IMG/VR virus record: IMGVR_UViG_3300044631_000551 | Coordinates: 20,439-84,438 of that record | DNA length: 64,000 nt | From: a virus | Strand: one strand, 5' to 3' | Notes under the pieces: model-generated | Told to the model about the DNA's origin: nothing | The model's database searches: none | The model's input: only the letters and a program-made list of their open reading frames with translations | Made by a program: the position numbers and the translations under genes | Part shown: one piece after another, positions 1 through 64,000 of the stretch | Layout of the letters: every line of letters starts with the position of its first letter | How positions within the stretch are numbered: position 1 is the stretch's first letter

Positions 1-1490
1 GTTTCAGGAGCAGTTGCGCTGTAAGCAAAATATCCTTCACTGTTCTTGTATTCAGCAGGAATTTCGAACTCAAACTCACGGAAATCGTTTAGATTCTTAG
101 GATCTGAGAAAACACCAGCTGGCGTCACTTGAGTCAGTTCGATCCAAGGAAGACTATCGAAGTCTCTAAAATCTTCGGCTGCTTGGAACTTACCATAAAC
201 TACAACACCAGTGTTCTTAGGTTTGTATGCGTCAACATAAACTTTAATATCTTCTGCATCTTGACCATCAGCTAGTCCGATAACGCGAGAAACATATTTC
301 GCATCAGCAGCACCTTCGCGCGTTGTTTCGTTTGTTGTATTAGCGTTTACTCTATTTGTAACGAGTAACATCTGCGAACCATCAAGTCTAATAATTGGAG
401 CAACATATTCATTCGTAGCATTTAGTACAGCTTGAACTTGTAATGAAGAATTACCAGCTAGGATACTTCCGTTAGCTTCGTTGCTATAACTTAGCAAGTA
501 TCTAGATTTATCTGCGAATGTTTTTTCTTCAGAATCAGAAATATTGAAGTAGTTAGGATCTTCTGAGAAATTAGAGCCTTCTAAGAAAGTACCACTCATT
601 TTTAGAGTTAGTTCGCTAGTTGGCTTTTTATCAATATTTAATCTAGGAATGATAGAATGATATTCGTAGTCTTTAATTGATTCCACTGTACCATTTAATA
701 GTCTTACAGTTTTAGTTGTACCATTTACAATCATTTGACGATAGATTTGAATTTGATCATTCGCAGTAAATGTTTGACCTGCAACAGTATCAACCAACAT
801 GACGTATTTTTCGCTAGTAGAATCTTCGTAACGATACATTGCGACAAACTTACCTTTTTCTGAATATGTTTCGCCAAATGCGCCAACCGAGTCAGAGCTA
901 TAAGGCATTAAACTTTGTACACGATTTACATCTTTAATTACGAGATATTCTAGATTTTCTTTATTTCTAAGAGTGACTGTACCAGTAGTATTTACGTTAA
1001 ATTTAGCGCGATACAATACGAACTTAATATCTTGATTGACAAGTTCTGAGTAAGTAGAGTCTGTTTCTGAATAAAATGCTTTTTCTGTAAGCGGATTACT
1101 ATTGACAATAGTATCAGTAATCAAATCTCGTTCGCCACGAGTAGCACCCCAAACAGCAAAGTCAGAACTTGGCGTTTGAATAGCAAAGCAATAGTTCTTA
1201 GAAGAATCCAAGAAAACTGGAGTATCAAATTGAAAAGTAGTTTCAGTAGCACCAGTGTTAGATACAGAAATAGAATCTGTCTCAAGAGTTACAGTAGATC
1301 CTGGAACAATTGAGTTTCTATCTGGTAGACCATCGGCCATTTCCATCAAAAATACTTTAACGCTAGATGCGCCTTTTCTCTTGAAGAATAAGCCAAGTTT
1401 AGTAGCATAGATGCCCGTTGCCTCTCCAGGAGAAGCGACTGAAAATGCTTGAGCTAAAAACTTTAACGAATTGGTTGTTGCGGTTGGCAT
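1..1490 (-). CDS. Virion appendage/structural protein, C-terminus cut by window edge
   Basis: The frame is open from an ATG at 1490 to the window edge, giving about 496 visible residues. GGAG sits about 7 bases upstream of the ATG. The protein is rich in Thr, Ser, Asn and Val and has no Cys-rich or catalytic motif that I recognise, which fits an all-beta tail or baseplate appendage. It lies downstream of the DUF4815 protein in the same direction, 37 bases away, so it probably belongs to the same virion operon. The exact role (fibre, baseplate wedge or adhesin) cannot be told from sequence alone. Confidence 0.75.
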   Translation of the reverse strand, partial: MPTATTNSLKFLAQAFSVASPGEATGIYATKLGLFFKRKGASSVKVFLMEMADGLPDRNSIVPGSTVTLETDSISVSNTGATETTFQFDTPVFLDSSKNYCFAIQTPSSDFAVWGATRGERDLITDTIVNSNPLTEKAFYSETDSTYSELVNQDIKFVLYRAKFNVNTTGTVTLRNKENLEYLVIKDVNRVQSLMPYSSDSVGAFGETYSEKGKFVAMYRYEDSTSEKYVMLVDTVAGQTFTANDQIQIYRQMIVNGTTKTVRLLNGTVESIKDYEYHSIIPRLNIDKKPTSELTLKMSGTFLEGSNFSEDPNYFNISDSEEKTFADKSRYLLSYSNEANGSILAGNSSLQVQAVLNATNEYVAPIIRLDGSQMLLVTNRVNANTTNETTREGAADAKYVSRVIGLADGQDAEDIKVYVDAYKPKNTGVVVYGKFQAAEDFRDFDSLPWIELTQVTPAGVFSDPKNLNDFREFEFEIPAEYKNSEGYFAYSATAPE

Positions 1491-1527
1491 TTATTTCTCC
1501 AAATATTCTTTTATTTCGGCTTCTTTA

Positions 1528-4500
1528 TTACAATCCAACTTCTGTGCCTATTACTGCTGGTCCTTGATCCGGAAGTCCAGTCTGCGGATTGACTTGTGAT
1601 ATAGTCATAGGATTGGTTGCGTCGTAGAACAAATAATATCCAGCACCAATTATAGATGGAATATATCTCAAGGCTCCTTCTGGGATTCCAGCGCCAACAT
1701 TTCCTGGTCCTGCTTTTAGTGGTCCATCAAGAATAGTAACGACTGGAATCTGAGTTGGATCGCATGGTTTACATGGGTCTAGCGAAGTGCTATTAGTAAA
1801 GCTAATTGTTTTCTCTGTTGTAGCAAGAACAACCGCAGCAGAACTATAATATGTAGCTGTTACAGTAAGAGTTGTATTTGCTGGATTGCTCCAACCAATT
1901 CCTACAGAGCGACCGCCATTAGTTAATGCTTGGTTGCTTGTAATTGAAGCAGTACCGACGTTTGCTGCAGAGAAATTTGTACCAGACAAGCTTCCCGATG
2001 GAGCATTACCAACTACGCCAATAGTCACATAGCCACCAGTTACACGATTGGCTGTCATATCGCCACGGAATTCTAGGTTGACCCAGTTGACTGCTTTTGC
2101 AGTTGAAGCGTCTGACATGTAGTAGCTGTTGTTGTTTCCAGATATTACATTTAACATGGTTAGTTTTAGGTCACCATCAGATTCAAACTTAGTCAACTGA
2201 ACTGGTTTTACAACTTCAGAAACAGTACTATTATTGCCACTAACTTTTAGTTTTACATAAACTGTTTCAACCATTGAAGGGAATGTAAATGTAATGTCTG
2301 ATGGATTTTGTACTGAAGAATTAGCAGAACTTGGTGTTACACAACCAGTTGAACATTGAACGAAAGTCCATTCCCATGCAACAGGTGCTTCAAGAGTTGA
2401 ACCTTCTGGAGCAATAACACCTCTATTTGTTCTATCAATAAATGATAAAGTATGAGAAGTTCCATCTTCGACAACCAATGTTCCGACAACATCAAAGTCA
2501 GCAACAATTAATGGAGTCTTTGGTACTAGTGGTGGTTCAACAACTGGATTTCCTGGAACTTCTTCGACAAGAGAAATTACAAATGCGCCAAGGGATCTTG
2601 AAGAAGGAGTGGCTGGAGATACGGTGTCAGTTACAGACAACACGTGGTTTCCTAGCGATAGATTTCCTGGAATTGTAGCAACTGCATACAACACGCCAGT
2701 TGAATCAGAATATAGAGCTTCGCCTTGTAGACCATCAACAGTTACATTTGAAGCGATCTTAGTTACACCATACGCGATATTTCCTGGCGTTGCCAACGAA
2801 GAATAGTCAACGTTATCTATGCTAATGTAATGTCTAGTCGATGGTTTTAATCCGCGAGCAATTAACTTAACAGTTCTATTCATAGGATAGATATACTGTT
2901 CGTTGTATTGAGTGGTCGTAGGTGTAACCGTCATAGTTGTTACAGGATATTTTAACGATTGCTCAACGTCAGCAAATCTTGTCTTATCTAGTTCTACAGC
3001 ACCGCTATCATATTTGTCATTAGGATCAATTGCGATTTCGCGAGTGGCATATTCCTGAGAAATAAACTTAGTATTTGCATCGTAGCCAACAGTTACAAAG
3101 TTCTTACTGTAGCTGATGTTATTAGCTGTATCTCTAATTACTGAAGTAGATGTGCTATTTGCATTGTTAATTTCAATCTCAACTGTTTCAGTAGAAACCA
3201 TTGGACGACCGATACCAGTTGTTGGGTCGATCACGATTGTGTGCTCTGCATCACCTAGTCTTGCTAGGTTATGATTATCAAATGGATCAACGAAGAAACC
3301 ATTTTTGAAGCGATCTACGCCATTAGTATCTGGGATATTTAACTGAGTAGCTTTTTGCTCTAAGCGAGTTAGAGTGGTAAAATACTCAAGAGAAGAAACG
3401 CGCTGGTCGATAGCAGCAATATCTTTCATTCTATAACGCTTATTAGAAATAGGCGAGATATTCATTGTGTAAGGCGCATTAATTACGTACTGCGATTCAG
3501 CAACAGTCAATGAAGGATATGGTGGAATATAAGTTGTCGCTACAACCATCTGGTCGTCAGACTCTGCTCTTGGCGCACGAGGGACTATTGCAGATTCGCC
3601 CTCTACAACTTCAAATACACCCTTAGAAGTTAGAACAACAACATCACGACGAGGTAGATAATAAGTTAGATTACATTCAAAGTTTTGACCAGGATATGGA
3701 TTGTAATCAGTTGTACCTGAATTAAACAGTGTCGCTGGCGGTGGGTTGACTGTTGTTGCCGAAGCATTAGAAGTCAAGTTCGCTGTATTTGCTCGATATG
3801 GACGGAAATCAATAGAATCACGCAAAGCAAAACGACGGTTGCGTGTAGCAGAATAGTAAGAAGGAATTTCCCAAGTCCTTACATACTGCGAAGTGTTTGC
3901 GCCGATAGCGTCATTTACGCTATAAGACTCAACCGAGAAGAAGCCTTTACCAAGAGTAGCATTAGCAGCGAAACAATCAAAGTCAACGATTAGATACGAG
4001 TTTGAAAGATTAGCAGTAGATTTAGGATATAGAACTGCGTGGTCATAGTGCGTATCACGCTGACCGAAATCGTATGTAAAGAATTGTTTGATATCGCTAA
4101 CAGCTTGATTGTTATCTGAGTTTAAATCTTTAGTTTTTGAGACGCGGTTAATTTTAAGCACGTCTGGAACACCAAGATTAAATCCATAAGGATGAACGAT
4201 CTCGTAAGTATTAGCTGATAGACTTGTAGAGAATGCAGTATCTACAGAAAGTTGGGTTGTGTTGGCGATAGCTGTAACTTTCTTAGTTTCGCCATTTGCT
4301 TTAATATAGTTACCAACCTTGAAATCGGTACTAAATGCAGTAGAAGTACCAGTTACAGTATTTCCTGAAGTAGCAATAGCACCAGCAAGCGAACCATTGT
4401 AGAAACGGACTAATTGGTTGCGTTTAATTTCTTTGGCGATTGGGCGAGCGTTAGACTTTCTAGCGTAAGCATTAACTTTAATAGCTGTCGCGCCAGAAGC

Positions 4501-7011
4501 AGTAAAGTCAGGTCCAAGATCAACAGTTAAACTTTGTAGAGTTGAGTTTAACGCAATTGTTCTGTTGCTTGTAGACAAACTAATAATAGAACCTTTCTCG
4601 TGGAAACGAGCATAGGTATTTGCTACAGCAGCTGCACCGTGAGCAGTTCTTGTTGTCATCGTAGTATTACTTACGATCGAGTTTACGATTACTGCAGTAT
4701 TTCCTGCTACTGTAATCTTCTCACCTACAACAAAATCACGCTGGAAGAATGTGCTAGTTCCAGTAATGGTGGTTGTAGTAGAGTTAGCAACAGAAACTGT
4801 ACCACTTAGATTTACAGTCGTTAGAGCTGCACCAGTAAGAACGATATCTACTTTTTCTTCAGAGAAATCGGTGTTATCTGAGAAGCCAAAGAACGAACCA
4901 CCGTCGGTTAAGCTGATAGTTGTAGTACCATTGTTTGCTAGGGAAGCATCAATAGAAGCATTGTAATAGAACTCGGTATCAGAATCGCCTTGTTCATTTC
5001 TTAGATCTCTGACAGCGCGATTCGTTAAACCAAATACGAGGGCTGTGTAGTCAGTAGCTTCTAGCTTAGGATCGACAAACCCATCAATAGTTAAGTTTAC
5101 AGTTAAGCCTGTACCCGAACCGCCTGTAACAGCAGCGCCAGACAATGTTGGATTGGCAGTATATTTACCACCCTGAATTAGAGAAATAGATGTGACGTTG
5201 CCTGAAGCATTGTTTACCGTTATAAGTGCAGTCGCAGAGTCACCAAGACCACCACTTACTGTAACAATGTCACCATTTGTATATCCACCACCGTTGGCAG
5301 AAATAGTAGCAGTGTAAACAGAGTTAGCGAGTTGCGAAACAGCAACGTCAGCAAACGCATTAGCAGTATTGGCATATACAATAGAACGAACTTTATTAAA
5401 GTTTTGATTTTCGTTCATCTTGACATTAAACAGATACATGTTGTATTGTGCTAATGGAGCACCTTTGTCTGCGCTGTCGGTATCATAAACTAGGTTACGA
5501 ATATTAGCTGTACCAATAACAGTACCAGTAGCAGAACTTGTTGAATTCAAGCTGGCAGTAATAGCATTCTGGAATGAATCATATAGATTTACTGAAGCCG
5601 ATTGGTCAGCTGGGAAATATCCACGAAGTTCTTCAACAGGAATGTAGCTACCATAATTCATTGAAACAATTTGTTGTACTGGTGATTCAGTATCAACACC
5701 GCGACGAGAACTCAATACTTGGTTTGACTTAAAGTCAACAGCATTACCACGAACATATGCTTTACCAGCACCGATGTCATAGTAGAATTCTTGAGTATTG
5801 GCGGATGGTTTAGAAGTAATGGTAAAGTCTTTTACAGTATAGTGACCTGACTCATCATATGTACGCTGAGCCATTTCTTGGCCAACTGCGCCACCAACAG
5901 AAGTGTTATTCCATCTTAGAATATTGTCTGGACCAAATTCAGCCACAGCAAAGAATACTTCAGTATTAGGAAGTGCAGTTTTCGCATAAGAAACGAAATT
6001 AGTTTCTAGTTTTAGTCGGTGTGCGCCAGGAGCTGCGCCATTTGATAAGTCAGCAGAGTTATCATACAACGAAGAATCAGCAAATTCGTCTACTATCGTT
6101 TCGGTTGTTTCCATACCAACGATAATACCATTAGCAGCAGAAGGACCACCAGCCGAAGCATTTAGAATTAGAGTTTGTGTATCTGTCTTTACGAAGAAAC
6201 CTTTTTGATACACAATACCTTCTGAGACGCTTAGAGCATAAGCATTACCAACGCCAGTATATCTGTTATCACCAGGAGTTGTAAGAATAGTTGTGTTTGC
6301 TAGATTATTGCTAAAATTAAGCTCGATTGCAGATACAGTCGTACTTACAGATGTGTTAGATAGAAGTTGAATTGTTTCTCCAACAGTAAAATCTTTTCTA
6401 ACATTAGTAATAGTAATTTCGTTAGAGGTAGTATTGGCAGCTGTGATTAAACCACGAGCATCAGAAGTTGTACCTCTAATACGACCATTTACAGCAAAAT
6501 TGGTAGCATTAGCAACAGTAATGACTGATGTTCCGAGATAAGATTTATCTTCGCCATAAATTACAATAGATTCGCCTTCTTGGAATCCGCTAATACCGTT
6601 CTTACCAGTAGAAGTATATTTTACAAAAAACTTTGATGGTTCTGCGGATGCAGCAAAGCCAAGTTCGCCTTTTAGAATTCTAGCTTGAACGCCAGAGTTA
6701 GCGCCATAAAGAATAGCGCCAACATAAGAAGTGTTAGAAGCATTAAATGTAGTATTAGAATCAGGAACAGCAACATATACAGCATCAGGAATTACTGTCG
6801 GAGCACAGCCCTTAATGATACTGCCTTGCTTGAACACGCCATCGCCAAATCGTTCGATTTGGTTTTGTAGAATAGTTTGAAGCTGAGTTAATTCTCTAGC
6901 TTGAACTGGAAATGATGGTCTAAACAATACTCGATGAAACTTTTTGGTTTCATCAAAATCGTCATAGTATGGTGCCGACGCTAGAGTTGTGTTTGCAATA
7001 TCAGCTGACAT
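1528..7011 (-). CDS. DUF4815-type virion structural protein (1827 aa)
   Basis: The N-terminus (residues 1-70) contains the pattern FHRVLFRPSFPVQARELTQL, the hallmark of DUF4815 proteins found in T4-like cyanophages and pelagiphages, where they are virion structural proteins near the baseplate genes. The middle is built of many short beta-rich segments with repeated NTTI/TGTST-type motifs. Around residues 1530-1640 a PKD/Ig-like stretch (VAWEWTF) is visible, which is common in carbohydrate- or surface-binding phage proteins. A TAA stop and ATG start are well placed next to gp8. I infer a large tail or baseplate appendage used in host contact. No enzymatic motif was seen. Confidence 0.8.
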   Translation of the reverse strand: MSADIANTTLASAPYYDDFDETKKFHRVLFRPSFPVQARELTQLQTILQNQIERFGDGVFKQGSIIKGCAPTVIPDAVYVAVPDSNTTFNASNTSYVGAILYGANSGVQARILKGELGFAASAEPSKFFVKYTSTGKNGISGFQEGESIVIYGEDKSYLGTSVITVANATNFAVNGRIRGTTSDARGLITAANTTSNEITITNVRKDFTVGETIQLLSNTSVSTTVSAIELNFSNNLANTTILTTPGDNRYTGVGNAYALSVSEGIVYQKGFFVKTDTQTLILNASAGGPSAANGIIVGMETTETIVDEFADSSLYDNSADLSNGAAPGAHRLKLETNFVSYAKTALPNTEVFFAVAEFGPDNILRWNNTSVGGAVGQEMAQRTYDESGHYTVKDFTITSKPSANTQEFYYDIGAGKAYVRGNAVDFKSNQVLSSRRGVDTESPVQQIVSMNYGSYIPVEELRGYFPADQSASVNLYDSFQNAITASLNSTSSATGTVIGTANIRNLVYDTDSADKGAPLAQYNMYLFNVKMNENQNFNKVRSIVYANTANAFADVAVSQLANSVYTATISANGGGYTNGDIVTVSGGLGDSATALITVNNASGNVTSISLIQGGKYTANPTLSGAAVTGGSGTGLTVNLTIDGFVDPKLEATDYTALVFGLTNRAVRDLRNEQGDSDTEFYYNASIDASLANNGTTTISLTDGGSFFGFSDNTDFSEEKVDIVLTGAALTTVNLSGTVSVANSTTTTITGTSTFFQRDFVVGEKITVAGNTAVIVNSIVSNTTMTTRTAHGAAAVANTYARFHEKGSIISLSTSNRTIALNSTLQSLTVDLGPDFTASGATAIKVNAYARKSNARPIAKEIKRNQLVRFYNGSLAGAIATSGNTVTGTSTAFSTDFKVGNYIKANGETKKVTAIANTTQLSVDTAFSTSLSANTYEIVHPYGFNLGVPDVLKINRVSKTKDLNSDNNQAVSDIKQFFTYDFGQRDTHYDHAVLYPKSTANLSNSYLIVDFDCFAANATLGKGFFSVESYSVNDAIGANTSQYVRTWEIPSYYSATRNRRFALRDSIDFRPYRANTANLTSNASATTVNPPPATLFNSGTTDYNPYPGQNFECNLTYYLPRRDVVVLTSKGVFEVVEGESAIVPRAPRAESDDQMVVATTYIPPYPSLTVAESQYVINAPYTMNISPISNKRYRMKDIAAIDQRVSSLEYFTTLTRLEQKATQLNIPDTNGVDRFKNGFFVDPFDNHNLARLGDAEHTIVIDPTTGIGRPMVSTETVEIEINNANSTSTSVIRDTANNISYSKNFVTVGYDANTKFISQEYATREIAIDPNDKYDSGAVELDKTRFADVEQSLKYPVTTMTVTPTTTQYNEQYIYPMNRTVKLIARGLKPSTRHYISIDNVDYSSLATPGNIAYGVTKIASNVTVDGLQGEALYSDSTGVLYAVATIPGNLSLGNHVLSVTDTVSPATPSSRSLGAFVISLVEEVPGNPVVEPPLVPKTPLIVADFDVVGTLVVEDGTSHTLSFIDRTNRGVIAPEGSTLEAPVAWEWTFVQCSTGCVTPSSANSSVQNPSDITFTFPSMVETVYVKLKVSGNNSTVSEVVKPVQLTKFESDGDLKLTMLNVISGNNNSYYMSDASTAKAVNWVNLEFRGDMTANRVTGGYVTIGVVGNAPSGSLSGTNFSAANVGTASITSNQALTNGGRSVGIGWSNPANTTLTVTATYYSSAAVVLATTEKTISFTNSTSLDPCKPCDPTQIPVVTILDGPLKAGPGNVGAGIPEGALRYIPSIIGAGYYLFYDATNPMTISQVNPQTGLPDQGPAVIGTEVGL

Positions 7012-7023
7012 TAATTCGCTCCG

Positions 7024-8745
7024 TTAGAATCTTATTACTAATTTAACTTGTTCTTTATTTGAAGTAGAACGAGAAACTTCTTGAATATTTTGAATGTATA
7101 AAACATCACCAGAATAGATAGCTAAGTTTGCAGCAGTGTTTCCACTAGAAGTGATTCGTTGCGCGCCATTAGCACCTTGTAGAACTTCACCAGACTGGAA
7201 CGTACCATTGACGCCAGTTAGCAACATGACTGATGAGTTAGCAAATGCGTATCTACCAGAAGCGGTAGAAATACTACCTGTTACCACTTCACCATTTGCA
7301 TAAGTTCCTGTTCCAGAACCTGTTATATTTATAGTGCATAATTGATTAAATGTGTTTGCAGCATATAAAGTTCCGTTAGAATATGTCGGATTTTTTAACA
7401 AACCAACAGTTCTATAAGTCACGTCTGCGTTAAAAGTATTGGCTCCAACGTACTCGTCAAACAAACAATGTACGCCAAGTGCATCACAATATAATTCGTC
7501 ATAAACATCACTACCGTGTCCGCCATCTGGAGAGATAATTGCTCTCAATTCACCGCCAGAGCCAAGGTTGGTTCCAGCAGTTACAGTGACAGTAGCATCT
7601 TTATAGCCAGTACCATATTGTGCCATGTTTACGCGAGTAATTGCGCCAGTTGTTGAATTCATTACAGCATATGCAGAAGCATTACTACCAGTTCTAGAAG
7701 TAATTGTTAACAATGGACCAATAGAATATGTACAGGTATTTGATAAGAATCCAGCTGGGAACGAGTCAGTAATTGTAATACCATATGCTGTATTAGATGT
7801 ACCAATCTTACGAACGAATGTATTTCCGCTAGTATTTGTGACAGTAATCGCACTATCTCTGTAATAGTTCGAAGTTGTATTAGCTGTGTTTGCAATAATT
7901 ACTACATTGTTATTGCCAGTCGTTGTAATCGCACCAGTATGATTCGGATAATCTGCACCAGAAGCTTCAACAATAATATGAAATATTCCGCCATCTACTG
8001 CTGCGTTAGCAACGATCGCGTCTGGTGTTACAGGGATATATTCGTTTGTTGTAAACTTTAGATTATCAGATTGAGCGACATTATACATGTACATCCACTT
8101 GTAATTGTCTGCTGTTTGAAATGGCGTTCCAATGTAGGTCGCGCTCTTTGTTGGTTTTATAGTAGAATTTGCGCCACCATTGTTTGAAATACATTTGAAC
8201 ACGTCACGTGTATCAGTAATAACAAAGAAGTCAGTATCTTTTAATTCAGCCTGATCGTCATATTGAGTGTAAACTGTGCTAGTGGTCCATGTGTATTTTG
8301 GAACCATTCGTTTGAAGTTGGCTTTTTTACCAAACATCATTTCGTTCCAGATATCATAGAAGGAATCAGTTTCTGACTCTACTTCAGCTGAAACATCGCT
8401 CGTTGGATATTCAGATTGTTTACCAACAAACACATAAAAGTTATTTTCGTTTTCGAAAGAAACGTTGACTCTTAGACCAGTACCACTCCCGCCAGTCGCG
8501 TAGATGGCAGAGTTAGGAACATTATTGTTATAAACACCTTTGGTGACTAGGGTAGCTGCTGTAACATTGGCGGTGGCATTGACAGTGACTGTAAACGTAG
8601 TTCCACCGAATAAGCTAACTGTTTCTGCGTTGACATAACTGCCACCAGCTGCGCTAATAGCGAGAGCAGAAACTTTTTGATTATCAACAGAATTGATAAA
8701 CTCATCTATTGTATTTCTTTTGAATTTAGATAATAGCTTACTCAT
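7024..8745 (-). CDS. 8: Baseplate wedge protein gp8-like (573 aa)
   Basis: The start MSKLLSKFKRNTIDEFINSV and the block containing YVFVGKQSEYP, MMFGKK, YTWTTSTVYTQYDD and FKCISNNGG match gp8 homologues of cyanomyophages, in which this N-terminal domain is conserved. In T4, gp8 is a baseplate wedge subunit. At 573 aa it is longer than T4 gp8 (about 334 aa), with extra Gly/Thr/Asn-rich beta repeats in the C-terminal half. It lies between the gp7-like gene and the DUF4815 gene, 9 and 12 bases away, as expected for a baseplate operon. Confidence 0.78.
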   Translation of the reverse strand: MSKLLSKFKRNTIDEFINSVDNQKVSALAISAAGGSYVNAETVSLFGGTTFTVTVNATANVTAATLVTKGVYNNNVPNSAIYATGGSGTGLRVNVSFENENNFYVFVGKQSEYPTSDVSAEVESETDSFYDIWNEMMFGKKANFKRMVPKYTWTTSTVYTQYDDQAELKDTDFFVITDTRDVFKCISNNGGANSTIKPTKSATYIGTPFQTADNYKWMYMYNVAQSDNLKFTTNEYIPVTPDAIVANAAVDGGIFHIIVEASGADYPNHTGAITTTGNNNVVIIANTANTTSNYYRDSAITVTNTSGNTFVRKIGTSNTAYGITITDSFPAGFLSNTCTYSIGPLLTITSRTGSNASAYAVMNSTTGAITRVNMAQYGTGYKDATVTVTAGTNLGSGGELRAIISPDGGHGSDVYDELYCDALGVHCLFDEYVGANTFNADVTYRTVGLLKNPTYSNGTLYAANTFNQLCTINITGSGTGTYANGEVVTGSISTASGRYAFANSSVMLLTGVNGTFQSGEVLQGANGAQRITSSGNTAANLAIYSGDVLYIQNIQEVSRSTSNKEQVKLVIRF

Positions 8746-8754
8746 TTATGTACC

Positions 8755-11700
8755 TTATGGGTTTGTGTTTAGCACTGTGTCAATGACAGTGTCAAAAACG
8801 GTATCTGTATCAACAACTGTTACATAAGCAGTGGCTGACGAAGTATTTATAGCGGTTGATGTAGACTTCTGAGTATTAAACTTAGTAGAAATCGCTGTTG
8901 TATATTGCGTAGCATTCAACACAGTTCCAGTCAAATTAAACAGCGTATCTGTATAGAACTTCGTATCAAAAGTTGTATTTTTAGTTGTTGATGTTTCTTT
9001 GTTGGTAGAAATTGTAGTATTTAAAGCTGTATCATAAGTGGTTACAATAGTTGTTAGGCTCTTAGTCTGAGTTGCGTAAGTCGTTGATTTACTGGTATCA
9101 GTATTATACGCTGTTGTTATTGTCGTATCATAAACTGACGATGTCGATTTACTTGTGGCAGTAGACTTAGTTGTATCAGTATTGAATACTGTAGAAGTAG
9201 AAGCAACAGTTGCGCTGATCTTGGTGGTATCAGTATCAAATACCGTGCTGGTAGACTTGGTCGTAGCGGTATCAATAGCAGTATCTGTATTAAATACAGT
9301 CGAAGTCGACTTCGAAGTCGCAGTCGCTATATTTGTAGCGATCTTAGTATCAGTCGACTTGCTTGTTGATGTCGAATATGCAGTAGCAGTATCGTAAATA
9401 GAAATTGTTTCATATACTGTCGAGAAAGTTGAATCAGTTTGAACAATCGTTGCTGTATTTATGGTAGTATCAGTAGACTTCGATGTTCCTTTCGTAGTTT
9501 CGAACGTAGTTCCTTTACTTGTTGTAGTTAAGAATACTGTATCAAATAATGACTGAGTATTGTAAACTGTAACATATGATGTTAATGTATTGAATACTGT
9601 GCTGGTTAGCGCAGAAGTTGAAGTAGACTTGCTCGTTGATCCAGTTGTGCTAATGGCGGTGTCGCGCGCAGTATTTGTTTGGAACAATGTAACTGTATCG
9701 AATATAGTTGATGTTGCAAACGTTGTATTAAACGCAGTCGTAGTATCAAACACAGAAGAAGTTGATTTACTTGTTCCAGTTAGCGCAGAAGTATCAAATG
9801 TCGAAGCCGTGGCGAACACTGTATTGAATGCGGTTGTGGTATCAAACACAGTAGCATAAGTTGTTAGCGTCGCATAGATTGTAGCGAAACCAGTCGTAGT
9901 CGCGTATGCGGTAGTACGAGAAGTGGCAGTCGCTTTGTTAGTATCATATGCAGTTTCAAACGCAGTCGAAGTATCGAACACGCTAGTTGTTGCCTTAGAT
10001 GTGCTAACTGTGGTATCGGTTGATTTGCTGGTTCCAGTAGACTTAGAAGTTGAAGCAGCTGTTTCTGTCGCTTTAGAAGTAGAAGTCGCTTTAGAAGTAG
10101 AAACCACAGTATCAAACGTTGTATCATACGTGGTCACATAAGTCGTAGTTGTATCAAACAACGTCGTGGTAGATCTAGAAGTACCAATTGTGGTATCTGT
10201 TGATTTGCTGGTAGAAGTCGACTTAGAAGTCGAAGCAGATGTTCCAGTTAAATTCGAAGTAGCAGTAGACTTAGATGTAGAATTTGTAGTGTCAAACGTA
10301 GTATTATATGCAGTTACAAATGCTGTCGTTGTATTAAACACAGTCGTAGTCGACTTAGAAGTACTCCTACCCGTTTCTATTGTAACCTCTTCTTTAGTTT
10401 CTGCATCGATAAAAGTGGTATCATATGCAGTAACATAAATCGTAGTTGTAGATTTAGAAGTACTCGTTGCTTTAGAAGTCGTCGCACTTGTTGCTGCAGA
10501 TGTATTAAACGTAGTGTTAAACGTTGTTGTCGTGTTAAACGCGGTAGTTGTATTAAACAACGTTAAGTATGCAGTTGTAGTGTTAAACACAGTCGTAGTG
10601 GCATACGCAGTATCATATAAAGTCGAAGTAGACTTAGAAGTCCCTGTCGTCTTAGAAGTTAATTTAGACGTAGAACCTGTAGTATTAAACGTTGTATCAA
10701 ACGTTGTTGTAGTATTAAACGTTGTTGTGGTGTTAAATACAGTCAAGAAAGTTGTAGTCGTATCATATGCAGTTGTTGTTGCGTATGCTGTATTGAACGT
10801 CGTCGTCGTGCTTCTCGAAGTACTGGTAAATCTATTAGTACCAATTTGTGTTAGATACGTCGTTGTTGTATTAAACGCAGTAGAGATCGTGGTGTCAGTA
10901 GATTTTGACGTTTCTTTGGTTGTCTCTGTGGCTTTACTTGTTTGAGCACTGGTGCTTGTAGACTTAGTGGTCGAACCAGTAGTATTAGTTTCAATTGTTG
11001 TACCATACACAGTAGTTGTATTAAACAACGTGGTCGTTGATTTTGAAGTCGCCGTTGCTTTTGAAGTGGCGCCAGTCGTATCAGTTGACTTACTTGTTGC
11101 TGTTAAAGCAGAAGTTTGTGTTGAGAAAACAGTTTGATATGCTGTATCAAACGTAGTATTATATGTTGTAGAAGTAAACGCACCGCTACCAGTAGTTGTT
11201 AGTTTACTTGTTGCCGTTGAAGCAGAAGTTTCTTTACTTGTAGAAGTATCGCGTTCGGTAATCTTTGAAGTATTAGTGCTAAAGAACGTATCAAAAGCAG
11301 TATCATATTTCGTAGTGTAAGAAGTCGTCGTAGCATACGCTGTCGAGGTATCGTAAACCGAGTTAGTTAGACGCTTAGTAGAACGATTTGTGTCTGTATA
11401 AACCAACGTTGCAGTCGCAATAGTTGTGTCGGTATTAAACACAGTAGTGGTCGCAATGGCAGTATCAAATATGGTCTGAGTATTAAACACAGAAGTTGTA
11501 GATTTACTGGTAGCAGTTACATATGCTGTCGTTGTGTTAAATGTACTTGTTGTAGATTTATTAGTCGATGTAGCATATGCAGTTATAGTGTCAAAAACTG
11601 ATGACGTAGATTTATTTGTTGCAGTGGCAAATGTCGTTGTTGTATCGTATGCAGTCGTGGTCGTTTTACCAGTACCATATGCAGTAGATTTTGACGTTTG

Positions 11701-13365
11701 AGTTGCAAACTTAGTATCAATCGTTGTAGAAGTATACAACGCAGTCGCTGTTAAAAAATTAGTGGCAAATGCTGAATCGGTGTACTTAGCAGTTCTATAA
11801 TTTGTATCAGACAAATATTCAGTTGTAGTGTTTGTAGATTTTGAAGTACCTGTTTCCGTTGAAACTGCAGTTGAATATGCTGTACCAAGCGCAGTTTGCT
11901 TAAATGTATCTGTCGACTTAGAAGTATCTTTATTAGTTGCATAAGAAGTTGCAACTGTTGTCAATACTTCGCCAGTTGTAAAATATGTCTGAACATCTGT
12001 TGGACGCGACGTCGCAACCTTAGTAATGATATCAGTTTGTTTATTTGTCAGCGTAGTTACATCTGTGTCTAAAGTCGTGTCTTTGAACTTGGTATTGTAA
12101 AAAGTTGCAAACTCAGTTTGGAACGAAGTATCATAAATCGTGTTGATAGTAGTCAACAGATTTGTCATAAATGTCGTGCCAGTAAACTTCTGCGTGTCGA
12201 CTGTGGTATCTTTTGAAGTAGCATACGCAGTTGTAGTCGCAATCTTTGTTGCGTACGCTGTTAAGAATACAGTTGTTGTTACGCCAGCAGTTCGAGTGGC
12301 TCTGGTCGTCGCATATGCAGTTTGAACTATTGTACCAGCACCACTGTCTGTAGAGATCTTAGTATCAAACGTGGTGGTCGTATTTGTAAAGTAGCTGGTA
12401 ACAGTAGCAGTTACTGGTAGAGTATCAATTGTTATGGCTGTATCTACTAACGTATTTGTGTCATACGTTGTTGTTGTGGACACACTAGTATCAAATTTTG
12501 TAGTACGAGTTGTATCAATCGTAGTATCAGTATTGTAATTGGTAGTGGTATTAATTGTTGTATTGACTAGAGTTCCGCCACTGGTATTAAAAATTGTATC
12601 GTATGTGGTAGAATAACTTGAGTTGATAGCTGTGCTTCTAGACGTGGCAAAAGCAGAAGTTTCTGATACTGTAACTTCTTTTGAACAAGAGTAAGACCAG
12701 ACTCCAGGAGGAGCGTCATTAAGGAAAATACAATCATCAAATGTAAATCCTTTCGCAGCAGCATCCGCTATCGCAGCATTTTGATTGACAAATCCAGTTT
12801 CACTAGCGGAAGTTGTAAATGTTGTATCTGCAGTTATACTTGTATCAAACACAGTTGTTGTGAAGAAGTTAGTTACAACAGATGTTTGGAAGTTAGTAGC
12901 AGCAACACCGCTTAGAGTACCGTAGCTGGTAGCAGTTGTTTTAGATGTGCCAGTCGCATACGCAGTAGCAAATTTAGTGCTTCTACTAGTATCATATACT
13001 GTAGCTGTACTCTTAGTCGTAGCTGTATCTCTAGCTTCTTGGCCAGCATACGTTGTGCTTGTATAAACAATTGTTCCTACAGCAGTATTAATTGCAGTGG
13101 CAGTAGTAATTAACGTGCTAAATGCAGTTGTTGTAGAGGTCGAAATTGCTGTTTCGAATGTGGTATCGATAGCAGTTTCGCGCTTTGTCAAGAACGAAGT
13201 TCCATATGCAGATGTGGTTAGATACTCCGTCGCAATTGTAGTCGCGCCAGCAGTTTCTGTAAATCTGCTTGTTGTAACACCAGTAGAAGTCGTAAGTGTT
13301 GTAGAAGTAGAAGTTAGATACTGAGTTTCTAGATAATCAATTAGAGCTTCTAGGGTGGTTCCACG
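8755..13365 (-). repeat. Degenerate short tandem repeats encoding the Thr/Ser-rich tail
   Basis: On the plus strand this 4.6-kb segment is a mosaic of GTAGT, GTATTAAAC, GTATCAAA and GACTTAGAAGT words recurring at roughly 21-base intervals or multiples of three. Repeats stay in frame and vary at third positions, which suggests old expansions held by selection on the protein. Long Val-rich open frames on the opposite strand are by-products of ACN/TCN codons and are not genes. Confidence 0.8.
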
Positions 13366-14925
13366 AGAAACAGGAACAGATTGAATTACAGTTCTACCAA
13401 ATCTTTCCATACCAGCTGGATGCCACAAATCACGAAGAATGCTAGAATACTTGTTAAACGCAGTAACAGCTTGAACTTCGTATGAATATTCTTGGTAATA
13501 ATAATTGTCGTGAATATACTTGTCAGAGTTTAAGAAACCGCGAGTAGATTTAAAGAATCCTTCGCCCTTACCCTGACCAAGATAATCAATTGTACCTGTT
13601 GCAACATGCGAAGCATTCGTTACACTTGTTAGCGAAACAGTCGTATTGTTAGTGTAGCCAACACCAGAATTATAGATGGATACAGTAGAAACAGCACCAG
13701 GACCACTACCAGAAACGCCAGCAATATTTGCATTGAAACCGAGGAATCCGCCAGCTCCATCAGACAGACGAAGCGGATAAATTAAATTATCGACGATTGC
13801 TACGTTTACGTTTGCTTGATAACCACCACCAGGATTAATATTTGTTAATGTAGCAATTGTACCATAAGTGTAGGTGTTTAATGTAAAAATACCATTAAAC
13901 GCAGTCAAATATGTTGCAGATGTATTTGATGAAAATGCAGTATAAGCTGGGGCTGCAGCATTAATTTGAATACTAAGCGCGTTAGTAATTGGCGTAGAAG
14001 TCAAGTCAATTGTGCTTGTATTGCTTAATGATCCAACATCAAAAGACGCAACGCTGGTTGGCGTTTCGCCTAGTGATGGTGTAACTGTTTCAGAAGCAGT
14101 TAATGTAAAACCTGTACCACCATTTCTAATGTCAAAAGTTACAACACCTTGTAGTCTTTGCAGACCAGTTACAATGGCTTGACCATTTACACCATCACCG
14201 CCAACAACGTTGACGAGTTCACCAAGAGAAAAACCAGGAGAGCTACCGAGAACTTGAATGCTAGAAAGTGATCCGTAAACTTTTGGACTATCTGTAACTT
14301 CGATGCCCAAGTCGTCTATTACATCTAAATTGATAATTTCTTCATCTGCCGCAAATGTTCCGACAATGTCAGTAATATACAAAATATCGTGGCGCTGATT
14401 ACCAGTTACAAATACTTTATAATCATCTACGAAAGCTGTCGCCCCAGAAATGCGACCAGTAATCGTTTTACCGATATATGATGCAATGTTTGCATTATAT
14501 TCTAGCTCCAAGTATCTTGGAACAAGCCATTGTGAATCAGATGCACGGATTACGTCTGTTCCAGGAGAATAGACGTTAATGTCTTCGTTGAATAAAACGC
14601 GGAATAATAATTCTAAACCACGTTCTGTGCCTTTAGAAGAGTATAATTCTTTGATGTGTTTTTGTAGAAGACGTTTATCTGCAGCAACATCAAGCGGAAT
14701 ACCATGCATGTATTTTTTACGAAAATAATCTACGAACTCATCAAGAGTAGTATCAATATCGCGCCAAGTTGGTAGTCGACGAGCGTCGTAGATTACTTGA
14801 TTAGTTTGTTCTAACCACTCAAAATATGCTCTAACAAATGCAACGAAAGTTGGTCCTTCTTCTCGGTAGATAGAAGGAAACTGACTTTCAATGAGTGGAG
14901 AAATTAACTTCTCAAGGTCTTTCAT
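8755..14925 (-). CDS. 7: Baseplate wedge gp7-like protein with giant Thr/Ser-rich repeat tail (2056 aa)
   Basis: Residues 1-150 (LISPLIESQFPSIYREEGP, ending near ELLFRVLFNEDINVYSPG) match the N-terminal domain of gp7-type wedge proteins of T4-like marine phages. Residues about 150-500 are beta-rich. From about residue 520 to the end the protein changes into some 1500 residues of imperfect short repeats built of TSKST, FNTTT, YDTT and VFDT units, with Thr and Ser dominant and aromatic residues regularly spaced. One interruption near residues 720-760 (FDDCIFLNDAPPGVWSYSCS) has two Cys and a small folded look. T4 gp7 is about 1030 aa, so the protein is twice the usual size. The start overlaps the gp6 stop by one base. 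The tail may form a fibre or beta-solenoid; this is inference. Confidence 0.72.
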   Translation of the reverse strand: MKDLEKLISPLIESQFPSIYREEGPTFVAFVRAYFEWLEQTNQVIYDARRLPTWRDIDTTLDEFVDYFRKKYMHGIPLDVAADKRLLQKHIKELYSSKGTERGLELLFRVLFNEDINVYSPGTDVIRASDSQWLVPRYLELEYNANIASYIGKTITGRISGATAFVDDYKVFVTGNQRHDILYITDIVGTFAADEEIINLDVIDDLGIEVTDSPKVYGSLSSIQVLGSSPGFSLGELVNVVGGDGVNGQAIVTGLQRLQGVVTFDIRNGGTGFTLTASETVTPSLGETPTSVASFDVGSLSNTSTIDLTSTPITNALSIQINAAAPAYTAFSSNTSATYLTAFNGIFTLNTYTYGTIATLTNINPGGGYQANVNVAIVDNLIYPLRLSDGAGGFLGFNANIAGVSGSGPGAVSTVSIYNSGVGYTNNTTVSLTSVTNASHVATGTIDYLGQGKGEGFFKSTRGFLNSDKYIHDNYYYQEYSYEVQAVTAFNKYSSILRDLWHPAGMERFGRTVIQSVPVSRGTTLEALIDYLETQYLTSTSTTLTTSTGVTTSRFTETAGATTIATEYLTTSAYGTSFLTKRETAIDTTFETAISTSTTTAFSTLITTATAINTAVGTIVYTSTTYAGQEARDTATTKSTATVYDTSRSTKFATAYATGTSKTTATSYGTLSGVAATNFQTSVVTNFFTTTVFDTSITADTTFTTSASETGFVNQNAAIADAAAKGFTFDDCIFLNDAPPGVWSYSCSKEVTVSETSAFATSRSTAINSSYSTTYDTIFNTSGGTLVNTTINTTTNYNTDTTIDTTRTTKFDTSVSTTTTYDTNTLVDTAITIDTLPVTATVTSYFTNTTTTFDTKISTDSGAGTIVQTAYATTRATRTAGVTTTVFLTAYATKIATTTAYATSKDTTVDTQKFTGTTFMTNLLTTINTIYDTSFQTEFATFYNTKFKDTTLDTDVTTLTNKQTDIITKVATSRPTDVQTYFTTGEVLTTVATSYATNKDTSKSTDTFKQTALGTAYSTAVSTETGTSKSTNTTTEYLSDTNYRTAKYTDSAFATNFLTATALYTSTTIDTKFATQTSKSTAYGTGKTTTTAYDTTTTFATATNKSTSSVFDTITAYATSTNKSTTSTFNTTTAYVTATSKSTTSVFNTQTIFDTAIATTTVFNTDTTIATATLVYTDTNRSTKRLTNSVYDTSTAYATTTSYTTKYDTAFDTFFSTNTSKITERDTSTSKETSASTATSKLTTTGSGAFTSTTYNTTFDTAYQTVFSTQTSALTATSKSTDTTGATSKATATSKSTTTLFNTTTVYGTTIETNTTGSTTKSTSTSAQTSKATETTKETSKSTDTTISTAFNTTTTYLTQIGTNRFTSTSRSTTTTFNTAYATTTAYDTTTTFLTVFNTTTTFNTTTTFDTTFNTTGSTSKLTSKTTGTSKSTSTLYDTAYATTTVFNTTTAYLTLFNTTTAFNTTTTFNTTFNTSAATSATTSKATSTSKSTTTIYVTAYDTTFIDAETKEEVTIETGRSTSKSTTTVFNTTTAFVTAYNTTFDTTNSTSKSTATSNLTGTSASTSKSTSTSKSTDTTIGTSRSTTTLFDTTTTYVTTYDTTFDTVVSTSKATSTSKATETAASTSKSTGTSKSTDTTVSTSKATTSVFDTSTAFETAYDTNKATATSRTTAYATTTGFATIYATLTTYATVFDTTTAFNTVFATASTFDTSALTGTSKSTSSVFDTTTAFNTTFATSTIFDTVTLFQTNTARDTAISTTGSTSKSTSTSALTSTVFNTLTSYVTVYNTQSLFDTVFLTTTSKGTTFETTKGTSKSTDTTINTATIVQTDSTFSTVYETISIYDTATAYSTSTSKSTDTKIATNIATATSKSTSTVFNTDTAIDTATTKSTSTVFDTDTTKISATVASTSTVFNTDTTKSTATSKSTSSVYDTTITTAYNTDTSKSTTYATQTKSLTTIVTTYDTALNTTISTNKETSTTKNTTFDTKFYTDTLFNLTGTVLNATQYTTAISTKFNTQKSTSTAINTSSATAYVTVVDTDTVFDTVIDTVLNTNP

Positions 14926-16718
14926 TAGATGCGAATTCCAGTTACAACGACAGAAATATCTTCGTTATCAATTAGTAATATTTTATTTGTTAGCGTATCA
15001 ATATCAGCATTTTCAGTTCTTGCGTATATTTTAATACTGTCAGTATCATAAGAATCAACAATTAAATTTGTAATTTTAATTTCGCCTGTTTCATAATTTA
15101 CTGTACCGACATTATTATTTAGAACTGTAGTATTACCATTATTTATGGTGTAAATATAAAGAGTTCCAACACCATTGTCATTAATATAAGCAGTATATTT
15201 GTCATAAACAAATGCGGTTGAAGATACGATTGGTTCATGGCCAACTGGTAAAACATATCTTATATCTTCATCATGTAATCGATTTTCAAAACTCCAGTTA
15301 GAAGAAAAGCTAACAAGAGGAGTAGGAGTTATGCGCTTAGAAATACGAACTTGTGTATCGTTTGAAATGATTGATACATCAGCAGCATCAATAGCAGCAG
15401 ACAGTTTAGAGAACCTTAAATCAGAGCCAAAGTCTGATAGATAACTTGTATTAAAAGATGTGATGGCAGTAATAACATTTGACACCAATTGAGATGGTGT
15501 TTTTGTTGTGGCGCTTATGTTGTACTTGACGCGAGAAATAATATCAAGATACAAATACTCAGGATCAACTATTAATGGTTCAATCGATACTGGTGTCTTA
15601 TCTTCTAAGAAAGTCAAGATGCTTTGTTTTATGCTAGAAGAAAGCATTTCTCCGCCAACTGGTTTAGCAGAGATAATAACTTTTCCATATAATTTTGGAA
15701 CTGACTCTTCGCCACCGTAGGCGATTACAGTTTCAATCGAAGGGTAGTTTGCCTTGATTAAAGAAATAAAGTCTTCAGCAGTAACAGCTCTGTTCTGCGC
15801 TGTAAATCCGCGAATCGCATTATAACGAATTGATTCAGCATCTTCCGCTTGCGAGCCACCAGCTGAAGTTTCGGTAGTAGATAACAAAAATGTATTTGAA
15901 GAAAAACCATCAGCAGAACTGATAGAAGTAAACGTACCGCATCCGTTACCATCTTCGCCTGCAGTTTGTCTGTATGTAACTAAAACAATATTACCTGCTG
16001 TCAATTTCTTACTGGAAACACCGTTACCAAACGAAACAGCATACTTAAATTCGTCAGCACCCTGAACAAAAAATACTGTGCTATTTGCATTCAAACCAAA
16101 CAAGTCAGTGGCTTTGCTCCACGCCACTGCTGTGGTATTTGTTGATGAGTTTCTTATTTCAACAGTAATAGAAGAAGTATCTAATGTATTAGAAGACAAA
16201 GTAAATGTTTGGTTGTTCGCAGAGTTCGCAACAAATGCTTCTGTTTTAATGCTGCCTTCGTGGAAAGAAACATTAGAAACGGTGTAGTTGTTTGAGCGAT
16301 ACAAAACAATAGTTTCGTCTGTTGAAAATGTGTATGTTTCATTAGCATCATTAGTACCTCTGATGCTGTAATACTGTGGCAGAGTAATTGTGTCTGGAGT
16401 ATTTGCTGGCTGCGCAGTAACAGTGACATCAATTGTTGAAGCTGCGCGCGATCTTGGCGTATAGTTTAATTCTTTAGCGTGAGATACAATTGAGTCGCGA
16501 AGTTGCGCGGTATCCAAAAACATCTCACTGCCAATCATGTTGAGATACATGGCGTTGTGATAGGTATTGTATGCTAATAAGTCCAACAGAACTGATAAGT
16601 TAGAACCTTCAAAATCATAGTCCCTAAACTCAGTTTGCTGACTTAAATATGTCTTTAGACTTTCTTTGTATGCAGCAAAGTCTAATTCAGTGGTGGTGAG
16701 AAATCCTTGATTCGACAT
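14925..16718 (-). CDS. 6: Baseplate wedge protein gp6 (baseplate J-like, 597 aa)
   Basis: The N-terminus with LDFAAYKESLKTYLSQQTEF, then DYDFEGSNLSVLLDLLAYNT, is the conserved start of T4 gp6-type baseplate J proteins. Around residues 300-345 the motif ESIRYNAIRGFTAQNRAVTA is typical of the family core. gp6 dimers form the inner ring linking the baseplate wedges around the hub. Length (597 aa) is close to T4 gp6 (660 aa). The gene sits between gp25 and the gp7-like gene, the same order as in cyanomyophages, with a 1-base gap to gp25. Confidence 0.92.
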   Translation of the reverse strand: MSNQGFLTTTELDFAAYKESLKTYLSQQTEFRDYDFEGSNLSVLLDLLAYNTYHNAMYLNMIGSEMFLDTAQLRDSIVSHAKELNYTPRSRAASTIDVTVTAQPANTPDTITLPQYYSIRGTNDANETYTFSTDETIVLYRSNNYTVSNVSFHEGSIKTEAFVANSANNQTFTLSSNTLDTSSITVEIRNSSTNTTAVAWSKATDLFGLNANSTVFFVQGADEFKYAVSFGNGVSSKKLTAGNIVLVTYRQTAGEDGNGCGTFTSISSADGFSSNTFLLSTTETSAGGSQAEDAESIRYNAIRGFTAQNRAVTAEDFISLIKANYPSIETVIAYGGEESVPKLYGKVIISAKPVGGEMLSSSIKQSILTFLEDKTPVSIEPLIVDPEYLYLDIISRVKYNISATTKTPSQLVSNVITAITSFNTSYLSDFGSDLRFSKLSAAIDAADVSIISNDTQVRISKRITPTPLVSFSSNWSFENRLHDEDIRYVLPVGHEPIVSSTAFVYDKYTAYINDNGVGTLYIYTINNGNTTVLNNNVGTVNYETGEIKITNLIVDSYDTDSIKIYARTENADIDTLTNKILLIDNEDISVVVTGIRI

Positions 16719-16719
16719 T

Positions 16720-17133
16720 TTATCTTATCCTGTTTAGAAGGAACTCTACAGTTCCTACTTGTTCGTTTCTTATTAGTGAGAAAGCAATGCTCACAAAATA
16801 CGTGTTTCTGTCATAATCTGGCGTAACATCAACTGTATCAATATTGATTCTTGGTTCGTACTGTTTAAGCGTCTGAATAATTGTTTCGCGCAAAGCAATT
16901 GTGGTTAGTGGCGTCATTTGCTCAAACAACAACTCGCTAACACCAGCGCCAAGATTTGGATCTAATAACCTTTCATATTTATCAGTCATAATTAGATTCT
17001 TTACAGATCTCTTTGCTGCGTCTAGATCTGTGAGCCTAACAACATCATTTGTAATGACGTTTCTGCTAAACGATGCGCTAAAATCGCTATACGTCGGTGG
17101 CGCTTTGATTGGATTTTCTTTACGGAAAGCCAT
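16720..17133 (-). CDS. 25: Baseplate wedge protein gp25 (137 aa)
   Basis: The protein has the gp25/lysozyme-like fold signature: N-terminal YSDFSASFSRNVITNDVVRL, central SVKNLIMTDKYERLLDPNLG and C-terminal ITPDYDRN-like region followed by a beta strand. Length equals T4 gp25 (132 aa). gp25 stabilises the gp6-gp7-gp53 core of the wedge and starts sheath assembly. Its start overlaps the stop of the upstream small gene, and gp6 follows after one base, indicating translational coupling. Confidence 0.93.
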   Translation of the reverse strand: MAFRKENPIKAPPTYSDFSASFSRNVITNDVVRLTDLDAAKRSVKNLIMTDKYERLLDPNLGAGVSELLFEQMTPLTTIALRETIIQTLKQYEPRINIDTVDVTPDYDRNTYFVSIAFSLIRNEQVGTVEFLLNRIR

Positions 17134-17348
17134 TATTCGCCACCATTTCCGCCGTCACCACCATCACCATTACCACCGTCATTACCTTCTGCTGAACCAT
17201 CTGGACCATCGCCCTCAGTTCCTCTTCCAGGAAACGCTTTGGCTAACTTACCATTAATCATGCGAATTGGTTTTTTGGTGACTTTGATTCTCTTCCCTTC
17301 AAATCCAGGAACTGTAAATTCAACCATAAAGTCTTTAAGAGTTTTCAT
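17133..17348 (-). CDS. Small protein with Gly/Asp/Asn-rich tail (71 aa)
   Basis: The first 40 residues are basic and ordered (FMVEFTVPGFEGKRIKVTKK), and the last 30 consist almost entirely of Gly, Asp, Glu and Asn. I do not recognise a family. The stop overlaps the gp25 start, and an SD-like GGAG precedes the ATG at 17348. Position inside the baseplate operon suggests a small virion or assembly factor. The acidic Gly-rich tail could bind Ca2+ or be disordered. Confidence that it is translated is good; the function is unknown. Confidence 0.65.
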   Translation of the reverse strand: MKTLKDFMVEFTVPGFEGKRIKVTKKPIRMINGKLAKAFPGRGTEGDGPDGSAEGNDGGNGDGGDGGNGGE

Positions 17349-17384
17349 GTAAATTCTCCGCTGTTATAGTGTATTTAGTAGCGT

Positions 17385-18560
17385 TTAAGAACCGAGTTTG
17401 TATTCTTTTTTCTTTGGATCGCCAAGTTTTTGCGCGTCGGAAGCATTCGCAGCGCCACCGCCACCAACAGCAAGATTGTGATTATCGCCACGAGAATCTT
17501 TACCAGTAGCTTTAAGGTTTGTACTACCTTTTACGTTTAGAGCAGTTCCAACTTCAACAGAAGAACCATCAAGAATTGTTTGACTTCCTGATTTTAAGTT
17601 TGTTGCTTTAGAAGCAGTTTGGTTTATACTAGCTCCACTATTGAGATTAATATCGCCTTTAACATCAACATTAAATTTGCCACCGACTTTCCAGTTTACA
17701 TCACCGACTGTGTCAATATTCGTATTACCGTTTGTAGAAATATTGGTGTCGCCAATCACTGTAATGTTTATGTTTCCGCCAACGAATAGTTCGTTGTTGG
17801 CATAGGTAATAATCTGTATGCCATTTTGTCCACGGATTACAATGGACTTGTCTTGGTGAATGGTAATGAACGCGCCATTCTTATGTTGAATGTTAATTCG
17901 CTCTACACCCTCAGTATCATCCATCTCAATAAAATGACCAGTGTTAGATTTTACCAGAATATTCTTACCGTATTCTGCGGCGAACTGGCTTGCTTTTTCT
18001 GTAATGGTGGCACCGCCAGCAGTCTCGACAGATAACTTTGTTTTATCTTTCCAGTCAGAAAGAGGAGTCTTTCTATCAATCGGACGTTCTTCTGCTAAGA
18101 ATGTGTCTGGGAAACTAATTTGCTCGTTTCCAAGCATATCCAGCTTTGGAACCTTTCTGGCATATTTTTTAATTAGAGCTTCGTTTACTGGTATATCATC
18201 AGGAAACTTCGCAAGTTTTGATATATTAGTAAAATCTATTTTGTTCTTGATAATACTATCAATGTCGTCCAAATATGTTTGTAAATTAGAAACCGAATCT
18301 AATGCTCCGCCAAAAGAACCACCGAGATCAGAACTTAATGTTTCCAACGCGCTATTGATGTCTGAGAATTGACTAATAGTTCCTACGATTGCAATGTTTT
18401 CTGGCTTGATACCATTTTTTACTAGTTGATCAAACTCTGTTTTTGCTTTCGCTAAAACTTGTTCTTTAGATTCTGTTGCGCTGATGTTTAAATCTAACGC
18501 GACAGTAGTATCTGCGTCAAATTTAACTAGGTCTTTTGCGCTCTTAATTACGTTAGCCAT
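17385..18560 (-). CDS. Beta-helical tail spike protein (gp5 C-terminal-like, 391 aa)
   Basis: Residues 1-110 are helical and charged; residues 140-240 carry an OB/strand region; residues about 240-350 form a run of short strands such as GNINITVIGDTNISTNGNTN and VGGKFNVDVKGDINLN, the pattern of the triple-stranded beta-helix of T4 gp5 and VgrG spikes. It has no lysozyme motif. The start overlaps the stop of the gp5-CHAP gene. I infer a membrane-piercing needle below the gp27-gp5 hub, made as a separate chain rather than fused to the OB-fold/lysin part as in T4. Confidence 0.75.
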   Translation of the reverse strand: MANVIKSAKDLVKFDADTTVALDLNISATESKEQVLAKAKTEFDQLVKNGIKPENIAIVGTISQFSDINSALETLSSDLGGSFGGALDSVSNLQTYLDDIDSIIKNKIDFTNISKLAKFPDDIPVNEALIKKYARKVPKLDMLGNEQISFPDTFLAEERPIDRKTPLSDWKDKTKLSVETAGGATITEKASQFAAEYGKNILVKSNTGHFIEMDDTEGVERINIQHKNGAFITIHQDKSIVIRGQNGIQIITYANNELFVGGNINITVIGDTNISTNGNTNIDTVGDVNWKVGGKFNVDVKGDINLNSGASINQTASKATNLKSGSQTILDGSSVEVGTALNVKGSTNLKATGKDSRGDNHNLAVGGGGAANASDAQKLGDPKKKEYKLGS

Positions 18561-19507
18561 TAGCTTGTACTTCCTCCTGTTGATACAGCAACACCCGTGG
18601 TATCATAAGTTTCTGGTCGTTTACCAGGAGGTCTAGTTATACTTAACAAATCGCTGACATATTTTTTAGTCAGTGTGACTTTATCTGATTGGTTGCCTCC
18701 TAAAATAACAACACGATTTCCTGGAAATCCTATTTGAGCTACAAACGCGACATGGCCAAAACCACTGGAAATTGGTCCTCGCTTGAATACTGCGATATCA
18801 CCAACTTGAATATTGGCTTCATCTAGTTTACTTTCTTTTGTTCCTTTTTCCCAAACAGTTGTTCCATAACCATTTTTGCTGTGAGTGTTATATTTCGGAG
18901 AAGCATATGCTCTAGAACTATTAACTGCTGATGGATATGAGTACCCTTGAGAAGAAAGTATAGAACCCACAAATGCTCCACACCACGGAGTTACAGAAGG
19001 ATCTATTCCGCTATTTACTCTTGTCTTAAACAGATTCATTAAACAAGCCTTATCAGTTCTTTCTTGATATCCTAACCATGCTGCAGCAGAATTAACAAGT
19101 CCTTGTTTTGGTTGTGGGCACGAGCCGTCGGTTGGTCTGTTGGCAGCAGGAGAATTAACACCAGAAAGATTTTCAACAGAACCTTCTAGTCTGTTTACTG
19201 CGCCTGTTGCAGCATAGGAAGCCGAAGAAACACCACCATTAATAACACCAAGAATAAATGGTTGTTGTAATAATTCTCCATCCATAAAGAAACCAAGAAC
19301 CATCTGTCCTGCGTTTATCTTAGCAGAGCCACCATTCAACACAGGAGCCAGTGGTAGATTCTCAGTCGGCAATACTTCTGACGAAGGATGAAATCCGATA
19401 GCTCGAACGCGAACGCGCCCAAGTTGAGTTGGGTCTGAAAAAGTATCTTCGGCAACTCCGACAAACCAGATAAACTTTCCGTATGGTGTATTTTTTAAGT
19501 CTCTCAT
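18560..19507 (-). CDS. 5: gp5-like hub OB-fold protein fused to CHAP-type peptidoglycan hydrolase (315 aa)
   Basis: Residues 1-93 are a gp5 N-terminal OB-fold with LGRVRVRAIGFHPSS and MVLGFFMDGELLQQPFILG, which seats on the gp27-like hub. Residues 140-300 are a CHAP/NlpC-like amidase domain: catalytic Cys176 in TPWCGAFVGSIL, His252 in GFGHVAFV, and the GDIAVF strand before it. The enzyme would cut peptidoglycan during tail penetration. T4 gp5 instead carries a phage lysozyme. The gene overlaps the next upstream gp5 paralogue by 4 bases, and the two N-termini are nearly identical in pattern. Confidence 0.88.
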   Translation of the reverse strand: MRDLKNTPYGKFIWFVGVAEDTFSDPTQLGRVRVRAIGFHPSSEVLPTENLPLAPVLNGGSAKINAGQMVLGFFMDGELLQQPFILGVINGGVSSASYAATGAVNRLEGSVENLSGVNSPAANRPTDGSCPQPKQGLVNSAAAWLGYQERTDKACLMNLFKTRVNSGIDPSVTPWCGAFVGSILSSQGYSYPSAVNSSRAYASPKYNTHSKNGYGTTVWEKGTKESKLDEANIQVGDIAVFKRGPISSGFGHVAFVAQIGFPGNRVVILGGNQSDKVTLTKKYVSDLLSITRPPGKRPETYDTTGVAVSTGGSTS

Positions 19508-20391
19508 ATTCTAGTTGGTATCTTATCTTTTGAAACAAATGATGGAACTGGATATAATACGTTTTTTCTGTAATTACCGTTTTTGTTAAAACCAAAATCA
19601 TTACTTATGCTACTTCTACGCACTGCATTTACTAAATCTTGTGCTCGTCCACCTCTAAAATCTGTTCGACCTTCGACATGTGCAGCAGCAGAATTCTGTT
19701 TGATTGAATCTGTTAGAGCGTTAGCGACAGCAACCAAATATGACTTATCAAGCTGACCACCTTTTGCTGTATTGACAGCAATCAAAGCTGTATCTATATC
19801 TTTAATCGCTTTCCATGCTGACGGATTAGCAAAGGTAGGCTCATATTGACCAGGAGATGTAATGATTCCCTTAACAGTTTTTTGTTGATATGCGCCAGAG
19901 CCAACTCTGTTGTAAATACTTTGAGCTACGTCCGCGCAACCTTGAAAATCATTACCAAACGCTTCGCGCGAACAAATAGCAACTAAAGACCAGAATTCTT
20001 CGTCTGGTGCTCCATCAGTAAATAATTCTTCGATGGCAGATTTTGTAGCTTCTAATATACTCTTTACAGAGCCACCTACTTTTCTCAAAGAGTCAAATAT
20101 ACCACTACCGCTTGTTGCGCCATTAATAGTTCCTAGCACAAATGGTTGTTGTATCAAACTTCCGTCCATAAAGAAACCTAGCACCATTTGACCTTTTTTA
20201 ATAGGCTGGATTCCTCCATCTAATACAGGCGCAAGCGGTAAATCTTTGGCGCGAAGTTCTTTCGAAGAAGGATGATAACCAAACGCGCGAACACGAACTC
20301 TTCCTAGTTGCAAAGGATCGTCAAAAGTATTCTCTACTACACCAATAAACCAGTAGAATTCATCATAAGGTGTATTTGTCAAATCTCTCAT
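19504..20391 (-). CDS. 5: gp5-like hub OB-fold protein fused to SleB-type hydrolase (295 aa)
   Basis: Residues 1-92 repeat the OB-fold of the neighbouring gp5 paralogue (LGRVRVRAFGYHPSS, MVLGFFMDGSLIQQPFVLG). Residues 130-275 match SleB/cell-wall hydrolase 2 proteins: predicted catalytic Glu143 in SREAFGND, the CADVAQSIYNRV helix, and a C-terminal RTDFRGGRA segment. SleB enzymes are muralytic transglycosylase-like hydrolases. The start overlaps the gp27-like stop by 4 bases (ATGA), so both gp5 paralogues are co-translated with the hub gene. Confidence 0.85.
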   Translation of the reverse strand: MRDLTNTPYDEFYWFIGVVENTFDDPLQLGRVRVRAFGYHPSSKELRAKDLPLAPVLDGGIQPIKKGQMVLGFFMDGSLIQQPFVLGTINGATSGSGIFDSLRKVGGSVKSILEATKSAIEELFTDGAPDEEFWSLVAICSREAFGNDFQGCADVAQSIYNRVGSGAYQQKTVKGIITSPGQYEPTFANPSAWKAIKDIDTALIAVNTAKGGQLDKSYLVAVANALTDSIKQNSAAAHVEGRTDFRGGRAQDLVNAVRRSSISNDFGFNKNGNYRKNVLYPVPSFVSKDKIPTRI

Positions 20392-21755
20392 CGTGCACCA
20401 TTTATCAAATCTTTTTCATATGCGTCTTTATACAAATCTACATAAGTTTGAAATATAGTACCTTTGATATTATGTTTTACAGCACCAACTATGAAGTCGC
20501 CAGATTGTCTATTTGAATTTTCGTCTTCTGTAATACCACTCTTAGCAGGAACATTTAGATTTAAGATATCTCCTGGTTTGATGTAAGGATTACCATAGAC
20601 TTCAATTGTTATTTTGGTTTGTTCTAACAATGCTCTTTGCGCGCGAGCATAGAGATATTTTTCTTCTAAATAATCATCACGTTCCCAAGCATTTTCGGAT
20701 ACGGCAATATACGAAGCTGGTGTAAAATCATATTTTAATCCTTGTGGATTCAAATCGACATTAGTAGCAAACACTGGATATTTCGTATCAAACGCGCTGT
20801 TCTTGCCTAGCAAGAATATGTTTTTACTATCTTTTTCATATTCAAATGTTTTGGTCGGTGTTTTAACTTCTCTGTTTATTAAATCGATTAACATTATCTC
20901 ACTTCTAAGCACACCAGAAGCAATCAAATCAAAGTAGTTTGAGTGTTCATATTGAGAAAGATACAATACTCGGAAGTAATCTTTTTCAACACTAGCATCA
21001 AGATCTGTATTGTTTCGTTCTGGATAAAACGTATATCTGAATGCTCTTTGTTTGTTGGCGTCGCTCGCAATAGATCTAGCAGTTTTTAACTTAAAACCCT
21101 GATAATCTTGATAAAAGAAGTATGTGCTATCATCAGATTGAGAAGATAACGACTGAGACAATAATCTAGATATAGCGTCGAATGGCTTTATCTGATTGAA
21201 GATAAATCCATTTTTAATGATATTCTTGCTGCTAATCCAGTCATCCCCAGTGCCAATTTTTTCTCTATCTGGCGGATCCTTTTTAACAAACCTAGACTCA
21301 ACGATTTGCTTGATGACATCCGAAGGTGTGCCTTCTGGATAAAACTTAATCAGTGGCCACGCGTTCGTTACAGCAGGAAAAGTATACGCAACAATATCAT
21401 ATACCTTTTCTTTTTGTGTTGTGGTTTGAATTGAATTTTCTATGTTTGTAATATAAAAATTCAATATAATTTTGTTTTCTATAGGATCATCTTGAAATTT
21501 GAATAGTGTTACTTCTATGACACTACCGAGAGATAAAAAGCCGTCGTCGACCAAATTTATACCATCTACCAACGATGCTTCTAAACTAATAGAATATCTA
21601 AGCAAAGATTGTTTTAATGATATAGAATTTATAAGTGTAGCGATACCAACGCCATCTTTTACTGACCTATCTTTTTTCAAAACAACAGAATAGCTAAATT
21701 CATTTACTGTATTGCTATTTTGCACGATGAGATGTGGCTTCAAACTCGTATCCAT
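20388..21755 (-). CDS. 27: Baseplate hub protein gp27-like (455 aa)
   Basis: Length and layout match T4 gp27 (391 aa): N-terminal beta domain (FSYSVVLKKDRSVKDG), a central FIFNQIKPFDAISRLLSQSL region and C-terminal YARAQRALLEQTKITIEVYG followed by IKPGDILNLNVPAKSG. These are conserved in gp27/VgrG N-terminal domains. The trimeric hub receives the gp5 OB-folds encoded just downstream and contacts the tail tube initiators gp48/gp54. Only one base separates its start from the gp53 stop. Confidence 0.88.
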   Translation of the reverse strand: MDTSLKPHLIVQNSNTVNEFSYSVVLKKDRSVKDGVGIATLINSISLKQSLLRYSISLEASLVDGINLVDDGFLSLGSVIEVTLFKFQDDPIENKIILNFYITNIENSIQTTTQKEKVYDIVAYTFPAVTNAWPLIKFYPEGTPSDVIKQIVESRFVKKDPPDREKIGTGDDWISSKNIIKNGFIFNQIKPFDAISRLLSQSLSSQSDDSTYFFYQDYQGFKLKTARSIASDANKQRAFRYTFYPERNNTDLDASVEKDYFRVLYLSQYEHSNYFDLIASGVLRSEIMLIDLINREVKTPTKTFEYEKDSKNIFLLGKNSAFDTKYPVFATNVDLNPQGLKYDFTPASYIAVSENAWERDDYLEEKYLYARAQRALLEQTKITIEVYGNPYIKPGDILNLNVPAKSGITEDENSNRQSGDFIVGAVKHNIKGTIFQTYVDLYKDAYEKDLINGAR

Positions 21756-21756
21756 A

Positions 21757-22284
21757 TTATCCTCTTAGACTTTTCTCTAACTCTAAAGTAATTTGTTTAC
21801 TAAATGTTTTATCGATAAGTCTAATGTTTCTTTTTTGTTCATTAAGATCAAATTCTTTGTCGTAAGCATAAACAGGAACAAGCCAGCCGTCAAAATCATC
21901 ACCACTAAAAACATAGTTAAATGTATCTAGAGAATATCGTTCATCAGATATGCTGTCAGCATATTCAACAACTAAAGTTTGTGCTGCAGTAATAGAACCA
22001 TATTTCTTTACAATAAATTCTTGAAATTCTTCATCGCTCAGAACCCAATCAAAGTACGGATCAATCATTTGATTAGAAATCATAACTAACCAAGCATAGT
22101 CAACAGAACCATAATAGTTATGCGCTACCATAGAAGGCTTTTCGCCATCTTTAACTTCGTAAGTGTAAAACAATGATTGCCCTAAAAGTAATTCTTTGAT
22201 GATGTTGGACTTCAACATAATGTTTCTAAGAACAGCACCATTATACTGTATCAGTGGAAAATTGCTAAAATATTGCTTTGCCAT
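21757..22284 (-). CDS. 53: Baseplate wedge protein gp53 (175 aa)
   Basis: The sequence has the gp53 signature: FSNFPLIQYNG at the N-terminus, LLLGQSLFYTYEVKDGEKPS and MVAHNYYGSVDYAWLVMISN with the LysM-like domain, then QMIDPYFDWVLSDEEFQEFI. Length is close to T4 gp53 (196 aa). It forms part of the conserved wedge core with gp6, gp7 and gp25. It is flanked by gp27 and gp48-like genes, an order seen in cyanomyophages. Confidence 0.92.
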   Translation of the reverse strand: MAKQYFSNFPLIQYNGAVLRNIMLKSNIIKELLLGQSLFYTYEVKDGEKPSMVAHNYYGSVDYAWLVMISNQMIDPYFDWVLSDEEFQEFIVKKYGSITAAQTLVVEYADSISDERYSLDTFNYVFSGDDFDGWLVPVYAYDKEFDLNEQKRNIRLIDKTFSKQITLELEKSLRG

Positions 22285-22297
22285 TTCTTTTTTTACC

Positions 22298-23623
22298 TTA
22301 TACGAATGGTAGAGGTTTTAATTTCTTTCCAGTTCTATCCGTGTAGTTAATTTTAGCTTGTAGGGATTGAACTTCTGTTGCTATTAAATTCATGTCTACT
22401 TTAACTTGAGTTATTTGAGCTTTAATGTTGGCGACTCTATTCGGATCGTTTACACCAGGACCACTTAAAATAGTGCGTTCTTCCTCTTTGAGTGCTTCTA
22501 ATTGATTAAATTTGAATTTCCAATCATTTACTAATTGATTAATCTCAGCTTCGGTTTCTGCTCTAGATTGAGAAACAGGTGTTTCTACAGTTTTATCTGA
22601 CTGAGATGCATCTTGGCTAAACATATCAAGTTTATTTGGTTTCATAGCAATCCCACCAGAATTAAGAATGACATTTTTGTTTAGCGGGAATATTTCTTTA
22701 AACGAAAGAGAAAGCGAAACTGCCTGCGGTGCATCTTCTGTTGTAAACACATTAAAACCATTTGGCGCATAGTTTACTTCAATGTTAGTTAGCGCGCATC
22801 TAGAGAAAGAGTAAAGATAATTGGTTCCTAGAAATGCCAACTCAAATTCATGCGGTGTCTTCAACAATAATCCATCGGGTTCTGGTAAAGCAAAATATCT
22901 TAATAGATTTATGATTTCGCGTAGATTATCAGATTCTTCTTTATTTTTAGGTTGTAGCATTGGCCAATCTAATCTAAAATTTCTTGGTTCCACGTTTTCA
23001 AAGATATTTGCAGAAAATGGATTTGCGATATTTCCCAAGGCAAGAGTACTAATTCCTCTTACCGAATCTATATTTTGTAGTAGAGTTCTAGCAAGATAAT
23101 CTCCTGCACGAGCTGCCGCCAACGCGCCATCGGTACCAAATGAATCTTGCACTTCCAATCCGAGACTATATCCTGCTCCAGCAATACCAAGTTTATCTAG
23201 AGAATATTCAATATTTAATGATTCTGTTGGTATCTGCGCTGGTAACGGAAGAGAAATATACGTATCTGTTTTTACTTCTTGGGAAGTGAGAAGTTTTGGT
23301 CTAAAGGTATCTAAAAAAACATTTGCAGTTTTTTGTGCTTCTTGTTTTGCTGTATCTTTAAGAGTTTGATCTTTCTGTAATTCTTCGGTCGTTTTTGCGG
23401 CGGCTTCTGCATTGTATTTAAGTATCTTACTAATTTCGTTACCAGCTTTTGTATAGCTTGTTTTTACAGGTTTAATAAGAAAACTGTAATGATTGCTGCC
23501 TTGGTCAGTCAAGAATTGTATCGATTTAGCGACTTGTGTTTCGTTTCTCGCTCTGTCGATATCCTGCGTCGCAACATTTTTGCCACGCGCGCCACCTCTT
23601 GATCTTGGTCCTGTACTAGTCAT
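22298..23623 (-). CDS. 48: Baseplate tail-tube cap protein gp48-like (441 aa)
   Basis: The C-terminal half has FENVEPRNFRLDWPMLQPKN, EESDNLREIINLLRYFALPE and CALTNIEVNYAPNGFNVF, the pattern of gp48/gp54-class proteins that extend the tail-tube fold onto the baseplate hub. I chose the ATG at 23623 (MTSTGPRSRGG) because AAGG lies about 9 bases upstream. A longer frame to 23671 would overlap the start of gene 4 on the other strand. Residues 55-110 are helical and charged. T4 gp48 is 364 aa. Confidence 0.8.
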   Translation of the reverse strand: MTSTGPRSRGGARGKNVATQDIDRARNETQVAKSIQFLTDQGSNHYSFLIKPVKTSYTKAGNEISKILKYNAEAAAKTTEELQKDQTLKDTAKQEAQKTANVFLDTFRPKLLTSQEVKTDTYISLPLPAQIPTESLNIEYSLDKLGIAGAGYSLGLEVQDSFGTDGALAAARAGDYLARTLLQNIDSVRGISTLALGNIANPFSANIFENVEPRNFRLDWPMLQPKNKEESDNLREIINLLRYFALPEPDGLLLKTPHEFELAFLGTNYLYSFSRCALTNIEVNYAPNGFNVFTTEDAPQAVSLSLSFKEIFPLNKNVILNSGGIAMKPNKLDMFSQDASQSDKTVETPVSQSRAETEAEINQLVNDWKFKFNQLEALKEEERTILSGPGVNDPNRVANIKAQITQVKVDMNLIATEVQSLQAKINYTDRTGKKLKPLPFV

Positions 23624-23630
23624 ATAAATA
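23623..23630 (+). promoter_or_regulatory. T4-type late promoter TATAAATA (plus strand)
   Basis: A perfect TATAAATA octamer lies 35 bases upstream of the gene 4 ATG. T4 late promoters need only this -10 element and are read by RNA polymerase with gp55, gp33 and the sliding clamp; gp33 is encoded in this window. It would drive the plus-strand cluster gp4 to tape measure. Confidence 0.8.
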
Positions 23631-23649
23631 CCTTGTTGATTATACTCTT

Positions 23650-23657
23650 TATTTAGG
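23650..23657 (-). promoter_or_regulatory. Possible late promoter CCTAAATA (minus strand)
   Basis: CCTAAATA on the minus strand is a 6/8 match to TATAAATA and sits 27 bases upstream of the gp48 ATG at 23623. It is the only late-like element seen before the long minus-strand virion operon. The match is imperfect, so this is a weak call. Confidence 0.35.
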
Positions 23658-23664
23658 CGATAAA

Positions 23665-24099
23665 ATGGCATGGAAGGGAAAATACAAGGTCAAGAACCCA
23701 GCTAAATATAAGGGTGACCCGACCAAAGTTATTTATAGGTCAAGTTTAGAACTAAAGTTTATGAACTTTCTTGACACTCATTCTGATGTAATTGAGTGGA
23801 ACTCGGAGGAAGTTGTAGTTCCTTATCGCTGCGTAACAGACAACAAGATGCATCGATATTTCGTAGACTTTTGGTTTAGAAAGAAAACGCCAGATGGCAA
23901 AATAGAAAGCATACTTGTTGAGATTAAACCACTAGCTCAGACGCGCGAACCTAAGAAACAGCAGCGAAGAACTAGACGATATATCAACGAAGTTATGACT
24001 TGGGGTAAGAATCAGTCGAAGTGGAAAGCTGCGGAAGAGTATTGTAAAGATCGCGGTTGGAAGTTTCAAATTATTACAGAGAAGGAATTAAACGGCTAA
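23665..24099 (+). CDS. 4: Head completion nuclease gp4 (144 aa)
   Basis: N-terminal WKGKYKVKNPAKYKGDPTKV followed by YRSSLELKFMNFLDTHSDVI and a VPYRCVTDNKMHRYFVDFWF strand pair matches T4 gp4 (150 aa). The VEIKP segment (residues 89-93) after the D in YFVDFW fits a PD-(D/E)XK-like nuclease core. In T4, gp4 completes filled heads before tail joining. The stop overlaps the next ATG (TAATG). Confidence 0.92.
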   Translation: MAWKGKYKVKNPAKYKGDPTKVIYRSSLELKFMNFLDTHSDVIEWNSEEVVVPYRCVTDNKMHRYFVDFWFRKKTPDGKIESILVEIKPLAQTREPKKQQRRTRRYINEVMTWGKNQSKWKAAEEYCKDRGWKFQIITEKELNG

Positions 24100-24698
24100 T
24101 GTCAGCATATATTTACACAAGGTTGGTTAAAGACGCTACGAAAGCTGGCGTTGATATTTCGCAACACACTACAAAAGCTGTTACATGGTTAAGATCAAAA
24201 TATGCCGAGATTGGTAAAAATACAGTCGTTCCTTCTAAGTTTATTAATGAATCAGAAAACAAAAGAAAACGTGTAAAGATGGGCAGAATGTATATGTTCT
24301 TGTATGACCCAAAAGGAAAGAAAGAACTTCCATACTACGACCGCTTTCCGCTAATCTTTCCTGTTCAGTTTGCCCAAGATGGATTTTATGGTCTAAACTT
24401 ACATTATCTTCCACCGATCCTAAGAGCTAGATTATTGGACGCTCTATACGAGTTGAGAGTCAATACTGAAAAGAAAGACGAAACAACTCGTCTTCGTTTG
24501 ACATACAGACTATTATCGGGAGCAGGTCGTTACAAATTATTTGCTCCTTGTTTTAAGCATTACCTTTACGAACACACTCGTTCTTCGTTCATCTATGTTC
24601 CACCAGAACAATGGGATATGACAGTGTTTCTACCAACAGAACAATTCAAGAAAGCTACCAAAGAGAAAGTTTGGAAAGATAGCAGGAGCAAAGTATAA
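24099..24698 (+). CDS. Conserved T4-like phage protein next to gp4 (199 aa)
   Basis: The start at 24099 overlaps the gp4 stop and has GAAGGA upstream; a longer frame from 24057 is less likely. Visible conserved-looking blocks are MGRMYMFLYDPKG, LPYYDRFPLIFPVQ and GFYGLNLHYLPPILRARLLD. I remember similar sequences as unnamed proteins in cyanomyophages and other marine phages. Position between gp4 and gp54 suggests a structural or assembly role. No catalytic motif or membrane segment is visible. The stop is coupled to the next start. Confidence 0.7.
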   Translation: MSAYIYTRLVKDATKAGVDISQHTTKAVTWLRSKYAEIGKNTVVPSKFINESENKRKRVKMGRMYMFLYDPKGKKELPYYDRFPLIFPVQFAQDGFYGLNLHYLPPILRARLLDALYELRVNTEKKDETTRLRLTYRLLSGAGRYKLFAPCFKHYLYEHTRSSFIYVPPEQWDMTVFLPTEQFKKATKEKVWKDSRSKV

Positions 24699-25645
24699 TG
24701 GCAGAAGAACTTAATCGCTTTAGCGTAGATACTTTCGTAAGTAAATTCTTACAAGTTGGTTTAATTCAGGGTTCTAATTTTTATGTGAAGTTTACTCCAC
24801 CAGTCGATGGATTTAGCGATGTAGCTATGTTATGCTCTGCTACAAATCTTCCTGGGAGAAGAATTGCTACATCTGAACAAAGACCTTATGGTTATGGCCA
24901 AGTAATAAAAATGCCATATGATGTATTATATGACGAAATCGAATTAACTTTTTATATTGATGCCAGAAACGCTGCAGCGTTACAACTGTTTGATAAGTGG
25001 CTTTCCAAAGTTATAAACACTGGTAAGGAATTTCCTAATAATAAACACAGAGTCGCATATAAAGACGACTATACTTGCAAAGATTTAAAGATATATGTAA
25101 TGAATCAAATGGTCGGCACAGAAAATGCTGCTGATGCTGATTCTTCAAATGAAAGTAATTCTATGGCGGTAATCGAATGCGAGCTAGTAGAAGCATATCC
25201 TATACAGATGGGGTTTCCAGTTTCATTAGATTGGGGTAATGGCGACGAGTTTTTGAGAATTAATGTTTCGTTTGCGTACAGAACAACAGAATATAGATTT
25301 GGTCAGTTGAGCCTAGAAGCTGTTGATGGTAAATACTATAACACTCGCTCTCCTTATGATACGCCAACCAGAGTCGACCAGGATGCTAAGGATATTTCTG
25401 ATTTCCTAAACAGCACCGCAAACTTTATTGGTACCATTGCTGATACAGCACAGAAGATTAATGAGTTTAAGACTAATTTAACTATTCTCAAGAGAGCAGA
25501 TGGTATTCTCAATACCACAAACTCGTTGCTACCATTCCTTGGCAACAACAGAACCGCAATCGACACTATAAATAATGTTAATAAGATTATCTCTGGAACA
25601 AGATTTATCAAACAGAACCTGAATAATATTAGAAAATTCCCTTAA
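24698..25645 (+). CDS. 54: Baseplate tail-tube initiator gp54-like (315 aa)
   Basis: The protein shows the tail-tube fold shared by gp19 and gp54: TNLPGRRIATSEQ, YGYGQVIKMPYDVLYDEIEL and FDKWLSKVIN in residues 45-115, and the INVSFAYRTTEYRF strand near residue 190. Length (315 aa) equals T4 gp54 (320 aa), while gp19 tube protein is about 160 aa. gp54 sits on gp48 and starts tube polymerisation. The C-terminal 90 residues are helical and extend beyond the tube fold. Confidence 0.8.
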   Translation: MAEELNRFSVDTFVSKFLQVGLIQGSNFYVKFTPPVDGFSDVAMLCSATNLPGRRIATSEQRPYGYGQVIKMPYDVLYDEIELTFYIDARNAAALQLFDKWLSKVINTGKEFPNNKHRVAYKDDYTCKDLKIYVMNQMVGTENAADADSSNESNSMAVIECELVEAYPIQMGFPVSLDWGNGDEFLRINVSFAYRTTEYRFGQLSLEAVDGKYYNTRSPYDTPTRVDQDAKDISDFLNSTANFIGTIADTAQKINEFKTNLTILKRADGILNTTNSLLPFLGNNRTAIDTINNVNKIISGTRFIKQNLNNIRKFP

Positions 25646-25673
25646 TTACTGATTGACTGATTGGAGAAATACA

Positions 25674-26369
25674 ATGGCTTTACCCAAAATTAAACAACCT
25701 ATCTTTGAACTAGAGATTCCATCGTCGGGTCAAAAGATTCGTTATAGACCATTTACCGTAGCTGAAGAAAAGATTCTTCTTATCACAAAAGAAAGTGATG
25801 ATATAAAAGATACGATAAATGCATACAAAGCAATCGTAAATAACTGTTGCTTGGATAAAATTGATGTTGACAAATTATGTTCATTCGACTTAGAATATTT
25901 CTTTCTGAACATTAGATCTAAATCTGTTTCTAATATTGTTGCAGCAAGAGTAAAAGACGAAGACGATGGACAGATATATGAAGTAGAAGTTGATCTTGAT
26001 AAATTAATGGTATCAAAAATGAAACCAGAAAGATTAATCAAATTAACTGATGATATTTCGGTCTTCATGAACTATCCTACTTTTGATGTTATTGCAAAGA
26101 TAGGAAAGGTAGACGAAACCACTCAAATGCTGAGAACCATGATTGCTTGCATTGAACAAATCTATCAAGGTGAAGAAGTATTTGAAACATCAGAATATTC
26201 GCAAAAAGATATGGAAGAATTCGTTCTTTCTATGGGTGTTAAGGAACTTCAAAAGATTAAAGAGTTTTTCGACGCTATGCCAAAAGTATATGCAGAAGTA
26301 AAGTATAAAACAAAAGATGGCGTCGAGAAAATGATTACGCTAGAGGGTATTCAAAGTTTTTTCGATTAA
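25674..26369 (+). CDS. 26: Baseplate hub assembly protein gp26-like (231 aa)
   Basis: MALPKIKQPIFELEIPSSGQ followed by IRYRPFTVAEEKILLITKES and FDLEYFFLNIRSKSVSNIV is the signature of the T4 gp26 family (T4 gp26, 208 aa). I chose the ATG at 25674 because GGAGA lies 7 bases upstream; an upstream TTG has none. The family behaves as a tail assembly chaperone or hub component. The stop TAA overlaps the ATG of the following short ORF, and a slippery heptamer lies four bases before the stop. Confidence 0.85.
   Translation: MALPKIKQPIFELEIPSSGQKIRYRPFTVAEEKILLITKESDDIKDTINAYKAIVNNCCLDKIDVDKLCSFDLEYFFLNIRSKSVSNIVAARVKDEDDGQIYEVEVDLDKLMVSKMKPERLIKLTDDISVFMNYPTFDVIAKIGKVDETTQMLRTMIACIEQIYQGEEVFETSEYSQKDMEEFVLSMGVKELQKIKEFFDAMPKVYAEVKYKTKDGVEKMITLEGIQSFFD
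26357..26363 (+). promoter_or_regulatory. Candidate -1 ribosomal frameshift site T_TTT_TTC
   Basis: Read in the gp26 frame the heptamer is T TTT TTC, an X_XXY_YYZ slippery site, followed by GAT and the UAA stop. A -1 shift enters the downstream ORF exactly in frame, giving a gp26-gp51-like fusion of about 290 aa. This resembles the G/GT frameshift of tail assembly chaperone genes in other phages. No obvious 3-prime pseudoknot was checked. Confidence 0.5.
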
Positions 26370-26542
26370 TGGTAGGGTATATGTCCCTACCGCATTATTA
26401 CGAACTTAACTTTGCATTGATGCAGCATCACAAGTATTCTCTTGAAGATATCAATGAGTGGCTACCATTCGAGCGAGATATCTACGTTAATATGTTACTG
26501 AAACATTTAGAAAAAGAAAAAGAACAATCAAAGAGAAAATAA
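26369..26542 (+). CDS. 51: Short gp51-like hub assembly protein or frameshift extension (57 aa)
   Basis: The ORF starts at the ATG overlapping the gp26 stop. It encodes LPHYYELNFALMQHHKYSLE then WLPFERDIYVNMLLKHLEKE, with a very charged C-terminus. The DI-x-x-LPFER-x-IY pattern is what I recall in small gp51-type or chaperone C-terminal segments after gp26 in marine T4-like phages; T4 gp51 itself is much longer (about 249 aa). It could be made by reinitiation or as the -1 frameshift extension of gp26. The tape measure ATG follows immediately after its stop. Confidence 0.65.
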   Translation: MVGYMSLPHYYELNFALMQHHKYSLEDINEWLPFERDIYVNMLLKHLEKEKEQSKRK

Positions 26543-28213
26543 ATGGCAACCAAACCGCTACCAACAATCGCTACTGATTCACAAGGGCGTCCAGTAAAAG
26601 AAGATGAGAAATCAACAGATATTAAAATATCAGTTGACACTCAAAAAGTGCAACTCGCTGTCCTTACAGATCTTCTCGGTGTTGTTAAAAACATAGCAGA
26701 TAATATGGTTGCTGTGATGCGCTCTCAAGGAATTATGTATGCAGGCATGGACGCTTATCTTGATGTAGCGCGTGTAGAAACCAAGAATAGACTAGCCGAA
26801 AAAGAAAAAGAAAAAGAAGCTAAATTAGGCGAAGGCGAGCAAGAAAAAAGTCCGCTTGGGAAATTGTTTGACGAATACTTTGGTAGTCTCAAGAGATTAT
26901 TGACAATAATTACAGCAGTTCTGGTACCATTTCTATTAGGATTCGTATTAAGTTTTATCGATCTTACCAAACCACTAGATTTATTAAAGGCTGCTCTTAT
27001 CGGTCTGGCTGCATACATTGGTGGTAAGTTTCTACTGCTATTGGCGAAAAATTGGATTAAGAACATGTTCTTAGGTCCAAAAACAATCATGGCTCCTGGT
27101 TCTACTATAATCGCAACTCAAGGAATTGGCGGAGTCGCAGGTAAAGGTAAAAAAGGTATTCCTAAAGGAGTCGGGACAACCATTGGTACTGGAGTCGCAA
27201 CTACTGAAGTGGCTGCTGGTGGCGGTATGCTTGCTAGATTTGGTAAAGGACTTTTGGGATTGGTGAAAACTGTTGGTAAACTGTCTGGAATCCTTGCGCT
27301 TGTTATGGGTGCTATCGAAGGTCTATTCGGTGGTATTACTGGAGCAATCGAAGGATTCGAAAAAGGTGGCATTGTCGGGGGATTTAGAGGTCTTTTAGCA
27401 GGAGTCACCACTGGTTTTATTAATGGCTTATTAGGAATCTTCGTAGATATAGGACAATTTCTTCTTTCTGGTCTTTTAGATTTGATTGGACTTGAAGATG
27501 CAGCGAAGATAGTTGAAGAGTTTAATTTTAAAGAATTCTTAGACAAATATGTCGGGTTCTTAAATCCAATCGTAGGATTTATTGATTTATTTGATGAAAC
27601 TAGTGTAATTAGAAAAAACTTCGACAAAGCACTTGATAATGTTAGCAATGTCGGTGATTTTGTTTCTAACATCTGGGAAGACATCACAAAAGCGATTCGC
27701 GAAGTTTTAATAAAGCTGGCGGGAGCTGTTCCGTTTGGTAACACTCTATTAAGCTGGTTAGGAATAAAAAAACCATCTGGTCCAAAGCCAGTAGACGAAG
27801 AAAAAGCAATAGGTTCAGCACAAGAACAATTAAAGAAAGGTGGGCGCGAAGATATAGCAGAAAAATTGGAAGGTGTAACCACCGTAAAAGAAGCCAAAAA
27901 AATTATAACAGATGCAGGATATAGTGAAAGCCTAGCATCAGAATTACTTGGCGTACCACAAGCATCTGCAGTACCAAAAGCAGTACCAGCTCCAGCCGCA
28001 AACAGAGCAGAAGAACTTAACAGAAAAACTGAAGAAGCAAAAGCCAAACCACCAGCGGCACCTGCACCAGCTGTAAACAATACAACAGTTGTAAATGCAC
28101 CAAATAATATTCGATCAACCACTAATATGAATCAAGCACCACACGCAGAACGAGCTGGTCTCGGCAGTAGAGGAAATGCTGGGTTCAGTGGATTCAGTAA
28201 AGCATATACCTAA
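26543..28213 (+). CDS. 29: Tail tape-measure/hub protein gp29-like (556 aa)
   Basis: Length is close to T4 gp29 (590 aa) and the position after gp26/gp51 fits. Residues 60-105 are helical and charged (Glu/Lys-rich), residues 118-165 hold two hydrophobic segments (TIITAVLVPFLLGFVL and LLKAALIGLAAYIGGKFLLL), residues 200-300 are Gly/Ala-rich with further hydrophobic helices, and residues 470-530 are Ala/Pro-rich. That is the profile of a tape measure that is ejected and may cross membranes. Sequence identity to gp29 is not obvious, so the name rests on size, composition and order. Confidence 0.7.
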   Translation: MATKPLPTIATDSQGRPVKEDEKSTDIKISVDTQKVQLAVLTDLLGVVKNIADNMVAVMRSQGIMYAGMDAYLDVARVETKNRLAEKEKEKEAKLGEGEQEKSPLGKLFDEYFGSLKRLLTIITAVLVPFLLGFVLSFIDLTKPLDLLKAALIGLAAYIGGKFLLLLAKNWIKNMFLGPKTIMAPGSTIIATQGIGGVAGKGKKGIPKGVGTTIGTGVATTEVAAGGGMLARFGKGLLGLVKTVGKLSGILALVMGAIEGLFGGITGAIEGFEKGGIVGGFRGLLAGVTTGFINGLLGIFVDIGQFLLSGLLDLIGLEDAAKIVEEFNFKEFLDKYVGFLNPIVGFIDLFDETSVIRKNFDKALDNVSNVGDFVSNIWEDITKAIREVLIKLAGAVPFGNTLLSWLGIKKPSGPKPVDEEKAIGSAQEQLKKGGREDIAEKLEGVTTVKEAKKIITDAGYSESLASELLGVPQASAVPKAVPAPAANRAEELNRKTEEAKAKPPAAPAPAVNNTTVVNAPNNIRSTTNMNQAPHAERAGLGSRGNAGFSGFSKAYT

Positions 28214-28243
28214 AGAAAAGGGAGCCGAAGCTCCCTTTCTTTT
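28212..28243. terminator. Bidirectional rho-independent terminator
   Basis: AAAGGGAGC and GCTCCCTTT arms pair around a CGAA tetraloop, with flanking AAAGAAA and TTTCTTTT tracts giving U-runs on both strands. It lies exactly between the convergent tape measure and gp32 genes. Confidence 0.9.
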
Positions 28244-29153
28244 AACCAGCTAATTTTCGGAAGAAATCCAAATCATCATCTTCATCAGAAGCTGGAGTAT
28301 CTGCTACTGGAGCAGATTGCGCTTCAGCGACTTTCGCGCGAGGAACGTACTCGGCGACTTCTTCATCAGTGTCAGCAGCAGTTGCACCAGCAACACCACC
28401 AGCACCTAGAACGCGGTCAAGCTGTGCTTTCAGCTCATCATACGACTTGAAGTTCGACGGATCGACGATTTTCTTCAAGCTGTGTTCAGAAGCCCAGACA
28501 GATTCTAGCTTCGCGTCATCATCAAGCAACGGACTCTTCGGATCGAACTGCGACTGATCGTAGTTGCGATAGCCAGCAACTTGACGAATCTTCAGACGGA
28601 AGTTTGCGCCTTCCCACAAATCAAATGGGTTGACTGCTTCGTCGCCTTCAAACTCAGGATACATTACAGCCTGAATCTTATCCCAGATCTTCTTGCCGAA
28701 CTTGTACAAGAATACCTTGCCATCATTTTCAGGATGGGCTGGATCTTTTACAATATAGACGTTGGCGATATAGGACAAGCGACGCTTTTGCTTACGAGCC
28801 TGTTGGCGATTAGGATGTTCATCATCCTTAGTTGAATTCCAGAGTTGCGAATTGAGTTCGCTTACTGGGTCTTTGCCACCGATAGTGGTCAGAGAGTTTT
28901 CGATATACCACTTACCAGTCGGACCTTGGAAACCATGGTCAAACATTTGTACGAAAGGTACATCTTCACCTTGCGGTGCAGGTAGGAAACGGATTACAGC
29001 GAAACCATTACCAGCTTTATCTACTTCAGGCTTCCAGTAGTTGGAGTCATCCTTAGCGTAGGTTTTCTTTTCATTCAACTTCTCAAGCTGTTCGGTCAGC
29101 TTGCTGAATGAATCTTGGCGACTGCGTTTTAATTGTTCGAACGATTGTGTCAT
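28242..29153 (-). CDS. 32: Single-stranded DNA-binding protein gp32 (303 aa)
   Basis: The core (residues 40-215) follows T4 gp32: DSNYWKPEVDKAGNGFAVIR, MFDHGFQGPTGKWYIENSLT, FLYKFGKKIWDKIQAVMYPE and LWEGANFRLKIRQVAGYRNY. The N-terminus has the basic LAST-type cooperativity segment (LKRSRQDSFSKL), and the C-terminus is acidic (DEDDDLDFFRKLAG), the region that contacts gp59 and replication proteins. The His of the T4 zinc site is kept (DHGF), but its three Cys partners are absent. The stop lies in the terminator stem, and a late promoter is upstream. Confidence 0.96.
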   Translation of the reverse strand: MTQSFEQLKRSRQDSFSKLTEQLEKLNEKKTYAKDDSNYWKPEVDKAGNGFAVIRFLPAPQGEDVPFVQMFDHGFQGPTGKWYIENSLTTIGGKDPVSELNSQLWNSTKDDEHPNRQQARKQKRRLSYIANVYIVKDPAHPENDGKVFLYKFGKKIWDKIQAVMYPEFEGDEAVNPFDLWEGANFRLKIRQVAGYRNYDQSQFDPKSPLLDDDAKLESVWASEHSLKKIVDPSNFKSYDELKAQLDRVLGAGGVAGATAADTDEEVAEYVPRAKVAEAQSAPVADTPASDEDDDLDFFRKLAG

Positions 29154-29213
29154 AAGTATGTTCCTTGTATTGACGGTGTATTAACGGTTTCACATGTTCA
29201 TAATATAGTTGAC

Positions 29214-29221
29214 TATTTATA
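29214..29221 (-). promoter_or_regulatory. T4-type late promoter for gene 32
   Basis: Perfect TATAAATA on the minus strand, overlapping the gp59 stop codon and 61 bases upstream of the gp32 ATG. The 60-base leader is A/T-rich, as expected if gp32 autoregulates translation, but no pseudoknot was verified. Confidence 0.8.
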
Positions 29222-29804
29222 TGTCAAATCGACTATCAATTATCTCTTTCATCTTAGCTTTGTCGAATTCTAAGAACGGTGTGTACTTTTTGATGAGAAG
29301 TTTGGTTTCTTTCCACGTTGGGTCATACTCGCTGATGTTTTTATCCCAGTAGGGAACAAAGTTGAGTACAGTATTCATAATACAAAGAGAATCCAAGCTA
29401 AACTCCTTTAGGAGATACAACCTGAGTAGATACGGATGATTGCCACCATCCATAACTAGGTTGTCATCCAACTCATCCTTCAAATTGGACAACTCTGACT
29501 TGAAGTTGTACGAAAGTGATTCCTTCCGCTTCTTCCATGCCAGATAGGTTTCCTCGCCAGATGAATCGATAATATCACCGATCCATGCTTTAGTACCGCG
29601 AGAGGAAATGTTTGCCAACAAATACTCGAACGGCTCTGGTTTCTTGGAAAGTTTCATGAAGAAATACTTATCTCGGCGAACCTCGAATGTATCTTCCTTC
29701 AAATTCATTTTACCACCATAGCGGTGATAGTCATAACTCGGTGAAGAGAAATGAGTCTTGAGTGCTAGATAGGTGCTGTAACATTCAAACGGTGTCACTC
29801 TCAT
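29217..29804 (-). CDS. 59: Helicase loader gp59-like (195 aa)
   Basis: MRVTPFECYSTYLALKTHF, then VRRDKYFFMKLSKK, GTKAWIGDIID and YLAWKKRKESLSYNFKSEL match T4 gp59 (217 aa), which loads the gp41 helicase onto gp32-coated DNA. I chose the ATG at 29804 because it overlaps the upstream stop as ATGA and has GGTGGG upstream; the frame extends to 29837 without better support. gp32, its partner, is the next gene downstream. Confidence 0.88.
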   Translation of the reverse strand: MRVTPFECYSTYLALKTHFSSPSYDYHRYGGKMNLKEDTFEVRRDKYFFMKLSKKPEPFEYLLANISSRGTKAWIGDIIDSSGEETYLAWKKRKESLSYNFKSELSNLKDELDDNLVMDGGNHPYLLRLYLLKEFSLDSLCIMNTVLNFVPYWDKNISEYDPTWKETKLLIKKYTPFLEFDKAKMKEIIDSRFDI

Positions 29805-30346
29805 GCCCACCACACTGGCACTTGTCGTTTCTTCCAACTAGCCATGCGCTGTTTATCACCGATGTAATAGTTGCGATAGGATTTTACAGAGTCACCTTTG
29901 ACTTTGTATTTGTCTGGCATCGCAGGTGTAGGTTGAGTGAATGGTTTGGTTGCAATGTTTTCTGGGATGCAGTTTACAAGCCATTTGACAAGTCCGATTT
30001 CCTCGCACTTGTGTACCTTACCATAGCGGTGAGTGTATTCCTTACACAACTCGACGAGCAGATAAGCGAGCCACTGATAGTTGGCTTTGCTCTCTCGCGC
30101 CCAGATAGCGGAAGGATGATTGATATGTGTGGCTTTGTAAAGCAAACTGTCACCAGCGAAACTGTTGTCTAGCTTCCAGCGTTTGATACGTCGTCCGCTG
30201 GAATCATCAACATACTGTTGCCCATCTAGGACACGATGCGCCGTGGAAAGCAGTTGCGAATACTCAAGAATCATCTTGACAACATGCTTGTCCACGTGCA
30301 TTTCGGCACACGTTTTAGGTTCTAGGTGAAGCGCAAATATATTCAT
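29801..30346 (-). CDS. Conserved phage protein, MNIFALHLEP family (181 aa)
   Basis: The N-terminus MNIFALHLEPKTCAEMHVDK followed by HVVKMILEYSQLLSTAHRVL is a common but unnamed family in aquatic phages; I recall sequences of the type DKHVVKMILE with no firm function. Conserved-looking residues include HINHPSAIWARES near residue 75 and KSYRNYYIGDK near the C-terminus. The first base of the ATG coincides with the predicted +1 of the promoter just upstream, so the mRNA may be leaderless. It overlaps gp59 by 4 bases. Confidence 0.75.
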   Translation of the reverse strand: MNIFALHLEPKTCAEMHVDKHVVKMILEYSQLLSTAHRVLDGQQYVDDSSGRRIKRWKLDNSFAGDSLLYKATHINHPSAIWARESKANYQWLAYLLVELCKEYTHRYGKVHKCEEIGLVKWLVNCIPENIATKPFTQPTPAMPDKYKVKGDSVKSYRNYYIGDKQRMASWKKRQVPVWWA

Positions 30347-30352
30347 AATGAT

Positions 30353-30381
30353 ATTATACCCTAAAATGTGTTGTTAGTAAA
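30353..30381 (-). promoter_or_regulatory. Early-type promoter TTTACT-N17-TATAAT
   Basis: Minus-strand TTTACT (30381-30376) and TATAAT (30358-30353) are separated by 17 bases, preceded by GGG at the -10 upstream edge. Expected +1 is 30346, the A of the downstream start codon. Confidence 0.8.
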
Positions 30382-30382
30382 A

Positions 30383-31036
30383 TTATGCTTCTTTCTTTTT
30401 GCGTGATACTGGCTTCTTCGTCTTCGGAGTATGGATGGTTCCGATGATGTTATCAACGCAACCAAGAGTAAGTGCTTCCTCGGACGACATATAGAAGTCG
30501 TGACGCATGTTGTAGATTTCTTCTAATTTCTCAGGAGTAATCTTAGTTTGACGAAGAGTAATATCTTCGATGCGATCTTGTAAGCGCGATGCTTCCAAGA
30601 ATTCTGTTTCTACTTCTTTCAGTGTACCGATGATACCAGTCGAAACTTGGTGGTACATGTGAGTAGAATCAGCATAGCAAGAACGAACATGACCGCTAAT
30701 AGCAATCAGAAAGCCACAGCTCATAGCTGTACCAGTCACGATTGTATGAATCGGTGTGCTACATTCACGCATGATTGACAACAGACCGAAGCACTGGTAG
30801 ACCATACCACCATAGCTGTCAATGTAAATGTTAATGGGACGTGGTGAATATTCAAGATTGTGAAGCGCATACAGCTTCTTGATATATTTGTCATGCTTCT
30901 CGATAGCAAGAATACTTTCGGTTAGAGCAGCGATGCTGTCTTGGTCGACCTGCTTTGTAAAGAATAGGTCACGCTTCTTCGGTTGCGGTAGACTTACTTC
31001 TTCACTCGAATCAATAACAGTTGTTTCTTCGCTCAT
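30383..31036 (-). CDS. clpP: ClpP-like serine protease (217 aa)
   Basis: The ClpP fold is visible from residue 60 on: INIYIDSYGGMVYQCFGL, then nucleophile Ser106 in GTAMSCGFLIA, His129 in MYHQVSTG and Asp180 in MRHDFYMSSEEALTLG, followed by VDNII. All three catalytic residues are kept. The N-terminal 20 residues and the Lys-rich C-terminus are extra. In phages ClpP homologues may process head or other proteins; the scaffold protease role is not shown here because capsid genes are outside the window. AAAGGAA precedes the ATG. Confidence 0.9.
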   Translation of the reverse strand: MSEETTVIDSSEEVSLPQPKKRDLFFTKQVDQDSIAALTESILAIEKHDKYIKKLYALHNLEYSPRPINIYIDSYGGMVYQCFGLLSIMRECSTPIHTIVTGTAMSCGFLIAISGHVRSCYADSTHMYHQVSTGIIGTLKEVETEFLEASRLQDRIEDITLRQTKITPEKLEEIYNMRHDFYMSSEEALTLGCVDNIIGTIHTPKTKKPVSRKKKEA

Positions 31037-31051
31037 AATATATTCCTTTAA

Positions 31052-31288
31052 TTATAATGGTAATTTTGCAGTTCTTTCCAACAAATTCATATCTCGACAT
31101 TCAGCTTCTAATTTCGATTTAATCACGTCAGACTTTTTGACCAAGTTCCCAATTGCTGTTGGTTCCATGTCATTCTCTTCGCAGAAAGAGAGGATGGCTT
31201 CGAGATAGCCCATCCCCATTTTTACTTTGCTTTCTACTGCCATAGCAAATGTATTGGCATCAAATTTCTTTTCAAGTTTATCTAGCAT
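31052..31288 (-). CDS. 33: Late transcription coactivator gp33-like (78 aa)
   Basis: MGYLEAILSFCEENDMEPTA and KSKLEAECRDMNLL align with the T4 gp33 core (SYLEATTAFLEEN... and KIQSEAIDENLL). gp33 bridges RNA polymerase and the sliding clamp to activate late promoters. The protein is shorter than T4 gp33 (112 aa). Several TATAAATA late promoters in this window agree with this assignment. Its start overlaps the SleB gene stop by 11 bases, so it is translated from the SleB mRNA. Confidence 0.82.
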   Translation of the reverse strand: MLDKLEKKFDANTFAMAVESKVKMGMGYLEAILSFCEENDMEPTAIGNLVKKSDVIKSKLEAECRDMNLLERTAKLPL

Positions 31289-31808
31289 AGAAAATGTGCG
31301 CTCCTACTTTTGCTACGCGCTTCTTTTTGTAAGACCATTTCGGTTTTACAGATGTATTGTGGAAGTACATAACACGTTTGTTTAATGTACCGTTTTCATA
31401 TCGTTCGATGATTTCTTGAACGACATCCCTAGTTTGTTTGTTGATGTGGTGCGGTTTTACTTTGCGAACATTAGTAAATTGCGCTTTTTGGTATGCTACA
31501 CCACAAATTGTTTTTGGATAGTATTTACTATTCGCGCGATTGAAGACTGTCGCTCCGACGAGAATAGCACCCTGTGCTTTGTTACCTCTGGTTTCATTAT
31601 AGATTACTGCCTCTAAACAGGCAATGTCACTCTTGGATAACGCTTTGATTGGTTTAGATTTGACTGGGTTAGTAATTGGAAAGTTTGGTGTTAATTCTTG
31701 AAACAGTTTGTCATTATCTAAAAGTTTTGCATCAGCACTTCGTTGATTTATTACAGTCAGACTTGCTAGTACAACAGCAAGGATAACCGATTTCTTCATA
31801 AAAGTCAT
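31278..31808 (-). CDS. Secreted SleB-type cell-wall hydrolase (176 aa)
   Basis: A signal peptide spans residues 5-27 (KKSVILAVVLASLTVINQRSADA). The mature part has the SleB hydrolase signature: CLEAVIYNETRGNKAQGAIL with the predicted catalytic Glu in YNETRG, AQGAILVGATVFNRANSKYY, and the C-terminal MYFHNTSVKPKW segment typical of the family. It would act in the periplasm on peptidoglycan. A late promoter lies 30 bases upstream, so it may support lysis alongside the GH19 endolysin. ATG at 31808 (MTFMKK) or 31799 (MKK) are both possible starts. Confidence 0.88.
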   Translation of the reverse strand: MTFMKKSVILAVVLASLTVINQRSADAKLLDNDKLFQELTPNFPITNPVKSKPIKALSKSDIACLEAVIYNETRGNKAQGAILVGATVFNRANSKYYPKTICGVAYQKAQFTNVRKVKPHHINKQTRDVVQEIIERYENGTLNKRVMYFHNTSVKPKWSYKKKRVAKVGAHIFYAR

Positions 31809-31838
31809 CGCATTTCCTTTTTTGGTTGGACGAGAAAT

Positions 31839-31846
31839 TATTTATA
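31839..31846 (-). promoter_or_regulatory. T4-type late promoter for SleB-gp33
   Basis: Perfect minus-strand TATAAATA 31 bases upstream of the SleB start, between the HTH gene terminator and the SleB gene. Confidence 0.82.
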
Positions 31847-31851
31847 GGAAA

Positions 31852-31871
31852 GGGGGAGTTTGACCTCCCCC
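31852..31871 (-). terminator. Rho-independent terminator after the HTH gene
   Basis: GGGGGAG and CTCCCCC arms form a 7-bp G:C-rich stem with a 6-base loop, followed on the minus strand by a short TTTCC tract. It separates the early HTH gene from the late SleB promoter. Confidence 0.75.
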
Positions 31872-31893
31872 ATTTCTTAACAACTATTAAGTA

Positions 31894-32157
31894 TTAGTTG
31901 CGGGTAAACAGCGTAGAACCGCCAGCGTTGTAAGCAGCAGCAATCATGCGACGGCTTGGGGTGCCAAGACGATAGGTGGTTTTGCCATTGCTATCAGTGT
32001 TGGTGTAAACAGCATAGCCTTCCGAACGAAGTTGACGGATGACTTCAGAAGCCGAAGTGACTTTGTAGCTGTTGGTGATTTGGGCGGTCGTCAGAGTCTT
32101 GCCGTTTTTCAGGGCATTCAGGACGGTTTCTTTCTGCGAGTTAGTATTCTTACTCAT
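31894..32157 (-). CDS. Small winged-helix/HTH protein (87 aa)
   Basis: LKNGKTLTTAQITNSYKVTS followed by ASEVIRQLRSEGYAVYTNT is a winged-helix pattern, then the wing GKTTYRLGTPSRRM. The C-terminus AAAYNAGGSTLF is seen in small cyanophage proteins of the same type. It probably binds DNA. It has its own strong early promoter, a 5-prime stem-loop in the leader, GAGGAAA as SD and a terminator, so it is an isolated and probably abundant early product. The target is unknown; the repeat arrays at early promoters are possible sites. Confidence 0.75.
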   Translation of the reverse strand: MSKNTNSQKETVLNALKNGKTLTTAQITNSYKVTSASEVIRQLRSEGYAVYTNTDSNGKTTYRLGTPSRRMIAAAYNAGGSTLFTRN

Positions 32158-32191
32158 TGTGTTTCCTCATTATATTAAACATAGATGTAAT

Positions 32192-32207
32192 ACTGGCTTT
32201 TACCAGT
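32192..32207 (-). promoter_or_regulatory. 5-prime mRNA stem-loop of the HTH gene
   Basis: On the minus strand ACTGG-TAAAAG-CCAGT sits at the expected transcription start (about 32207). Such terminal hairpins can protect mRNA from 5-prime decay. It could also be an operator. Confidence 0.5.
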
Positions 32208-32213
32208 TCAATT

Positions 32214-32242
32214 ATTATACCCTATTTGGGGTTCAAAGTAAA
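32214..32242 (-). promoter_or_regulatory. Early-type promoter TTTACT-N17-TATAAT for the HTH gene
   Basis: Minus-strand TTTACT (32242-32237) and TATAAT (32219-32214) with a 17-base spacer, preceded by AATAGGG at the -10 edge, as in the other early promoters of this genome. Confidence 0.85.
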
Positions 32243-32293
32243 ATAATGGTAAACCGAGCCAGTCGGGGTCGGTCACAAAATAGACCTCGGCTG

Positions 32294-32374
32294 CAAGCCC
32301 TTGATTTATAAGGAGTTTTTAGGGGTGGTTTTCAGTCCACTTAAACGAAAAAACCTAATAAAATCAATGACTTA
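32294..32374. repeat. Early-promoter repeat copies, one in each orientation
   Basis: At 32361-32374 the plus strand reads AAATCAATGACTTA, the inverse of the repeat core AAGTCATTGATTTT. At about 32295-32320 an opposite-orientation copy reads AAGCCCTTGATTTATAAGG followed by AGTTTTT. The rest of 32243-32427 holds no ORF. Related arrays lie at 39411, 59093, 63174 and 63696. Confidence 0.65.
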
Positions 32375-32427
32375 GGTCAAAAAGTCGCAAACATTAGGGT
32401 AAAACAGGGGTCAGGGTCGGGTTCAGG

Positions 32428-32907
32428 TCAAAATACGCTTTGCAGGGTCGTTCCCATATTGTATGCTTTGCCATAATCAATCACTAATCCTTTTTCGCGT
32501 CCATGCGCGTCAATTTCCCAAGGGCGATCCCAGTAGTGCATTTCCCACTCATATCGCTTTCCTAGCCATTTGCAGATTTCGTTGTTTGTGCTTGGGAGTT
32601 GGCGGAGTTCGCGTTTCGCATATTGCTTGATATGCACCATTTCGTGAGCGAGAGTTCTAAGGTAGTTTACCAGAAGGATATCGTCTGGTGCGAAAATCTG
32701 AATGTGGTATTTCTTTGGTGGATCTTCTTCATCCGTCCATACACAATCAGCGAGATCGGTGACGTCATGAACATACGGATGATGCTCTATTTTTACAGAG
32801 AGAGTTTTTGATAGTTCGTCTTTGAAGAACTTCTTCGCGAAGAACTTACAGAATTGTTTAGCGTGCAACCTTTGCTCTTCTGTACCACCCTTAATAGTGA
32901 TTCTCAT
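32428..32907 (-). CDS. SprT-like zinc metallopeptidase (159 aa)
   Basis: Residues 83-95 contain LAHEMVHIKQYAK with an HExxH zinc site (His88, Glu89, His92), and residues 125-140 (YWDRPWEIDAHGRE) supply a likely third ligand Glu. This arrangement is typical of small phage and bacterial SprT/DUF45-like peptidases. No signal peptide is seen, so it acts in the cytoplasm. It overlaps the PD-(D/E)XK nuclease gene by 17 bases. The substrate is unknown; SprT-type proteases often handle DNA-protein crosslinks. Confidence 0.8.
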   Translation of the reverse strand: MRITIKGGTEEQRLHAKQFCKFFAKKFFKDELSKTLSVKIEHHPYVHDVTDLADCVWTDEEDPPKKYHIQIFAPDDILLVNYLRTLAHEMVHIKQYAKRELRQLPSTNNEICKWLGKRYEWEMHYWDRPWEIDAHGREKGLVIDYGKAYNMGTTLQSVF

Positions 32908-33577
32908 TTCGGAACTGTTCCCTTAGATCTTTAAGCTGGTTGATGTGTTCGTCAACATAGGCATGATATACGTGGGTCTTTCCTGTTTCTTCTGTGGCAA
33001 TAAAGATTAAAACATGGTCGATTTTCATACCAGTTCTTTCTTCCCACATTTTAGCATAACCAGCACCTTGGCAAAAGTAGTTGGTTATTTGTTCCTTGGA
33101 CTTTTCTTTACGAGAAGTCTTCCAGTCCATTACTGCATATTTAGCCATATACTTCCCTATACAGTCAACCGTGCCAGCGACTTCTAATTCGTCTGACCAT
33201 AGTCTGGCTTCTACTGCTAGGATTTCTTCCAAGCCCATGTCAATTTTCTCTTTGAGAGTATTGAACATTTGTATTGCGTCGGGCATGGCTTTTTGTGCTA
33301 CATTAGCAAAGCCCTCTATATCGTCGAGGATATAGTGTTCTGCTAATGTATGCATCGATGTACCACGGCTGGATGCCATACGCGATACACGATTTGCTTC
33401 AGCTTCACCTACTCTGGCTCGCCACGCTTTAATTCCTTCGCGTCCGAGCAAACCAGTAACACCAGTCAACGAGGGATAGTTTTTCCCCGACGGTGTTTTA
33501 TAGGTGCGCTTACCATCTTCATTAACCTGCATAATCTGCGGGATAACGAACTCATCAATTCTATTTTTGAACATCAC
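32891..33577 (-). CDS. PD-(D/E)XK nuclease, Cas4/RecB-like (228 aa)
   Basis: SSRGTSMHTLAEHYI near residue 72 carries the His that begins the Cas4/RecB-like nuclease domain. VEARLWSDELEVAGTVDCIG supplies the Glu and Asp, and YAVMDWKTSRKEKS gives the D-x-K of motif III. T4-like marine phages often encode such an exonuclease, thought to act in recombination or host DNA degradation. No Fe-S cysteines of Cas4 are visible. The start overlaps the YkgJ-type gene by 4 bases. Confidence 0.85.
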   Translation of the reverse strand: MMFKNRIDEFVIPQIMQVNEDGKRTYKTPSGKNYPSLTGVTGLLGREGIKAWRARVGEAEANRVSRMASSRGTSMHTLAEHYILDDIEGFANVAQKAMPDAIQMFNTLKEKIDMGLEEILAVEARLWSDELEVAGTVDCIGKYMAKYAVMDWKTSRKEKSKEQITNYFCQGAGYAKMWEERTGMKIDHVLIFIATEETGKTHVYHAYVDEHINQLKDLREQFRNENHY

Positions 33578-33996
33578 TTCTTCTTTGGTCCGTAGAACCC
33601 ATTTTGCATATCTTGAACAAAGCGGTTTGCTTCTTCAGTTTTCAATTGTCTTGCTTCTCTTACTGAAGCAACACCCAAGTCTTCCTTTGCTTTCTTTACA
33701 CGCTCAACTTTTTTCATGGCTTGTTCTGGTGTAATCTCATTTCGGAGAACACGCTTCAACAAAGCACACTTGTAACCAGAACAGGTCTTTGGTCTTGTTT
33801 CGTAGATAGAGCAACTTCCGTTCACGTGCGCGGGACAAGGTTGAAGGAAGAAGTGTTTATCCTCTTCCTCCTTGTACTTGGTTTCCGCACCGAGGAATAT
33901 CATCTGTACTAATTCGTGGTCGTGCGCCACTACGTTGCCGAACATTGTTCCGTCGCAACACATACCACACGCTACACAAAGGTCAGACGGTGTCAT
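33574..33996 (-). CDS. YkgJ-type Cys-rich metal-cluster protein (140 aa)
   Basis: The N-terminal motif C7-x2-C10-x2-C13-C14 (CVACGMCCDGTMF) plus the later CPAHVNGSCSIYETRPKTC is the YkgJ (CxxCx..CC) family, believed to bind zinc or an Fe-S cluster. The C-terminal half is a basic helix. Biochemical function is unknown for the family. It overlaps both neighbours by 4 bases (ATGA) and is part of an operon with the periplasmic protein upstream and the nuclease downstream. Confidence 0.8.
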   Translation of the reverse strand: MTPSDLCVACGMCCDGTMFGNVVAHDHELVQMIFLGAETKYKEEEDKHFFLQPCPAHVNGSCSIYETRPKTCSGYKCALLKRVLRNEITPEQAMKKVERVKKAKEDLGVASVREARQLKTEEANRFVQDMQNGFYGPKKK

Positions 33997-34460
33997 ACTT
34001 TAGTTGTAAAGTAGCATTGACCGACACGAGCAATAGCTTGCTTCATGTCATCAAGTTCAAAGCCAAACACGAAGTCATCATAATTTCCAACTGCATAAAC
34101 TTTCATTGCGCTAGAATTAACGATGATGTCTAGGTTTTCTACTGAGCCTTCGAGTTCCACAATTACGGTGCTCGAGTCGCGCGAATAAACCATAACTGGA
34201 ATGCGGATCCCGTCAAAGTCAGCTTCAGCTGTGCTCTCGAATGGGTTTTCTTTACTGGCTTTGATATTCCACTTTGCGTTGATTGCGGAAAGATAGAGTT
34301 TATCGTCAAACCAACCAAATCGTGTTTCGCCGATATTACCATTGCCCCAATCAATTCCGTTTCTTGCGATACAGAACTCTGAGCTGGGAACCATCTCCCA
34401 ATCCGCTGCGACGGACTGGGAGGATACTGCAAGCATTGCTGCTAATAAAATCTTTTTCAT
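33993..34460 (-). CDS. Exported protein of unknown function (155 aa)
   Basis: Residues 1-19 (MKKILLAAMLAVSSQSVAA) are a clean signal peptide with an A-x-A cleavage site. The mature protein is small, beta-rich and has two Cys (FCIARNG and GQCYFTTK) that could form a disulfide in the periplasm. I do not recognise the family. The SD GGAATA precedes the ATG. An exported early protein might act in superinfection exclusion, but nothing in the sequence shows it. Confidence 0.65.
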   Translation of the reverse strand: MKKILLAAMLAVSSQSVAADWEMVPSSEFCIARNGIDWGNGNIGETRFGWFDDKLYLSAINAKWNIKASKENPFESTAEADFDGIRIPVMVYSRDSSTVIVELEGSVENLDIIVNSSAMKVYAVGNYDDFVFGFELDDMKQAIARVGQCYFTTKV

Positions 34461-34466
34461 ATATTC

Positions 34467-35171
34467 CTATGCCAGACCCATCTCCGTCTTAGTGACAATA
34501 TAATCGCGAACCAAACCAGATCGTACGATATCGGTTTCTAAAAACTCAATGTGGTCAAATTTTTTCATTTTATCTAAGATACTCATGAAGTCATGAATAC
34601 CGCTCTTTTCTTTTGCATTCTTTAAGTCAGTTTGGCGGAAGTCACCGCAAAAGACAATCTTTGTCCCTTCGCCTACACGAGTGATAACTGAGTCAAGTTC
34701 CGCGAACGAAAGGTTCTGAATCTCATCTACAATCACTACTGCATTGTCAATAGTCAAACCACGAATGAACGAGGTTGACATGAATTCTATTACATTTTTA
34801 CTCTTGAGAATATCATAAGCATCACCGCGACTTAGCAGGTTGTTTACGATTTCTCGATAGGGTTGCTCATAAACTCTTAGTTTTTCATCCAATGTTCCTG
34901 GCATAAAGCCAACGTCGCGTGTTGCCACTGCGCTTCTAACAATATAGATCTTTTTGAATGTACCATATTCCAACATTTCCTTTAACGCAAGATATAACGA
35001 AATAAATGTTTTACCTGTACCAGCTATTCCGTGGAGAAGTAAGTGATTATCATAGAAAGAACGAAACACTATATTCTGCGTTTCTGTCATAGGATTTATC
35101 TCTCTTAACTCTAAGCCCAAACTATTAATCTTTACCACTTTCTTAGCTGCTGTTTTGGCGGTTCTTTTCAT
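34467..35171 (-). CDS. phoH: PhoH-family ATPase (234 aa)
   Basis: Walker A GIAGTGKT (residues 48-55) and Walker B VVIVDE (145-150) with VFCGDFRQTDL as sensor-like motif identify the PhoH P-loop ATPase. The SAVATRDVGFMPGTLDEKL block is highly typical of phage PhoH. The gene is common in marine phages of many hosts, and its role (RNA metabolism or nucleotide use) is unresolved. The N-terminal 20 residues are Lys-rich. It stands 7 bases upstream of the exported protein gene. Confidence 0.94.
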   Translation of the reverse strand: MKRTAKTAAKKVVKINSLGLELREINPMTETQNIVFRSFYDNHLLLHGIAGTGKTFISLYLALKEMLEYGTFKKIYIVRSAVATRDVGFMPGTLDEKLRVYEQPYREIVNNLLSRGDAYDILKSKNVIEFMSTSFIRGLTIDNAVVIVDEIQNLSFAELDSVITRVGEGTKIVFCGDFRQTDLKNAKEKSGIHDFMSILDKMKKFDHIEFLETDIVRSGLVRDYIVTKTEMGLA

Positions 35172-35204
35172 TGAAGATCCTTGTTGTGTTTGTTTATGGA
35201 TTCA

Positions 35205-35432
35205 TCACCAATCGTTTATAGTGTTCCCCCTGTGTTTGGATTTAATCTTTTGTAGAACTTCGCGGAAACCAGCGTCTGGTTTCTTAGCGTCGTTATAGCT
35301 AAATGTTGTTGGCGTTTCATGCCATTGTATGACGTGCGGATTCTCCGAGAGGAATGTTTCCATCTCGGAGATCTTCATAAACTTTTCGAAGACTTCTTCA
35401 GTTTCGGTGTTTTTGAGATTGTACAGTGGCAT
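35205..35432 (-). CDS. Small conserved phage protein (75 aa)
   Basis: The start MPLYNLKNTETEEVFEKFM resembles FmdB-like N-termini, but the zinc-ribbon cysteines are missing. The C-terminal GFREVLQKIKSKHRGNTI is a pattern that I remember from small cyanomyophage proteins of unknown function. It overlaps the upstream membrane protein gene by 35 bases. No function can be given. Confidence 0.6.
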   Translation of the reverse strand: MPLYNLKNTETEEVFEKFMKISEMETFLSENPHVIQWHETPTTFSYNDAKKPDAGFREVLQKIKSKHRGNTINDW

Positions 35433-35658
35433 CTTTAATCTGCTCTATAAAGTGATCAATTAACTCATTATTAAGTGCTGGAAGAATCTGTTTTGCTTGT
35501 GTGCGCGTCAGCGTTTTCTCATGTATGAGCTGAGAAAGAACTACGCTTCCGCCACAAATAGCACCCCTGATAAAGCCAGCGGTCTTACCTTGTCGGTGCA
35601 TGTACCAGCCATAGCAACCAAGAATTACCAAAATACCTGCGAATGTTATCATTTCCAT
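35398..35658 (-). CDS. Small membrane protein (86 aa)
   Basis: Residues 3-18 (MITFAGILVILGCYGWYM) form one membrane segment, followed by a Gly-rich hydrophobic stretch (GFIRGAICGGSVVLSQLI) and a soluble helical C-terminus. The ATG lies inside the end of the upstream 57-aa gene, indicating coupled translation. The family is not recognised. Confidence 0.6.
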   Translation of the reverse strand: MEMITFAGILVILGCYGWYMHRQGKTAGFIRGAICGGSVVLSQLIHEKTLTRTQAKQILPALNNELIDHFIEQIKDATVQSQKHRN

Positions 35659-35822
35659 CGATAATCCTCTTCGTCATCAAACTCATCTTCGGTATATTCC
35701 AGCAGATGGTCGAGATCGTTAGACCTAAGTGCATTTTTGAGATTACGTTCTTTGCGCTCAGGACGTTTTGGTTTTTTGATGTTGTCTTCCCTTTCGTGAA
35801 AAGACGTTCGTTTTATAGTCAT
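35649..35822 (-). CDS. Small charged protein (57 aa)
   Basis: The start ATG overlaps the DUF6433-like gene stop (ATGA) and the end overlaps the next start. The product has a basic half (FHEREDNIKKPKRPERKERN) and a strongly acidic C-terminus (YTEDEFDDEEDYRWK). The tight coupling on both sides supports a real gene. The function is unknown; such bipolar small proteins are frequent in early phage operons. Confidence 0.7.
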   Translation of the reverse strand: MTIKRTSFHEREDNIKKPKRPERKERNLKNALRSNDLDHLLEYTEDEFDDEEDYRWK

Positions 35823-36292
35823 ACAGCTTGTGTCTTAGCTTCTTTTTCAGCTTTAGCATTATCTTCTGCAACTTGCTTGGGAAACAATTGCGGATATGCC
35901 TTCCTAGCAACATGAGCCGACATCGGTTTCCACGGTGTACGATGCTCCTTCATAGCAAGGATTAATTTTGCGTCCTCGGGATGTAATCCTTCGAGATATT
36001 GAATGAATAGTTGTTCGCGACGAATCCTAGCAACGTTGTTTCCAGGAAGGAAAAGATACATCTTCTTCCACTCTGAATACAAACGCTCTTCTAAATCAGA
36101 AGATTGTTCTTGAGTCGCTGGTTTGTAGGGAGGTTCGCCGTCTGGAAGATCCATATTGATATCTTCGTCGAACATAACTTTAAGGACACCTTGCAGGACT
36201 ACACTATCATGTTTGTGTAAGTGTTCTACTCGGGATTGTACATCGGGAAGCGCAGCAGCTTCCTCGAGAATTTGGGAGATGCGTTTCATCAT
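35819..36292 (-). CDS. DUF6433-like conserved phage protein (157 aa)
   Basis: The region LYSEWKKMYLFLPGNNVARI followed by RREQLFIQYLEGLHPEDAKL and MKEHRTPW matches a family found next to RNase H in cyanomyophages and pelagiphages that I recall as DUF6433. The C-terminus is Ala/Lys/Glu-rich. It may take part in replication because of its partners, but no motif shows an activity. The start overlaps the RNase H stop. Confidence 0.7.
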   Translation of the reverse strand: MMKRISQILEEAAALPDVQSRVEHLHKHDSVVLQGVLKVMFDEDINMDLPDGEPPYKPATQEQSSDLEERLYSEWKKMYLFLPGNNVARIRREQLFIQYLEGLHPEDAKLILAMKEHRTPWKPMSAHVARKAYPQLFPKQVAEDNAKAEKEAKTQAV

Positions 36293-37146
36293 TAGAATTC
36301 CGAAATGTTTTCCATTAAAAACTTTAGTTTGTGTTTGATAAAGTAGTTGAACAGTTGGTTCCTATCTTTACCTGCTTCCGAGTCATACTCTTGGATAATC
36401 CTATCCTTAATCTCATTCGGTATATTATTTAGTGAAATCAAAAGCTCGTTTCGTTTCCAGTTGCGTTGCTCTTCGTCTTTCAACTGCTCAAACGGAGTAG
36501 TCATAAAGTAGTCAAGTCGCTTCTGGGTAATGATACCCTGTCGCGTACCAGTCACAAGGCAGTCATCCTTAGACAGGATGTTCGGAATACCGTCGCTAGT
36601 ATCACCACGGATAATGTGCTCGCGCAGGAACTCGTCGGCATCCGTACAGCTCAGCATGCGTTTGCGAGTAGGATCGTACTGCTCGACGTTATTATAGCAT
36701 TGCAGTTGCTTGAAGTCTTTGTCACCAGAGACAATCATAATCTTTTCAGCATTACCAAACTCGACACCAAACTTGTGTACGAGAACACCGATAACGTCGT
36801 CGGCTTCAGCATTATCTACGTGAATGACGCGATACGGGAAATATGCTTTCAACTCCTCGCGGACTTTAGCGAATGTGTCAAACACAGTTCCCCAATCCAT
36901 GTCAGAAGCATCACGACTCTTGCGACGGTTGGCTTTGTAGTACGGAAACGCGCCACGACGCCAGCTGCTGGAGTCACAGGCGATAACCATATCGCCGTAG
37001 TCGGCTGCAAACTTCTTGCGAATATTACGCAATCCGTTCAGAATCATGTGGCGAAGCAGATCTTCATCTAGCTTGGCATTTTGATGAGAGCCAAGCTGAG
37101 TCATCAGATTAGCAATCATTACTTGTTGTAAGTCAATTATAAACAT
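36292..37146 (-). CDS. rnh: T4-type RNase H, 5-prime flap exonuclease (284 aa)
   Basis: The FEN-1/T4 RNase H pattern is present: VIACDSSSWRRGAFPYYKAN (residues 55-74) with the metal Asp, DNAEADDVIGVLVHKF with paired acidic residues, MIVSGDKDFKQLQ and the GDTSDGIPNIL helix-hairpin site. It removes RNA primers from lagging-strand fragments. T4 RNase H is 305 aa. The C-terminal KLKFLMENISEF resembles the segment that T4 RNase H uses for gp32 or clamp contact. Confidence 0.93.
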   Translation of the reverse strand: MFIIDLQQVMIANLMTQLGSHQNAKLDEDLLRHMILNGLRNIRKKFAADYGDMVIACDSSSWRRGAFPYYKANRRKSRDASDMDWGTVFDTFAKVREELKAYFPYRVIHVDNAEADDVIGVLVHKFGVEFGNAEKIMIVSGDKDFKQLQCYNNVEQYDPTRKRMLSCTDADEFLREHIIRGDTSDGIPNILSKDDCLVTGTRQGIITQKRLDYFMTTPFEQLKDEEQRNWKRNELLISLNNIPNEIKDRIIQEYDSEAGKDRNQLFNYFIKHKLKFLMENISEF

Positions 37147-37147
37147 T

Positions 37148-37459
37148 TTATGTTACCATTTCATAGAAATCTTCTGCGGTGACCTGCAGTGGGTGTAGGA
37201 TATTGCGTTCGCCGAGTAGCATAGAGTACATGGCTTCTCGGAACAGAATATAGTCTTTTGGGCTCACTTCTGTGGGCTTGATACCACGACTCACAAGGAT
37301 CGTCCATGCAGCTTGAAGTGCAAGATCGGCGATGTCAGTGACCTCGTCATAAGCAGTAACAAAGTTGTCAACAACTTCAGAAACTTGTTTCTCGGTTTTG
37401 ACTTCTTCCTGTTTAACTTTGAATCGGTCAGCAACGTCAATTACATTATTATCGCTCAT
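37148..37459 (-). CDS. Conserved small protein upstream of RNase H (103 aa)
   Basis: The central block DLALQAAWTILVSRGIKPTE followed by YILFREAMYSMLLGERNILH is helical and well ordered; the N-terminal 35 residues are charged. I recall similar unnamed proteins near rnh in marine T4-like phages. It ends one base before RNase H and starts with an overlap of the gene upstream. No catalytic motif is visible. Confidence 0.65.
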   Translation of the reverse strand: MSDNNVIDVADRFKVKQEEVKTEKQVSEVVDNFVTAYDEVTDIADLALQAAWTILVSRGIKPTEVSPKDYILFREAMYSMLLGERNILHPLQVTAEDFYEMVT

Positions 37460-37719
37460 AGATATTTTGCCTTTCGTCCTCGCTTCATTGGCACGACTGG
37501 TGTGGTTTCTTCGACTTCGTCGGTCATTTCATCGCGCGGATCGCGAAAGAACAAAGGTAAATCTGTGCCAGCATTTATCTTTACAGTGTATCCGAGATCG
37601 CGCCAGCTAACAGCGTGTTGAATAGCAGTTGTTTTATCATTATAATCTAGTTCTAAGCAATGACCTTGTCGTGGTCGCTTGTGATAAAAGATTTGTACAG
37701 TCCAGTATTGTTTACGCAC
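37456..37719 (-). CDS. Small protein of unknown function, GTG start (87 aa)
   Basis: The frame starts at a GTG (37719) with GGGG about 9 bases upstream, next to the stop of a 33-aa membrane peptide. The first 50 residues look like a small alpha/beta fold (YWTVQIFYHKRPRQGHCLEL, AIQHAVSWRDLGYTVKIN), as in small wing-like phage proteins; the C-terminus is basic. The function is unknown. Confidence 0.6.
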   Translation of the reverse strand: MRKQYWTVQIFYHKRPRQGHCLELDYNDKTTAIQHAVSWRDLGYTVKINAGTDLPLFFRDPRDEMTDEVEETTPVVPMKRGRKAKYL

Positions 37720-37813
37720 TTAGAAACCCCAATATAAATCCGATTATGAATGGCAAGGAAGAAATAATCATTAAAGCAATCATTATAATAAACAAAAAGA
37801 TAATTCCTTTCAT
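37712..37813 (-). CDS. Single-span membrane peptide (33 aa)
   Basis: ATG at 37813 overlaps the stop of the 361-aa gene (TAATG) with AAGG upstream. Residues 4-30 are almost all hydrophobic. The next gene GTG overlaps its end. Tight coupling suggests a true micro-gene; the role is unknown. Confidence 0.6.
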   Translation of the reverse strand: MKGIIFLFIIMIALMIISSLPFIIGFILGFLSA

Positions 37814-38898
37814 TACCATACCTTGTAAAGAATTGTGGTATCATTCATGCGACCGTTAGCAGCACGTCCTTCAGTTTTCAACTGCTTAAATTGACGTTCA
37901 GCATTGATACGAGTATCAATGTGCGGAAGGATGTCAAGCGGTTTACGAAGTTTCTTAGTGAACGATTTGCTTTCGTCGAAGTTGATAATGCTAGTACCTT
38001 TGACAGAGAAACCACCCTCATTCGCGTAGTATAGGGAAAGGTCGCGCGTCTTACTATTGAACGCGACCAGATACTTGGCACCGAGCAGTTTAGCTGGGTC
38101 AATAGAAGCGATACGGAACTCTGCGTTCTCTTTCTGATACTTGAGACGACCAATAATCTTTTCGACTTTCGGTGGTTTCTTAGCGCGTGGTTTACGAGCA
38201 GCAGATTTCGTAACAGCTTTAATCTGTTTGAATTGAGTATTCATGTCAGTCAGCAGTTCAATAGTTTGCTTGACTGCTTTCCAGCTGACATGATTGTAGC
38301 CCTCGAGAAGTTGCTCGTCTTCCTTATCGCTCAGTTCGTTGAGTTCTTCTAGCAACAAAGAATACTCAGACGACAGTTCGTCGAGGTGAAACTTAGTCGC
38401 TTTCATAGCCATCAACGTTTTATAGAAGTCGACTTTAATCTTCTCTCCCGCGAGCGAGCGCGCGATGAGATCGTCCATGAATTCAAGCATTTCACTAGGA
38501 ACAGCTTTCGGCTTGACAACTTTGTTTACGATGACAGGATTACCGTCATCATCAAGTTCGGGTCGAGTAGAATCTAGGACTGTATCAATACTTTGTTTGA
38601 TGGTCGCGTGATACTTCGGATCGATAGTAGATCCGTTCGTGTATAGACGCGCGAGAGATGCGGTGGTCGGAATCAGTTTCCGAACCTTACCAGACACAGT
38701 AGCAATATCATCTTTGCTATACTTGTTCTTTGTCATGTATCCTACAAGCCACTTCTTGGCGTTGTCAGGAGTCCACTGATTGTTAAACCAGTTGAGTGCA
38801 CGAACAAACTCCACACCCTCTGGGTTATGGATTACAGGTTCGCCACCAATGGCGTCATATTGTTTACGCGGTTTGCGTTTCTTTTCTGGCTGAGCCAT
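37813..38898 (-). CDS. Conserved phage protein, basic and helical (361 aa)
   Basis: A Lys/Arg-rich N-terminus is followed by a helical domain (FVRALNWFNNQWTPDNAKKW near residues 30-50), a central coiled region (LDELSSEYSLLLEELNELSD) and a basic AARKPRAKKPPKVEK linker before a C-terminal beta domain with DLSLYYANEGGFSVKG. I do not recognise a named family. The first position of an early operon with its own strong promoter suggests a DNA- or RNA-binding replication or takeover factor. Confidence 0.65.
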   Translation of the reverse strand: MAQPEKKRKPRKQYDAIGGEPVIHNPEGVEFVRALNWFNNQWTPDNAKKWLVGYMTKNKYSKDDIATVSGKVRKLIPTTASLARLYTNGSTIDPKYHATIKQSIDTVLDSTRPELDDDGNPVIVNKVVKPKAVPSEMLEFMDDLIARSLAGEKIKVDFYKTLMAMKATKFHLDELSSEYSLLLEELNELSDKEDEQLLEGYNHVSWKAVKQTIELLTDMNTQFKQIKAVTKSAARKPRAKKPPKVEKIIGRLKYQKENAEFRIASIDPAKLLGAKYLVAFNSKTRDLSLYYANEGGFSVKGTSIINFDESKSFTKKLRKPLDILPHIDTRINAERQFKQLKTEGRAANGRMNDTTILYKVW

Positions 38899-38915
38899 AA
38901 ATATCCTTTAGAACT

Positions 38916-38944
38916 ATTATACTACGATTTTGGTTGAAAGTAAA
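38916..38944 (-). promoter_or_regulatory. Early-type promoter TTTACT-N17-TATAAT
   Basis: Minus-strand TTTACT (38944-38939) and TATAAT (38921-38916) with a 17-base spacer. The expected start near 38909 leaves an 11-base leader with AAAGGA before the 361-aa gene. The promoter lies at the very end of the SWIM-protein gene. Confidence 0.82.
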
Positions 38945-38945
38945 A

Positions 38946-39344
38946 TTATACAACGCTGGCATTTTGCGTATGCTTGCATTGACGGCGAAATTGAAATCCA
39001 GCACAGGTGCACGTCCAGCGACCACTTTCGTTAGTCACGTGATATGTGTTTCCTTTGCTTCCTGGAACTTCTATATGTACGATCTTGGTTTGTTGAACGA
39101 CAGGCTTCGTTGCACCCTTAATCATTTTCAGGTCAAAGACATGACGCAGATTAATGATGCGATGACCGAATGGCATGGATTTGTCTGCGAGAGCAAACTC
39201 TGTGTTGCTAATCGGATATGGCGGATTGATAACCTTTCCGCGATAAGTTGTGAATCGGAACTCACTATCCGAGAACAGATAAGATTCCTTGAAACTAGTT
39301 GTTACCTCGACTTCCGAGGAAATCAGTGGCATACGGTCAAACAT
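38946..39344 (-). CDS. SWIM zinc-finger protein (132 aa)
   Basis: The C-terminus contains C112-x-C114 and C123-x-H125 (TCTCAGFQFRRQCKH), the SWIM domain CxCxnCxH arrangement that binds DNA or protein. The N-terminal 90 residues are a small mixed domain. The ATG at 39344 has AGGAG upstream; an upstream in-frame ATG would overlap the promoter -10 and cannot be used. The gene is expressed alone from a repeat-array early promoter. Confidence 0.75.
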   Translation of the reverse strand: MFDRMPLISSEVEVTTSFKESYLFSDSEFRFTTYRGKVINPPYPISNTEFALADKSMPFGHRIINLRHVFDLKMIKGATKPVVQQTKIVHIEVPGSKGNTYHVTNESGRWTCTCAGFQFRRQCKHTQNASVV

Positions 39345-39366
39345 AGTATTCTCCTTCCATACAACC

Positions 39367-39394
39367 ATTATACTCCCCTGAAACCAGAAGTAAA
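39367..39394 (-). promoter_or_regulatory. Early promoter TTTACT-N16-TATAAT with repeat array
   Basis: Minus-strand TTTACT (39394-39389) and TATAAT (39372-39367), with GGGGAG at the -10 edge. Three repeat copies lie directly upstream (39411-39486). Confidence 0.85.
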
Positions 39395-39410
39395 ATAATA
39401 AACTCCTTAA

Positions 39411-39486
39411 AAATCAATAACTTAGCAAGGTATAAAAAACCCTTATAAATCAACGACTTATAAGGGTCTTAAAAATCAACGACTTA
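39411..39486 (-). repeat. Three-copy 14-base repeat array upstream of the SWIM-gene promoter
   Basis: Copies of the minus-strand core TAAGTYRTTGATTT lie at 39411-39424, 39447-39460 and 39473-39486, with start-to-start distances of 36 and 26 bases. The same spacing recurs in the arrays at 59093 (36, 25) and 63174 (37, 25). The middle copy also forms the loop and arm of a terminator. Confidence 0.8.
39434..39466 (-). terminator. Rho-independent terminator of the late curli/cyclase operon
   Basis: On the minus strand CCCTTATAA and TTATAAGGG form a perfect 9-bp stem around a 9-base loop and are followed by TTTTTT. It lies 26 bases after the cyclase stop codon. Confidence 0.88.
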
Positions 39487-39491
39487 GCGTA

Positions 39492-41519
39492 TTATTTTGA
39501 AGTCGCTCGGTAAATACCGTCCCAGCCATCTTTTCGCTTCATTCCGCTAATTCGCTCAATCATGATATCATAGTATTCAGCCATCTTTCCATCAAAATGG
39601 AACTTTAGTTGTTCGGCTGTCGCGATCGCAAGTTTGAACTCTTGGTTGTAATAATACTCCAAGAACAATTTGTGTTTATTGATTCCAGCTCGGTCATCAG
39701 GAACGACGGTGAAAATATGTACACCCTCTGTCTTTCCTTTTACCGCAATGTAGTCCAACTCAATAATCGGGAACTCGTCTTCAACGTATTCAGCAGTCTT
39801 CGGACCAATGATTAACTTAACACCGTAGGACTTACTTTGTCCTTCTAGTCTTGCAGCCAAGTTGACACCGTCCCCCAAACAAGTATAATCGAAACGCTGA
39901 ACAGACCCCATATTACCCACAACAACAACATCAGTGTTAATGCCAAGTCCCATACCAAACGCAGGAATCCCTTCTTTGGATATTTCTTCATTAAATTTCT
40001 CCAGGTCACCTAGCATAGCTAAACCTGTACGCAAAGCATTCTTCGCGTGTTCGGCATCATCAAGAGGAGCATTCCAAAAAGCCATCTGAGCGTCGCCAAT
40101 GTATTTGTCTAGCGTACCCTCGTTCTCAATAATCTTCTGTGTCATCGCAGTCATATAACGATTCATAATTTTAGTCAGACCTTGTACGTCTTTTCCGTAG
40201 TGTTCTGAAATAGTTGTAAAGCCACGAACGTCAGTAAACATAATTGACAGCTCGCGTGATTCGCCACCTAGTTGTAGCAGGTCTGGGTTTTCCTGTAGCT
40301 TCTCAACCATCGCTGGTGACAAGTATGTACCGAACTGCTTTTTAATTTGTTGCTTGAGTAGGAAGTTCTCGAGGAACTTAGCAAATGAAGCATGAGCGAA
40401 TATAACAAGCATGCCTAGAACTGGTAGCGAAGCATCAAGTAGCAGATACTCAGTTTTCCAGTAGTGATATGATGCATAACCAAACCCACCAGCAATTAGA
40501 ATAACCAACGGAAGAACTAGTTTCATTGGTGCTTTATAAACAGCTAGAATAATTAACAGACCAACGAATAGAATAATAACCAGCTCAAGGAAGTCAGCGT
40601 AGTCAGGGCGAACGATTGTGTTGCCATTTAGAACTGTTTGTAATAGATTAGCCTGAACTTCATGCGGATACATTGAGCCGACAGAAGTAGGAACTGGGTT
40701 GGCTACACCCTCAGCGGTTACACCCCAGATAAGAAACTTGCCAGCTGTATTTTCAGGTGTGATGTCAGCAGCTGATATAGAGTCAAACTCATTCCAATAA
40801 GAAATATAGACAGAGCCATCAGCAGTTGTTTTAATTGGCTCAAACTTAGGAATGCGAACAGCTTCAACGCCAGCTTCACCGACTTTCATTTGATACGAGA
40901 TATCACCAGCAGCGACGCGAATAGTTTCAAGCGCAACTGATGGATAGATTTGCTCATTAGCGCCAACGACCATTGGTAGTTTGCGGATTGTACCATCAAC
41001 GTCACCGATAGTAGAGGATACACCTACACCGCTTGACGCTTCAGCTAGAATTGTTACTGGCGGTAGAATACCAGACCAGCTGTTTACATAATCAAATGGA
41101 TTACCGCCGACAGTTGCGGTTCCTACGTGTGGTCCAAGACCTTCAATAGATTGGTCAGTTGGTGCTGACGAAATGATGGTGGCTCTTCGCGCGAGCGCGT
41201 CCGCGAACACTTGATCTTTACCGAAACGGTCTTCTTCTGAATAGATGACAGTAAATACGCTGATGCTGTCTTCTGCAGTTCTATCTAAAAGATTAGCAAA
41301 CTTATCGCGCGACCAAGACCACTGACCGTATTCTTTAATAGCTTTCTCGTCGATGTTGACTAATAGCACATCGCTGGACTTAATCTGCTCGTGGCTACGT
41401 TGTAGCGAGTCAAAGTAAGTTAGTCGTGTGGCTTCAACCAAGAATGGGTCATAGAAGCGCAGGGCGACCAAGAGTCCGAGTGTAATTAATGCTAGATACC
41501 ACTTTGTTAGGAATTTCAT
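39492..41519 (-). CDS. CHASE2-domain class III adenylate/guanylate cyclase (675 aa)
   Basis: The architecture is: membrane segment at residues 7-22; CHASE2 sensor domain at about 30-305 with LTYFDSLQRSHEQI, DVLLVNIDEKAIKEYGQWSW and PHEVQANLLQTVL; three membrane helices at about 310-378; and a class III cyclase domain at 420-605. Catalytic residues look complete: metal Asp430 (MFTDVRGFT) and Asp476, adenine-selecting Lys472 (DKYIGDAQ) and Asp550 (CLGDGVN), Asn553 and Arg557 (VNLAARLE). It would make cAMP (or cGMP) from inside the inner membrane with the sensor facing the periplasm. It is the last gene of the late curli operon and overlaps the FecR gene by 4 bases. A cyclase of this type in a phage is very unusual. 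Confidence 0.92.
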   Translation of the reverse strand: MKFLTKWYLALITLGLLVALRFYDPFLVEATRLTYFDSLQRSHEQIKSSDVLLVNIDEKAIKEYGQWSWSRDKFANLLDRTAEDSISVFTVIYSEEDRFGKDQVFADALARRATIISSAPTDQSIEGLGPHVGTATVGGNPFDYVNSWSGILPPVTILAEASSGVGVSSTIGDVDGTIRKLPMVVGANEQIYPSVALETIRVAAGDISYQMKVGEAGVEAVRIPKFEPIKTTADGSVYISYWNEFDSISAADITPENTAGKFLIWGVTAEGVANPVPTSVGSMYPHEVQANLLQTVLNGNTIVRPDYADFLELVIILFVGLLIILAVYKAPMKLVLPLVILIAGGFGYASYHYWKTEYLLLDASLPVLGMLVIFAHASFAKFLENFLLKQQIKKQFGTYLSPAMVEKLQENPDLLQLGGESRELSIMFTDVRGFTTISEHYGKDVQGLTKIMNRYMTAMTQKIIENEGTLDKYIGDAQMAFWNAPLDDAEHAKNALRTGLAMLGDLEKFNEEISKEGIPAFGMGLGINTDVVVVGNMGSVQRFDYTCLGDGVNLAARLEGQSKSYGVKLIIGPKTAEYVEDEFPIIELDYIAVKGKTEGVHIFTVVPDDRAGINKHKLFLEYYYNQEFKLAIATAEQLKFHFDGKMAEYYDIMIERISGMKRKDGWDGIYRATSK

Positions 41520-42607
41520 TTCTTCTGCCTTATAATAATTGTATTGCTGTCACCACCATTGATGACCACATTGAACTCTTTACCATCAAGATTAAAGATA
41601 ATGTTGTAAGCTGTTTTCTCATCAAGCACTAATTTAATCTTTCCGTTGTTATCCTTAGATATAGTTATAATATCTTTATTTAATACTGTTAGCAAACCTG
41701 TCTGCGCGTCAAGTCCGATATCTGTACCTGTAATTTCAGCAGCAGTGCGAACCTCACCCAACTTCGCTTCTTGTAACTTATCTACTTCAATCATAACTGG
41801 GATAATGTCAGCCAGATAATCTACTTCAAGATAGTTAATGTCAATATCATTAAACTCTAGCGCGTCTCTTTCTTGTTCGATTGCTAGGTAGTCTACGTCA
41901 AGTTCGTTGTAAGCAAGCGCATCTTCCTCTAGTATCATCTCATCTTCTTCCTGCTCTACTACTTTAGGAGGATTAACAATAAGCATATTGTTGATCTGGT
42001 CTAAGGAAAGGTCGAGGATGGCTGGTTTAGTTGGAGCTGAGTCGCTCGAGAATGCAACGGTTGACTGCATAGATTTGTTTAGTACCACCGAGCCACCATT
42101 GGTAGCAACTAAGATTTCACCAGATGGTGCACCGTTCTCATCGGGGAGAAGGATTACTAAACTACGACCCAGTTCGTCAACGGTGATTGTGAAGTCTGTA
42201 CCACGAACTGCGATCTGTGATGTGGGTGTTTTAATTGATACGTTTTTCTTATCAATACGATTCATCTTTCCAGTAGCAAATCTGGCTGTCCCACTTGCGA
42301 AGTTGACAGCCAGTTTGCCTTTACTTGGATTAGGATCGTAAACGAATTCATCTATTACGACTTTACTCTGTTCGGTGACTCGAAGTATCGAGCCATCTAG
42401 GAAATCGATCTTTATACGACCATTTCCTGTTCTTACATCATCACGCATCTCGATTCCCAGCTGTAATTTAGCTGGGAGCGGAGTCTTTCTTACAACTGAA
42501 CCTGTTCCCTTCAGCTCGGTGATTGAACCAATCTTAGACTCAGCAGCCAGAGGTGCCAGTGTTAGACTGATAAACACAAATGGTAGAAGGAGTTTGTGCA
42601 GTTCCAC
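41516..42607 (-). CDS. Secreted FecR-domain protein (363 aa)
   Basis: GTG start at 42607; residues 1-22 are a signal peptide (LLLPFVFISLTLAPLAAES). Residues 30-190 carry a FecR domain: GTGSVVRKTPLPAKLQLGIE, DDVRTGNGRIKIDFLDGSIL, VNFASGTARFATG and ISVRGTDF-like SQIAVRGTDFTITVDE. There is no transmembrane anti-sigma segment. Residues 220-275 are very acidic with a repeated LDVDYLAIEQERDALEFND/ INYLEVDYLAD pattern. Stand-alone FecR proteins are often paired with CHASE2 cyclases in bacteria, and the same pair is kept here with a 4-base overlap. I infer a periplasmic partner or ligand carrier for the CHASE2 sensor. Confidence 0.82.
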   Translation of the reverse strand: MELHKLLLPFVFISLTLAPLAAESKIGSITELKGTGSVVRKTPLPAKLQLGIEMRDDVRTGNGRIKIDFLDGSILRVTEQSKVVIDEFVYDPNPSKGKLAVNFASGTARFATGKMNRIDKKNVSIKTPTSQIAVRGTDFTITVDELGRSLVILLPDENGAPSGEILVATNGGSVVLNKSMQSTVAFSSDSAPTKPAILDLSLDQINNMLIVNPPKVVEQEEDEMILEEDALAYNELDVDYLAIEQERDALEFNDIDINYLEVDYLADIIPVMIEVDKLQEAKLGEVRTAAEITGTDIGLDAQTGLLTVLNKDIITISKDNNGKIKLVLDEKTAYNIIFNLDGKEFNVVINGGDSNTIIIRQKK

Positions 42608-43256
42608 TAGTTGTACTCTCTATGGTAATTGAGTTGGTTTCAGTTGCGCCAGCCTGTGTAATGTTGAAGTTTGTATAATCGCCAGTGTGGTCGATGTTTA
42701 CCATATGTCCAGCATACCCAGTTGCGCTTGTTGTTACGTTGTTGTAATTACCAACCATTGTAATGGTGCTTTCAGCATTCTCTGAGTTTACAGTAGCATT
42801 GAAGTTATTGTAATCACCAGTAATGTCCCATGTGAAAATTGAACCATCAGCCACATCAGCTGTACCAACGTTCATTAGCAGAGTATTATTTCCGCCAACA
42901 ATGTTGATATCATACTGCGTATCGTCTGCGCTGAATGAACCATTTGGGTTATTGTTTAGTGTTATTTCGTTATTATCGCCGTATCCCATGATTGTTGCTA
43001 GGATACCGTTGCCGTATAACCAACCATATAGCGAGTTATTATTACCAGTTTGTGTTATGGTAATATCTTGTTGGTCGCCGTTAAAGTAAAACGGTGTTTG
43101 ACCGTCATCAGAACCTATGGTGTTATTTTCACCTGTTTGTTCCATAACGATAGTTGCTTGTTGACCAACCTGATTAATATAAATCTGGTTGTCTGTAGCC
43201 TGACCTAATACTGTACCTGTCATCAAAAGCATAACAAAGAAGATGGCGTTCTTCAT
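42540..43256 (-). CDS. Curlin-repeat amyloid-like secreted protein (238 aa)
   Basis: A signal peptide (residues 1-18, ending TVLGQA) is followed by curlin-type repeats with the Q-x-G-x2-N-x5-Q pattern: INQVGQQATIVMEQTGENNT, ITITQTGNNNSLYGWLYGNG, ITGDYNNFN, TMVGNYNN and NITQAGATETNSI. At least five strand-loop units can be counted. CsgA/CsgB proteins are about 150 aa; this one is longer and its last 25 residues carry two Cys (STICVYQSNTGTSGC). The 3-prime end overlaps the FecR gene by 68 bases. AAAAGGAAAAG precedes the ATG. It is the likely substrate of the CsgG channel encoded just upstream. Confidence 0.82.
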   Translation of the reverse strand: MKNAIFFVMLLMTGTVLGQATDNQIYINQVGQQATIVMEQTGENNTIGSDDGQTPFYFNGDQQDITITQTGNNNSLYGWLYGNGILATIMGYGDNNEITLNNNPNGSFSADDTQYDINIVGGNNTLLMNVGTADVADGSIFTWDITGDYNNFNATVNSENAESTITMVGNYNNVTTSATGYAGHMVNIDHTGDYTNFNITQAGATETNSITIESTTSGTAQTPSTICVYQSNTGTSGC

Positions 43257-43268
43257 TTACTTTTCCTT

Positions 43269-44108
43269 TTATTTGAATTGCCAGTATCCTTTCGCCTTAC
43301 CGTCTTTGATAAGTTGTAACACTGCTTCTTCTATTGCTTTTTGCGTTGCGATGTTTACAGACTCGTTTTGAGCTGTTCCGTTTTCAACTTCGACGAGTGC
43401 CGTTCCTGCTTCGACGAAACGAAACACATCCTGCGAGTATCCTACCGACAGAATTGTCTTAGTTGAAATAACATCTATAAGAACTTCGCCTGTCGCAACC
43501 GAAACCAAACGAAGTGAAACTGTAACTGTATCTTTAACATAGCGTTTAGATGCACCGATACCCAAGTATCTTGCACCAGCACCGCCTGTCATGGTGTTAG
43601 TATCATAACCAACAACTCCACCCTCTATGATTAAACCAGCAAAGAGCAGTGGTGGCAGTTTATTTATACCTTCGCCCTCGTAAGACTCACGAGTAGACTT
43701 AATAAGCTGGCGTTCTTTAGAAAGATTTTCTAATCCTTTGCGCTCTACTACTTGGAACACTTCACCATAGCCAGCACCACGAAGCGCGCGAATTAGAAAC
43801 ACCTCTGGGGCTTGCGTCACAGCAGTCGAAAACGAAGATAGGTTTTCGCTAGGTTTACGCTGACCTGTTAAATCTGTGAATGCGTAGATTGCCAAGGTTG
43901 GTTTCTGAACAACTGGTGGCAGATCTCTGAGTTCCTTATTAAAAACGAACTCTTGAATCTCAGCTTGGTCGATCTTCTGTATATGTAATCCGTTAAACTT
44001 TTCTGATGTCTCTACTACTTTTCCGCCAGCAGCGTGTAGTGTATAGCAACCAGTTAAATTAACCGAAGCAACAGAAACCGCTAATAGGAATAGTGACGCT
44101 CGTAACAT
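43269..44108 (-). CDS. csgG: CsgG-like curli secretion channel lipoprotein (279 aa)
   Basis: An N-terminal lipoprotein signal ends in LTGC with Cys21 as lipidation site. The CsgG core is clear: PTLAIYAFTDLTGQRKPSEN, FSTAVTQAPEVFLIRALRGA, VVERKGLENLSKERQLI, PPLLFAGLIIEGGVVGYDTN and GIGASKRYVKDTVTVSLRLV, matching the strands and helices of the nonameric outer-membrane pore. Length (279 aa) equals E. coli CsgG (277 aa). It overlaps csgF by 50 bases. CsgE, CsgC and CsgD were not seen in the window. Confidence 0.94.
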   Translation of the reverse strand: MLRASLFLLAVSVASVNLTGCYTLHAAGGKVVETSEKFNGLHIQKIDQAEIQEFVFNKELRDLPPVVQKPTLAIYAFTDLTGQRKPSENLSSFSTAVTQAPEVFLIRALRGAGYGEVFQVVERKGLENLSKERQLIKSTRESYEGEGINKLPPLLFAGLIIEGGVVGYDTNTMTGGAGARYLGIGASKRYVKDTVTVSLRLVSVATGEVLIDVISTKTILSVGYSQDVFRFVEAGTALVEVENGTAQNESVNIATQKAIEEAVLQLIKDGKAKGYWQFK

Positions 44109-44520
44109 CTGTGGGATCCGTTAAATTAGTTATGATAAGTTTTAATACTTCTGCTCCGTTCTCATCAACCGTCGACTGATAGTTAATGTTGTATCCTTGT
44201 AGGTTAAGCGAACCAGAACCAGTTGCGCCTTCTGCGAATAGATTAGTCACTAGCTGGCGCGACAATTCAGCGTATATTCTTGACTCTACGTTTTTCAAGA
44301 ATCGGTTCACAGTTGAGTTGTTTTCCGCTGCGATGGCAGCTTTTAGCTCATCTTCTAATTTCTTAGCGATCGCTTCCTTGCGAGAAGTTTCTTGATTCTC
44401 AATAGTTAGATAATGTGATGATGTACCCTGTCCGTTGAAGGATGGGCTTTTGAATTGAAAGGTTATATCGCCAGCTGACGCGCTGAAAGGTAATAGACTA
44501 AGCAGCAGTAGTTTCTTCAT
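44059..44520 (-). CDS. csgF: CsgF-like curli assembly factor (153 aa)
   Basis: A signal peptide (MKKLLLLSLLPFSASA) is followed by DITFQFKSPSFNGQGTSSHY, which matches the CsgF N-terminus (TFQFxNPxFGG...) that plugs into the CsgG pore. The rest is helical then beta-rich and ends in GFCCFG. E. coli CsgF is 138 aa. The SD GAGGAGAA precedes the ATG. The gene heads the curli part of the operon, downstream of the holin-like genes. Confidence 0.9.
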   Translation of the reverse strand: MKKLLLLSLLPFSASAGDITFQFKSPSFNGQGTSSHYLTIENQETSRKEAIAKKLEDELKAAIAAENNSTVNRFLKNVESRIYAELSRQLVTNLFAEGATGSGSLNLQGYNINYQSTVDENGAEVLKLIITNLTDPTDVTSVTIPISGFCCFG

Positions 44521-44567
44521 CAGTCTTCTCCTCTTTCTTTTTCTTTCCGTCGGTCTCTAACAAAAAT

Positions 44568-44858
44568 TCAAGTGTCAGTATTTTTATCAGACTTAGGCTT
44601 ATGCTTATTCGCATGTTTCTCTTCCTCTTTCATTTGTAGGACAACGCTGACTTTTTGTTGCAATCTAATTAAGTCATTATCTAACATACGAATACGGTCA
44701 ATCAATGCAATTAAGATACCGCTGGTTTGTCCAATCAACGGTGTTAATTCTTTTGTAACAAAGCTGTAAATAAAGAATACGAAATATCCCATCCCGACTG
44801 CAGCGACGATAGGAAAACCATATTGTTTAATCAACTCAATGACTACATCAGGATTCAT
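44568..44858 (-). CDS. Holin-like membrane protein, copy B (96 aa)
   Basis: One hydrophobic segment lies at residues 14-34 (FPIVAAVGMGYFVFFIYSFV). A conserved-looking amphipathic helix follows (GILIALIDRIRMLDNDLIRL), then a short hydrophilic Lys-rich tail. It is clearly paralogous to the 95-aa protein at 45022-45309 (GFPI-A-A segment, II-ALD-R-x-x-MxxDxIR). Its position beside the endolysin and late promoter supports a holin or antiholin. ATGA overlap links it to the upstream 55-aa gene. Confidence 0.65.
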   Translation of the reverse strand: MNPDVVIELIKQYGFPIVAAVGMGYFVFFIYSFVTKELTPLIGQTSGILIALIDRIRMLDNDLIRLQQKVSVVLQMKEEEKHANKHKPKSDKNTDT

Positions 44859-45022
44859 TTTGTTTCTCTAAGCGTAGCAATATATTTTTTATCTGATACC
44901 ATATTGCTAAGTGTATCAGCTGTTCTTCTTAGGAACATACTTTCAGTGGTTATGCCATCTTCATTTTCCATAATTCTTGCATAATCATGCATTATAGTAA
45001 TTAAGTCTTCTAGTGTTGACAT
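44855..45022 (-). CDS. Small soluble protein between the holin-like paralogues (55 aa)
   Basis: Starts at an ATG overlapping the stop of the upstream holin-like gene (TAATG) and ends in ATGA overlap with the next gene. The product (TLEDLITIMHDYARIMENED ... FLRRTADTLSNMV) is helical and acidic-to-neutral with no membrane segment. The tight coupling shows a true gene; a regulator of lysis timing is possible but not shown. Confidence 0.65.
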   Translation of the reverse strand: MSTLEDLITIMHDYARIMENEDGITTESMFLRRTADTLSNMVSDKKYIATLRETK

Positions 45023-45309
45023 TAGTCTCTCCTTGCGTCGTTTTTACCGTCTGCCCGAGCCAGTCTATCGAGATCTGGTCTTAGACCTAGCGCAGAACTA
45101 ACAACCGCATCAACTCGGATGATATCATGATTCATGGTTTTCACACGATTATCTAATGCGATGATTATACCCTGCAACCCTTGGATCTGTTTTACCACAC
45201 CAGTCAATATGAACTTAATTACGAAATAGACAAACACGCCAGCAGCCATAGCTGCAGCGATAGGAAATCCAACTTCGGCAATTATCTTAAATATAGCGTC
45301 GTAGCTCAT
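45022..45309 (-). CDS. Holin-like membrane protein, copy A (95 aa)
   Basis: A membrane segment at residues 13-35 (GFPIAAAMAAGVFVYFVIKF) is followed by an amphipathic helix (GLQGIIIALDNRVKTMNHDI) and a charged C-terminus (DLDRLARADGKNDARRD). This topology and size match class III or single-span phage holins. It is the first gene after the minus-strand late promoter and lies back to back with the endolysin gene. Confidence 0.65.
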   Translation of the reverse strand: MSYDAIFKIIAEVGFPIAAAMAAGVFVYFVIKFILTGVVKQIQGLQGIIIALDNRVKTMNHDIIRVDAVVSSALGLRPDLDRLARADGKNDARRD

Positions 45310-45331
45310 ATAATCTCTCTCATAGTCAGTC

Positions 45332-45343
45332 TATTTATAAATA
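45332..45343. promoter_or_regulatory. Overlapping divergent T4-type late promoters in a palindrome
   Basis: The 12-base palindrome TATTTATAAATA contains a perfect TATAAATA on the plus strand (45336-45343) and on the minus strand (45339-45332). It serves the endolysin (53 bases to its ATG) and the holin/curli/cyclase operon (23 bases to its ATG). Confidence 0.85.
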
Positions 45344-45395
45344 GGCTGACGTGGTTTAATCCTTACATTATAACAATATTAACAAAGGAGCAGTC

Positions 45396-46010
45396 ATGAG
45401 TTTAGTTGCATTACAAAAGAAAATCGGTGTTACCGCTGACGGTGCATTTGGTCCAGGAACATTAAAAGCTGCGATGGCATTCTATAAGATGTCACCAGTT
45501 CGCGCTGCGCATTTCTTCGCGCAGACTGCCCATGAGTCAGGTAATTTCAAAGCATTCTCTGAAAACCTAAACTACTCGGCAGATGGCTTAACCAAAATCT
45601 TCGGCAAATACTTCGACGCTGCAGCTGCAGCAAAAGCTGCGCGCAATCCAGAAAAGATTGCTAACAGAGTTTATGCTAATCGTATGGGCAATGGAAACGA
45701 AGCTTCGGGCGATGGCTGGAAGTATCGTGGACGTGGTGCTCTTCAGTTGACTGGTAAAGAAAACTATAAAGCATTCGCTGATTATCTAAAGAAGCCAGAA
45801 ATCATGGACAACCCAGACTTGGTTGCTACCGAGTACTCGTTTGAATCCGCGATCTTCTTCTTTGAAAAGAATAAACTATGGGCTATTTGTGACCAAGGTG
45901 TCGGCGACGCAGCGATTACCGCATTGACAAAAAGAATCAATGGCGGTACTCACGGTCTTGACGATAGAAAAGAGAAAACCAAAAAGTTCGCCGCAATGGT
46001 GGGCGCATAA
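45396..46010 (+). CDS. GH19 chitinase-like endolysin (204 aa)
   Basis: Residues 38-60 (HFFAQTAHESGNFKAFSENLN) hold the GH19 catalytic Glu47; NYSADGLTKIFGKYF, GWKYRGRGALQLTGKENYKA and LWAICDQGVGDAAITALTKR complete the family pattern. The first 20 residues (KKIGVTADGAFGPGTLKAAM) look like half of a peptidoglycan-binding repeat. It would cut the sugar backbone of peptidoglycan after holin opening. AAAGGAGC precedes the ATG. Confidence 0.92.
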   Translation: MSLVALQKKIGVTADGAFGPGTLKAAMAFYKMSPVRAAHFFAQTAHESGNFKAFSENLNYSADGLTKIFGKYFDAAAAAKAARNPEKIANRVYANRMGNGNEASGDGWKYRGRGALQLTGKENYKAFADYLKKPEIMDNPDLVATEYSFESAIFFFEKNKLWAICDQGVGDAAITALTKRINGGTHGLDDRKEKTKKFAAMVGA

Positions 46011-46020
46011 GGAGTAATCT

Positions 46021-46110
46021 ATGGAAAAGGTAACAGCATTCGTTTTAGCTTATAAAAAAGAAATCGTTCTACTAGTCGTCGGCTTTGTTCTCGGCGCAGT
46101 TATTCTTTAA
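46021..46110 (+). CDS. Single-span membrane peptide after the endolysin (29 aa)
   Basis: GGAG lies 6 bases before the ATG. The product has a hydrophobic helix (IVLLVVGFVLGAVIL) after a short charged start. It sits 10 bases downstream of the endolysin and converges with the glycosyltransferase gene. It could act in lysis, but it is far too small for a spanin. Confidence 0.6.
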   Translation: MEKVTAFVLAYKKEIVLLVVGFVLGAVIL

Positions 46111-47078
46111 GATTTCAATGTAATAAACTTGGAAGCTGGCGTGCTGGCTTTCAAACCCTCAAGGAGAGCTTGCCATTGGTAGGCTCTCCTTTTCCAATTA
46201 AAGCGCAGGTCGGCATATGCTTTAACATAGTTGGCTTCTTCAACGTGCCTACCAGCCTTTACATCTTCAATAGTTTCATCTAGAATTGCTAGATGACGAC
46301 CAGCGTGTTCATTAACATCCTCGTGCCATCCGTACATTCTGGTTAATGCGCCAGAAGTGTCGTAGAGTGCACCATAGTTAGGATGAATACAGATTACACC
46401 TGCACTCATCGCTTCAATAAGAGAGATGCACGACGATTCAACCCAGATGTTTGGATAAGCAAAAATATCGGCATCCTGCAGGGCTGCGCGTATTTCTGTA
46501 TTCGGAACCGACCCATGATAGTTAATCTTCGGGTGATTCTTGCATCGTTCAAACAAGGCTTCATACTGTGCGTCACGTTCGCCCCATCCATAAATCTTGA
46601 ATGACGAATAAACATCCAGTTGAATGTTGTCGTGCTTCTCGCATAACTTTTCAAAAACAGGAACTAGAAGTTCCAGACCACGATGCGGTGTGGTGTGATA
46701 GATAATACGAACGATACCATCAGTTCTAGATGGTTTCGGTTTGTACTCGATTGGTTCGATCGCGTTCTCTAAAACAGAAGAACGATGATAAGGAACACCA
46801 AGATACTTGTTAAACATATCAGCTTGCCAATTCGAGTTATACACGATGTGGTCAAACTGTTGCCATGTTTCTTTTAGGTGAGTCGCCGCAGGATCCCAAG
46901 GTAGATCCTGATGCCAATAGATTTTAATTTTGTTTGGATCTAGATCCTCGTGCACGCGCGAGATGAAGATTTGAAAATTATCCAGCAATCCTTCTGGCAT
47001 TCTTGAAGCAAGCGCGTGCTTCATCAGCTCTGTGCCACCCATAGCGTTTGGTGCAATTTTATCTTCAGCGAATCCCAC
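46107..47078 (-). CDS. Glycosyltransferase, GT4-like (323 aa)
   Basis: The GT-B C-terminal signature is visible: IVRIIYHTTPHRGLELLVPV, INYHGSVPNTEIRAALQDAD, IFAYPNIWVESSCISLIEAM with the E-x7-E site, and SAGVICIHPNYGAL. It transfers a sugar from a nucleotide donor. I prefer the GTG at 47078 because GGAGAG lies 7 bases upstream; a TTG at 47108 has no SD. It overlaps the epimerase gene by 14 bases. Acceptor could be host O-antigen or a virion protein. Confidence 0.85.
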   Translation of the reverse strand: MGFAEDKIAPNAMGGTELMKHALASRMPEGLLDNFQIFISRVHEDLDPNKIKIYWHQDLPWDPAATHLKETWQQFDHIVYNSNWQADMFNKYLGVPYHRSSVLENAIEPIEYKPKPSRTDGIVRIIYHTTPHRGLELLVPVFEKLCEKHDNIQLDVYSSFKIYGWGERDAQYEALFERCKNHPKINYHGSVPNTEIRAALQDADIFAYPNIWVESSCISLIEAMSAGVICIHPNYGALYDTSGALTRMYGWHEDVNEHAGRHLAILDETIEDVKAGRHVEEANYVKAYADLRFNWKRRAYQWQALLEGLKASTPASKFITLKS

Positions 47079-47931
47079 AATTATCTCTCCATTCTGTAAC
47101 CCATTCAATCACTTCTCGGTTGGCTGACCAACCAGGAACATTTGGTTCTTTACACATTACAAACGCAACTTCATAATCGCGCGGTTTAGCGTGATAGTAT
47201 TTGTGTCTAAATGCCTTTGCGACTTCTAGGATCTGCGTCGCCTTTCCTGTACCGATATGATAGGTCTTGCCCTCGCTCGGTAGATTTCCTACGATGTGTA
47301 GTGCGTCAATAGTATCATCGATGTGAGTAAAGTCGCGCGCTTGTGCGCCAGTACCGTAAACCACTAGCATCTCATCCTTCTCGTACAAGTCAATATACTT
47401 GCGGATGATGGTGGTGTAATCGCCGAGCAGACTTTCGCGCTTCGAGCCGAATACGTTGTAGAACTTAACTACGTCGAAGTTTAGAGCGAAGTGACGGCGA
47501 TATAGCTGAAGCATCTCATCACAGACTACCTTTGAGAAGGTGTATGGGTTGTTTAGCTTGTCAGCGAATTCGGTGGTCGACGAGGAAGCAAAAATTAGTT
47601 TTGTTTTCGGATTGGTCTTCTTAATATACTCACAGACCGCAACAGTTGAGTTGTAGTTGTTGAGCAGGGTTTCTTCGCAATATTCGAACGAACGAGCGAT
47701 ACGAGCGCAGTTAGCGAAGTGAAAGATAATATCAAATTCTTCGTCACTAGCTTTGAAGAAAGTTTCTACATCCTGAATCAAAGTGACAGCATGTTTGTTG
47801 ATATTAAACAAATCACCAGTGGAAAGATTATCCACTACGGTGACATCATTATGCTCGACTAAACTATCAACTAGATGCGATCCTACGAATCCTAGACCGC
47901 CTGTTACCAAAATCTTTTTGTTCTTAATCAT
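47065..47931 (-). CDS. NAD-dependent nucleotide-sugar epimerase/dehydratase (288 aa)
   Basis: Short-chain extended-SDR: GGLGFVGSH nucleotide-binding loop (residues 11-19), DNLSTGD as in UDP-glucose 4-epimerases, HFANCAR, ASSSTTEF and the catalytic Y-x3-K in NPYTFSKVVCDE. The C-terminal GKTYHIGTGKAT segment is also typical. It would supply a modified sugar donor to the glycosyltransferases around it. Confidence 0.9.
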   Translation of the reverse strand: MIKNKKILVTGGLGFVGSHLVDSLVEHNDVTVVDNLSTGDLFNINKHAVTLIQDVETFFKASDEEFDIIFHFANCARIARSFEYCEETLLNNYNSTVAVCEYIKKTNPKTKLIFASSSTTEFADKLNNPYTFSKVVCDEMLQLYRRHFALNFDVVKFYNVFGSKRESLLGDYTTIIRKYIDLYEKDEMLVVYGTGAQARDFTHIDDTIDALHIVGNLPSEGKTYHIGTGKATQILEVAKAFRHKYYHAKPRDYEVAFVMCKEPNVPGWSANREVIEWVTEWRDNCGIR

Positions 47932-47932
47932 A

Positions 47933-48202
47933 TTATTCTGCCAAGAAAGTCTGTTCGGGTAGATATTGTTCTTTGATAGTGTTCCAGTTCTTTACTAGGT
48001 CGTCGTATCCGCCAATCAAATTACCATTGATTAAGATTTGCGGGACAGTGCGAGCATTTGGTGCTGCTTCAAGCAACTCTTCGCGCGTAGCGTTTACGCC
48101 AACCATCTTTTCTTCAAAAGTATATCCCTTTGATGAAAGAAACTGTTTTGCCGATACGCAGTATGGGCAGTTTGTTTTGCTAAAAATTACAATGTTTTTC
48201 AT
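47933..48202 (-). CDS. grx: Glutaredoxin (89 aa)
   Basis: Active site CPYC at residues 12-15, cis-Pro in RTVPQILING and the GGYDDL glutathione-site motif near residue 65 identify a classical dithiol glutaredoxin of standard length. T4-like phages carry NrdC/Grx as reductant for ribonucleotide reductase. A second, divergent copy is 2 bases upstream. Confidence 0.93.
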   Translation of the reverse strand: MKNIVIFSKTNCPYCVSAKQFLSSKGYTFEEKMVGVNATREELLEAAPNARTVPQILINGNLIGGYDDLVKNWNTIKEQYLPEQTFLAE

Positions 48203-48204
48203 AA

Positions 48205-48426
48205 TTAATCCTTAAAGTTTTCGTTTACCCATTCAGAGCTACCGATGTATTCTCCATTAATAAAGATACAAGGCAATGCTCTTTTCCCTGTTGCTTGTTC
48301 AAGTTCTGGGATGCTAAAATCCTTGAACACTTTCTTTTCTGTAAATTCTATATTATGCTTTTGTAATATTTCTTTGGTAATGATACAAGCAGGGCAAGAA
48401 TCCATAGTCCATATTTCGTATTTCAC
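48205..48426 (-). CDS. Glutaredoxin-like protein with CPAC site (73 aa)
   Basis: A short thioredoxin fold with CPAC at residues 11-14, cis-Pro in RALPCIFING and GSSEWVNENF in place of the usual GGxDD. It has an extra Cys (LPCIF) next to the cis-Pro. It resembles NrdH/Grx-like proteins of phages. It overlaps the GT29-like gene by 4 bases and precedes the CPYC glutaredoxin, so the two are co-expressed. Confidence 0.85.
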   Translation of the reverse strand: MKYEIWTMDSCPACIITKEILQKHNIEFTEKKVFKDFSIPELEQATGKRALPCIFINGEYIGSSEWVNENFKD

Positions 48427-49211
48427 TTTGGTATTGCTCCTGGTCTATACTTGTTAATCAGTTTAGTTGATACTTCCGAGGGAAGATTAGTATTCATCGG
48501 ATGGATGAACATTTTGTTTTCTGATTCACTAACCCTCTTTAATATGTAGTCCTTTTCTTTATCGGCTCCATGTGGGTTGTGTTCATGATTATCCATAGGA
48601 ATAGGAACATGCCAACTGTATATTTGTTTTTGTTTTCCGCCGAGTTCAAACTTCAAAATTGACTCAAAGAAATCAAACCCAACAAAATCTAATTGAGATT
48701 GCGTTTGTATAATTTTATCGAAATAAAGAAAACACATTGTACCCTGAGATATTCTGGGTGCTTTCTTCCACTCTGTGTGTTTTGGAGGAGAATAAATCTC
48801 TGAGATCAATTTCTTATGGAGATCAGAATCACCAAGAATAAAATAATCTTTATAGATTTGAAATCTATTCGTGGCCATGCAAGATGGAAACATCAGAGAT
48901 GTTGCTTTCGGATCATACAACCCTATCTGCGTGTAATTAAATATCTTGAACCTAGCATCTTTCCATGATTGGAACATACTTGCGCGCAAGCTACCGAAGA
49001 ACCAAACATCAGTTTTGGTTCCTAGATGTTTCTTTGTTTCGGCTGTGGGAATACCCTTACCAAATCTAACAACCACATCATAGCTGTCAATTAAGTCGCC
49101 ATACTCATGATTGAAAAGGGAAGCTGCATTACCAACCAGCAATACACGTTTCCCTTTACAATATTCTCTTAGTTTGGCAGTAGACCTGTCATTCAGTTCT
49201 TGGTTGAACAT
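48423..49211 (-). CDS. GT29 (sialyltransferase)-like protein (262 aa)
   Basis: The N-terminal KRVLLVGNAASLFNHEYGDL followed by YDVVVRFGKGIP resembles the L-sialylmotif region of GT29-like proteins (VGNG/NxS... IDxxDxVxRxN). TKTDVWFFGSL and QGTMCFLYFDKI are later motif-like blocks. The donor is probably CMP-linked sugar, but no CMP-sugar synthase is in the window. The protein is soluble. It overlaps the GT8-like gene by 23 bases. Confidence 0.7.
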   Translation of the reverse strand: MFNQELNDRSTAKLREYCKGKRVLLVGNAASLFNHEYGDLIDSYDVVVRFGKGIPTAETKKHLGTKTDVWFFGSLRASMFQSWKDARFKIFNYTQIGLYDPKATSLMFPSCMATNRFQIYKDYFILGDSDLHKKLISEIYSPPKHTEWKKAPRISQGTMCFLYFDKIIQTQSQLDFVGFDFFESILKFELGGKQKQIYSWHVPIPMDNHEHNPHGADKEKDYILKRVSESENKMFIHPMNTNLPSEVSTKLINKYRPGAIPK

Positions 49212-49872
49212 ATTTCATAAACTCTTCTGCGAAATCGCAGTTTTCATAACCAGCGTGTAGAGGAGTTCCGTCGGTGTAGTGTAACACTTTAGGATCGATT
49301 CTGTCGTTGTAGTATCCGACCAAATAGTTATACGTCTTATCAACTTCACCTACCGATGCATCCCAAGTCCATTCTAAGCCATGAAGATAACTGGCAGGTG
49401 CTTCTGAAACAACTTCTGGTGTAAGAGCGCGAGTCTTAGGATGTTCGCAATTAAACAACATCATAGATGACCAGTTCTTCTTAGGATACCATACTTGCTT
49501 CTTACCATTCATCTTCTCGTCTTTGAGTTGTTCGGGCGAGATGTTGTGTTTGACGACCGTGACTGCGTCGAGCGGGTCAACTCTTTGGAGAAGTTCCCGA
49601 GGTGAGCAACGCCAGATAAAATCAGAGTCGCAAAATAATGCATATCCATAATATCCTTTTAGATATGGTGTAAGGAATCGTGTGAATGCGAACTCGGTTG
49701 ATTCATACTCATGGTCTTTGCGCCAGTATAATCCGCGCTCTAATAAATCAGAACGCTTAATGTATTCTACATGAACAGTAGTATCTTGTGCGACGATAGA
49801 TCTACGACACGCGTGTGCTGCTGCGTCTTGTGATGAATCATAACCTATGAATACTGTAAAGTCTTGTTTCAT
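49189..49872 (-). CDS. GT8-like glycosyltransferase (227 aa)
   Basis: GT-A features: FIGYDSSQDAAAHACRRSI at the N-terminus, FTRFLTPYLKGYYGYALFCD followed by the DSD metal motif at about residues 82-84, and LHYTDGTPLH near the C-terminus. This combination fits GT8/phage glycosyltransferases. It is coupled to the methyltransferase upstream by a 4-base overlap. Confidence 0.75.
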   Translation of the reverse strand: MKQDFTVFIGYDSSQDAAAHACRRSIVAQDTTVHVEYIKRSDLLERGLYWRKDHEYESTEFAFTRFLTPYLKGYYGYALFCDSDFIWRCSPRELLQRVDPLDAVTVVKHNISPEQLKDEKMNGKKQVWYPKKNWSSMMLFNCEHPKTRALTPEVVSEAPASYLHGLEWTWDASVGEVDKTYNYLVGYYNDRIDPKVLHYTDGTPLHAGYENCDFAEEFMKYVQPRTE

Positions 49873-50513
49873 CTTCTTTTACCGATTAGGGTATCAACGC
49901 GAGGTTCGCGAGTGTCTTCAGTATGAACTAAAACATAATTACGCTTGCATATTGCTTCAATCTTCTCTTTCCACCAATCCATACTACGAATTGTGCAGTG
50001 TAGATTCTCGCCATCTGTAAATGCTTTTACAGCTGGATTACCAGAGATTGCTAACATAACTACACCATCTTCTTTACAGAAGGAAGCAATATCAGCTAAT
50101 ACGGTATCAACATCTTCTTCTGGAATATGTTCCATAACGTCTGCGCAACCAACTACATCAAACTGCCAGCCTTGTGGTGGTTTAGCAGCGAATGGTGGCC
50201 AGCAAGGATCGTAGAGATAAATGCTTTGAATTTGAATAGGGAGATGACCCCATAAACCATTGGTGTATGATTCAAACGGACGCCATGGCATGTTACCCTT
50301 ACCGCAACCATAATCTAACAGAGTAAGTGCTCTGCCTTTTTCTTCTGAGATGCGCTTTACGTGTTTTGGAAATTTGCGTAGAAACTGAATTCCTGAAAAC
50401 AATTCTTTTGCTTCACCGACTTTAATAAGACTGCCTGTTGACGCTGAACGGAAATCATCCTTACCAGTATGAAGTCCTTCGTAGCGTTTAATATATTCAT
50501 CTAATCTTGACAT
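49869..50513 (-). CDS. Class I SAM-dependent methyltransferase (214 aa)
   Basis: Motif I TLLDYGCGKGNMPW binds SAM; VVGCADVMEHIPEEDVDTVL is the motif typical of UbiG/sugar-type methyltransferases. The ATG at 50513 has GGAAC upstream; the frame extends 10 codons further. In the glycan island it may methylate sugars or a nucleotide-sugar intermediate. Confidence 0.82.
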   Translation of the reverse strand: MSRLDEYIKRYEGLHTGKDDFRSASTGSLIKVGEAKELFSGIQFLRKFPKHVKRISEEKGRALTLLDYGCGKGNMPWRPFESYTNGLWGHLPIQIQSIYLYDPCWPPFAAKPPQGWQFDVVGCADVMEHIPEEDVDTVLADIASFCKEDGVVMLAISGNPAVKAFTDGENLHCTIRSMDWWKEKIEAICKRNYVLVHTEDTREPRVDTLIGKRR

Positions 50514-50515
50514 GT

Positions 50516-50701
50516 TTAATATGTTCCTTTTGTTTTGAACCAATCACCCTTCAGCTGGAAGGAGCCACTACTACTTATAATCTCGTTTCTAGGATATTCT
50601 TTTCCGCAGACTGGACATTGCTGAAGCTGGTCAGAGTCAGACATCTTAACCAGTCGTTCAAACAAACCATGTTCTTCGCATGTATATTCGTAAATTGCCA
50701 T
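50516..50701 (-). CDS. FmdB-like zinc-ribbon protein (61 aa)
   Basis: MAIYEYTCEEHGLFERLVKM followed by QQCPVCG and SSSGSFQLKGDWFKTKGTY matches the FmdB-type regulator domain, here with one CxxC and C-x3-H. The downstream methyltransferase start follows directly. It may bind nucleic acid. The start was chosen from the family pattern; longer frames exist. Confidence 0.8.
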   Translation of the reverse strand: MAIYEYTCEEHGLFERLVKMSDSDQLQQCPVCGKEYPRNEIISSSGSFQLKGDWFKTKGTY

Positions 50702-50702
50702 A

Positions 50703-51338
50703 TCAAAATGGGATGTCGTCATAATTAAAAATACCACAGTCGCGCAGTTGCATAACTTCCATCAAGACATCGCTTACTGGGTCATGCTTAGCAAATCCTT
50801 CAATAACTTTCGGTGCTTTATCCCAAGCATCGTTGGTATAGCCATTTAACTTTTCTGGGAATGCAGTTAAATCGATTGCTGTACGCAGATCGCGGATCTT
50901 CCACCAGTGAATAGGAAATTGCTTTTGGTCGAGACCAGTCTGCTTAAACATAGAATCAAGAACCATGATGTCAAGAGTTCCACGTTGCCAAGCCCAATCT
51001 GTATCTTTATTGTAACCTTGATTTACTAGCCAAGCAGATAACTGTTCGTAGAACTGCTCGACGGTAAGATCTTCTGGTGTCGGAGATAGAATAGTTTTCA
51101 GCTGTGGCGCATAAGCAAGTTGCTCTTTCCACCACTTAACTGTGTCTGGGTCACTTGTTCTTTGATATACAGAGGATTGTTCGTCGATGCTTAGTTTGAA
51201 TGTCTTTACTCTGTGTCTTAAACTATTCAACGGAGTGTGAGAATCCTCTTTCAAGTCATAGACGAGAAACGAAGCCAATAAACAAATGCAGTTAGAATCA
51301 CTGCCAAGTGTTTCAATATCAAAGATTAGTTGCTTCAC
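50703..51338 (-). CDS. dexA: DexA-like 3-prime to 5-prime exonuclease (211 aa)
   Basis: A DEDD-superfamily exonuclease: LIFDIETLGSDSNCICLL (Asp/Glu pair), WQRGTLDIMVLDSMFKQTGL and AKHDPVSDVLMEVMQL with the last Asp and its H-x-D-x-x-x-D motif. T4 DexA (227 aa) degrades DNA 3-prime to 5-prime. It overlaps the peroxiredoxin gene by 4 bases. Confidence 0.88.
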   Translation of the reverse strand: MKQLIFDIETLGSDSNCICLLASFLVYDLKEDSHTPLNSLRHRVKTFKLSIDEQSSVYQRTSDPDTVKWWKEQLAYAPQLKTILSPTPEDLTVEQFYEQLSAWLVNQGYNKDTDWAWQRGTLDIMVLDSMFKQTGLDQKQFPIHWWKIRDLRTAIDLTAFPEKLNGYTNDAWDKAPKVIEGFAKHDPVSDVLMEVMQLRDCGIFNYDDIPF

Positions 51339-51910
51339 AGAGTGTCGCCACCGACAGAACGATTACAAGGACACAACGCACCAGTCTGAAGCGCATCAAG
51401 AACACGCAGTGTTTCTTCTGGGCTACGACCGACGCTTAAATTGTTACAGGTCACGTGCTGAATTACATTGTCTGGGTCAACGATGAACGTTGCGCGCAGA
51501 GCAACACCGTTTGAGTGAAGAACACCGAGTTGTTCGGCAAGACCAGTTCTGCGAGATTCATCGTCATACCAATCGCCACTATACATTTTCTTAGTGTCGC
51601 CGAAAGACCAGTGATTGGTTTTCTTTAGGTCTTCGTGCGCATTGCGCCATGCCAGCTTGCAGAATTCGTTGTCAGTAGAACCGACCATCAAAACAGCATC
51701 GCGATCTTCGAAGTCTTTGACAAGTTTGTCGTATGCTACGATTTCAGTAGGACATACGAATGTAAAGTCTTTCGGATAGAACACGATTACTTTCCACTTA
51801 CCAGCGAAAGATGTTTCGTTGATTTCTGCGAATGCATCATCAGGAGTAAGAACTCCTGGCTTTACACCATACACAGTAAAAGGACTTAGTTTGTATCCAA
51901 CAGTTTTCAT
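51335..51910 (-). CDS. 2-Cys peroxiredoxin, AhpC/TSA type (191 aa)
   Basis: Peroxidatic Cys53 lies in FYPKDFTFVCPTEIVAY, and a resolving Cys pair in ALCPCNRSVGG near the C-terminus. RATFIVDPDNVIQHV is the conserved strand. Full length for the family (about 190 aa). It would detoxify peroxide using thiol donors such as the two glutaredoxins encoded nearby. The start at 51910 has GGAG upstream. Peroxiredoxin genes are rare auxiliary genes in phages. Confidence 0.93.
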   Translation of the reverse strand: MKTVGYKLSPFTVYGVKPGVLTPDDAFAEINETSFAGKWKVIVFYPKDFTFVCPTEIVAYDKLVKDFEDRDAVLMVGSTDNEFCKLAWRNAHEDLKKTNHWSFGDTKKMYSGDWYDDESRRTGLAEQLGVLHSNGVALRATFIVDPDNVIQHVTCNNLSVGRSPEETLRVLDALQTGALCPCNRSVGGDTL

Positions 51911-51911
51911 A

Positions 51912-52187
51912 TTATTGCTCCATATTATCATAAATGGCAACTAGATTTTCCTCTTCGATAAAAGAGAATTCTTTGCCTTCAATTTTCACGGGAAGTGCTT
52001 TCGTCCAATTAACATAGACGATATATCCTGGCTTCACTACTGTAACATCCGGACCAACACGAATTACAGTTGCTGTGCGCGAGTCAACCAAAGTTGTGCC
52101 TTCTAGAATAAGACCACTTGTCGTAACAGCTTCTTGGCTGTTTGCTTTAATCAGAATCTGTTTCTTCAGCGGGAATAATTTGTTCAT
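51912..52187 (-). CDS. groES: GroES-like co-chaperonin (91 aa)
   Basis: MNKLFPLKKQILIKAN, TSGLILEG as the mobile-loop region, TATVIRVGPDVTVVKPGYIV and VKIEGKEFSFIEEENLVAIY follow the GroES fold and length. The phage protein probably replaces host GroES, as gp31 does in T4. No GroEL is in the window. The start at 52187 follows GAGGTAC. Confidence 0.92.
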   Translation of the reverse strand: MNKLFPLKKQILIKANSQEAVTTSGLILEGTTLVDSRTATVIRVGPDVTVVKPGYIVYVNWTKALPVKIEGKEFSFIEEENLVAIYDNMEQ

Positions 52188-52332
52188 CATGTACCTCATT
52201 AATTAATTTATATGTATCACAGAAAAGACAAAAATGACCACGACAGATCTCATCTTTTTCGTTGACGAGAACTACCGTAGTCATTTCATGTTTGCCGAAG
52301 TAACACTTCAGCTTTCGCCACCACCGTATCAT
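52147..52332 (-). CDS. Small Cys-rich protein (61 aa)
   Basis: The start is coupled to the stop of the upstream gene (TAATG). It contains a CRGHFCLFC cluster with His nearby (KCYFGKHEMTT), a possible zinc knuckle. The last 14 codons run into the groES start in another frame. The function is unknown. Confidence 0.6.
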   Translation of the reverse strand: MIRWWRKLKCYFGKHEMTTVVLVNEKDEICRGHFCLFCDTYKLINEVHDEQIIPAEETDSD

Positions 52333-52511
52333 TATTCCTCGGTAGCAGCTTCTTGTTTGAATTTACCCTGACGCTTTTTGCCATCTTCATAGTCAGTCAG
52401 CGCAGATAACCACGCACGACGATAATCACCAGCTGTCGCAGGATTATTCAGCTTGGCATTTGCCATAGCTTGTTTTGCCATCTTTGAAACTTTCACTTTT
52501 GTTACTTTCAT
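52332..52511 (-). CDS. Small basic protein (59 aa)
   Basis: MKVTKVKVSKMAKQAMANAK followed by a helical YRRAWLSALTDYEDGKKR. The ATG at 52511 has GGAG 9 bases upstream and lies just behind an early promoter. It is the first gene of the groES/peroxiredoxin/DexA operon. The function is unknown. Confidence 0.65.
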   Translation of the reverse strand: MKVTKVKVSKMAKQAMANAKLNNPATAGDYRRAWLSALTDYEDGKKRQGKFKQEAATEE

Positions 52512-52529
52512 AATATGCTCCAAAATTAT

Positions 52530-52558
52530 ATTATACTACTATTTGTTTAATTAGTAAA
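52530..52558 (-). promoter_or_regulatory. Early-type promoter TTTACT-N17-TATAAT
   Basis: Minus-strand TTTACT (52558-52553) and TATAAT (52535-52530) with a 17-base spacer; expected to drive the groES, peroxiredoxin, dexA and glycan-island genes. Confidence 0.85.
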
Positions 52559-52559
52559 A

Positions 52560-52973
52560 TTATTCACACCACGACTTTTTCTTGTCGCCGAAATAAGGGC
52601 GAGCAAGACCAGCTTTGATTAGTTCTTCGCTGAGACGCTTACCATCATAGATAACGTCACCAAGAACGCGACCACCGAACTTATCCCACTCTTTGATTTC
52701 GAACTGAACTACAAGTGCTTCAGCAAGAACTTTCTTTGAGAACGCAGTCGCAGCATCACCAGCTTTGGCTTCAGCAGCACAAGCAGCACGACCACCCTTC
52801 TCAGGGGTATCAACACCAAGAACACGCAGTTTTAGCTTATCGCCTAATTCAACTGGTAGTCCTGGCATAATGAACTCAACTGTATCACCGTCAAGAACAC
52901 GAGTAAGTTTGTAATCATAAGCAGAATAGGCAACCGATGGAACCAATAATAAAAGGAACAGAAACTTCTTCAT
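52560..52973 (-). CDS. Secreted thermonuclease, SNase family (137 aa)
   Basis: A signal peptide (MKKFLFLLLLVPSVAYS) precedes an SNase domain: LTRVLDGDTVEFI, KLRVLGVDTPEKGG with the Ca2+-binding Asp and catalytic Arg, and GRVLGDVIYDGKRLSEELIK with the second Arg. All key residues appear present. It would act in the periplasm or outside on DNA or RNA. Possible roles: nucleotide scavenging or destruction of incoming DNA of competing phages. Confidence 0.92.
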   Translation of the reverse strand: MKKFLFLLLLVPSVAYSAYDYKLTRVLDGDTVEFIMPGLPVELGDKLKLRVLGVDTPEKGGRAACAAEAKAGDAATAFSKKVLAEALVVQFEIKEWDKFGGRVLGDVIYDGKRLSEELIKAGLARPYFGDKKKSWCE

Positions 52974-52998
52974 GAAGCACTCCTTTGTTGTAGGTCAC

Positions 52999-53223
52999 CT
53001 ATTTAGCTTGTTCGTTGAACCACTTTACCCTGAGATAATAGACGCGAATTACAGCAATGACACTAAATGCGATCGTGTTGGCTGTTGCAAGTAAAAACGA
53101 ACTGGTCCACATAAACACGTCTAAAAACAGCCAAGTCAAAAAGATACCAACTGGGTAATTTATGATTAACCCAGTTAGCACCATTATTAATGTTTCTCTT
53201 AAAATTGGTTTATTGATTGTCAT
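52999..53223 (-). CDS. DUF7220-like small membrane protein (74 aa)
   Basis: Two hydrophobic segments, at residues 11-34 (LIMVLTGLIINYPVGIFLTW) and 42-62 (FLLATANTIAFSVIAVIRVY), with a positively charged end (YYLRVKWFNEQAK). I recall the family as DUF7220 in phages. The role is unknown. It lies between the SNase gene and the last tRNA gene of the cluster. Confidence 0.65.
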   Translation of the reverse strand: MTINKPILRETLIMVLTGLIINYPVGIFLTWLFLDVFMWTSSFLLATANTIAFSVIAVIRVYYLRVKWFNEQAK

Positions 53224-53228
53224 ATAAT

Positions 53229-53305
53229 TGGTCTGCCCGACAGGATTCGAACCTGTGACCCACAGCTTAGAAGGCTGTTGTTCTATCCAGCTGAACTACG
53301 GGCAG
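53229..53305 (-). tRNA. tRNA-Arg (anticodon TCT)
   Basis: A full cloverleaf with CTGCCCG/CGGGCAG acceptor, GTTCGAATC T-loop and TCT in the anticodon loop; CCA is encoded. The 5-prime end overlaps the 3-prime end of the RNase H-like gene by 10 bases. Confidence 0.93.
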
Positions 53306-53796
53306 TTTGATATTTTCAATGCCTTTAGTCTGTCCGCACAATGCGTAGCTGCGAAGCCATTTGGTTTTACCATCGGAACGACATTGGTTAGCGCACGAAC
53401 ATAGCCGATGGCTTCGTTGATTACGCAAGAAGACCCATGGTTCTCAGAAGGATTAATGTCTAAATGAATTTCGCAGTCGAAGTCTTCTTCCATGACCTGA
53501 GCGATATCTAGATATAGTTGTGATACTTTATACACTTCATTCATCAGGCGCATGCGTGGGCGAGCCTTCGTTTTCTCATAGTCGCGCTCGCGCTCGACGT
53601 GACCGAATACCTTACAGCCATGTCGCCCACCGAGATGTACGACTACAACTGAAGCATAATCCGCGTACCATTCATCTTTAATAAGAACACGATCTGAATC
53701 ACAGCCGATGTAGACTTTTGAATTAGGATGTTCGTCGATGAATTGCTTTACAACAAGCGGATCAATTTTTTCTTTAAGGTGATGATGTATGTGCAT
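53296..53796 (-). CDS. RNase H-like protein, DUF458/YkuK family (166 aa)
   Basis: KVYIGCDSDRVL (Asp pair), ASVVVVHLGGRHGCKVFGH, RLMNEVYKVSQLYLDIAQVM, CEIHLDINPSENHGSS and YVRALTNVVPMVKPNGFAAT match the YkuK/DUF458 RNase H-like nuclease family. The family's acidic residues are kept (CDSD, HLDIN). It stands inside the tRNA cluster between tRNA-Val and tRNA-Arg and its stop lies in tRNA-Arg, so RNA processing must be coordinated. The substrate is unknown; a nuclease acting on tRNA or tmRNA transcripts is a testable idea. Confidence 0.8.
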   Translation of the reverse strand: MHIHHHLKEKIDPLVVKQFIDEHPNSKVYIGCDSDRVLIKDEWYADYASVVVVHLGGRHGCKVFGHVERERDYEKTKARPRMRLMNEVYKVSQLYLDIAQVMEEDFDCEIHLDINPSENHGSSCVINEAIGYVRALTNVVPMVKPNGFAATHCADRLKALKISNCP

Positions 53797-53807
53797 AGTA
53801 TTTAAGT

Positions 53808-53883
53808 TGGTACTCGATGACGGATTCGAACCGCCGACCTTCTCCGTGTAAAGGAGACACTCTACCGCTGAGTTAATCGAGCA
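53808..53883 (-). tRNA. tRNA-Val (anticodon TAC)
   Basis: TGCTCGA/TCGAGTA acceptor arms, TAC in the TCTCC-TTTACAC-GGAGA anticodon arm, GTTCGAATC T-loop, CCA encoded. Confidence 0.92.
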
Positions 53884-53889
53884 TATTAT

Positions 53890-53965
53890 TGGTGCGCCCA
53901 CTAGGACTCGAACCTAGAACCAAACGATTATGAGTCGTACGCTCTAACCATTGAGCTATGGGCAC
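53890..53965 (-). tRNA. tRNA-Met (anticodon CAT)
   Basis: GTGCCCA acceptor, CTCATAA anticodon loop and GGTTCGAGTCC T-arm, CCA encoded. The body resembles elongator Met; a lysidine-modified Ile(CAT) tRNA cannot be excluded from the anticodon alone. Confidence 0.88.
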
Positions 53966-54082
53966 TCATTTCGCATAATCTAAGTCATAGATCTCAGATG
54001 TCAGTTTAACGATCTCTTCGATAATCTGCTCTTCACTTCTTTCTTCTTTGACTTCAGGTTCGTTTGTATTTTCTTTTTGCAT
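53966..54082 (-). CDS. Possible small acidic peptide between tRNA genes (38 aa)
   Basis: Open frame from 54082: very Glu-rich (ENTNEPEVKEERSEEQIIEE), helical, ending one base after tRNA-Met begins. No clear SD was seen, so it may be a chance frame between tRNA-Ser and tRNA-Met. Confidence 0.4.
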   Translation of the reverse strand: MQKENTNEPEVKEERSEEQIIEEIVKLTSEIYDLDYAK

Positions 54083-54090
54083 AATTGTTT

Positions 54091-54180
54091 TGGCGGAAGC
54101 GGTGAGATTCGAACTCACGGACCCCTCTCAGGATCGGCAGTTTTCAAGACTGCAGGATTAAACCACTCTCCCACACTTCC
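54091..54180 (-). tRNA. tRNA-Ser (anticodon TGA)
   Basis: Class II tRNA with GGAAGTG/CGCTTCC acceptor region, TGA in the CTTGAAA loop, a long variable arm (CCTGAGAGGGG) and encoded CCA. Confidence 0.92.
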
Positions 54181-54188
54181 ATTAAAAT

Positions 54189-54274
54189 TGGTGGACAGGG
54201 CTAGATTCGAACTAGCGATACCGTTGGGTGGCAGATTTACAGTCTGCTGGCATAAACCACTCGCCCACCTGTCC
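54189..54274 (-). tRNA. tRNA-Tyr (anticodon GTA)
   Basis: GGACAGG/CCTGTCC acceptor, GTA in the CTGTAAA loop, long variable arm and GTTCGAATC T-loop, CCA encoded. Confidence 0.93.
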
Positions 54275-54278
54275 AAAT

Positions 54279-54362
54279 TGGTACGAGCGGAGAGACTCGA
54301 ACTCTCAAGCCATTCGGCAACAGATTTTAAGTCTGTCGTGTATACCATTCCACCACGCTCGC
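54279..54362 (-). tRNA. tRNA-Leu (anticodon TAA)
   Basis: Class II tRNA, GCGAGCG/CGCTCGT acceptor with a G1:U72 wobble, TAA in the CTTAAAA loop, long variable arm, CCA encoded. Confidence 0.92.
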
Positions 54363-54363
54363 A

Positions 54364-54621
54364 TTACATTCTGAATCCTGTCAAAGCAGCAGATTCTGCA
54401 TAATCTTCAGCAGATTCAACATCCGAGAAGTCGCAAGGATAACTTCCGTCAAAGAAAATTACTGCATACTTCCAACCATCTAGTGTGTGATCAAAATGAA
54501 ACACTTCGCAGATTAGAACTTCGTTGTTATCATAATGAGAAGAAATCTTTTCGCCAGTAGCAATAATTGATTCTACTGAATTTGTTTCATACACGTCTAC
54601 ATTAACTGGACCACTGTACAT
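54364..54621 (-). CDS. Small protein inside the tRNA cluster (85 aa)
   Basis: ATG at 54621 with AAAGGAGAAG upstream. The product is an alpha/beta fold with EVLICEVFHFDHTLDGWKYA and FFDGSYPCDFSDVESAEDYA. I do not recognise a family. It lies between tRNA-Pro and tRNA-Leu and ends 2 bases before tRNA-Leu. Confidence 0.7.
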   Translation of the reverse strand: MYSGPVNVDVYETNSVESIIATGEKISSHYDNNEVLICEVFHFDHTLDGWKYAVIFFDGSYPCDFSDVESAEDYAESAALTGFRM

Positions 54622-54641
54622 AAACTTCTCCTTTGTTAAAT

Positions 54642-54719
54642 TGGTCGGAGTACAAGGATTCGAACCTTGGACCTCTTGCTCCCAAAGCAAGCGCACTACC
54701 AAGCTGTGCTACACTCCGA
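54642..54719 (-). tRNA. tRNA-Pro (anticodon TGG)
   Basis: TCGGAGT/ACTCCGA acceptor, TGG in the anticodon loop TTTGGGA, GTTCGAATC T-loop, CCA encoded. Confidence 0.93.
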
Positions 54720-54722
54720 ATA

Positions 54723-54805
54723 TGGTGCGGTCGGAGAGACTCGAACTCTCACCAATTAAGACTGGCTTCTAAGACCAGCGCGTCTACCATTCCACCACGA
54801 CCGCA
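54723..54805 (-). tRNA. tRNA-Leu (anticodon TAG)
   Basis: Class II tRNA, TGCGGTC/GACCGCA acceptor, TAG in the CTTAGAA loop, variable arm, CCA encoded. Confidence 0.92.
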
Positions 54806-54809
54806 TTTT

Positions 54810-54885
54810 TGGTGGATCCAGTCGGACTCGAACCGACCACATCCAGCTTGCAAAGCTGGCGCTCTCCCAGATGAGCTATGGACCC
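54810..54885 (-). tRNA. tRNA-Ala (anticodon TGC)
   Basis: GGGTCCA/TGGATCC acceptor with the G3:U70 alanine identity pair, TGC in the TTTGCAA loop, CCA encoded. Confidence 0.94.
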
Positions 54886-54890
54886 ATGTT

Positions 54891-54966
54891 TGGTGCTGTC
54901 TGTGGGAATCGAACTCACGACATCCTGCTTACAAGGCAGGTGCTCTACCGACTGAGCTAAGACAGC
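54891..54966 (-). tRNA. tRNA-Thr (anticodon TGT)
   Basis: GCTGTCT/AGACAGC acceptor, TGT in the CTTGTAA loop, GTTCGATTC T-loop, CCA encoded. Confidence 0.94.
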
Positions 54967-54972
54967 AAAAAC

Positions 54973-55046
54973 TGGAGCGGGATAACAGAATCGAACTGTT
55001 GCTATCAGTTTGGAAAACTGAAGTCCTACCATTAAACGAATCCCGC
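54973..55046 (-). tRNA. tRNA-Gly (anticodon TCC)
   Basis: GCGGGAT/ATCCCGC acceptor, TCC in the TTTCCAA loop, U as discriminator, CCA encoded. Confidence 0.93.
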
Positions 55047-55055
55047 AATTTTATT

Positions 55056-55130
55056 TGGCGGACTTGGGAGGGATTGAACCTCCGACATGGTGATTAACAG
55101 TCACCTGTTCTACCACTGAACTACAAGTCC
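55056..55130 (-). tRNA. tRNA-Asn (anticodon GTT)
   Basis: GGACTTG/CAAGTCC acceptor, GTT in the CTGTTAA loop, GTTCAATCC T-loop, CCA encoded. First tRNA after the tmRNA. Confidence 0.94.
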
Positions 55131-55166
55131 AAAAAACTGTGCCGAGTTTTGTAGGGAATCCTCGGC
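55131..55166 (-). terminator. Hairpin with U-run after tmRNA (terminator or attenuator)
   Basis: GCCGAG and CTCGGC arms (6 bp) enclose a 14-base loop; after ACAG comes TTTTTT. tRNA-Asn starts at the next base, so partial termination here would set the ratio of tmRNA to tRNAs. It could instead be the 3-prime part of the tmRNA coding piece. Confidence 0.5.
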
Positions 55167-55597
55167 GAACCTATACTATCAGATTGTCATCACGACAAGA
55201 ATGCTACCTTTGCGGATAGCGGATGGCTGATTCGACAACCATCATAAGAGAACTGGTTTCAGTTCTCACATTAGAATAATGTTATCAGAAGCACACTAAG
55301 TCAATATGCTTTTGATAGCACTCTACTAGAGAGTGCGACCACTTCCGTTGAGAAACCCACTCGGAAGAACAGTTGGATCAGGCAGCTAGTGCTTGATTGT
55401 AGTAAGAGTCATTTGCTTTTACTTTTGTTTGCGCTGATTACGTCAGTCGCCTATCGAGTTGTCTGGTCGGATATCTTTCCCTGTCGAAGCCAGGACATCC
55501 CCATCAAAAACATTCTACTCGAAAACATTTTTGGTGGAGATGGGCGGAGTTGAACCGCCGTCCAAGAAACCTTCTCGTTCCTTCATACAACCATAAT
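55141..55597 (-). ncRNA. ssrA: Circularly permuted (two-piece) tmRNA
   Basis: The acceptor piece comes first: T-arm GGCGG-TTCAACT-CCGCC (55559-55543) and 3-prime end CATCTCCACCA (55542-55532). After about 29 bases of intervening sequence the coding piece begins at 55502 with GGGGATGTCCTGGCTTCGAC, the classic tmRNA 5-prime motif. GGGGATG and CATCTCC pair as a 7-bp acceptor stem with the G3:U70 alanine identity pair, which proves the two parts belong together in permuted order. The tag reading frame is at 55416-55378: resume GCA, tag ANDSYYNQALAA, stop TGA. Downstream are pseudoknot-like hairpins (GCACTCT-AGAGTGC; GAGAACTG-CAGTTCTC). Processing should give two RNAs. It rescues stalled ribosomes and tags proteins for proteolysis. 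Confidence 0.93.
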
Positions 55598-55603
55598 AAA
55601 TCT

Positions 55604-55632
55604 ATTATACTATATTTAGCGCGAAAAGTAAA
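55604..55632 (-). promoter_or_regulatory. Early-type promoter TTTACT-N17-TATAAT for tmRNA/tRNA operon
   Basis: Minus-strand TTTACT (55632-55627) and TATAAT (55609-55604) with a 17-base spacer. The expected start (about 55597) lies some 38 bases before the acceptor-piece T-arm; there is no room for a riboswitch. Confidence 0.87.
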
Positions 55633-55636
55633 ATAA

Positions 55637-55861
55637 TTAGTTATCGGCGAAGAACGCTAATTTGTAGATGTAGCGAGTTCCTGGTTCTATACCAGATTTG
55701 GTGGGATTGAGATTCCACTTGTGTAGCATCTCGTTTCCGTGACGCTCGTTAAACACAGGAACAGCACCATAACTATGCGTTACACTGCCATTTGCGTATT
55801 CGTGCGTGCACTCATAATGCATAATCTTCGGAGTCATAGAATTATTACTCTGATACATCAT
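55637..55861 (-). CDS. Small protein upstream of the tmRNA promoter (74 aa)
   Basis: Starts at the ATG at 55861 with AAGGAT 8 bases upstream; a longer frame from 55867 is possible. The product (KIMHYECTHEYANGSVTHSY, FNERHGNEMLHKWN, GTRYIYKLAFF) looks like a small beta-rich domain. The family is not recognised. It ends 5 bases before the promoter -35 of the tmRNA operon. Confidence 0.6.
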   Translation of the reverse strand: MMYQSNNSMTPKIMHYECTHEYANGSVTHSYGAVPVFNERHGNEMLHKWNLNPTKSGIEPGTRYIYKLAFFADN

Positions 55862-55871
55862 CGCCATATCC

Positions 55872-57212
55872 TTACTTCTGTGTGCGTAGTTTAAGAATCA
55901 GTCGATATTCGTCAAGAGTACAGCTACCCATGTCGGTGTTATGGGTTCGGCGAATAACAGCACCATCCATTAGATTTCCACCCTTTGCCCAAGCAGTATC
56001 GTGACCCCAAACAGAATCCTCGAGCTTCAGAGCTAGACCGTCAATGGCACATTTGAATCCCTGCTTCGCAAGATATTCCTCGCGCTCTTTAGTAGATAGG
56101 CTTCGCTTCTCGTCGCGGAAAACAACACCACATTCTTCGCCCATTTCATCGAGGAAGAGTTCGGCGCATTGCTTCTGAACAACGCTGTTAGCAAAGTTTT
56201 TGCCATTCTTGCGAACGAATTCTTTTACAAACATCTTATCTTGACCAGAGCCAATCGTTTCGTTGTCATAGTGACTAGGACTCGAACCAGTAAGCGCAGT
56301 GTAAGCACCAAAGAAAGAGTCATGGAATAATTCCACATCTACGACTTTGAAGTTCTTGTTCTTTTCATAGAAAGCAAACCATACCAGTTGCAAAGCAGCA
56401 AAGATATCGTTGTTAATTTTGCGACTTCCGCGCCATGAGCACACACGCTCGACATCTTCGAAGAATCGCTCAGCCGTCTTAATAGTTGTTTTGCTTAAAG
56501 GCAATGCGCTTTCAGCCATCTCGGTAATTGCTGGCTGGCCAGCCGACACATTTCCACCACCATCTGCTTTAATCAACGCGATGAACGCATACTCATCCCA
56601 CTTACGGCGATGATTCGGAGCCATATCAAAATACTTTGATTTTTCTTCACCATCTTTCGAGAAGATTGTGTCGAACAAACCCAACGGGATATTGTTGTAT
56701 TCTTTGTAAGGACGAGTCATACTGCGCACGGTGCGGCAATTTACAGACTCGTCATCACACATCAACATCTCCATAAAGTTGACGTCGGTTGTTTTGTTTA
56801 GATTGCGGAATACTTCGATTGCTTGTTTAGAAGAACAGATCTTAGAGTCGAGAACAATTTGTATTTGCTCGAACATATTCTTTTGCTCGGGAGTCAGTTC
56901 GCGATAGAACTTCTTGTTGACGCGGAATTTGTTACGCATGTATCCGCCGATAGCACGAATACGATGTCCGCCATCGATAACCAAGTATTTAACACCAGGA
57001 TAGATTTTTTGCATCTCTTCGTCGTTGCTGATATCGCGCAGTGTAATCATACCGATACCATATCCGTCAATCAAAGATTGAATAATATCGATAGATTTTT
57101 CATGAGATTGTGTTACAGGTGGACGCTGACCGATGGGATCGGCATTTAGCAATCCGCCATCAGTAAGGTTGTAGACTTCTCGGACTTTCTCGAAAAGGAA
57201 TGTGTTTTGCAT
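55872..57212 (-). CDS. DUF262-like/HNH fusion protein (GmrSD-like, 446 aa)
   Basis: The N-terminal half is DUF262/ParB-nuclease-like: IGQRPPVTQSHEKSIDIIQS, YGIGMITLRD, KYLVIDGGHRIRAIGGYMRN with the DGGHR motif (DGQQR in DUF262), and FRNLNKTTDVNFMEMLM. Residues about 385-435 form an HNH nuclease: QGFKCAIDGLALKLEDSVWG, then HD and WAKGGNLMDGAVIRRTHNTD. The combination resembles GmrSD-type type IV restriction enzymes and related defence proteins. GGAGAAAT precedes the ATG at 57212. In a phage it may attack competing DNA or serve a modified-DNA or homing role. Confidence 0.8.
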   Translation of the reverse strand: MQNTFLFEKVREVYNLTDGGLLNADPIGQRPPVTQSHEKSIDIIQSLIDGYGIGMITLRDISNDEEMQKIYPGVKYLVIDGGHRIRAIGGYMRNKFRVNKKFYRELTPEQKNMFEQIQIVLDSKICSSKQAIEVFRNLNKTTDVNFMEMLMCDDESVNCRTVRSMTRPYKEYNNIPLGLFDTIFSKDGEEKSKYFDMAPNHRRKWDEYAFIALIKADGGGNVSAGQPAITEMAESALPLSKTTIKTAERFFEDVERVCSWRGSRKINNDIFAALQLVWFAFYEKNKNFKVVDVELFHDSFFGAYTALTGSSPSHYDNETIGSGQDKMFVKEFVRKNGKNFANSVVQKQCAELFLDEMGEECGVVFRDEKRSLSTKEREEYLAKQGFKCAIDGLALKLEDSVWGHDTAWAKGGNLMDGAVIRRTHNTDMGSCTLDEYRLILKLRTQK

Positions 57213-57239
57213 GTTTATTTCTCCATTTGTCCCACTCTG

Positions 57240-57255
57240 GTGACACCATTGTCAC
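57240..57255 (-). promoter_or_regulatory. Inverted repeat GTGACA-CCAT-TGTCAC, possible operator
   Basis: A perfect 6-bp inverted repeat lies between the HNH gene stop and the SD of the DUF262-HNH gene. It could be an operator or an RNA hairpin limiting translation of the nuclease. Confidence 0.4.
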
Positions 57256-57256
57256 A

Positions 57257-57880
57257 CTATTGGGGAGTTGTTGTCAAGTTCTTTTCAAGCAAAAGCGATT
57301 TCAACAAATCCATATTTCGATCAATCTTGCCGACAATACCTTTATTATGTTTGGCCAGCATCGAAGTTCTTTTGCTCAAGTAATCTTTCGATTGATATGT
57401 TTTGATAGCATGACAGGTTGCACAAACCACGCGACATTTCTTTATTTCTTCTGCCATGCGATTGATTCCCCAGCTCAAAGGGATCGCTGCACCTTTGTTC
57501 CTACCAGTGGCGCGTTTGATTTTGCTCTTTGAATCAACATGATCAAACTGAAGCGCATAGAAAGGAAACTTACCTTTGCAGTCTTCACAACCAACGCTTT
57601 CTTTGTACGTCTTGAGAAAGAGCATCTTATCGCTCAGGTTCTGTCTACAAGAACGAAGAAACAACACTCGTTTCTTAGGATCTCGTTGTCGTTTGTCATA
57701 ATATTGCTTGGATTTGTGTTTATGTTCTGGAGTATCCTTTACCTTCTCATAATATCGGCGACTCGCTACAGCTCGAGAAGCAGCTTTCGCTGGATCTTTC
57801 TTTATAACATAGTGATAATACCACTTTGAATAGTTCTCTTCCTTCAACTTCTTTTCAGCAGCACTCATCTTCTTACTCAT
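57257..57880 (-). CDS. HNH endonuclease (207 aa)
   Basis: A very basic helical N-terminus (residues 1-90; KWYYHYVIKKDPAKAASRAV) precedes an HNH domain with CEDCKGKFPFYALQFDHVDS and VVCATCHAIKT, two CxxC zinc knuckles and the HNH His/Asp. The organisation fits free-standing phage HNH enzymes. It is coupled to DNA ligase upstream by ATGA overlap. Confidence 0.88.
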   Translation of the reverse strand: MSKKMSAAEKKLKEENYSKWYYHYVIKKDPAKAASRAVASRRYYEKVKDTPEHKHKSKQYYDKRQRDPKKRVLFLRSCRQNLSDKMLFLKTYKESVGCEDCKGKFPFYALQFDHVDSKSKIKRATGRNKGAAIPLSWGINRMAEEIKKCRVVCATCHAIKTYQSKDYLSKRTSMLAKHNKGIVGKIDRNMDLLKSLLLEKNLTTTPQ

Positions 57881-58785
57881 AGATCGATCTCACTTCGCAT
57901 ACCAATAAAGACAGGGAAGCGCGGTTTGTCTTTAACACCGACTTCGAAGTGTTTATATTTGGCAAGTTTGCCAAGATACTTGTCGCGGTTAGCCCAGATT
58001 TCATCACGGACTTCCTGCGTGTAACCAGAACCGATGTTAAACTCGATACCAGTTTTGATGTCACGAACAATCAGCGCACCAAGTGTATCCATAGCCATTA
58101 GGTTATCCTTGTGGCTAGAACGGAAGCTGTTACCCAGTTCGTTCACTTGCTTGTCATTCATGTTCTTGTAAAGTTCTTCAAAGCCAAGGATCTCAGCTTC
58201 GCTGTCGCTGAATCGCTTCAGCTTAAAGATGTTGGCTTCGCGATTCGTAGAACGACCATGCTTGTATTTACCAGTCAGGCTTCGCACCATAACACCTTCG
58301 TAGCCATCACCGACCAATGCTTTCTCAAAGCCAAGCAACGTATCCTCGTTCATAACGAGGTTCTGCGGCATGATATGAATGCGGTCAGACGGAACTGCTT
58401 TCGCTAGTCGCTTCTGAATGCGCTCGTATCGGGTTTTGTATTCTTCGTCAGCATGCGCTTCGGTCGCATCATCGAACACGCAGAACCGCACATCAGGTTC
58501 ACCGTCCTCGCTCATTACACCAGAGACAGTGACATTATACACATTCTCAGCATTACTCTTACCGACAATCAGCTCGCCGTCAAAACCATTGTACTTGTCT
58601 TGACCGAACAGAAGCTGAACGTACTCATTAGGAATACGTTTCAGATTGCGAGAGTAGACGACGCCATCGCGAATGACGGCACGAATGCCGTCAAGTTTCG
58701 CAGATAGATACATCGGATACGGAAGCTTCTCTATCTCGTCTTGAGTTAGAGTCGCAGCGAGCAAAGGCTTGAAACCTTTAGACAT
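57877..58785 (-). CDS. ATP-dependent DNA ligase (302 aa)
   Basis: Motif I KLDGIRA with adenylated Lys30, NGFDGELIVG as motif III, YEGVMVRSLTGKYKHGRST as motif IV and ANIFKLKRF as motif V are all present. It is a compact ligase with a C-terminal OB-fold. The ATG at 58785 has GGAAC upstream and follows the KTSC gene by 4 bases; the frame continues upstream without support. It joins nicked DNA in replication and repair. Confidence 0.93.
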   Translation of the reverse strand: MSKGFKPLLAATLTQDEIEKLPYPMYLSAKLDGIRAVIRDGVVYSRNLKRIPNEYVQLLFGQDKYNGFDGELIVGKSNAENVYNVTVSGVMSEDGEPDVRFCVFDDATEAHADEEYKTRYERIQKRLAKAVPSDRIHIMPQNLVMNEDTLLGFEKALVGDGYEGVMVRSLTGKYKHGRSTNREANIFKLKRFSDSEAEILGFEELYKNMNDKQVNELGNSFRSSHKDNLMAMDTLGALIVRDIKTGIEFNIGSGYTQEVRDEIWANRDKYLGKLAKYKHFEVGVKDKPRFPVFIGMRSEIDL

Positions 58786-58789
58786 GGTA

Positions 58790-59011
58790 TTAGTTCCAGT
58801 CGCGGTAATCGTGTTTCGGTTTGATTTTGGTGCTGAAGTAAGTGCCTTTCGATTCGGCATTCAGCAGAGATTCGAACTTCTTGTTAGAAACATCGATGTA
58901 GCTGTATTTGCTACCCGACTTGAATTCAACATACAGTTCTTTGTCAGCTTTATCGTACGCAACTTTGGCGAGATTGCTGGACTTCACTTTGACCCATTTC
59001 AAATCATTCAT
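58790..59011 (-). CDS. KTSC-domain protein (73 aa)
   Basis: VKVSSSNLAKVAYDKADKEL followed by YVEFKSGSKYSYIDV and FESLLNAESKGTYFSTKIKP is the KTSC domain, found alone or attached to lysyl-tRNA synthetases and nucleic-acid proteins. Function unknown; a nucleic-acid-binding role is presumed for the family. GGAGAAAT precedes the ATG. First gene of the ligase operon, under a repeat-array promoter. Confidence 0.87.
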   Translation of the reverse strand: MNDLKWVKVKSSNLAKVAYDKADKELYVEFKSGSKYSYIDVSNKKFESLLNAESKGTYFSTKIKPKHDYRDWN

Positions 59012-59047
59012 AGTATTTCTCCATAATTAAGTATTTACCACATCAAT

Positions 59048-59076
59048 AGTATAACCTGAAACCGAGTCCAGGTAAA
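59048..59076 (-). promoter_or_regulatory. Early-type promoter TTTACC-N17-TATACT with repeat array
   Basis: Minus-strand TTTACC (59076-59071) and TATACT (59053-59048) with a 17-base spacer, upstream of the KTSC/ligase operon. Confidence 0.8.
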
Positions 59077-59092
59077 AGAATAAACTTCTTAA

Positions 59093-59167
59093 AAATCAAT
59101 AACTTGCAGCCGACCCAAAAACCCAATAAAATCAATGACTTAAAAACCTATCGAAATCAATGGGTTG
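59093..59167 (-). repeat. Three-copy 14-base repeat array
   Basis: Minus-strand copies at 59093-59106, 59129-59142 and 59154-59167 (start distances 36 and 25). The array ends with the same GAGCCG...CTTGCAA flank seen at 63249 and 63734. No ORF lies in 59012-59190. Confidence 0.8.
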
Positions 59168-59190
59168 CAAGATCGCGGCTCGGACAGCTT

Positions 59191-59460
59191 TTAGAAGTCG
59201 TCTTCGCGCGCAATAGAAGTAGTGAATCTTGTTTCGATATAAACTTGGCTTGGCAGATATTCGTGAATCGTTTCTTCTTCTACCGCATTGTCAAGATATG
59301 CTTCCGCTTCGGCAAGGGAAGTAAAGTAAACGTCTAGACCATCGCGCTGAAAATTGAACCAGTTGACGCTGTCGCCCTCTGGCTGGTATTGCGGATAGAA
59401 TCGTGCTTGTTGTTTGACGTATCGACCAGTCGTGACTTGTCTTGTTCTATATCTGTTCAT
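59191..59460 (-). CDS. Small protein of unknown function (89 aa)
   Basis: A basic N-terminus (NRYRTRQVTTGRYVKQQARF) is followed by an alpha/beta segment VNWFNFQRDGLDVYFTSLAE and an acidic tail. It resembles small unnamed proteins of aquatic T4-like phages. No motif is visible. It lies downstream of the dCMP deaminase and before the repeat array. Confidence 0.62.
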   Translation of the reverse strand: MNRYRTRQVTTGRYVKQQARFYPQYQPEGDSVNWFNFQRDGLDVYFTSLAEAEAYLDNAVEEETIHEYLPSQVYIETRFTTSIAREDDF

Positions 59461-59484
59461 TAATGACTCCTAGTGAACTATTAT

Positions 59485-59952
59485 TTAGTCGAGGATGACA
59501 ATCGTCTCATGCTTCAGACCCCACTCACGAAACAACCTGAGCGTGTTGTCAAATCCATAGCGTTGCCAAACTTCAGGCTGTGACATGTAGTCGTTTTTCT
59601 CGCGCGTGGTGACTGTGACAACCCTAGTGATTCCGCGCTGGTAAATCTTGAATGCGCATTTCTGACAGGGATGAAGCGGATAGACGTAGATGGTCGACCC
59701 AGTAATGTTGTCATGCTCGCAATGATTCAGTGCGTTGTGTTCGGCATGTATAATGCGCTTGAGCTTCTCGTCGCGGTCAGCGTACCACTCGGGTTTGTCT
59801 TCCATGCTTGCAGGGAATCCATTATAACCCACCGATGCGATCGTTTTGTTTGGACGTGCGATGACTGCACCAACCTGAGTGGAAGGATCTTTACTCCAAC
59901 CAGCCACGACTGAAGCGAGGTGACCGAAACGCATGTCCCATTTGTTATTCAT
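59485..59952 (-). CDS. cd: dCMP deaminase (155 aa)
   Basis: Zinc site H69-A-E71 (IIHAEHNAL) and PCQKC (Cys96, Cys99) with the upstream FPASMEDKPEWYADRDEK region identify the ComEB/T4 Cd family of deoxycytidylate deaminases, which supply dUMP for thymidylate synthesis. The start at 59952 overlaps the preceding small gene by 8 bases. Length is slightly below T4 Cd (193 aa). Confidence 0.93.
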   Translation of the reverse strand: MNNKWDMRFGHLASVVAGWSKDPSTQVGAVIARPNKTIASVGYNGFPASMEDKPEWYADRDEKLKRIIHAEHNALNHCEHDNITGSTIYVYPLHPCQKCAFKIYQRGITRVVTVTTREKNDYMSQPEVWQRYGFDNTLRLFREWGLKHETIVILD

Positions 59953-60136
59953 CGTAATCAATCCAATTTCTTTCGCCGTCGCTAAACACCGCAGAATCAT
60001 CCCCTATGATTTCTACCTCTAGGTCATAGTGGTGAATGTCATAGTCAGTGAAGCTATGCTCTTCGTGATAGACACGGAATACAATCCCGTTGTCGAGTGT
60101 TCGGATCAGAAATCCTTTTAATCCCTTTGCGTTCAT
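59945..60136 (-). CDS. Small acidic protein (63 aa)
   Basis: A single small beta-rich domain: LKGFLIRTLDNGIVFRVYHE, DYDIHHYDLEVEIIGDDSAV. It is coupled at both ends (ATGA with the 42-aa gene, overlap with dCMP deaminase). I recall similar tiny proteins in cyanophages without function. Confidence 0.65.
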   Translation of the reverse strand: MNAKGLKGFLIRTLDNGIVFRVYHEEHSFTDYDIHHYDLEVEIIGDDSAVFSDGERNWIDYDE

Positions 60137-60261
60137 GGGAACATCTCGTCGGAGTCAAGCATTTCTTTCTGCTCTTCGCGTGTGGTCTTGTCTGTTGCTA
60201 TCACCCAGACCAGCGACACGAATGCAGTGATAATAAAGATAGCTAGGATTATGTTAGTCAT
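60133..60261 (-). CDS. Single-span membrane peptide (42 aa)
   Basis: Start overlaps the stop of the 209-aa gene (TAATG) and its stop overlaps the next start (ATGA). Residues 4-24 are hydrophobic (IILAIFIITAFVSLVWVIAT), followed by a charged tail. The tight coupling makes it a credible micro-gene. Confidence 0.65.
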   Translation of the reverse strand: MTNIILAIFIITAFVSLVWVIATDKTTREEQKEMLDSDEMFP

Positions 60262-60890
60262 TATTCTGCTTTCTTGAATTCTGTAATGTAGCTGTTGTCA
60301 GTAATCATCTCACTGCGATTCTCGACTGAGTAGATATTCATATCAATCTCATAGCCAGGATTTTTGGTGATAGGATTATACACCCAAGCATTATCATGCC
60401 AGATGATACGATTGTTAGGATAGACGTAGTAGTTGCCCTCGTCCATCTGAAACACGTGACCGCATTTGTGCTCTGGCGTTTCAGAGAAGTTCGTGTCAAG
60501 CATCGCTCGGTTCTCAAAAGACCAGTCAAGTGTAAACAAATAAATCCCACTGCGCTGTTCGCCCGAGGGAGTAATAAGTTTGGCACGTAGGCGATTGAGT
60601 CGCGACCGAACCTGAACGTCCACGTAGGAACTAAAGCAATCCCAGTAGACATGCTCGTTGAGCTGTCGAATAGGTGCATCAGGCTTCCAGCAAAATGCGG
60701 TGATTGGTCGGCGAGTCCAGTTGACGCCATTCTCTAGGAATGCTTCGAACAATGGAACTCGTCGCTCCATAGAAGCCACAGTATGAACGTCACAGGGAGT
60801 AAACTCACCATGACCTTTCTTATGATTAAACAGATACTCGTTTCGCATGAGACAAGTAATCGTTGGAATGTTATGATTGAGAAATGGCAT
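60261..60890 (-). CDS. Conserved phage protein (209 aa)
   Basis: A soluble protein with many aromatic residues: PTITCLMRNEYLFNHKKGHG, CWKPDAPIRQLNEHVYWDCF, SGIYLFTLDWSFENRAMLDT and GNYYVYPNNRIIWHDNAWVY. I have a memory of this type in cyanomyophages as an unnamed family. No catalytic motif was identified. Its start and stop overlap small genes on both sides. Confidence 0.65.
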   Translation of the reverse strand: MPFLNHNIPTITCLMRNEYLFNHKKGHGEFTPCDVHTVASMERRVPLFEAFLENGVNWTRRPITAFCWKPDAPIRQLNEHVYWDCFSSYVDVQVRSRLNRLRAKLITPSGEQRSGIYLFTLDWSFENRAMLDTNFSETPEHKCGHVFQMDEGNYYVYPNNRIIWHDNAWVYNPITKNPGYEIDMNIYSVENRSEMITDNSYITEFKKAE

Positions 60891-61042
60891 TATCGATACA
60901 CTTCGTCATTCATCTGTGGGGTGCGAATCAGCGGTTCTGGGCATTTTGTTGCAATGCCATACTTCTCGACGCGATCGGCAAGGTCATTACCTGTTACTGA
61001 ATTTCGCAACGCATCAATAATTTCGTTAATTGTAACTTGCAT
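60890..61042 (-). CDS. Small protein (50 aa)
   Basis: ATG at 61042 with GGAG 9 bases upstream, first gene behind an early promoter; its stop overlaps the next start (TAATG). The product is a short helical domain (INEIIDALRNSVTGNDLADR) and a Pro-rich end. Function unknown. Confidence 0.68.
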   Translation of the reverse strand: MQVTINEIIDALRNSVTGNDLADRVEKYGIATKCPEPLIRTPQMNDEVYR

Positions 61043-61078
61043 GTTTACTCCATATTATAGTGTTAGGCTACACCAATG

Positions 61079-61107
61079 ATTATACTGTAAAAGTGTGAAT
61101 TAGTAAA
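61079..61107 (-). promoter_or_regulatory. Early-type promoter TTTACT-N17-TATAAT
   Basis: Minus-strand TTTACT (61107-61102) and TATAAT (61084-61079) with a 17-base spacer; drives the 50-aa, 209-aa, 42-aa, 63-aa and dCMP deaminase genes. Confidence 0.85.
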
Positions 61108-61112
61108 ATAAT

Positions 61113-61370
61113 TCAGAGATTCCACCAGATAATGAATAAACCTGTGAGAATGCATAGCCCAATGATAAACGCATTGACCCACATCGGTGCAGGTGGTTTC
61201 TTGTATTGGTTCATATAGTCACCAGCATTAGTGAACTTGATATCACGTTCATGTGTCAACCTCTCGATTCGTTCAGCAGCCATAAGTAAAATCATAGACA
61301 AAGCGATGTTCTCCTGCTTGTAAGTTTCGCTTGCGGTTCGTAAAGTTTGTGCCAGTTCGATGTCATTCAT
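61113..61370 (-). CDS. Small C-terminally anchored membrane protein (85 aa)
   Basis: The ATG at 61370 lies in the end of the upstream gene. A helical N-terminus (IELAQTLRTASETYKQENIA) is followed by a C-terminal membrane segment (MWVNAFIIGLCILTGLFIIW). The function is unknown. Confidence 0.65.
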   Translation of the reverse strand: MNDIELAQTLRTASETYKQENIALSMILLMAAERIERLTHERDIKFTNAGDYMNQYKKPPAPMWVNAFIIGLCILTGLFIIWWNL

Positions 61371-61848
61371 TTTCTTCTTCCCATGCTTCCATGCCTTCGA
61401 TGATGCCAAACTGCTGGTCTAGGTCATCGTCTAGGATTTCGCGTGCTTCCTCGAGCGAAGACCATTGGACGAATTGATCCTCGCCGTCATAGAATCGACC
61501 AGCAAAGTTCATTCCTGGCTCATAGTACATGGCATCAACCGTGAAGCCAAGTTCTTCCACTAGGAAAGAATAGAATTCCACTGGCGGAGACCAAGCTGAT
61601 TCGAAAGCAAAATAGACACTGTTTTCACTGAGACGGTCAACGTGACCTGCGGTTTCACCACCGATGTCCCATTTGGTTCCCCAGTTATCGACGCGCCAGC
61701 TGTACCAGCTTTCGTCCTCTAGGAGTTGCGGTTGCATCGGATGGAATTCCTGACACAGCTTTCCTTCTCTAAAAGCAGTGATGGCTCGATCGATCTGAGT
61801 CGGATCTTCGTGAGTCAGTGTAAGTGTATTGTCGCACCAATTAGGCAT
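61363..61848 (-). CDS. YubB/DUF1281-like ferredoxin-like protein (161 aa)
   Basis: MPNWCDNTLTL at the N-terminus and WRVDNWGTKWDIGG, YFAFESAWSPPVEFYSFLVE later are the hallmark of the YubB/DUF1281 family found on plasmids and phages. The family has a ferredoxin-like fold and no known activity. GGAGAAAC precedes the ATG at 61848. The C-terminal 30 residues are very acidic. Confidence 0.85.
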   Translation of the reverse strand: MPNWCDNTLTLTHEDPTQIDRAITAFREGKLCQEFHPMQPQLLEDESWYSWRVDNWGTKWDIGGETAGHVDRLSENSVYFAFESAWSPPVEFYSFLVEELGFTVDAMYYEPGMNFAGRFYDGEDQFVQWSSLEEAREILDDDLDQQFGIIEGMEAWEEENE

Positions 61849-62038
61849 TGTTGTTTCTCCGTTGATAGTCAAACATTAGTATATTGAAGTCGCCCATGGC
61901 AGCTTCGTTGAGTGTTTCTTCGATGTCAGTTTCTTCGTCGATTGCGTCCCAGATGCGATTTGCTTCCTGTTCCGAGCATTCGAAGTATTGTTGCAGGTCA
62001 TCGACTGTGATTGTGATTGTGATTTGTCGTTTGCTCAT
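61841..62038 (-). CDS. Small acidic protein (65 aa)
   Basis: The N-terminus (RQITITITVDDLQQYFECSE) is a strand-helix unit, followed by an acidic helix. It is coupled to both neighbours by short overlaps. Function unknown. Confidence 0.62.
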   Translation of the reverse strand: MSKRQITITITVDDLQQYFECSEQEANRIWDAIDEETDIEETLNEAAMGDFNILMFDYQRRNNNA

Positions 62039-62232
62039 AGTGCGTTAATTCCCATGAATGCGTTGAAATCGTCATTAGGTTCTTCCTTTACAGTATGGAC
62101 GATTCTCTCATACCCTTTGTGCTGTGCGTAGTACCAGCGCATCTTCTCGTAGGCTTCCTCTAGGGAGTTGGCTTCGATCTCGGCGACGTCGTAGTTGACA
62201 GTCGTGTTTACTTGAAAGTGGAATCGTTTCAT
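62035..62232 (-). CDS. Small protein (65 aa)
   Basis: One beta-alpha-beta-like unit: RFHFQVNTTVNYDVAEIEAN, SLEEAYEKMRWYYAQHK. The A-x-SLEEAYE helix after a strand is seen in many tiny phage proteins. ATGA overlap with the 65-aa gene downstream; the start overlaps the sigma-like gene stop. Function unknown. Confidence 0.62.
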   Translation of the reverse strand: MKRFHFQVNTTVNYDVAEIEANSLEEAYEKMRWYYAQHKGYERIVHTVKEEPNDDFNAFMGINAL

Positions 62233-62441
62233 TATCGAATTCCTTTGTCGTTATACATGAAGTCACGAAGAAGTTCCTCGGCTCCAGGAATCGCTCGCAG
62301 TTTCGCAAGTGCTTCCTTCTCGATCTGACAGACGCGCATCTTAGTCAAGCCCATGTGCTCTGCGATCTCTTCGTGAGTATAGACGCGACCCCATTCAACT
62401 TGGGAATCGTCGCCGATGTAGGTGGATGCTTTACGTGCCAT
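62232..62441 (-). CDS. Sigma-70 region 4-like HTH protein (69 aa)
   Basis: VYTHEEIAEHMGLTKMRVCQ followed by IEKEALAKLR is a clear sigma region 4 helix-turn-helix, normally used to bind the -35 element. There is no region 2, so it is not a full sigma factor. It may act as an anti-sigma or co-activator for early or middle promoters. The SD TAAGGAAA lies 9 bases upstream. Confidence 0.85.
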   Translation of the reverse strand: MARKASTYIGDDSQVEWGRVYTHEEIAEHMGLTKMRVCQIEKEALAKLRAIPGAEELLRDFMYNDKGIR

Positions 62442-62455
62442 GTGATATTTCCTTA

Positions 62456-62665
62456 TTAGATAACAGAAGTGATGAAGTCATTGTCAACGGGAACACGAGT
62501 AGGCTTCCCAGTCAGCAGGTCATTGACAGGACGCCAGCCCTCGCCACGAACCAGAGCAATCCAGCTGTTGCCAGCCAGCGTCACCCGAGTGGCAAGATAT
62601 CCACGCTCGTTGAGAGTGCGTATCATTGACAGTTTGTAACTTTCGATATCGCGGTAATTCAGCAT
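62456..62665 (-). CDS. Small protein (69 aa)
   Basis: ATG at 62665 with CAGGAGAA upstream. The product (SMIRTLNERGYLATRVTLAG, NSWIALVRGEGWRPVNDLLT) is an alpha/beta unit. Function unknown. Confidence 0.65.
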   Translation of the reverse strand: MLNYRDIESYKLSMIRTLNERGYLATRVTLAGNSWIALVRGEGWRPVNDLLTGKPTRVPVDNDFITSVI

Positions 62666-62666
62666 A

Positions 62667-62873
62667 TTATTCTCCTGAGTCAAGACGGACAGGGCGGACG
62701 ATGTAGTCATACGAATAGCCGAAGCCATCGATTTCTTCCTGCATCAGTACATCCATGCGCGCAGTGGCTTGCTCGGGCGAGGAGAAGACACCGCAATAGT
62801 CAGGTGCAAAACCATAGCGGTCACGGAAGAGAACATACACGAGATGGTCGTGCGCCACAGTAAAGTCATTCAT
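62667..62873 (-). CDS. Small protein (68 aa)
   Basis: A short alpha/beta protein with HLVYVLFRDRYGFAPDYCGV and SSPEQATARMDVLMQEEI. Family unknown. It starts directly after the 74-aa gene. Confidence 0.62.
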   Translation of the reverse strand: MNDFTVAHDHLVYVLFRDRYGFAPDYCGVFSSPEQATARMDVLMQEEIDGFGYSYDYIVRPVRLDSGE

Positions 62874-62874
62874 A

Positions 62875-63099
62875 TTAGTTTCTCACTTGGTAGGTAGACA
62901 GCACCCATTTGGCGCGATTAATCAGCTGGCGCGACCACTCATAGTCTTTACGTTCGATAGCCATTTGCGCGTCAGACATCATAGACATAGCGATCATGTG
63001 GTAGTCAGTATAGGGGATAGCGGAGTCAATAGATTCCTTCATATCGTGTTCGGTACAGCCAAAACATGCGCGTTCGCGCTCAAATTTACTCAGGTTCAT
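62875..63099 (-). CDS. Small helical protein (74 aa)
   Basis: The SD TAAGGAAA precedes the ATG at 63099 by about 10 bases; an in-frame ATG at 63120 coincides with the transcription start and is less likely. The product (ERACFGCTEHDMKESIDSAI, SMMSDAQMAIERKDYEWSRQ) is helical with a CxxC. First gene of an early operon under a repeat-array promoter. Confidence 0.68.
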   Translation of the reverse strand: MNLSKFERERACFGCTEHDMKESIDSAIPYTDYHMIAMSMMSDAQMAIERKDYEWSRQLINRAKWVLSTYQVRN

Positions 63100-63127
63100 A
63101 GTTTGCGTTTCCTTATTCATTACAGCT

Positions 63128-63156
63128 ATTGTACTCCCGTTGGGCTGGAAAGTCAA
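63128..63156 (-). promoter_or_regulatory. Early-type promoter TTGACT-N17-TACAAT with repeat array
   Basis: Minus-strand TTGACT (63156-63151) and TACAAT (63133-63128) with a 17-base spacer and GGGAG at the -10 edge. Confidence 0.83.
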
Positions 63157-63173
63157 GCATCGAAACTCCTTGA

Positions 63174-63249
63174 AAATCAATGACTTGCAGAATCCCTGGA
63201 AAACCGAGTAAAATCAAGGACTTGTAACCCTATTGGAATCAATGACTTG
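63174..63249 (-). repeat. Three-copy 14-base repeat array
   Basis: Minus-strand copies at 63174-63187, 63211-63224 and 63236-63249 (start distances 37 and 25). Copies 2 and 3 lie over the 3-prime end of the 75-aa gene, so its last residues are encoded by the array. Confidence 0.8.
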
Positions 63250-63441
63250 CGAGACCACGGCTCTTGGACGCTCGATCGGCTGGACTGTGACCTCGGTCCA
63301 CTCAGGGAAGTTCTTCTGAGCCCAGTTGACTAGGCGAGTGTTTGTGGCTTTGATGCCTTTTTGCGTCTTTGCGAACACAGGCTTCTCGCGGATGTATACG
63401 AGTTCGTTCTTTTCGAAGACCTCTAGGCGAAGAATTCTCAT
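63214..63441 (-). CDS. Small basic protein (75 aa)
   Basis: LRLEVFEKNELVYIREKPVF and TNTRLVNWAQKNFPEWTEVT suggest a small alpha/beta fold. The final 12 residues (SQVIDSNRVTSP) come from the repeat array, so the gene was probably extended into it. It overlaps the upstream membrane peptide gene by 4 bases. Confidence 0.65.
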   Translation of the reverse strand: MRILRLEVFEKNELVYIREKPVFAKTQKGIKATNTRLVNWAQKNFPEWTEVTVQPIERPRAVVSQVIDSNRVTSP

Positions 63442-63608
63442 TTCTTTTCACCTGCTTTAAGGAACCACAGGCTCAAGCCAACCGACACACCAGTCACGAT
63501 AGCCAGCGTACGAATTTCATCAGGGTTAGCCAGCGTCAGGGCGAACACGACACAGAACAGAGCCACGGTCATCAGACCCAGCGCGAAGTTGTTATAGATT
63601 GCTTTCAT
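63438..63608 (-). CDS. Two-span membrane peptide (56 aa)
   Basis: ATG at 63608, with SD AAGGAAA about 7 bases upstream. Membrane segments at residues 9-27 (ALGLMTVALFCVVFALTLA) and 34-50 (LAIVTGVSVGLSLWFLKA) with a short polar loop. First gene behind a repeat-array promoter. Function unknown. Confidence 0.68.
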   Translation of the reverse strand: MKAIYNNFALGLMTVALFCVVFALTLANPDEIRTLAIVTGVSVGLSLWFLKAGEKK

Positions 63609-63633
63609 TTGCATTTCCTTATTCATTACAGTC

Positions 63634-63662
63634 ATTATACTCCTATGTCAGGAGGAAGTCAA
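63634..63662 (-). promoter_or_regulatory. Early-type promoter TTGACT-N17-TATAAT with repeats
   Basis: Minus-strand TTGACT (63662-63657) and TATAAT (63639-63634) with a 17-base spacer and GGAG at the -10 edge. The leader is almost the same as that of the promoter at 63128. Confidence 0.87.
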
Positions 63663-63695
63663 GCATTAAAAACGACTAGTCTTAAAACCCCTTGC

Positions 63696-63734
63696 AAATC
63701 AATGACTTATAAATCCTTCAAAATCAATGACTTG
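63696..63734 (-). repeat. Two-copy 14-base repeat array
   Basis: Minus-strand copies at 63696-63709 and 63721-63734 (start distance 25), followed by the GAGCCGCAG flank. A third copy, expected about 36 bases nearer the promoter, is missing or decayed. Confidence 0.75.
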
Positions 63735-63750
63735 CCAGACTGCGGCTCTG

Positions 63751-63846
63751 TCAGCGATAGAACCAGTATAGGAAACTAAACATCGCCCCAGTGAAAACCA
63801 CAGCCCAGAATGCTCCACTCAGTAGATCGCGGTAGACTCGGTTCAT
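63751..63846 (-). CDS. Single-span membrane peptide (31 aa)
   Basis: ATG at 63846 with AAGGAAC upstream, overlapping the upstream stop (ATGA). The product has one hydrophobic segment (GAFWAVVFTGAMFSFLYWF). Function unknown. Confidence 0.6.
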   Translation of the reverse strand: MNRVYRDLLSGAFWAVVFTGAMFSFLYWFYR

Positions 63847-64000
63847 TGTTGTTCCTTGTCTAGGATGATGTCTGCGCGCTCTTGGCGTTTCGCAGCACGG
63901 ATGAGTTCCACGATGTCGTCGAAGTCGATGATGACCTGTTCGCCATCGCCTGTGGGATTCAGCACGATCTCACCGCCATGTTGTTTAATCAGGCGACAGA
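63843..64000 (-). CDS. Partial small protein, N-terminus outside window
   Basis: The frame is open to the window edge; the visible 52 residues end in LIRAAKRQERADIILDKEQQ, after GGEIVLNPTGDGEQVIIDFD. No family recognised. Coupled to the 31-aa gene. Confidence 0.6.
   Translation of the reverse strand, partial: CRLIKQHGGEIVLNPTGDGEQVIIDFDDIVELIRAAKRQERADIILDKEQQ

Follow-up and report, generated by a model that had tools for sequence, protein, structure and literature searches.

Half-turn-phased repeat arrays upstream of early promoters in a T4-like virus: probable binding sites for host Integration Host Factor

The repeat element and its surroundings

What are the short, regularly spaced repeats lying upstream of several early promoters of this T4-like virus, and is it a protein of the virus or one of its host that they would attract? 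In the window (the whole 64,000-nt stretch of DNA that was analysed), the initial annotation had described a recurrent 14-base core, the copies of which are indeed present, with positions one base lower than given; the length, in turn, had been set too short, as the 14-base core belongs to a longer element of ~27 bp, (C/T)AAGTCATTGATTTTnAAGGgGTTTTt, whose conservation begins at the C/T preceding the first A, takes in AAGGnGTTTT and reaches about +26. Thirteen copies of the element occupy five gaps at gene ends, every one of which lies 5' of a T4-type sigma-70 early promoter (Table 1), and all the copies are on the - strand, the sole exception being 32295 (+). With at most one mismatch allowed, the 14-mer was found nine times on one strand of the whole 84,438-bp contig, and not once on the other strand or in the reversed control; up to three mismatches gave 32 matches in the window versus 16.6 +/- 4.6 in shuffles, a surplus of weak matches that is mostly noise. 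The only literature match to the exact 14-mer was a paper on an unrelated pig gene.

Table 1. Repeat copies and the promoters that follow them, by position in the window
Feature	Position	Strand	Sequence and remarks
IHF-type site, copy A of array 63695-63733	63720-63733	-	CAAGTCATTGATTTT
IHF-type site, copy B of the same array	63695-63708	-	TAAGTCATTGATTTG + AAGGGGTTTT; 25 bp from A, 32 bp to -35
Sigma-70 promoter 3' of array 63695-63733	63634-63662	-	TTGACT-17-TATAAT
IHF-type site, triplet copy A	63235-63248	-	CAAGTCATTGATTCC; inside 3' end of ORF 63214-63441
IHF-type site, copy B	63210-63223	-	CAAGTCCTTGATTTT; 25 bp from A; TGA doubles as stop codon of ORF 63214-63441
IHF-type site, copy C	63173-63186	-	CAAGTCATTGATTTT + CAAGGAGTTT; 37 bp from B, 16 bp to -35
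Promoter	63128-63156	-	TTGACT-17-TACAAT
IHF-type site, copy A	59153-59166	-	CAACCCATTGATTTC; differs from GTCA solely within the four free IHF-consensus positions
IHF-type site, copy B	59128-59141	-	TAAGTCATTGATTTT + ATTGGGTTTTT; 25 bp from A
IHF-type site, copy C	59092-59105	-	CAAGTTATTGATTTT; 36 bp from B, 15 bp to -35
T4-type early promoter	59048-59076	-	TTTACC-17-TATACT
IHF-type site, copy A	39472-39485	-	TAAGTCGTTGATTTT; directly past stop of gene 39492-41519
IHF-type site, copy B	39446-39459	-	26 bp from A; also loop of terminator-like hairpin CCCTTATAA...TTATAAGGG-TTTTTT
IHF-type site, copy C	39410-39423	-	TAAGTTATTGATTTT; 36 bp from B, 15 bp to -35
T4-type early promoter	39367-39394	-	TTTACT-16-TATAAT
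IHF-type site, first of two-copy region	32360-32373	-	TAAGTCATTGATTTT + ATTAGGTTTTTT
IHF-type site, inverted	32295-32308	+	CAAGCCCTTGATTTA + TAAGGAGTTTTT; 65 bp from 32360 copy, 52 bp to -35
T4-type early promoter	32214-32242	-	TTTACT-17-TATAAT; 5' of HTH_39 gene (31894-32157)

The previously reported spacing of 25-26 and 36-37 bp between copies was confirmed in the arrays of the window, the steps being 26/36 in one triplet (39472, 39446, 39410), 25/36 in the second (59153, 59128, 59092) and 25/37 in the third (63235, 63210, 63173), with a single 25-bp step in the array 63720/63695 and an inverted pair, 65 bp between copies, at 32360(-)/32295(+). An early-type promoter lies 3' of all five clusters (-35 at 32242, 39394, 59076, 63156 and 63662), and the last copy ends 15, 15 and 16 bases before the -35 in the three triplets, rather than the roughly 20 proposed earlier; the corresponding distance is 32 for the fourth array and 52 for the fifth. 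Five strong promoters of the same type (30381, 38944, 52558, 55632 and 61107), making up half of the early promoters of the window, have no array.

Could the repeats be mere parts of the intrinsic terminators of the preceding operons, their likeness to binding sites being incidental? The arrays do begin at gene ends, and a hairpin with a T-run is seen at window copy 39446 and at copies in five further loci (L059, L070, L071, L082 and L115), but the left arm is missing in most copies, a hairpin plus U-run is found in some only, the RNA strand differs between the window and Stenotrophomonas phage DLP6, and both the promoter-side position and the half-turn spacing would be left unexplained, which makes this reading improbable.

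Host IHF as the candidate binder

Judging from the sequences, the repeats are very likely binding sites for the host Integration Host Factor (IHF), a DNA-bending protein, and we would put at roughly 0.78 the probability that they are arrays of high-quality host-IHF sites placed by the phage directly 5' of its sigma-70 early promoters. The IHF consensus (WATCAANNNNTTR / YAANNNNTTGATW, as given in PMC4245941 and PMC4585315) is matched by 13/13 array copies, which constitute 13 of the 23 YAANNNNTTGATW matches in the contig. Most of them also carry the extra T-tract of a strong IHF site, at +22 to +26, in the same place as in lambda H' (CAACAAATTGATA-8 nt-TTTTTT in the lambda record), and T is likewise enriched at +21 to +25 from the first A across the 74 non-redundant viral pairs among the matches listed from the survey described below. 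The base preceding AAG, a position absent from the scan pattern, is T in 86-91% of the non-redundant viral pairs listed. The lambda attP sites H' and H1 (the latter being TAAGTAGTTGATT, as read from the lambda record) share the core YAANNNNTTGATW with the window sites, H' having also its T-tract 8 nt onward, whereas they serve integration and the window sites precede promoters; the surroundings of the arrays showed no integrase signature, and tyrosine-integrase arm sites were rejected as an explanation, since an ORF motif search recovered such a signature in none of the 120 loci listed.

Several observations speak against IHF: a PWM trained on the window scores lambda H1/H2/H' modestly (6-9), T4, a phage whose host has IHF, has no such arrays, an array is present at only half of the early promoters of the window, and the DARS sites described below are 30 bp apart, off the half-turn rule. 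A phage-encoded IHF/HU as the binder was rejected, as a protein of the DNABII (IHF/HU fold) family was encoded by none of the 27 phage records tested, the window contig and DLP6 included.

The four “free” bases of the consensus are strongly S-Y-Y-R in the phage arrays, a preference absent from the textbook IHF consensus, in which the lack of preference at these positions is a description and not strictly a requirement. Such extra conservation, together with dense and strand-consistent arrays, is typical of operators, and the repeats might thus be operators of a phage activator or repressor, be it the HTH_39 protein (31894), the SWIM-like protein (38946), the sigma-4-like protein (62232) or another one. 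HTH_39 is, moreover, common to the window and DLP6, both of which bear arrays. Its distribution otherwise fits poorly: HTH_39 was found in 2/33 records tested, most of which bear arrays (many of the 33 are fragments), while HTVC008M and Melnitz have a tblastn relative of it, yet no arrays, and HTH_39 was rejected as the binder on these grounds. The SWIM-like protein has no match among the PHROG families. The three binders put forward in the initial annotation are unsupported, the evidence favouring host IHF, and an operator of some phage protein seems unlikely on the whole, the more so as the element is also present at bacterial chromosomal loci, where a phage protein would be unexpected.

Those loci came from an independent test, in which a pattern of DnaA boxes only, with IHF sites not in the query, yielded 15 Porticoccaceae/SAR92 genomes having a DARS-like locus in which two IHF-type sites occupy fixed positions, exactly -141 and -111 relative to the core. 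All of the sites (30/30, one containing an N) fit the element within one mismatch, and their free bases (G24/C6, T28, C24/T5 and A28) show the same preference as the phage arrays; the S-Y-Y-R bias, which the chromosomal sites share, would add to the IHF consensus rather than conflict with it. IhfA-family proteins are encoded by the genomes sampled from this set, and IHF presumably binds there, by homology with E. coli DARS2, for which two tandem IHF sites have been shown by footprinting (PMC4245941). Two tandem IHF sites are thus common to E. coli DARS2 (IBS1-2) and the Porticoccaceae/SAR92 locus, the element of the latter being the same as in the phage arrays. The region upstream of E. coli mutH has no strict YAANNNNTTGATW match and one looser match, meaning that E. 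coli DARS2 is without this exact element and that the DARS argument rests on the Porticoccaceae loci. The spacing differs as well, with 16 bp in E. coli DARS2 (13-mers 3 bp apart), 30 bp in Porticoccaceae and half-turn steps in the phage arrays, and so does the setting, as DARS loci control DnaA nucleotide exchange beside DnaA boxes, whereas the phage arrays precede promoters.

Recurrence in other viruses and in phage DLP6

Site pairs of this kind were found in at least 120 viral stretches versus 12 for a reversed-pattern control. Among the matches listed, 69/74 non-redundant pairs lie outside ORFs (13.5 expected), promoters directed away from the pairs were seen downstream in 28/72 and upstream in 23/71 (controls 5-8), and the spacing of the 74 non-redundant pairs is phased at about half a helical turn, with a resultant of 0.55; the array spacings of ~25.5, 36.5 and 47 bp all correspond to half-integer helical turns. 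A motif equally frequent in coding DNA and devoid of conserved spacing, which had been named at the outset as speaking against a regulator bound with conserved geometry, is thus not what was found upon examination, and such a regulator is supported by the intergenic position of the sites and by the recurrence of the spacing in other phages. When named phages were searched by BLAST with synthetic consensus arrays, most matches were weak and confined to a single site (E 0.1-6), DLP6 excepted; that the named hosts of these weak matches are Proteobacteria is suggestive but weak.

DLP6 has 24 exact copies of the element, mostly paired 25 bp apart, which are scattered over 15 promoter regions, sit 5' of TTTACTT...GTATAAT promoters and, in 21/24 cases, are oriented against transcription, i.e., mostly opposite to the orientation in the window. 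The 2017 DLP6 paper reported, using PHIRE, 25 “phage promoters”, 22 of them grouped in twos before gene clusters (PMC5349666), and these are almost certainly the same elements as the 24 copies. Their placement before gene clusters would suit promoters of the phage, or of a phage RNA polymerase, but it is the copy orientation, together with the separate -35/-10 sigma-70 promoters that follow the repeats, that contradicts the label: the elements are not promoters in DLP6, and in viral contigs promoters flank the repeats on both sides and are directed away from them, rendering a promoter reading of the repeats in general extremely improbable. A T7-type promoter (17 nt + GG, suggested by the motif shape) was rejected on the same orientation and sigma-70 promoter evidence. 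With 21/24 copies opposite to transcription, the functional form should be duplex DNA and not RNA, and an RNA element was rejected as a general explanation, since DLP6 uses the opposite strand.

Direct repeats with fixed spacing, the same element of which also adjoins DnaA boxes at the DARS-like loci, might equally bring iterons or a part of replication origins to mind, as the initial annotation had suggested. This is quite unlikely, as the copies are scattered at operon starts, at 15 promoter regions in DLP6 and five places in the contig, with no single-origin cluster, and no sharp GC-skew switch was seen at the arrays in 2-kb steps.

Proposed function and kinship with known IHF systems

How might such arrays work? 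Host IHF, already present when the phage DNA enters, would bind the array and bend the DNA sharply at each site. With adjacent sites on opposite faces of the helix, successive bends would alternate, and the DNA would fold up as a compact zig-zag that does not collide with itself. One IHF footprint covers 34 bp (PMC4245941), so that neighbours 25 bp apart make simultaneous occupancy of all the copies uncertain. In the triplets of the window, the last copy spans about -65 to -52, with its T-tract near -42, a position from which the bent, wrapped upstream DNA could be presented to the alpha subunits of RNA polymerase (the UP-element region), raising early transcription; on the present sequence evidence, promoter activation is somewhat favoured as the main effect. 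The sites would function in either orientation, as befits an architectural element (those in DLP6 being mostly opposite to those in the window).

Lambda pL is an IHF-dependent phage early promoter and may be comparable to Mu Pe. In phage Mu, deletion of the IHF site impairs transcription from the early promoter Pe (PMC3820752), so that early transcription there responds to host IHF bound in the region of a phage early promoter, as is proposed for the window. Mu, a transposing temperate phage, has been described with one IHF site (PMC3820752), whereas the window virus, which is T4-like, has half-turn arrays of repeated sites before many of its promoters. Phage early promoters with IHF nearby are known already, and half-turn-phased arrays 5' of many promoters appear to be new. 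More tentatively, and at somewhat less than even odds, arrays of two to five half-turn-phased IHF sites may be a widespread, previously unrecognised phage cis-element, a zig-zag IHF-DNA scaffold 5' of early promoters acquired by many IHF-exploiting lineages, possibly also titrating IHF off host loci as phage copies accumulate.

If this holds, lytic phages would depend, unexpectedly, on a host nucleoid protein at their early promoters, and the elements misnamed promoters in DLP6 would be accounted for. Similar rows before promoters in many other phages had gone unnoticed or been taken for promoters. DLP6 and its Stenotrophomonas host make a directly testable system. The half-turn rule would probe how near to one another bends made by IHF may lie. 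The motif could also be used to find IHF-using phages in metagenomes, and it leads, beyond viruses, to the DARS-like locus of uncultured marine gammaproteobacteria.

The repeated element and its placement

The 14-base repeat singled out by the initial annotation is present at the places reported there, each one base lower, and alignment of its 13 copies at five places extends it to about 27 bp, (C/T)AAGTCATTGATTTTnAAGGgGTTTTt, with copy-to-copy steps of 26/36, 25/36, 25/37 and 25 and, at the fifth place, two inverted copies with 65 bp between them. All five places lie at a gene end and are followed by a T4-early-type sigma-70 promoter (TTTACT or TTGACT, a spacer of 16-17, TATAAT), the last copy being 15, 15, 16, 32 or 52 bases from the -35; five further window promoters of this type are without arrays. 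Across the contig (84,438 bp, the window being its bases 20439-84438), a search allowing one mismatch found nine matches on one strand, and none on the other or with the reversed pattern, the control for chance matches. The array repeats are beyond chance, and the element is not confined to this contig.

The window also holds T4-type tail and gp32 genes, tRNA genes and one tmRNA gene, the tag of which recurs in the near relative L033 and differs in L017. One array runs into the 3' end of a reading frame, and at one site, as in L059, L070, L071, L082 and L115, terminator-like hairpin and predicted protein site share the same bases.

Coordinates of arrays and neighbouring features (L-numbers denote other viral or bacterial stretches carrying similar elements)
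Sequence	Position	Strand	Feature
Window	39440-39475		IHF-type site as loop of terminator-like hairpin CCCTTATAA...TTATAAGGG-TTTTTT
Window	55287-55624	-	tmRNA, tag VKANDSYYNQALAA, beside 12 tRNA genes
Window	63214-63441		ORF ending on TGA (63214-63216) of array copy B
DLP6	34653-34728		Example of an intergenic place with elements
L113	2414-2535		Regular array, 27-bp period
L129	90-208		Regular array, 35-bp period
L044	919-1082		Regular array, alternating 37/38-bp period

The predicted binder

That a regulator binds these arrays, as initially suggested, is supported, but in place of the HTH, SWIM and sigma-4-like proteins then put forward, the most likely binder is the host's Integration Host Factor (IHF). 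All 13 copies fit the IHF consensus YAANNNNTTGATW (PMC4245941, PMC4585315). No DNABII protein was found in the 27 phage records searched. In the lambda record, the T-tract of site H' lies at the same place as in the array element, and site H1 reads TAAGTAGTTGATT.

An objection is that four central positions left free by the consensus show a base preference in the phage arrays (mostly G/C, T/C, C/T, A/G), also in searches that put no constraint on them; a second data set, the predicted IHF sites on Porticoccaceae chromosomes, speaks against it by showing the same preference (G24/C6, T28, C24/T5, A28 in 30 sites, followed by T-runs). Bacterial genomes yielded 13 loci, of which four represent one conserved SAR92/Porticoccaceae locus adjoining DnaA boxes laid out like a DARS core. 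A search of the family with the DnaA boxes alone gave 15 genomes, each with a pair of IHF-type sites whose positions relative to the core are exactly -141 and -111. The IhfA cut-off was exceeded in five of seven sampled genomes with the locus, the other two having lower-scoring family members. Footprinting has shown a tandem of two IHF sites at DARS2 of E. coli, and its activity depends on them (PMC4245941). DARS2 lies near mutH, whereas the DARS-like SAR92/Porticoccaceae locus (L137, L140-L142, L289-L303) lies in several genomes beside dapA-, bamC- and purC-like genes (named by eye from the sequence). The phage element is most simply explained as a site for host IHF.

DLP6, pair spacing and a putative mode of action

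Stenotrophomonas phage DLP6 (KU682439.2) has 24 exact copies at 15 intergenic places, mostly as pairs at 25 bp with one triplet at 25 and 37 bp, between a gene stop and a T4-type sigma-70 promoter, TTTACTT...GTATAAT. As 21 of the 24 are opposed to transcription, whereas the window copies run with it, and an element acting as RNA would be confined to one strand, an RNA-element reading is ruled out as the general explanation in favour of duplex DNA. The 25 PHIRE "phage promoters" published for DLP6, 22 of them grouped in twos ahead of gene clusters (PMC5349666), are almost certainly these IHF-type elements, mostly pairs; their orientation and the separate sigma-70 promoters contradict a promoter role.

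Two copies 19-49 bp apart were matched in at least 120 viral DNA stretches (counts from this collection scan are lower bounds), against 12 for the reversed pattern, and 69 of 74 non-redundant pairs lie outside ORFs (13.5 expected under a simple ORF model). Promoters pointing away, with up to two mismatches allowed, were found downstream of 28/72 pairs and upstream of 23/71, compared with 6-8 on the sides where they point inward and about 5 at randomly chosen positions. Spacings cluster at 25-27 and 36-38, plus a group at 41-48, with a mean phase of about half a turn (10.5 bp per turn; resultant 0.55, n=74).

The bend that IHF imposes on DNA exceeds 120 degrees and can reach about 180, over a footprint of about 34 bp (PMC4245941, PMC8407004). 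If two bends of this size, 25-37 bp apart, shared a helix face, the DNA would collide with itself, while bends on opposite faces could alternate, so that a half-turn rule is what repeated IHF bends would need; neighbouring sites at 25 bp may compete for IHF. In the triplets of the window, the promoter-proximal copy spans about -65 to -52 and has its T-tract near -42, where RNA polymerase alpha subunits would contact DNA. Early promoters would be a sensible target, since host IHF is already there when phage DNA enters, and Mu Pe provides a precedent. Judged from sequence, this mechanism as a whole is probable; alternatives with IHF still as the binder are that the arrays relieve silencing by other nucleoid proteins, separate adjacent operons or titrate IHF.

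Distribution and related repeats

Among the array-bearing contigs are phages whose DNA polymerase belongs to the B family and others with one of the A family, and the trait is patchy, since arrays are absent from the records checked of T4, four T4-like cyanophages, Mendera and X1. Cyanophage hosts are not known to have IHF, which the absence there would fit; that from T4 does not discriminate between readings. Hosts assigned through weak BLAST matches are only suggestive.

In L113, L129 and L044, four to five copies follow one another in a regular array. A related palindromic class, TAACYCATTGATTTTCAAYGGGTTA, also with 25-bp repeats, sits in long contigs (up to 274 kb; L171, L173, L183, L200, L203), perhaps phages of another host phylum, and an Alteromonadaceae MAG contig (L131, L132, L139) has AAGTCATTGATT(T) repeats packed into several dense clusters, with spacings of about 28 bp and shorter.
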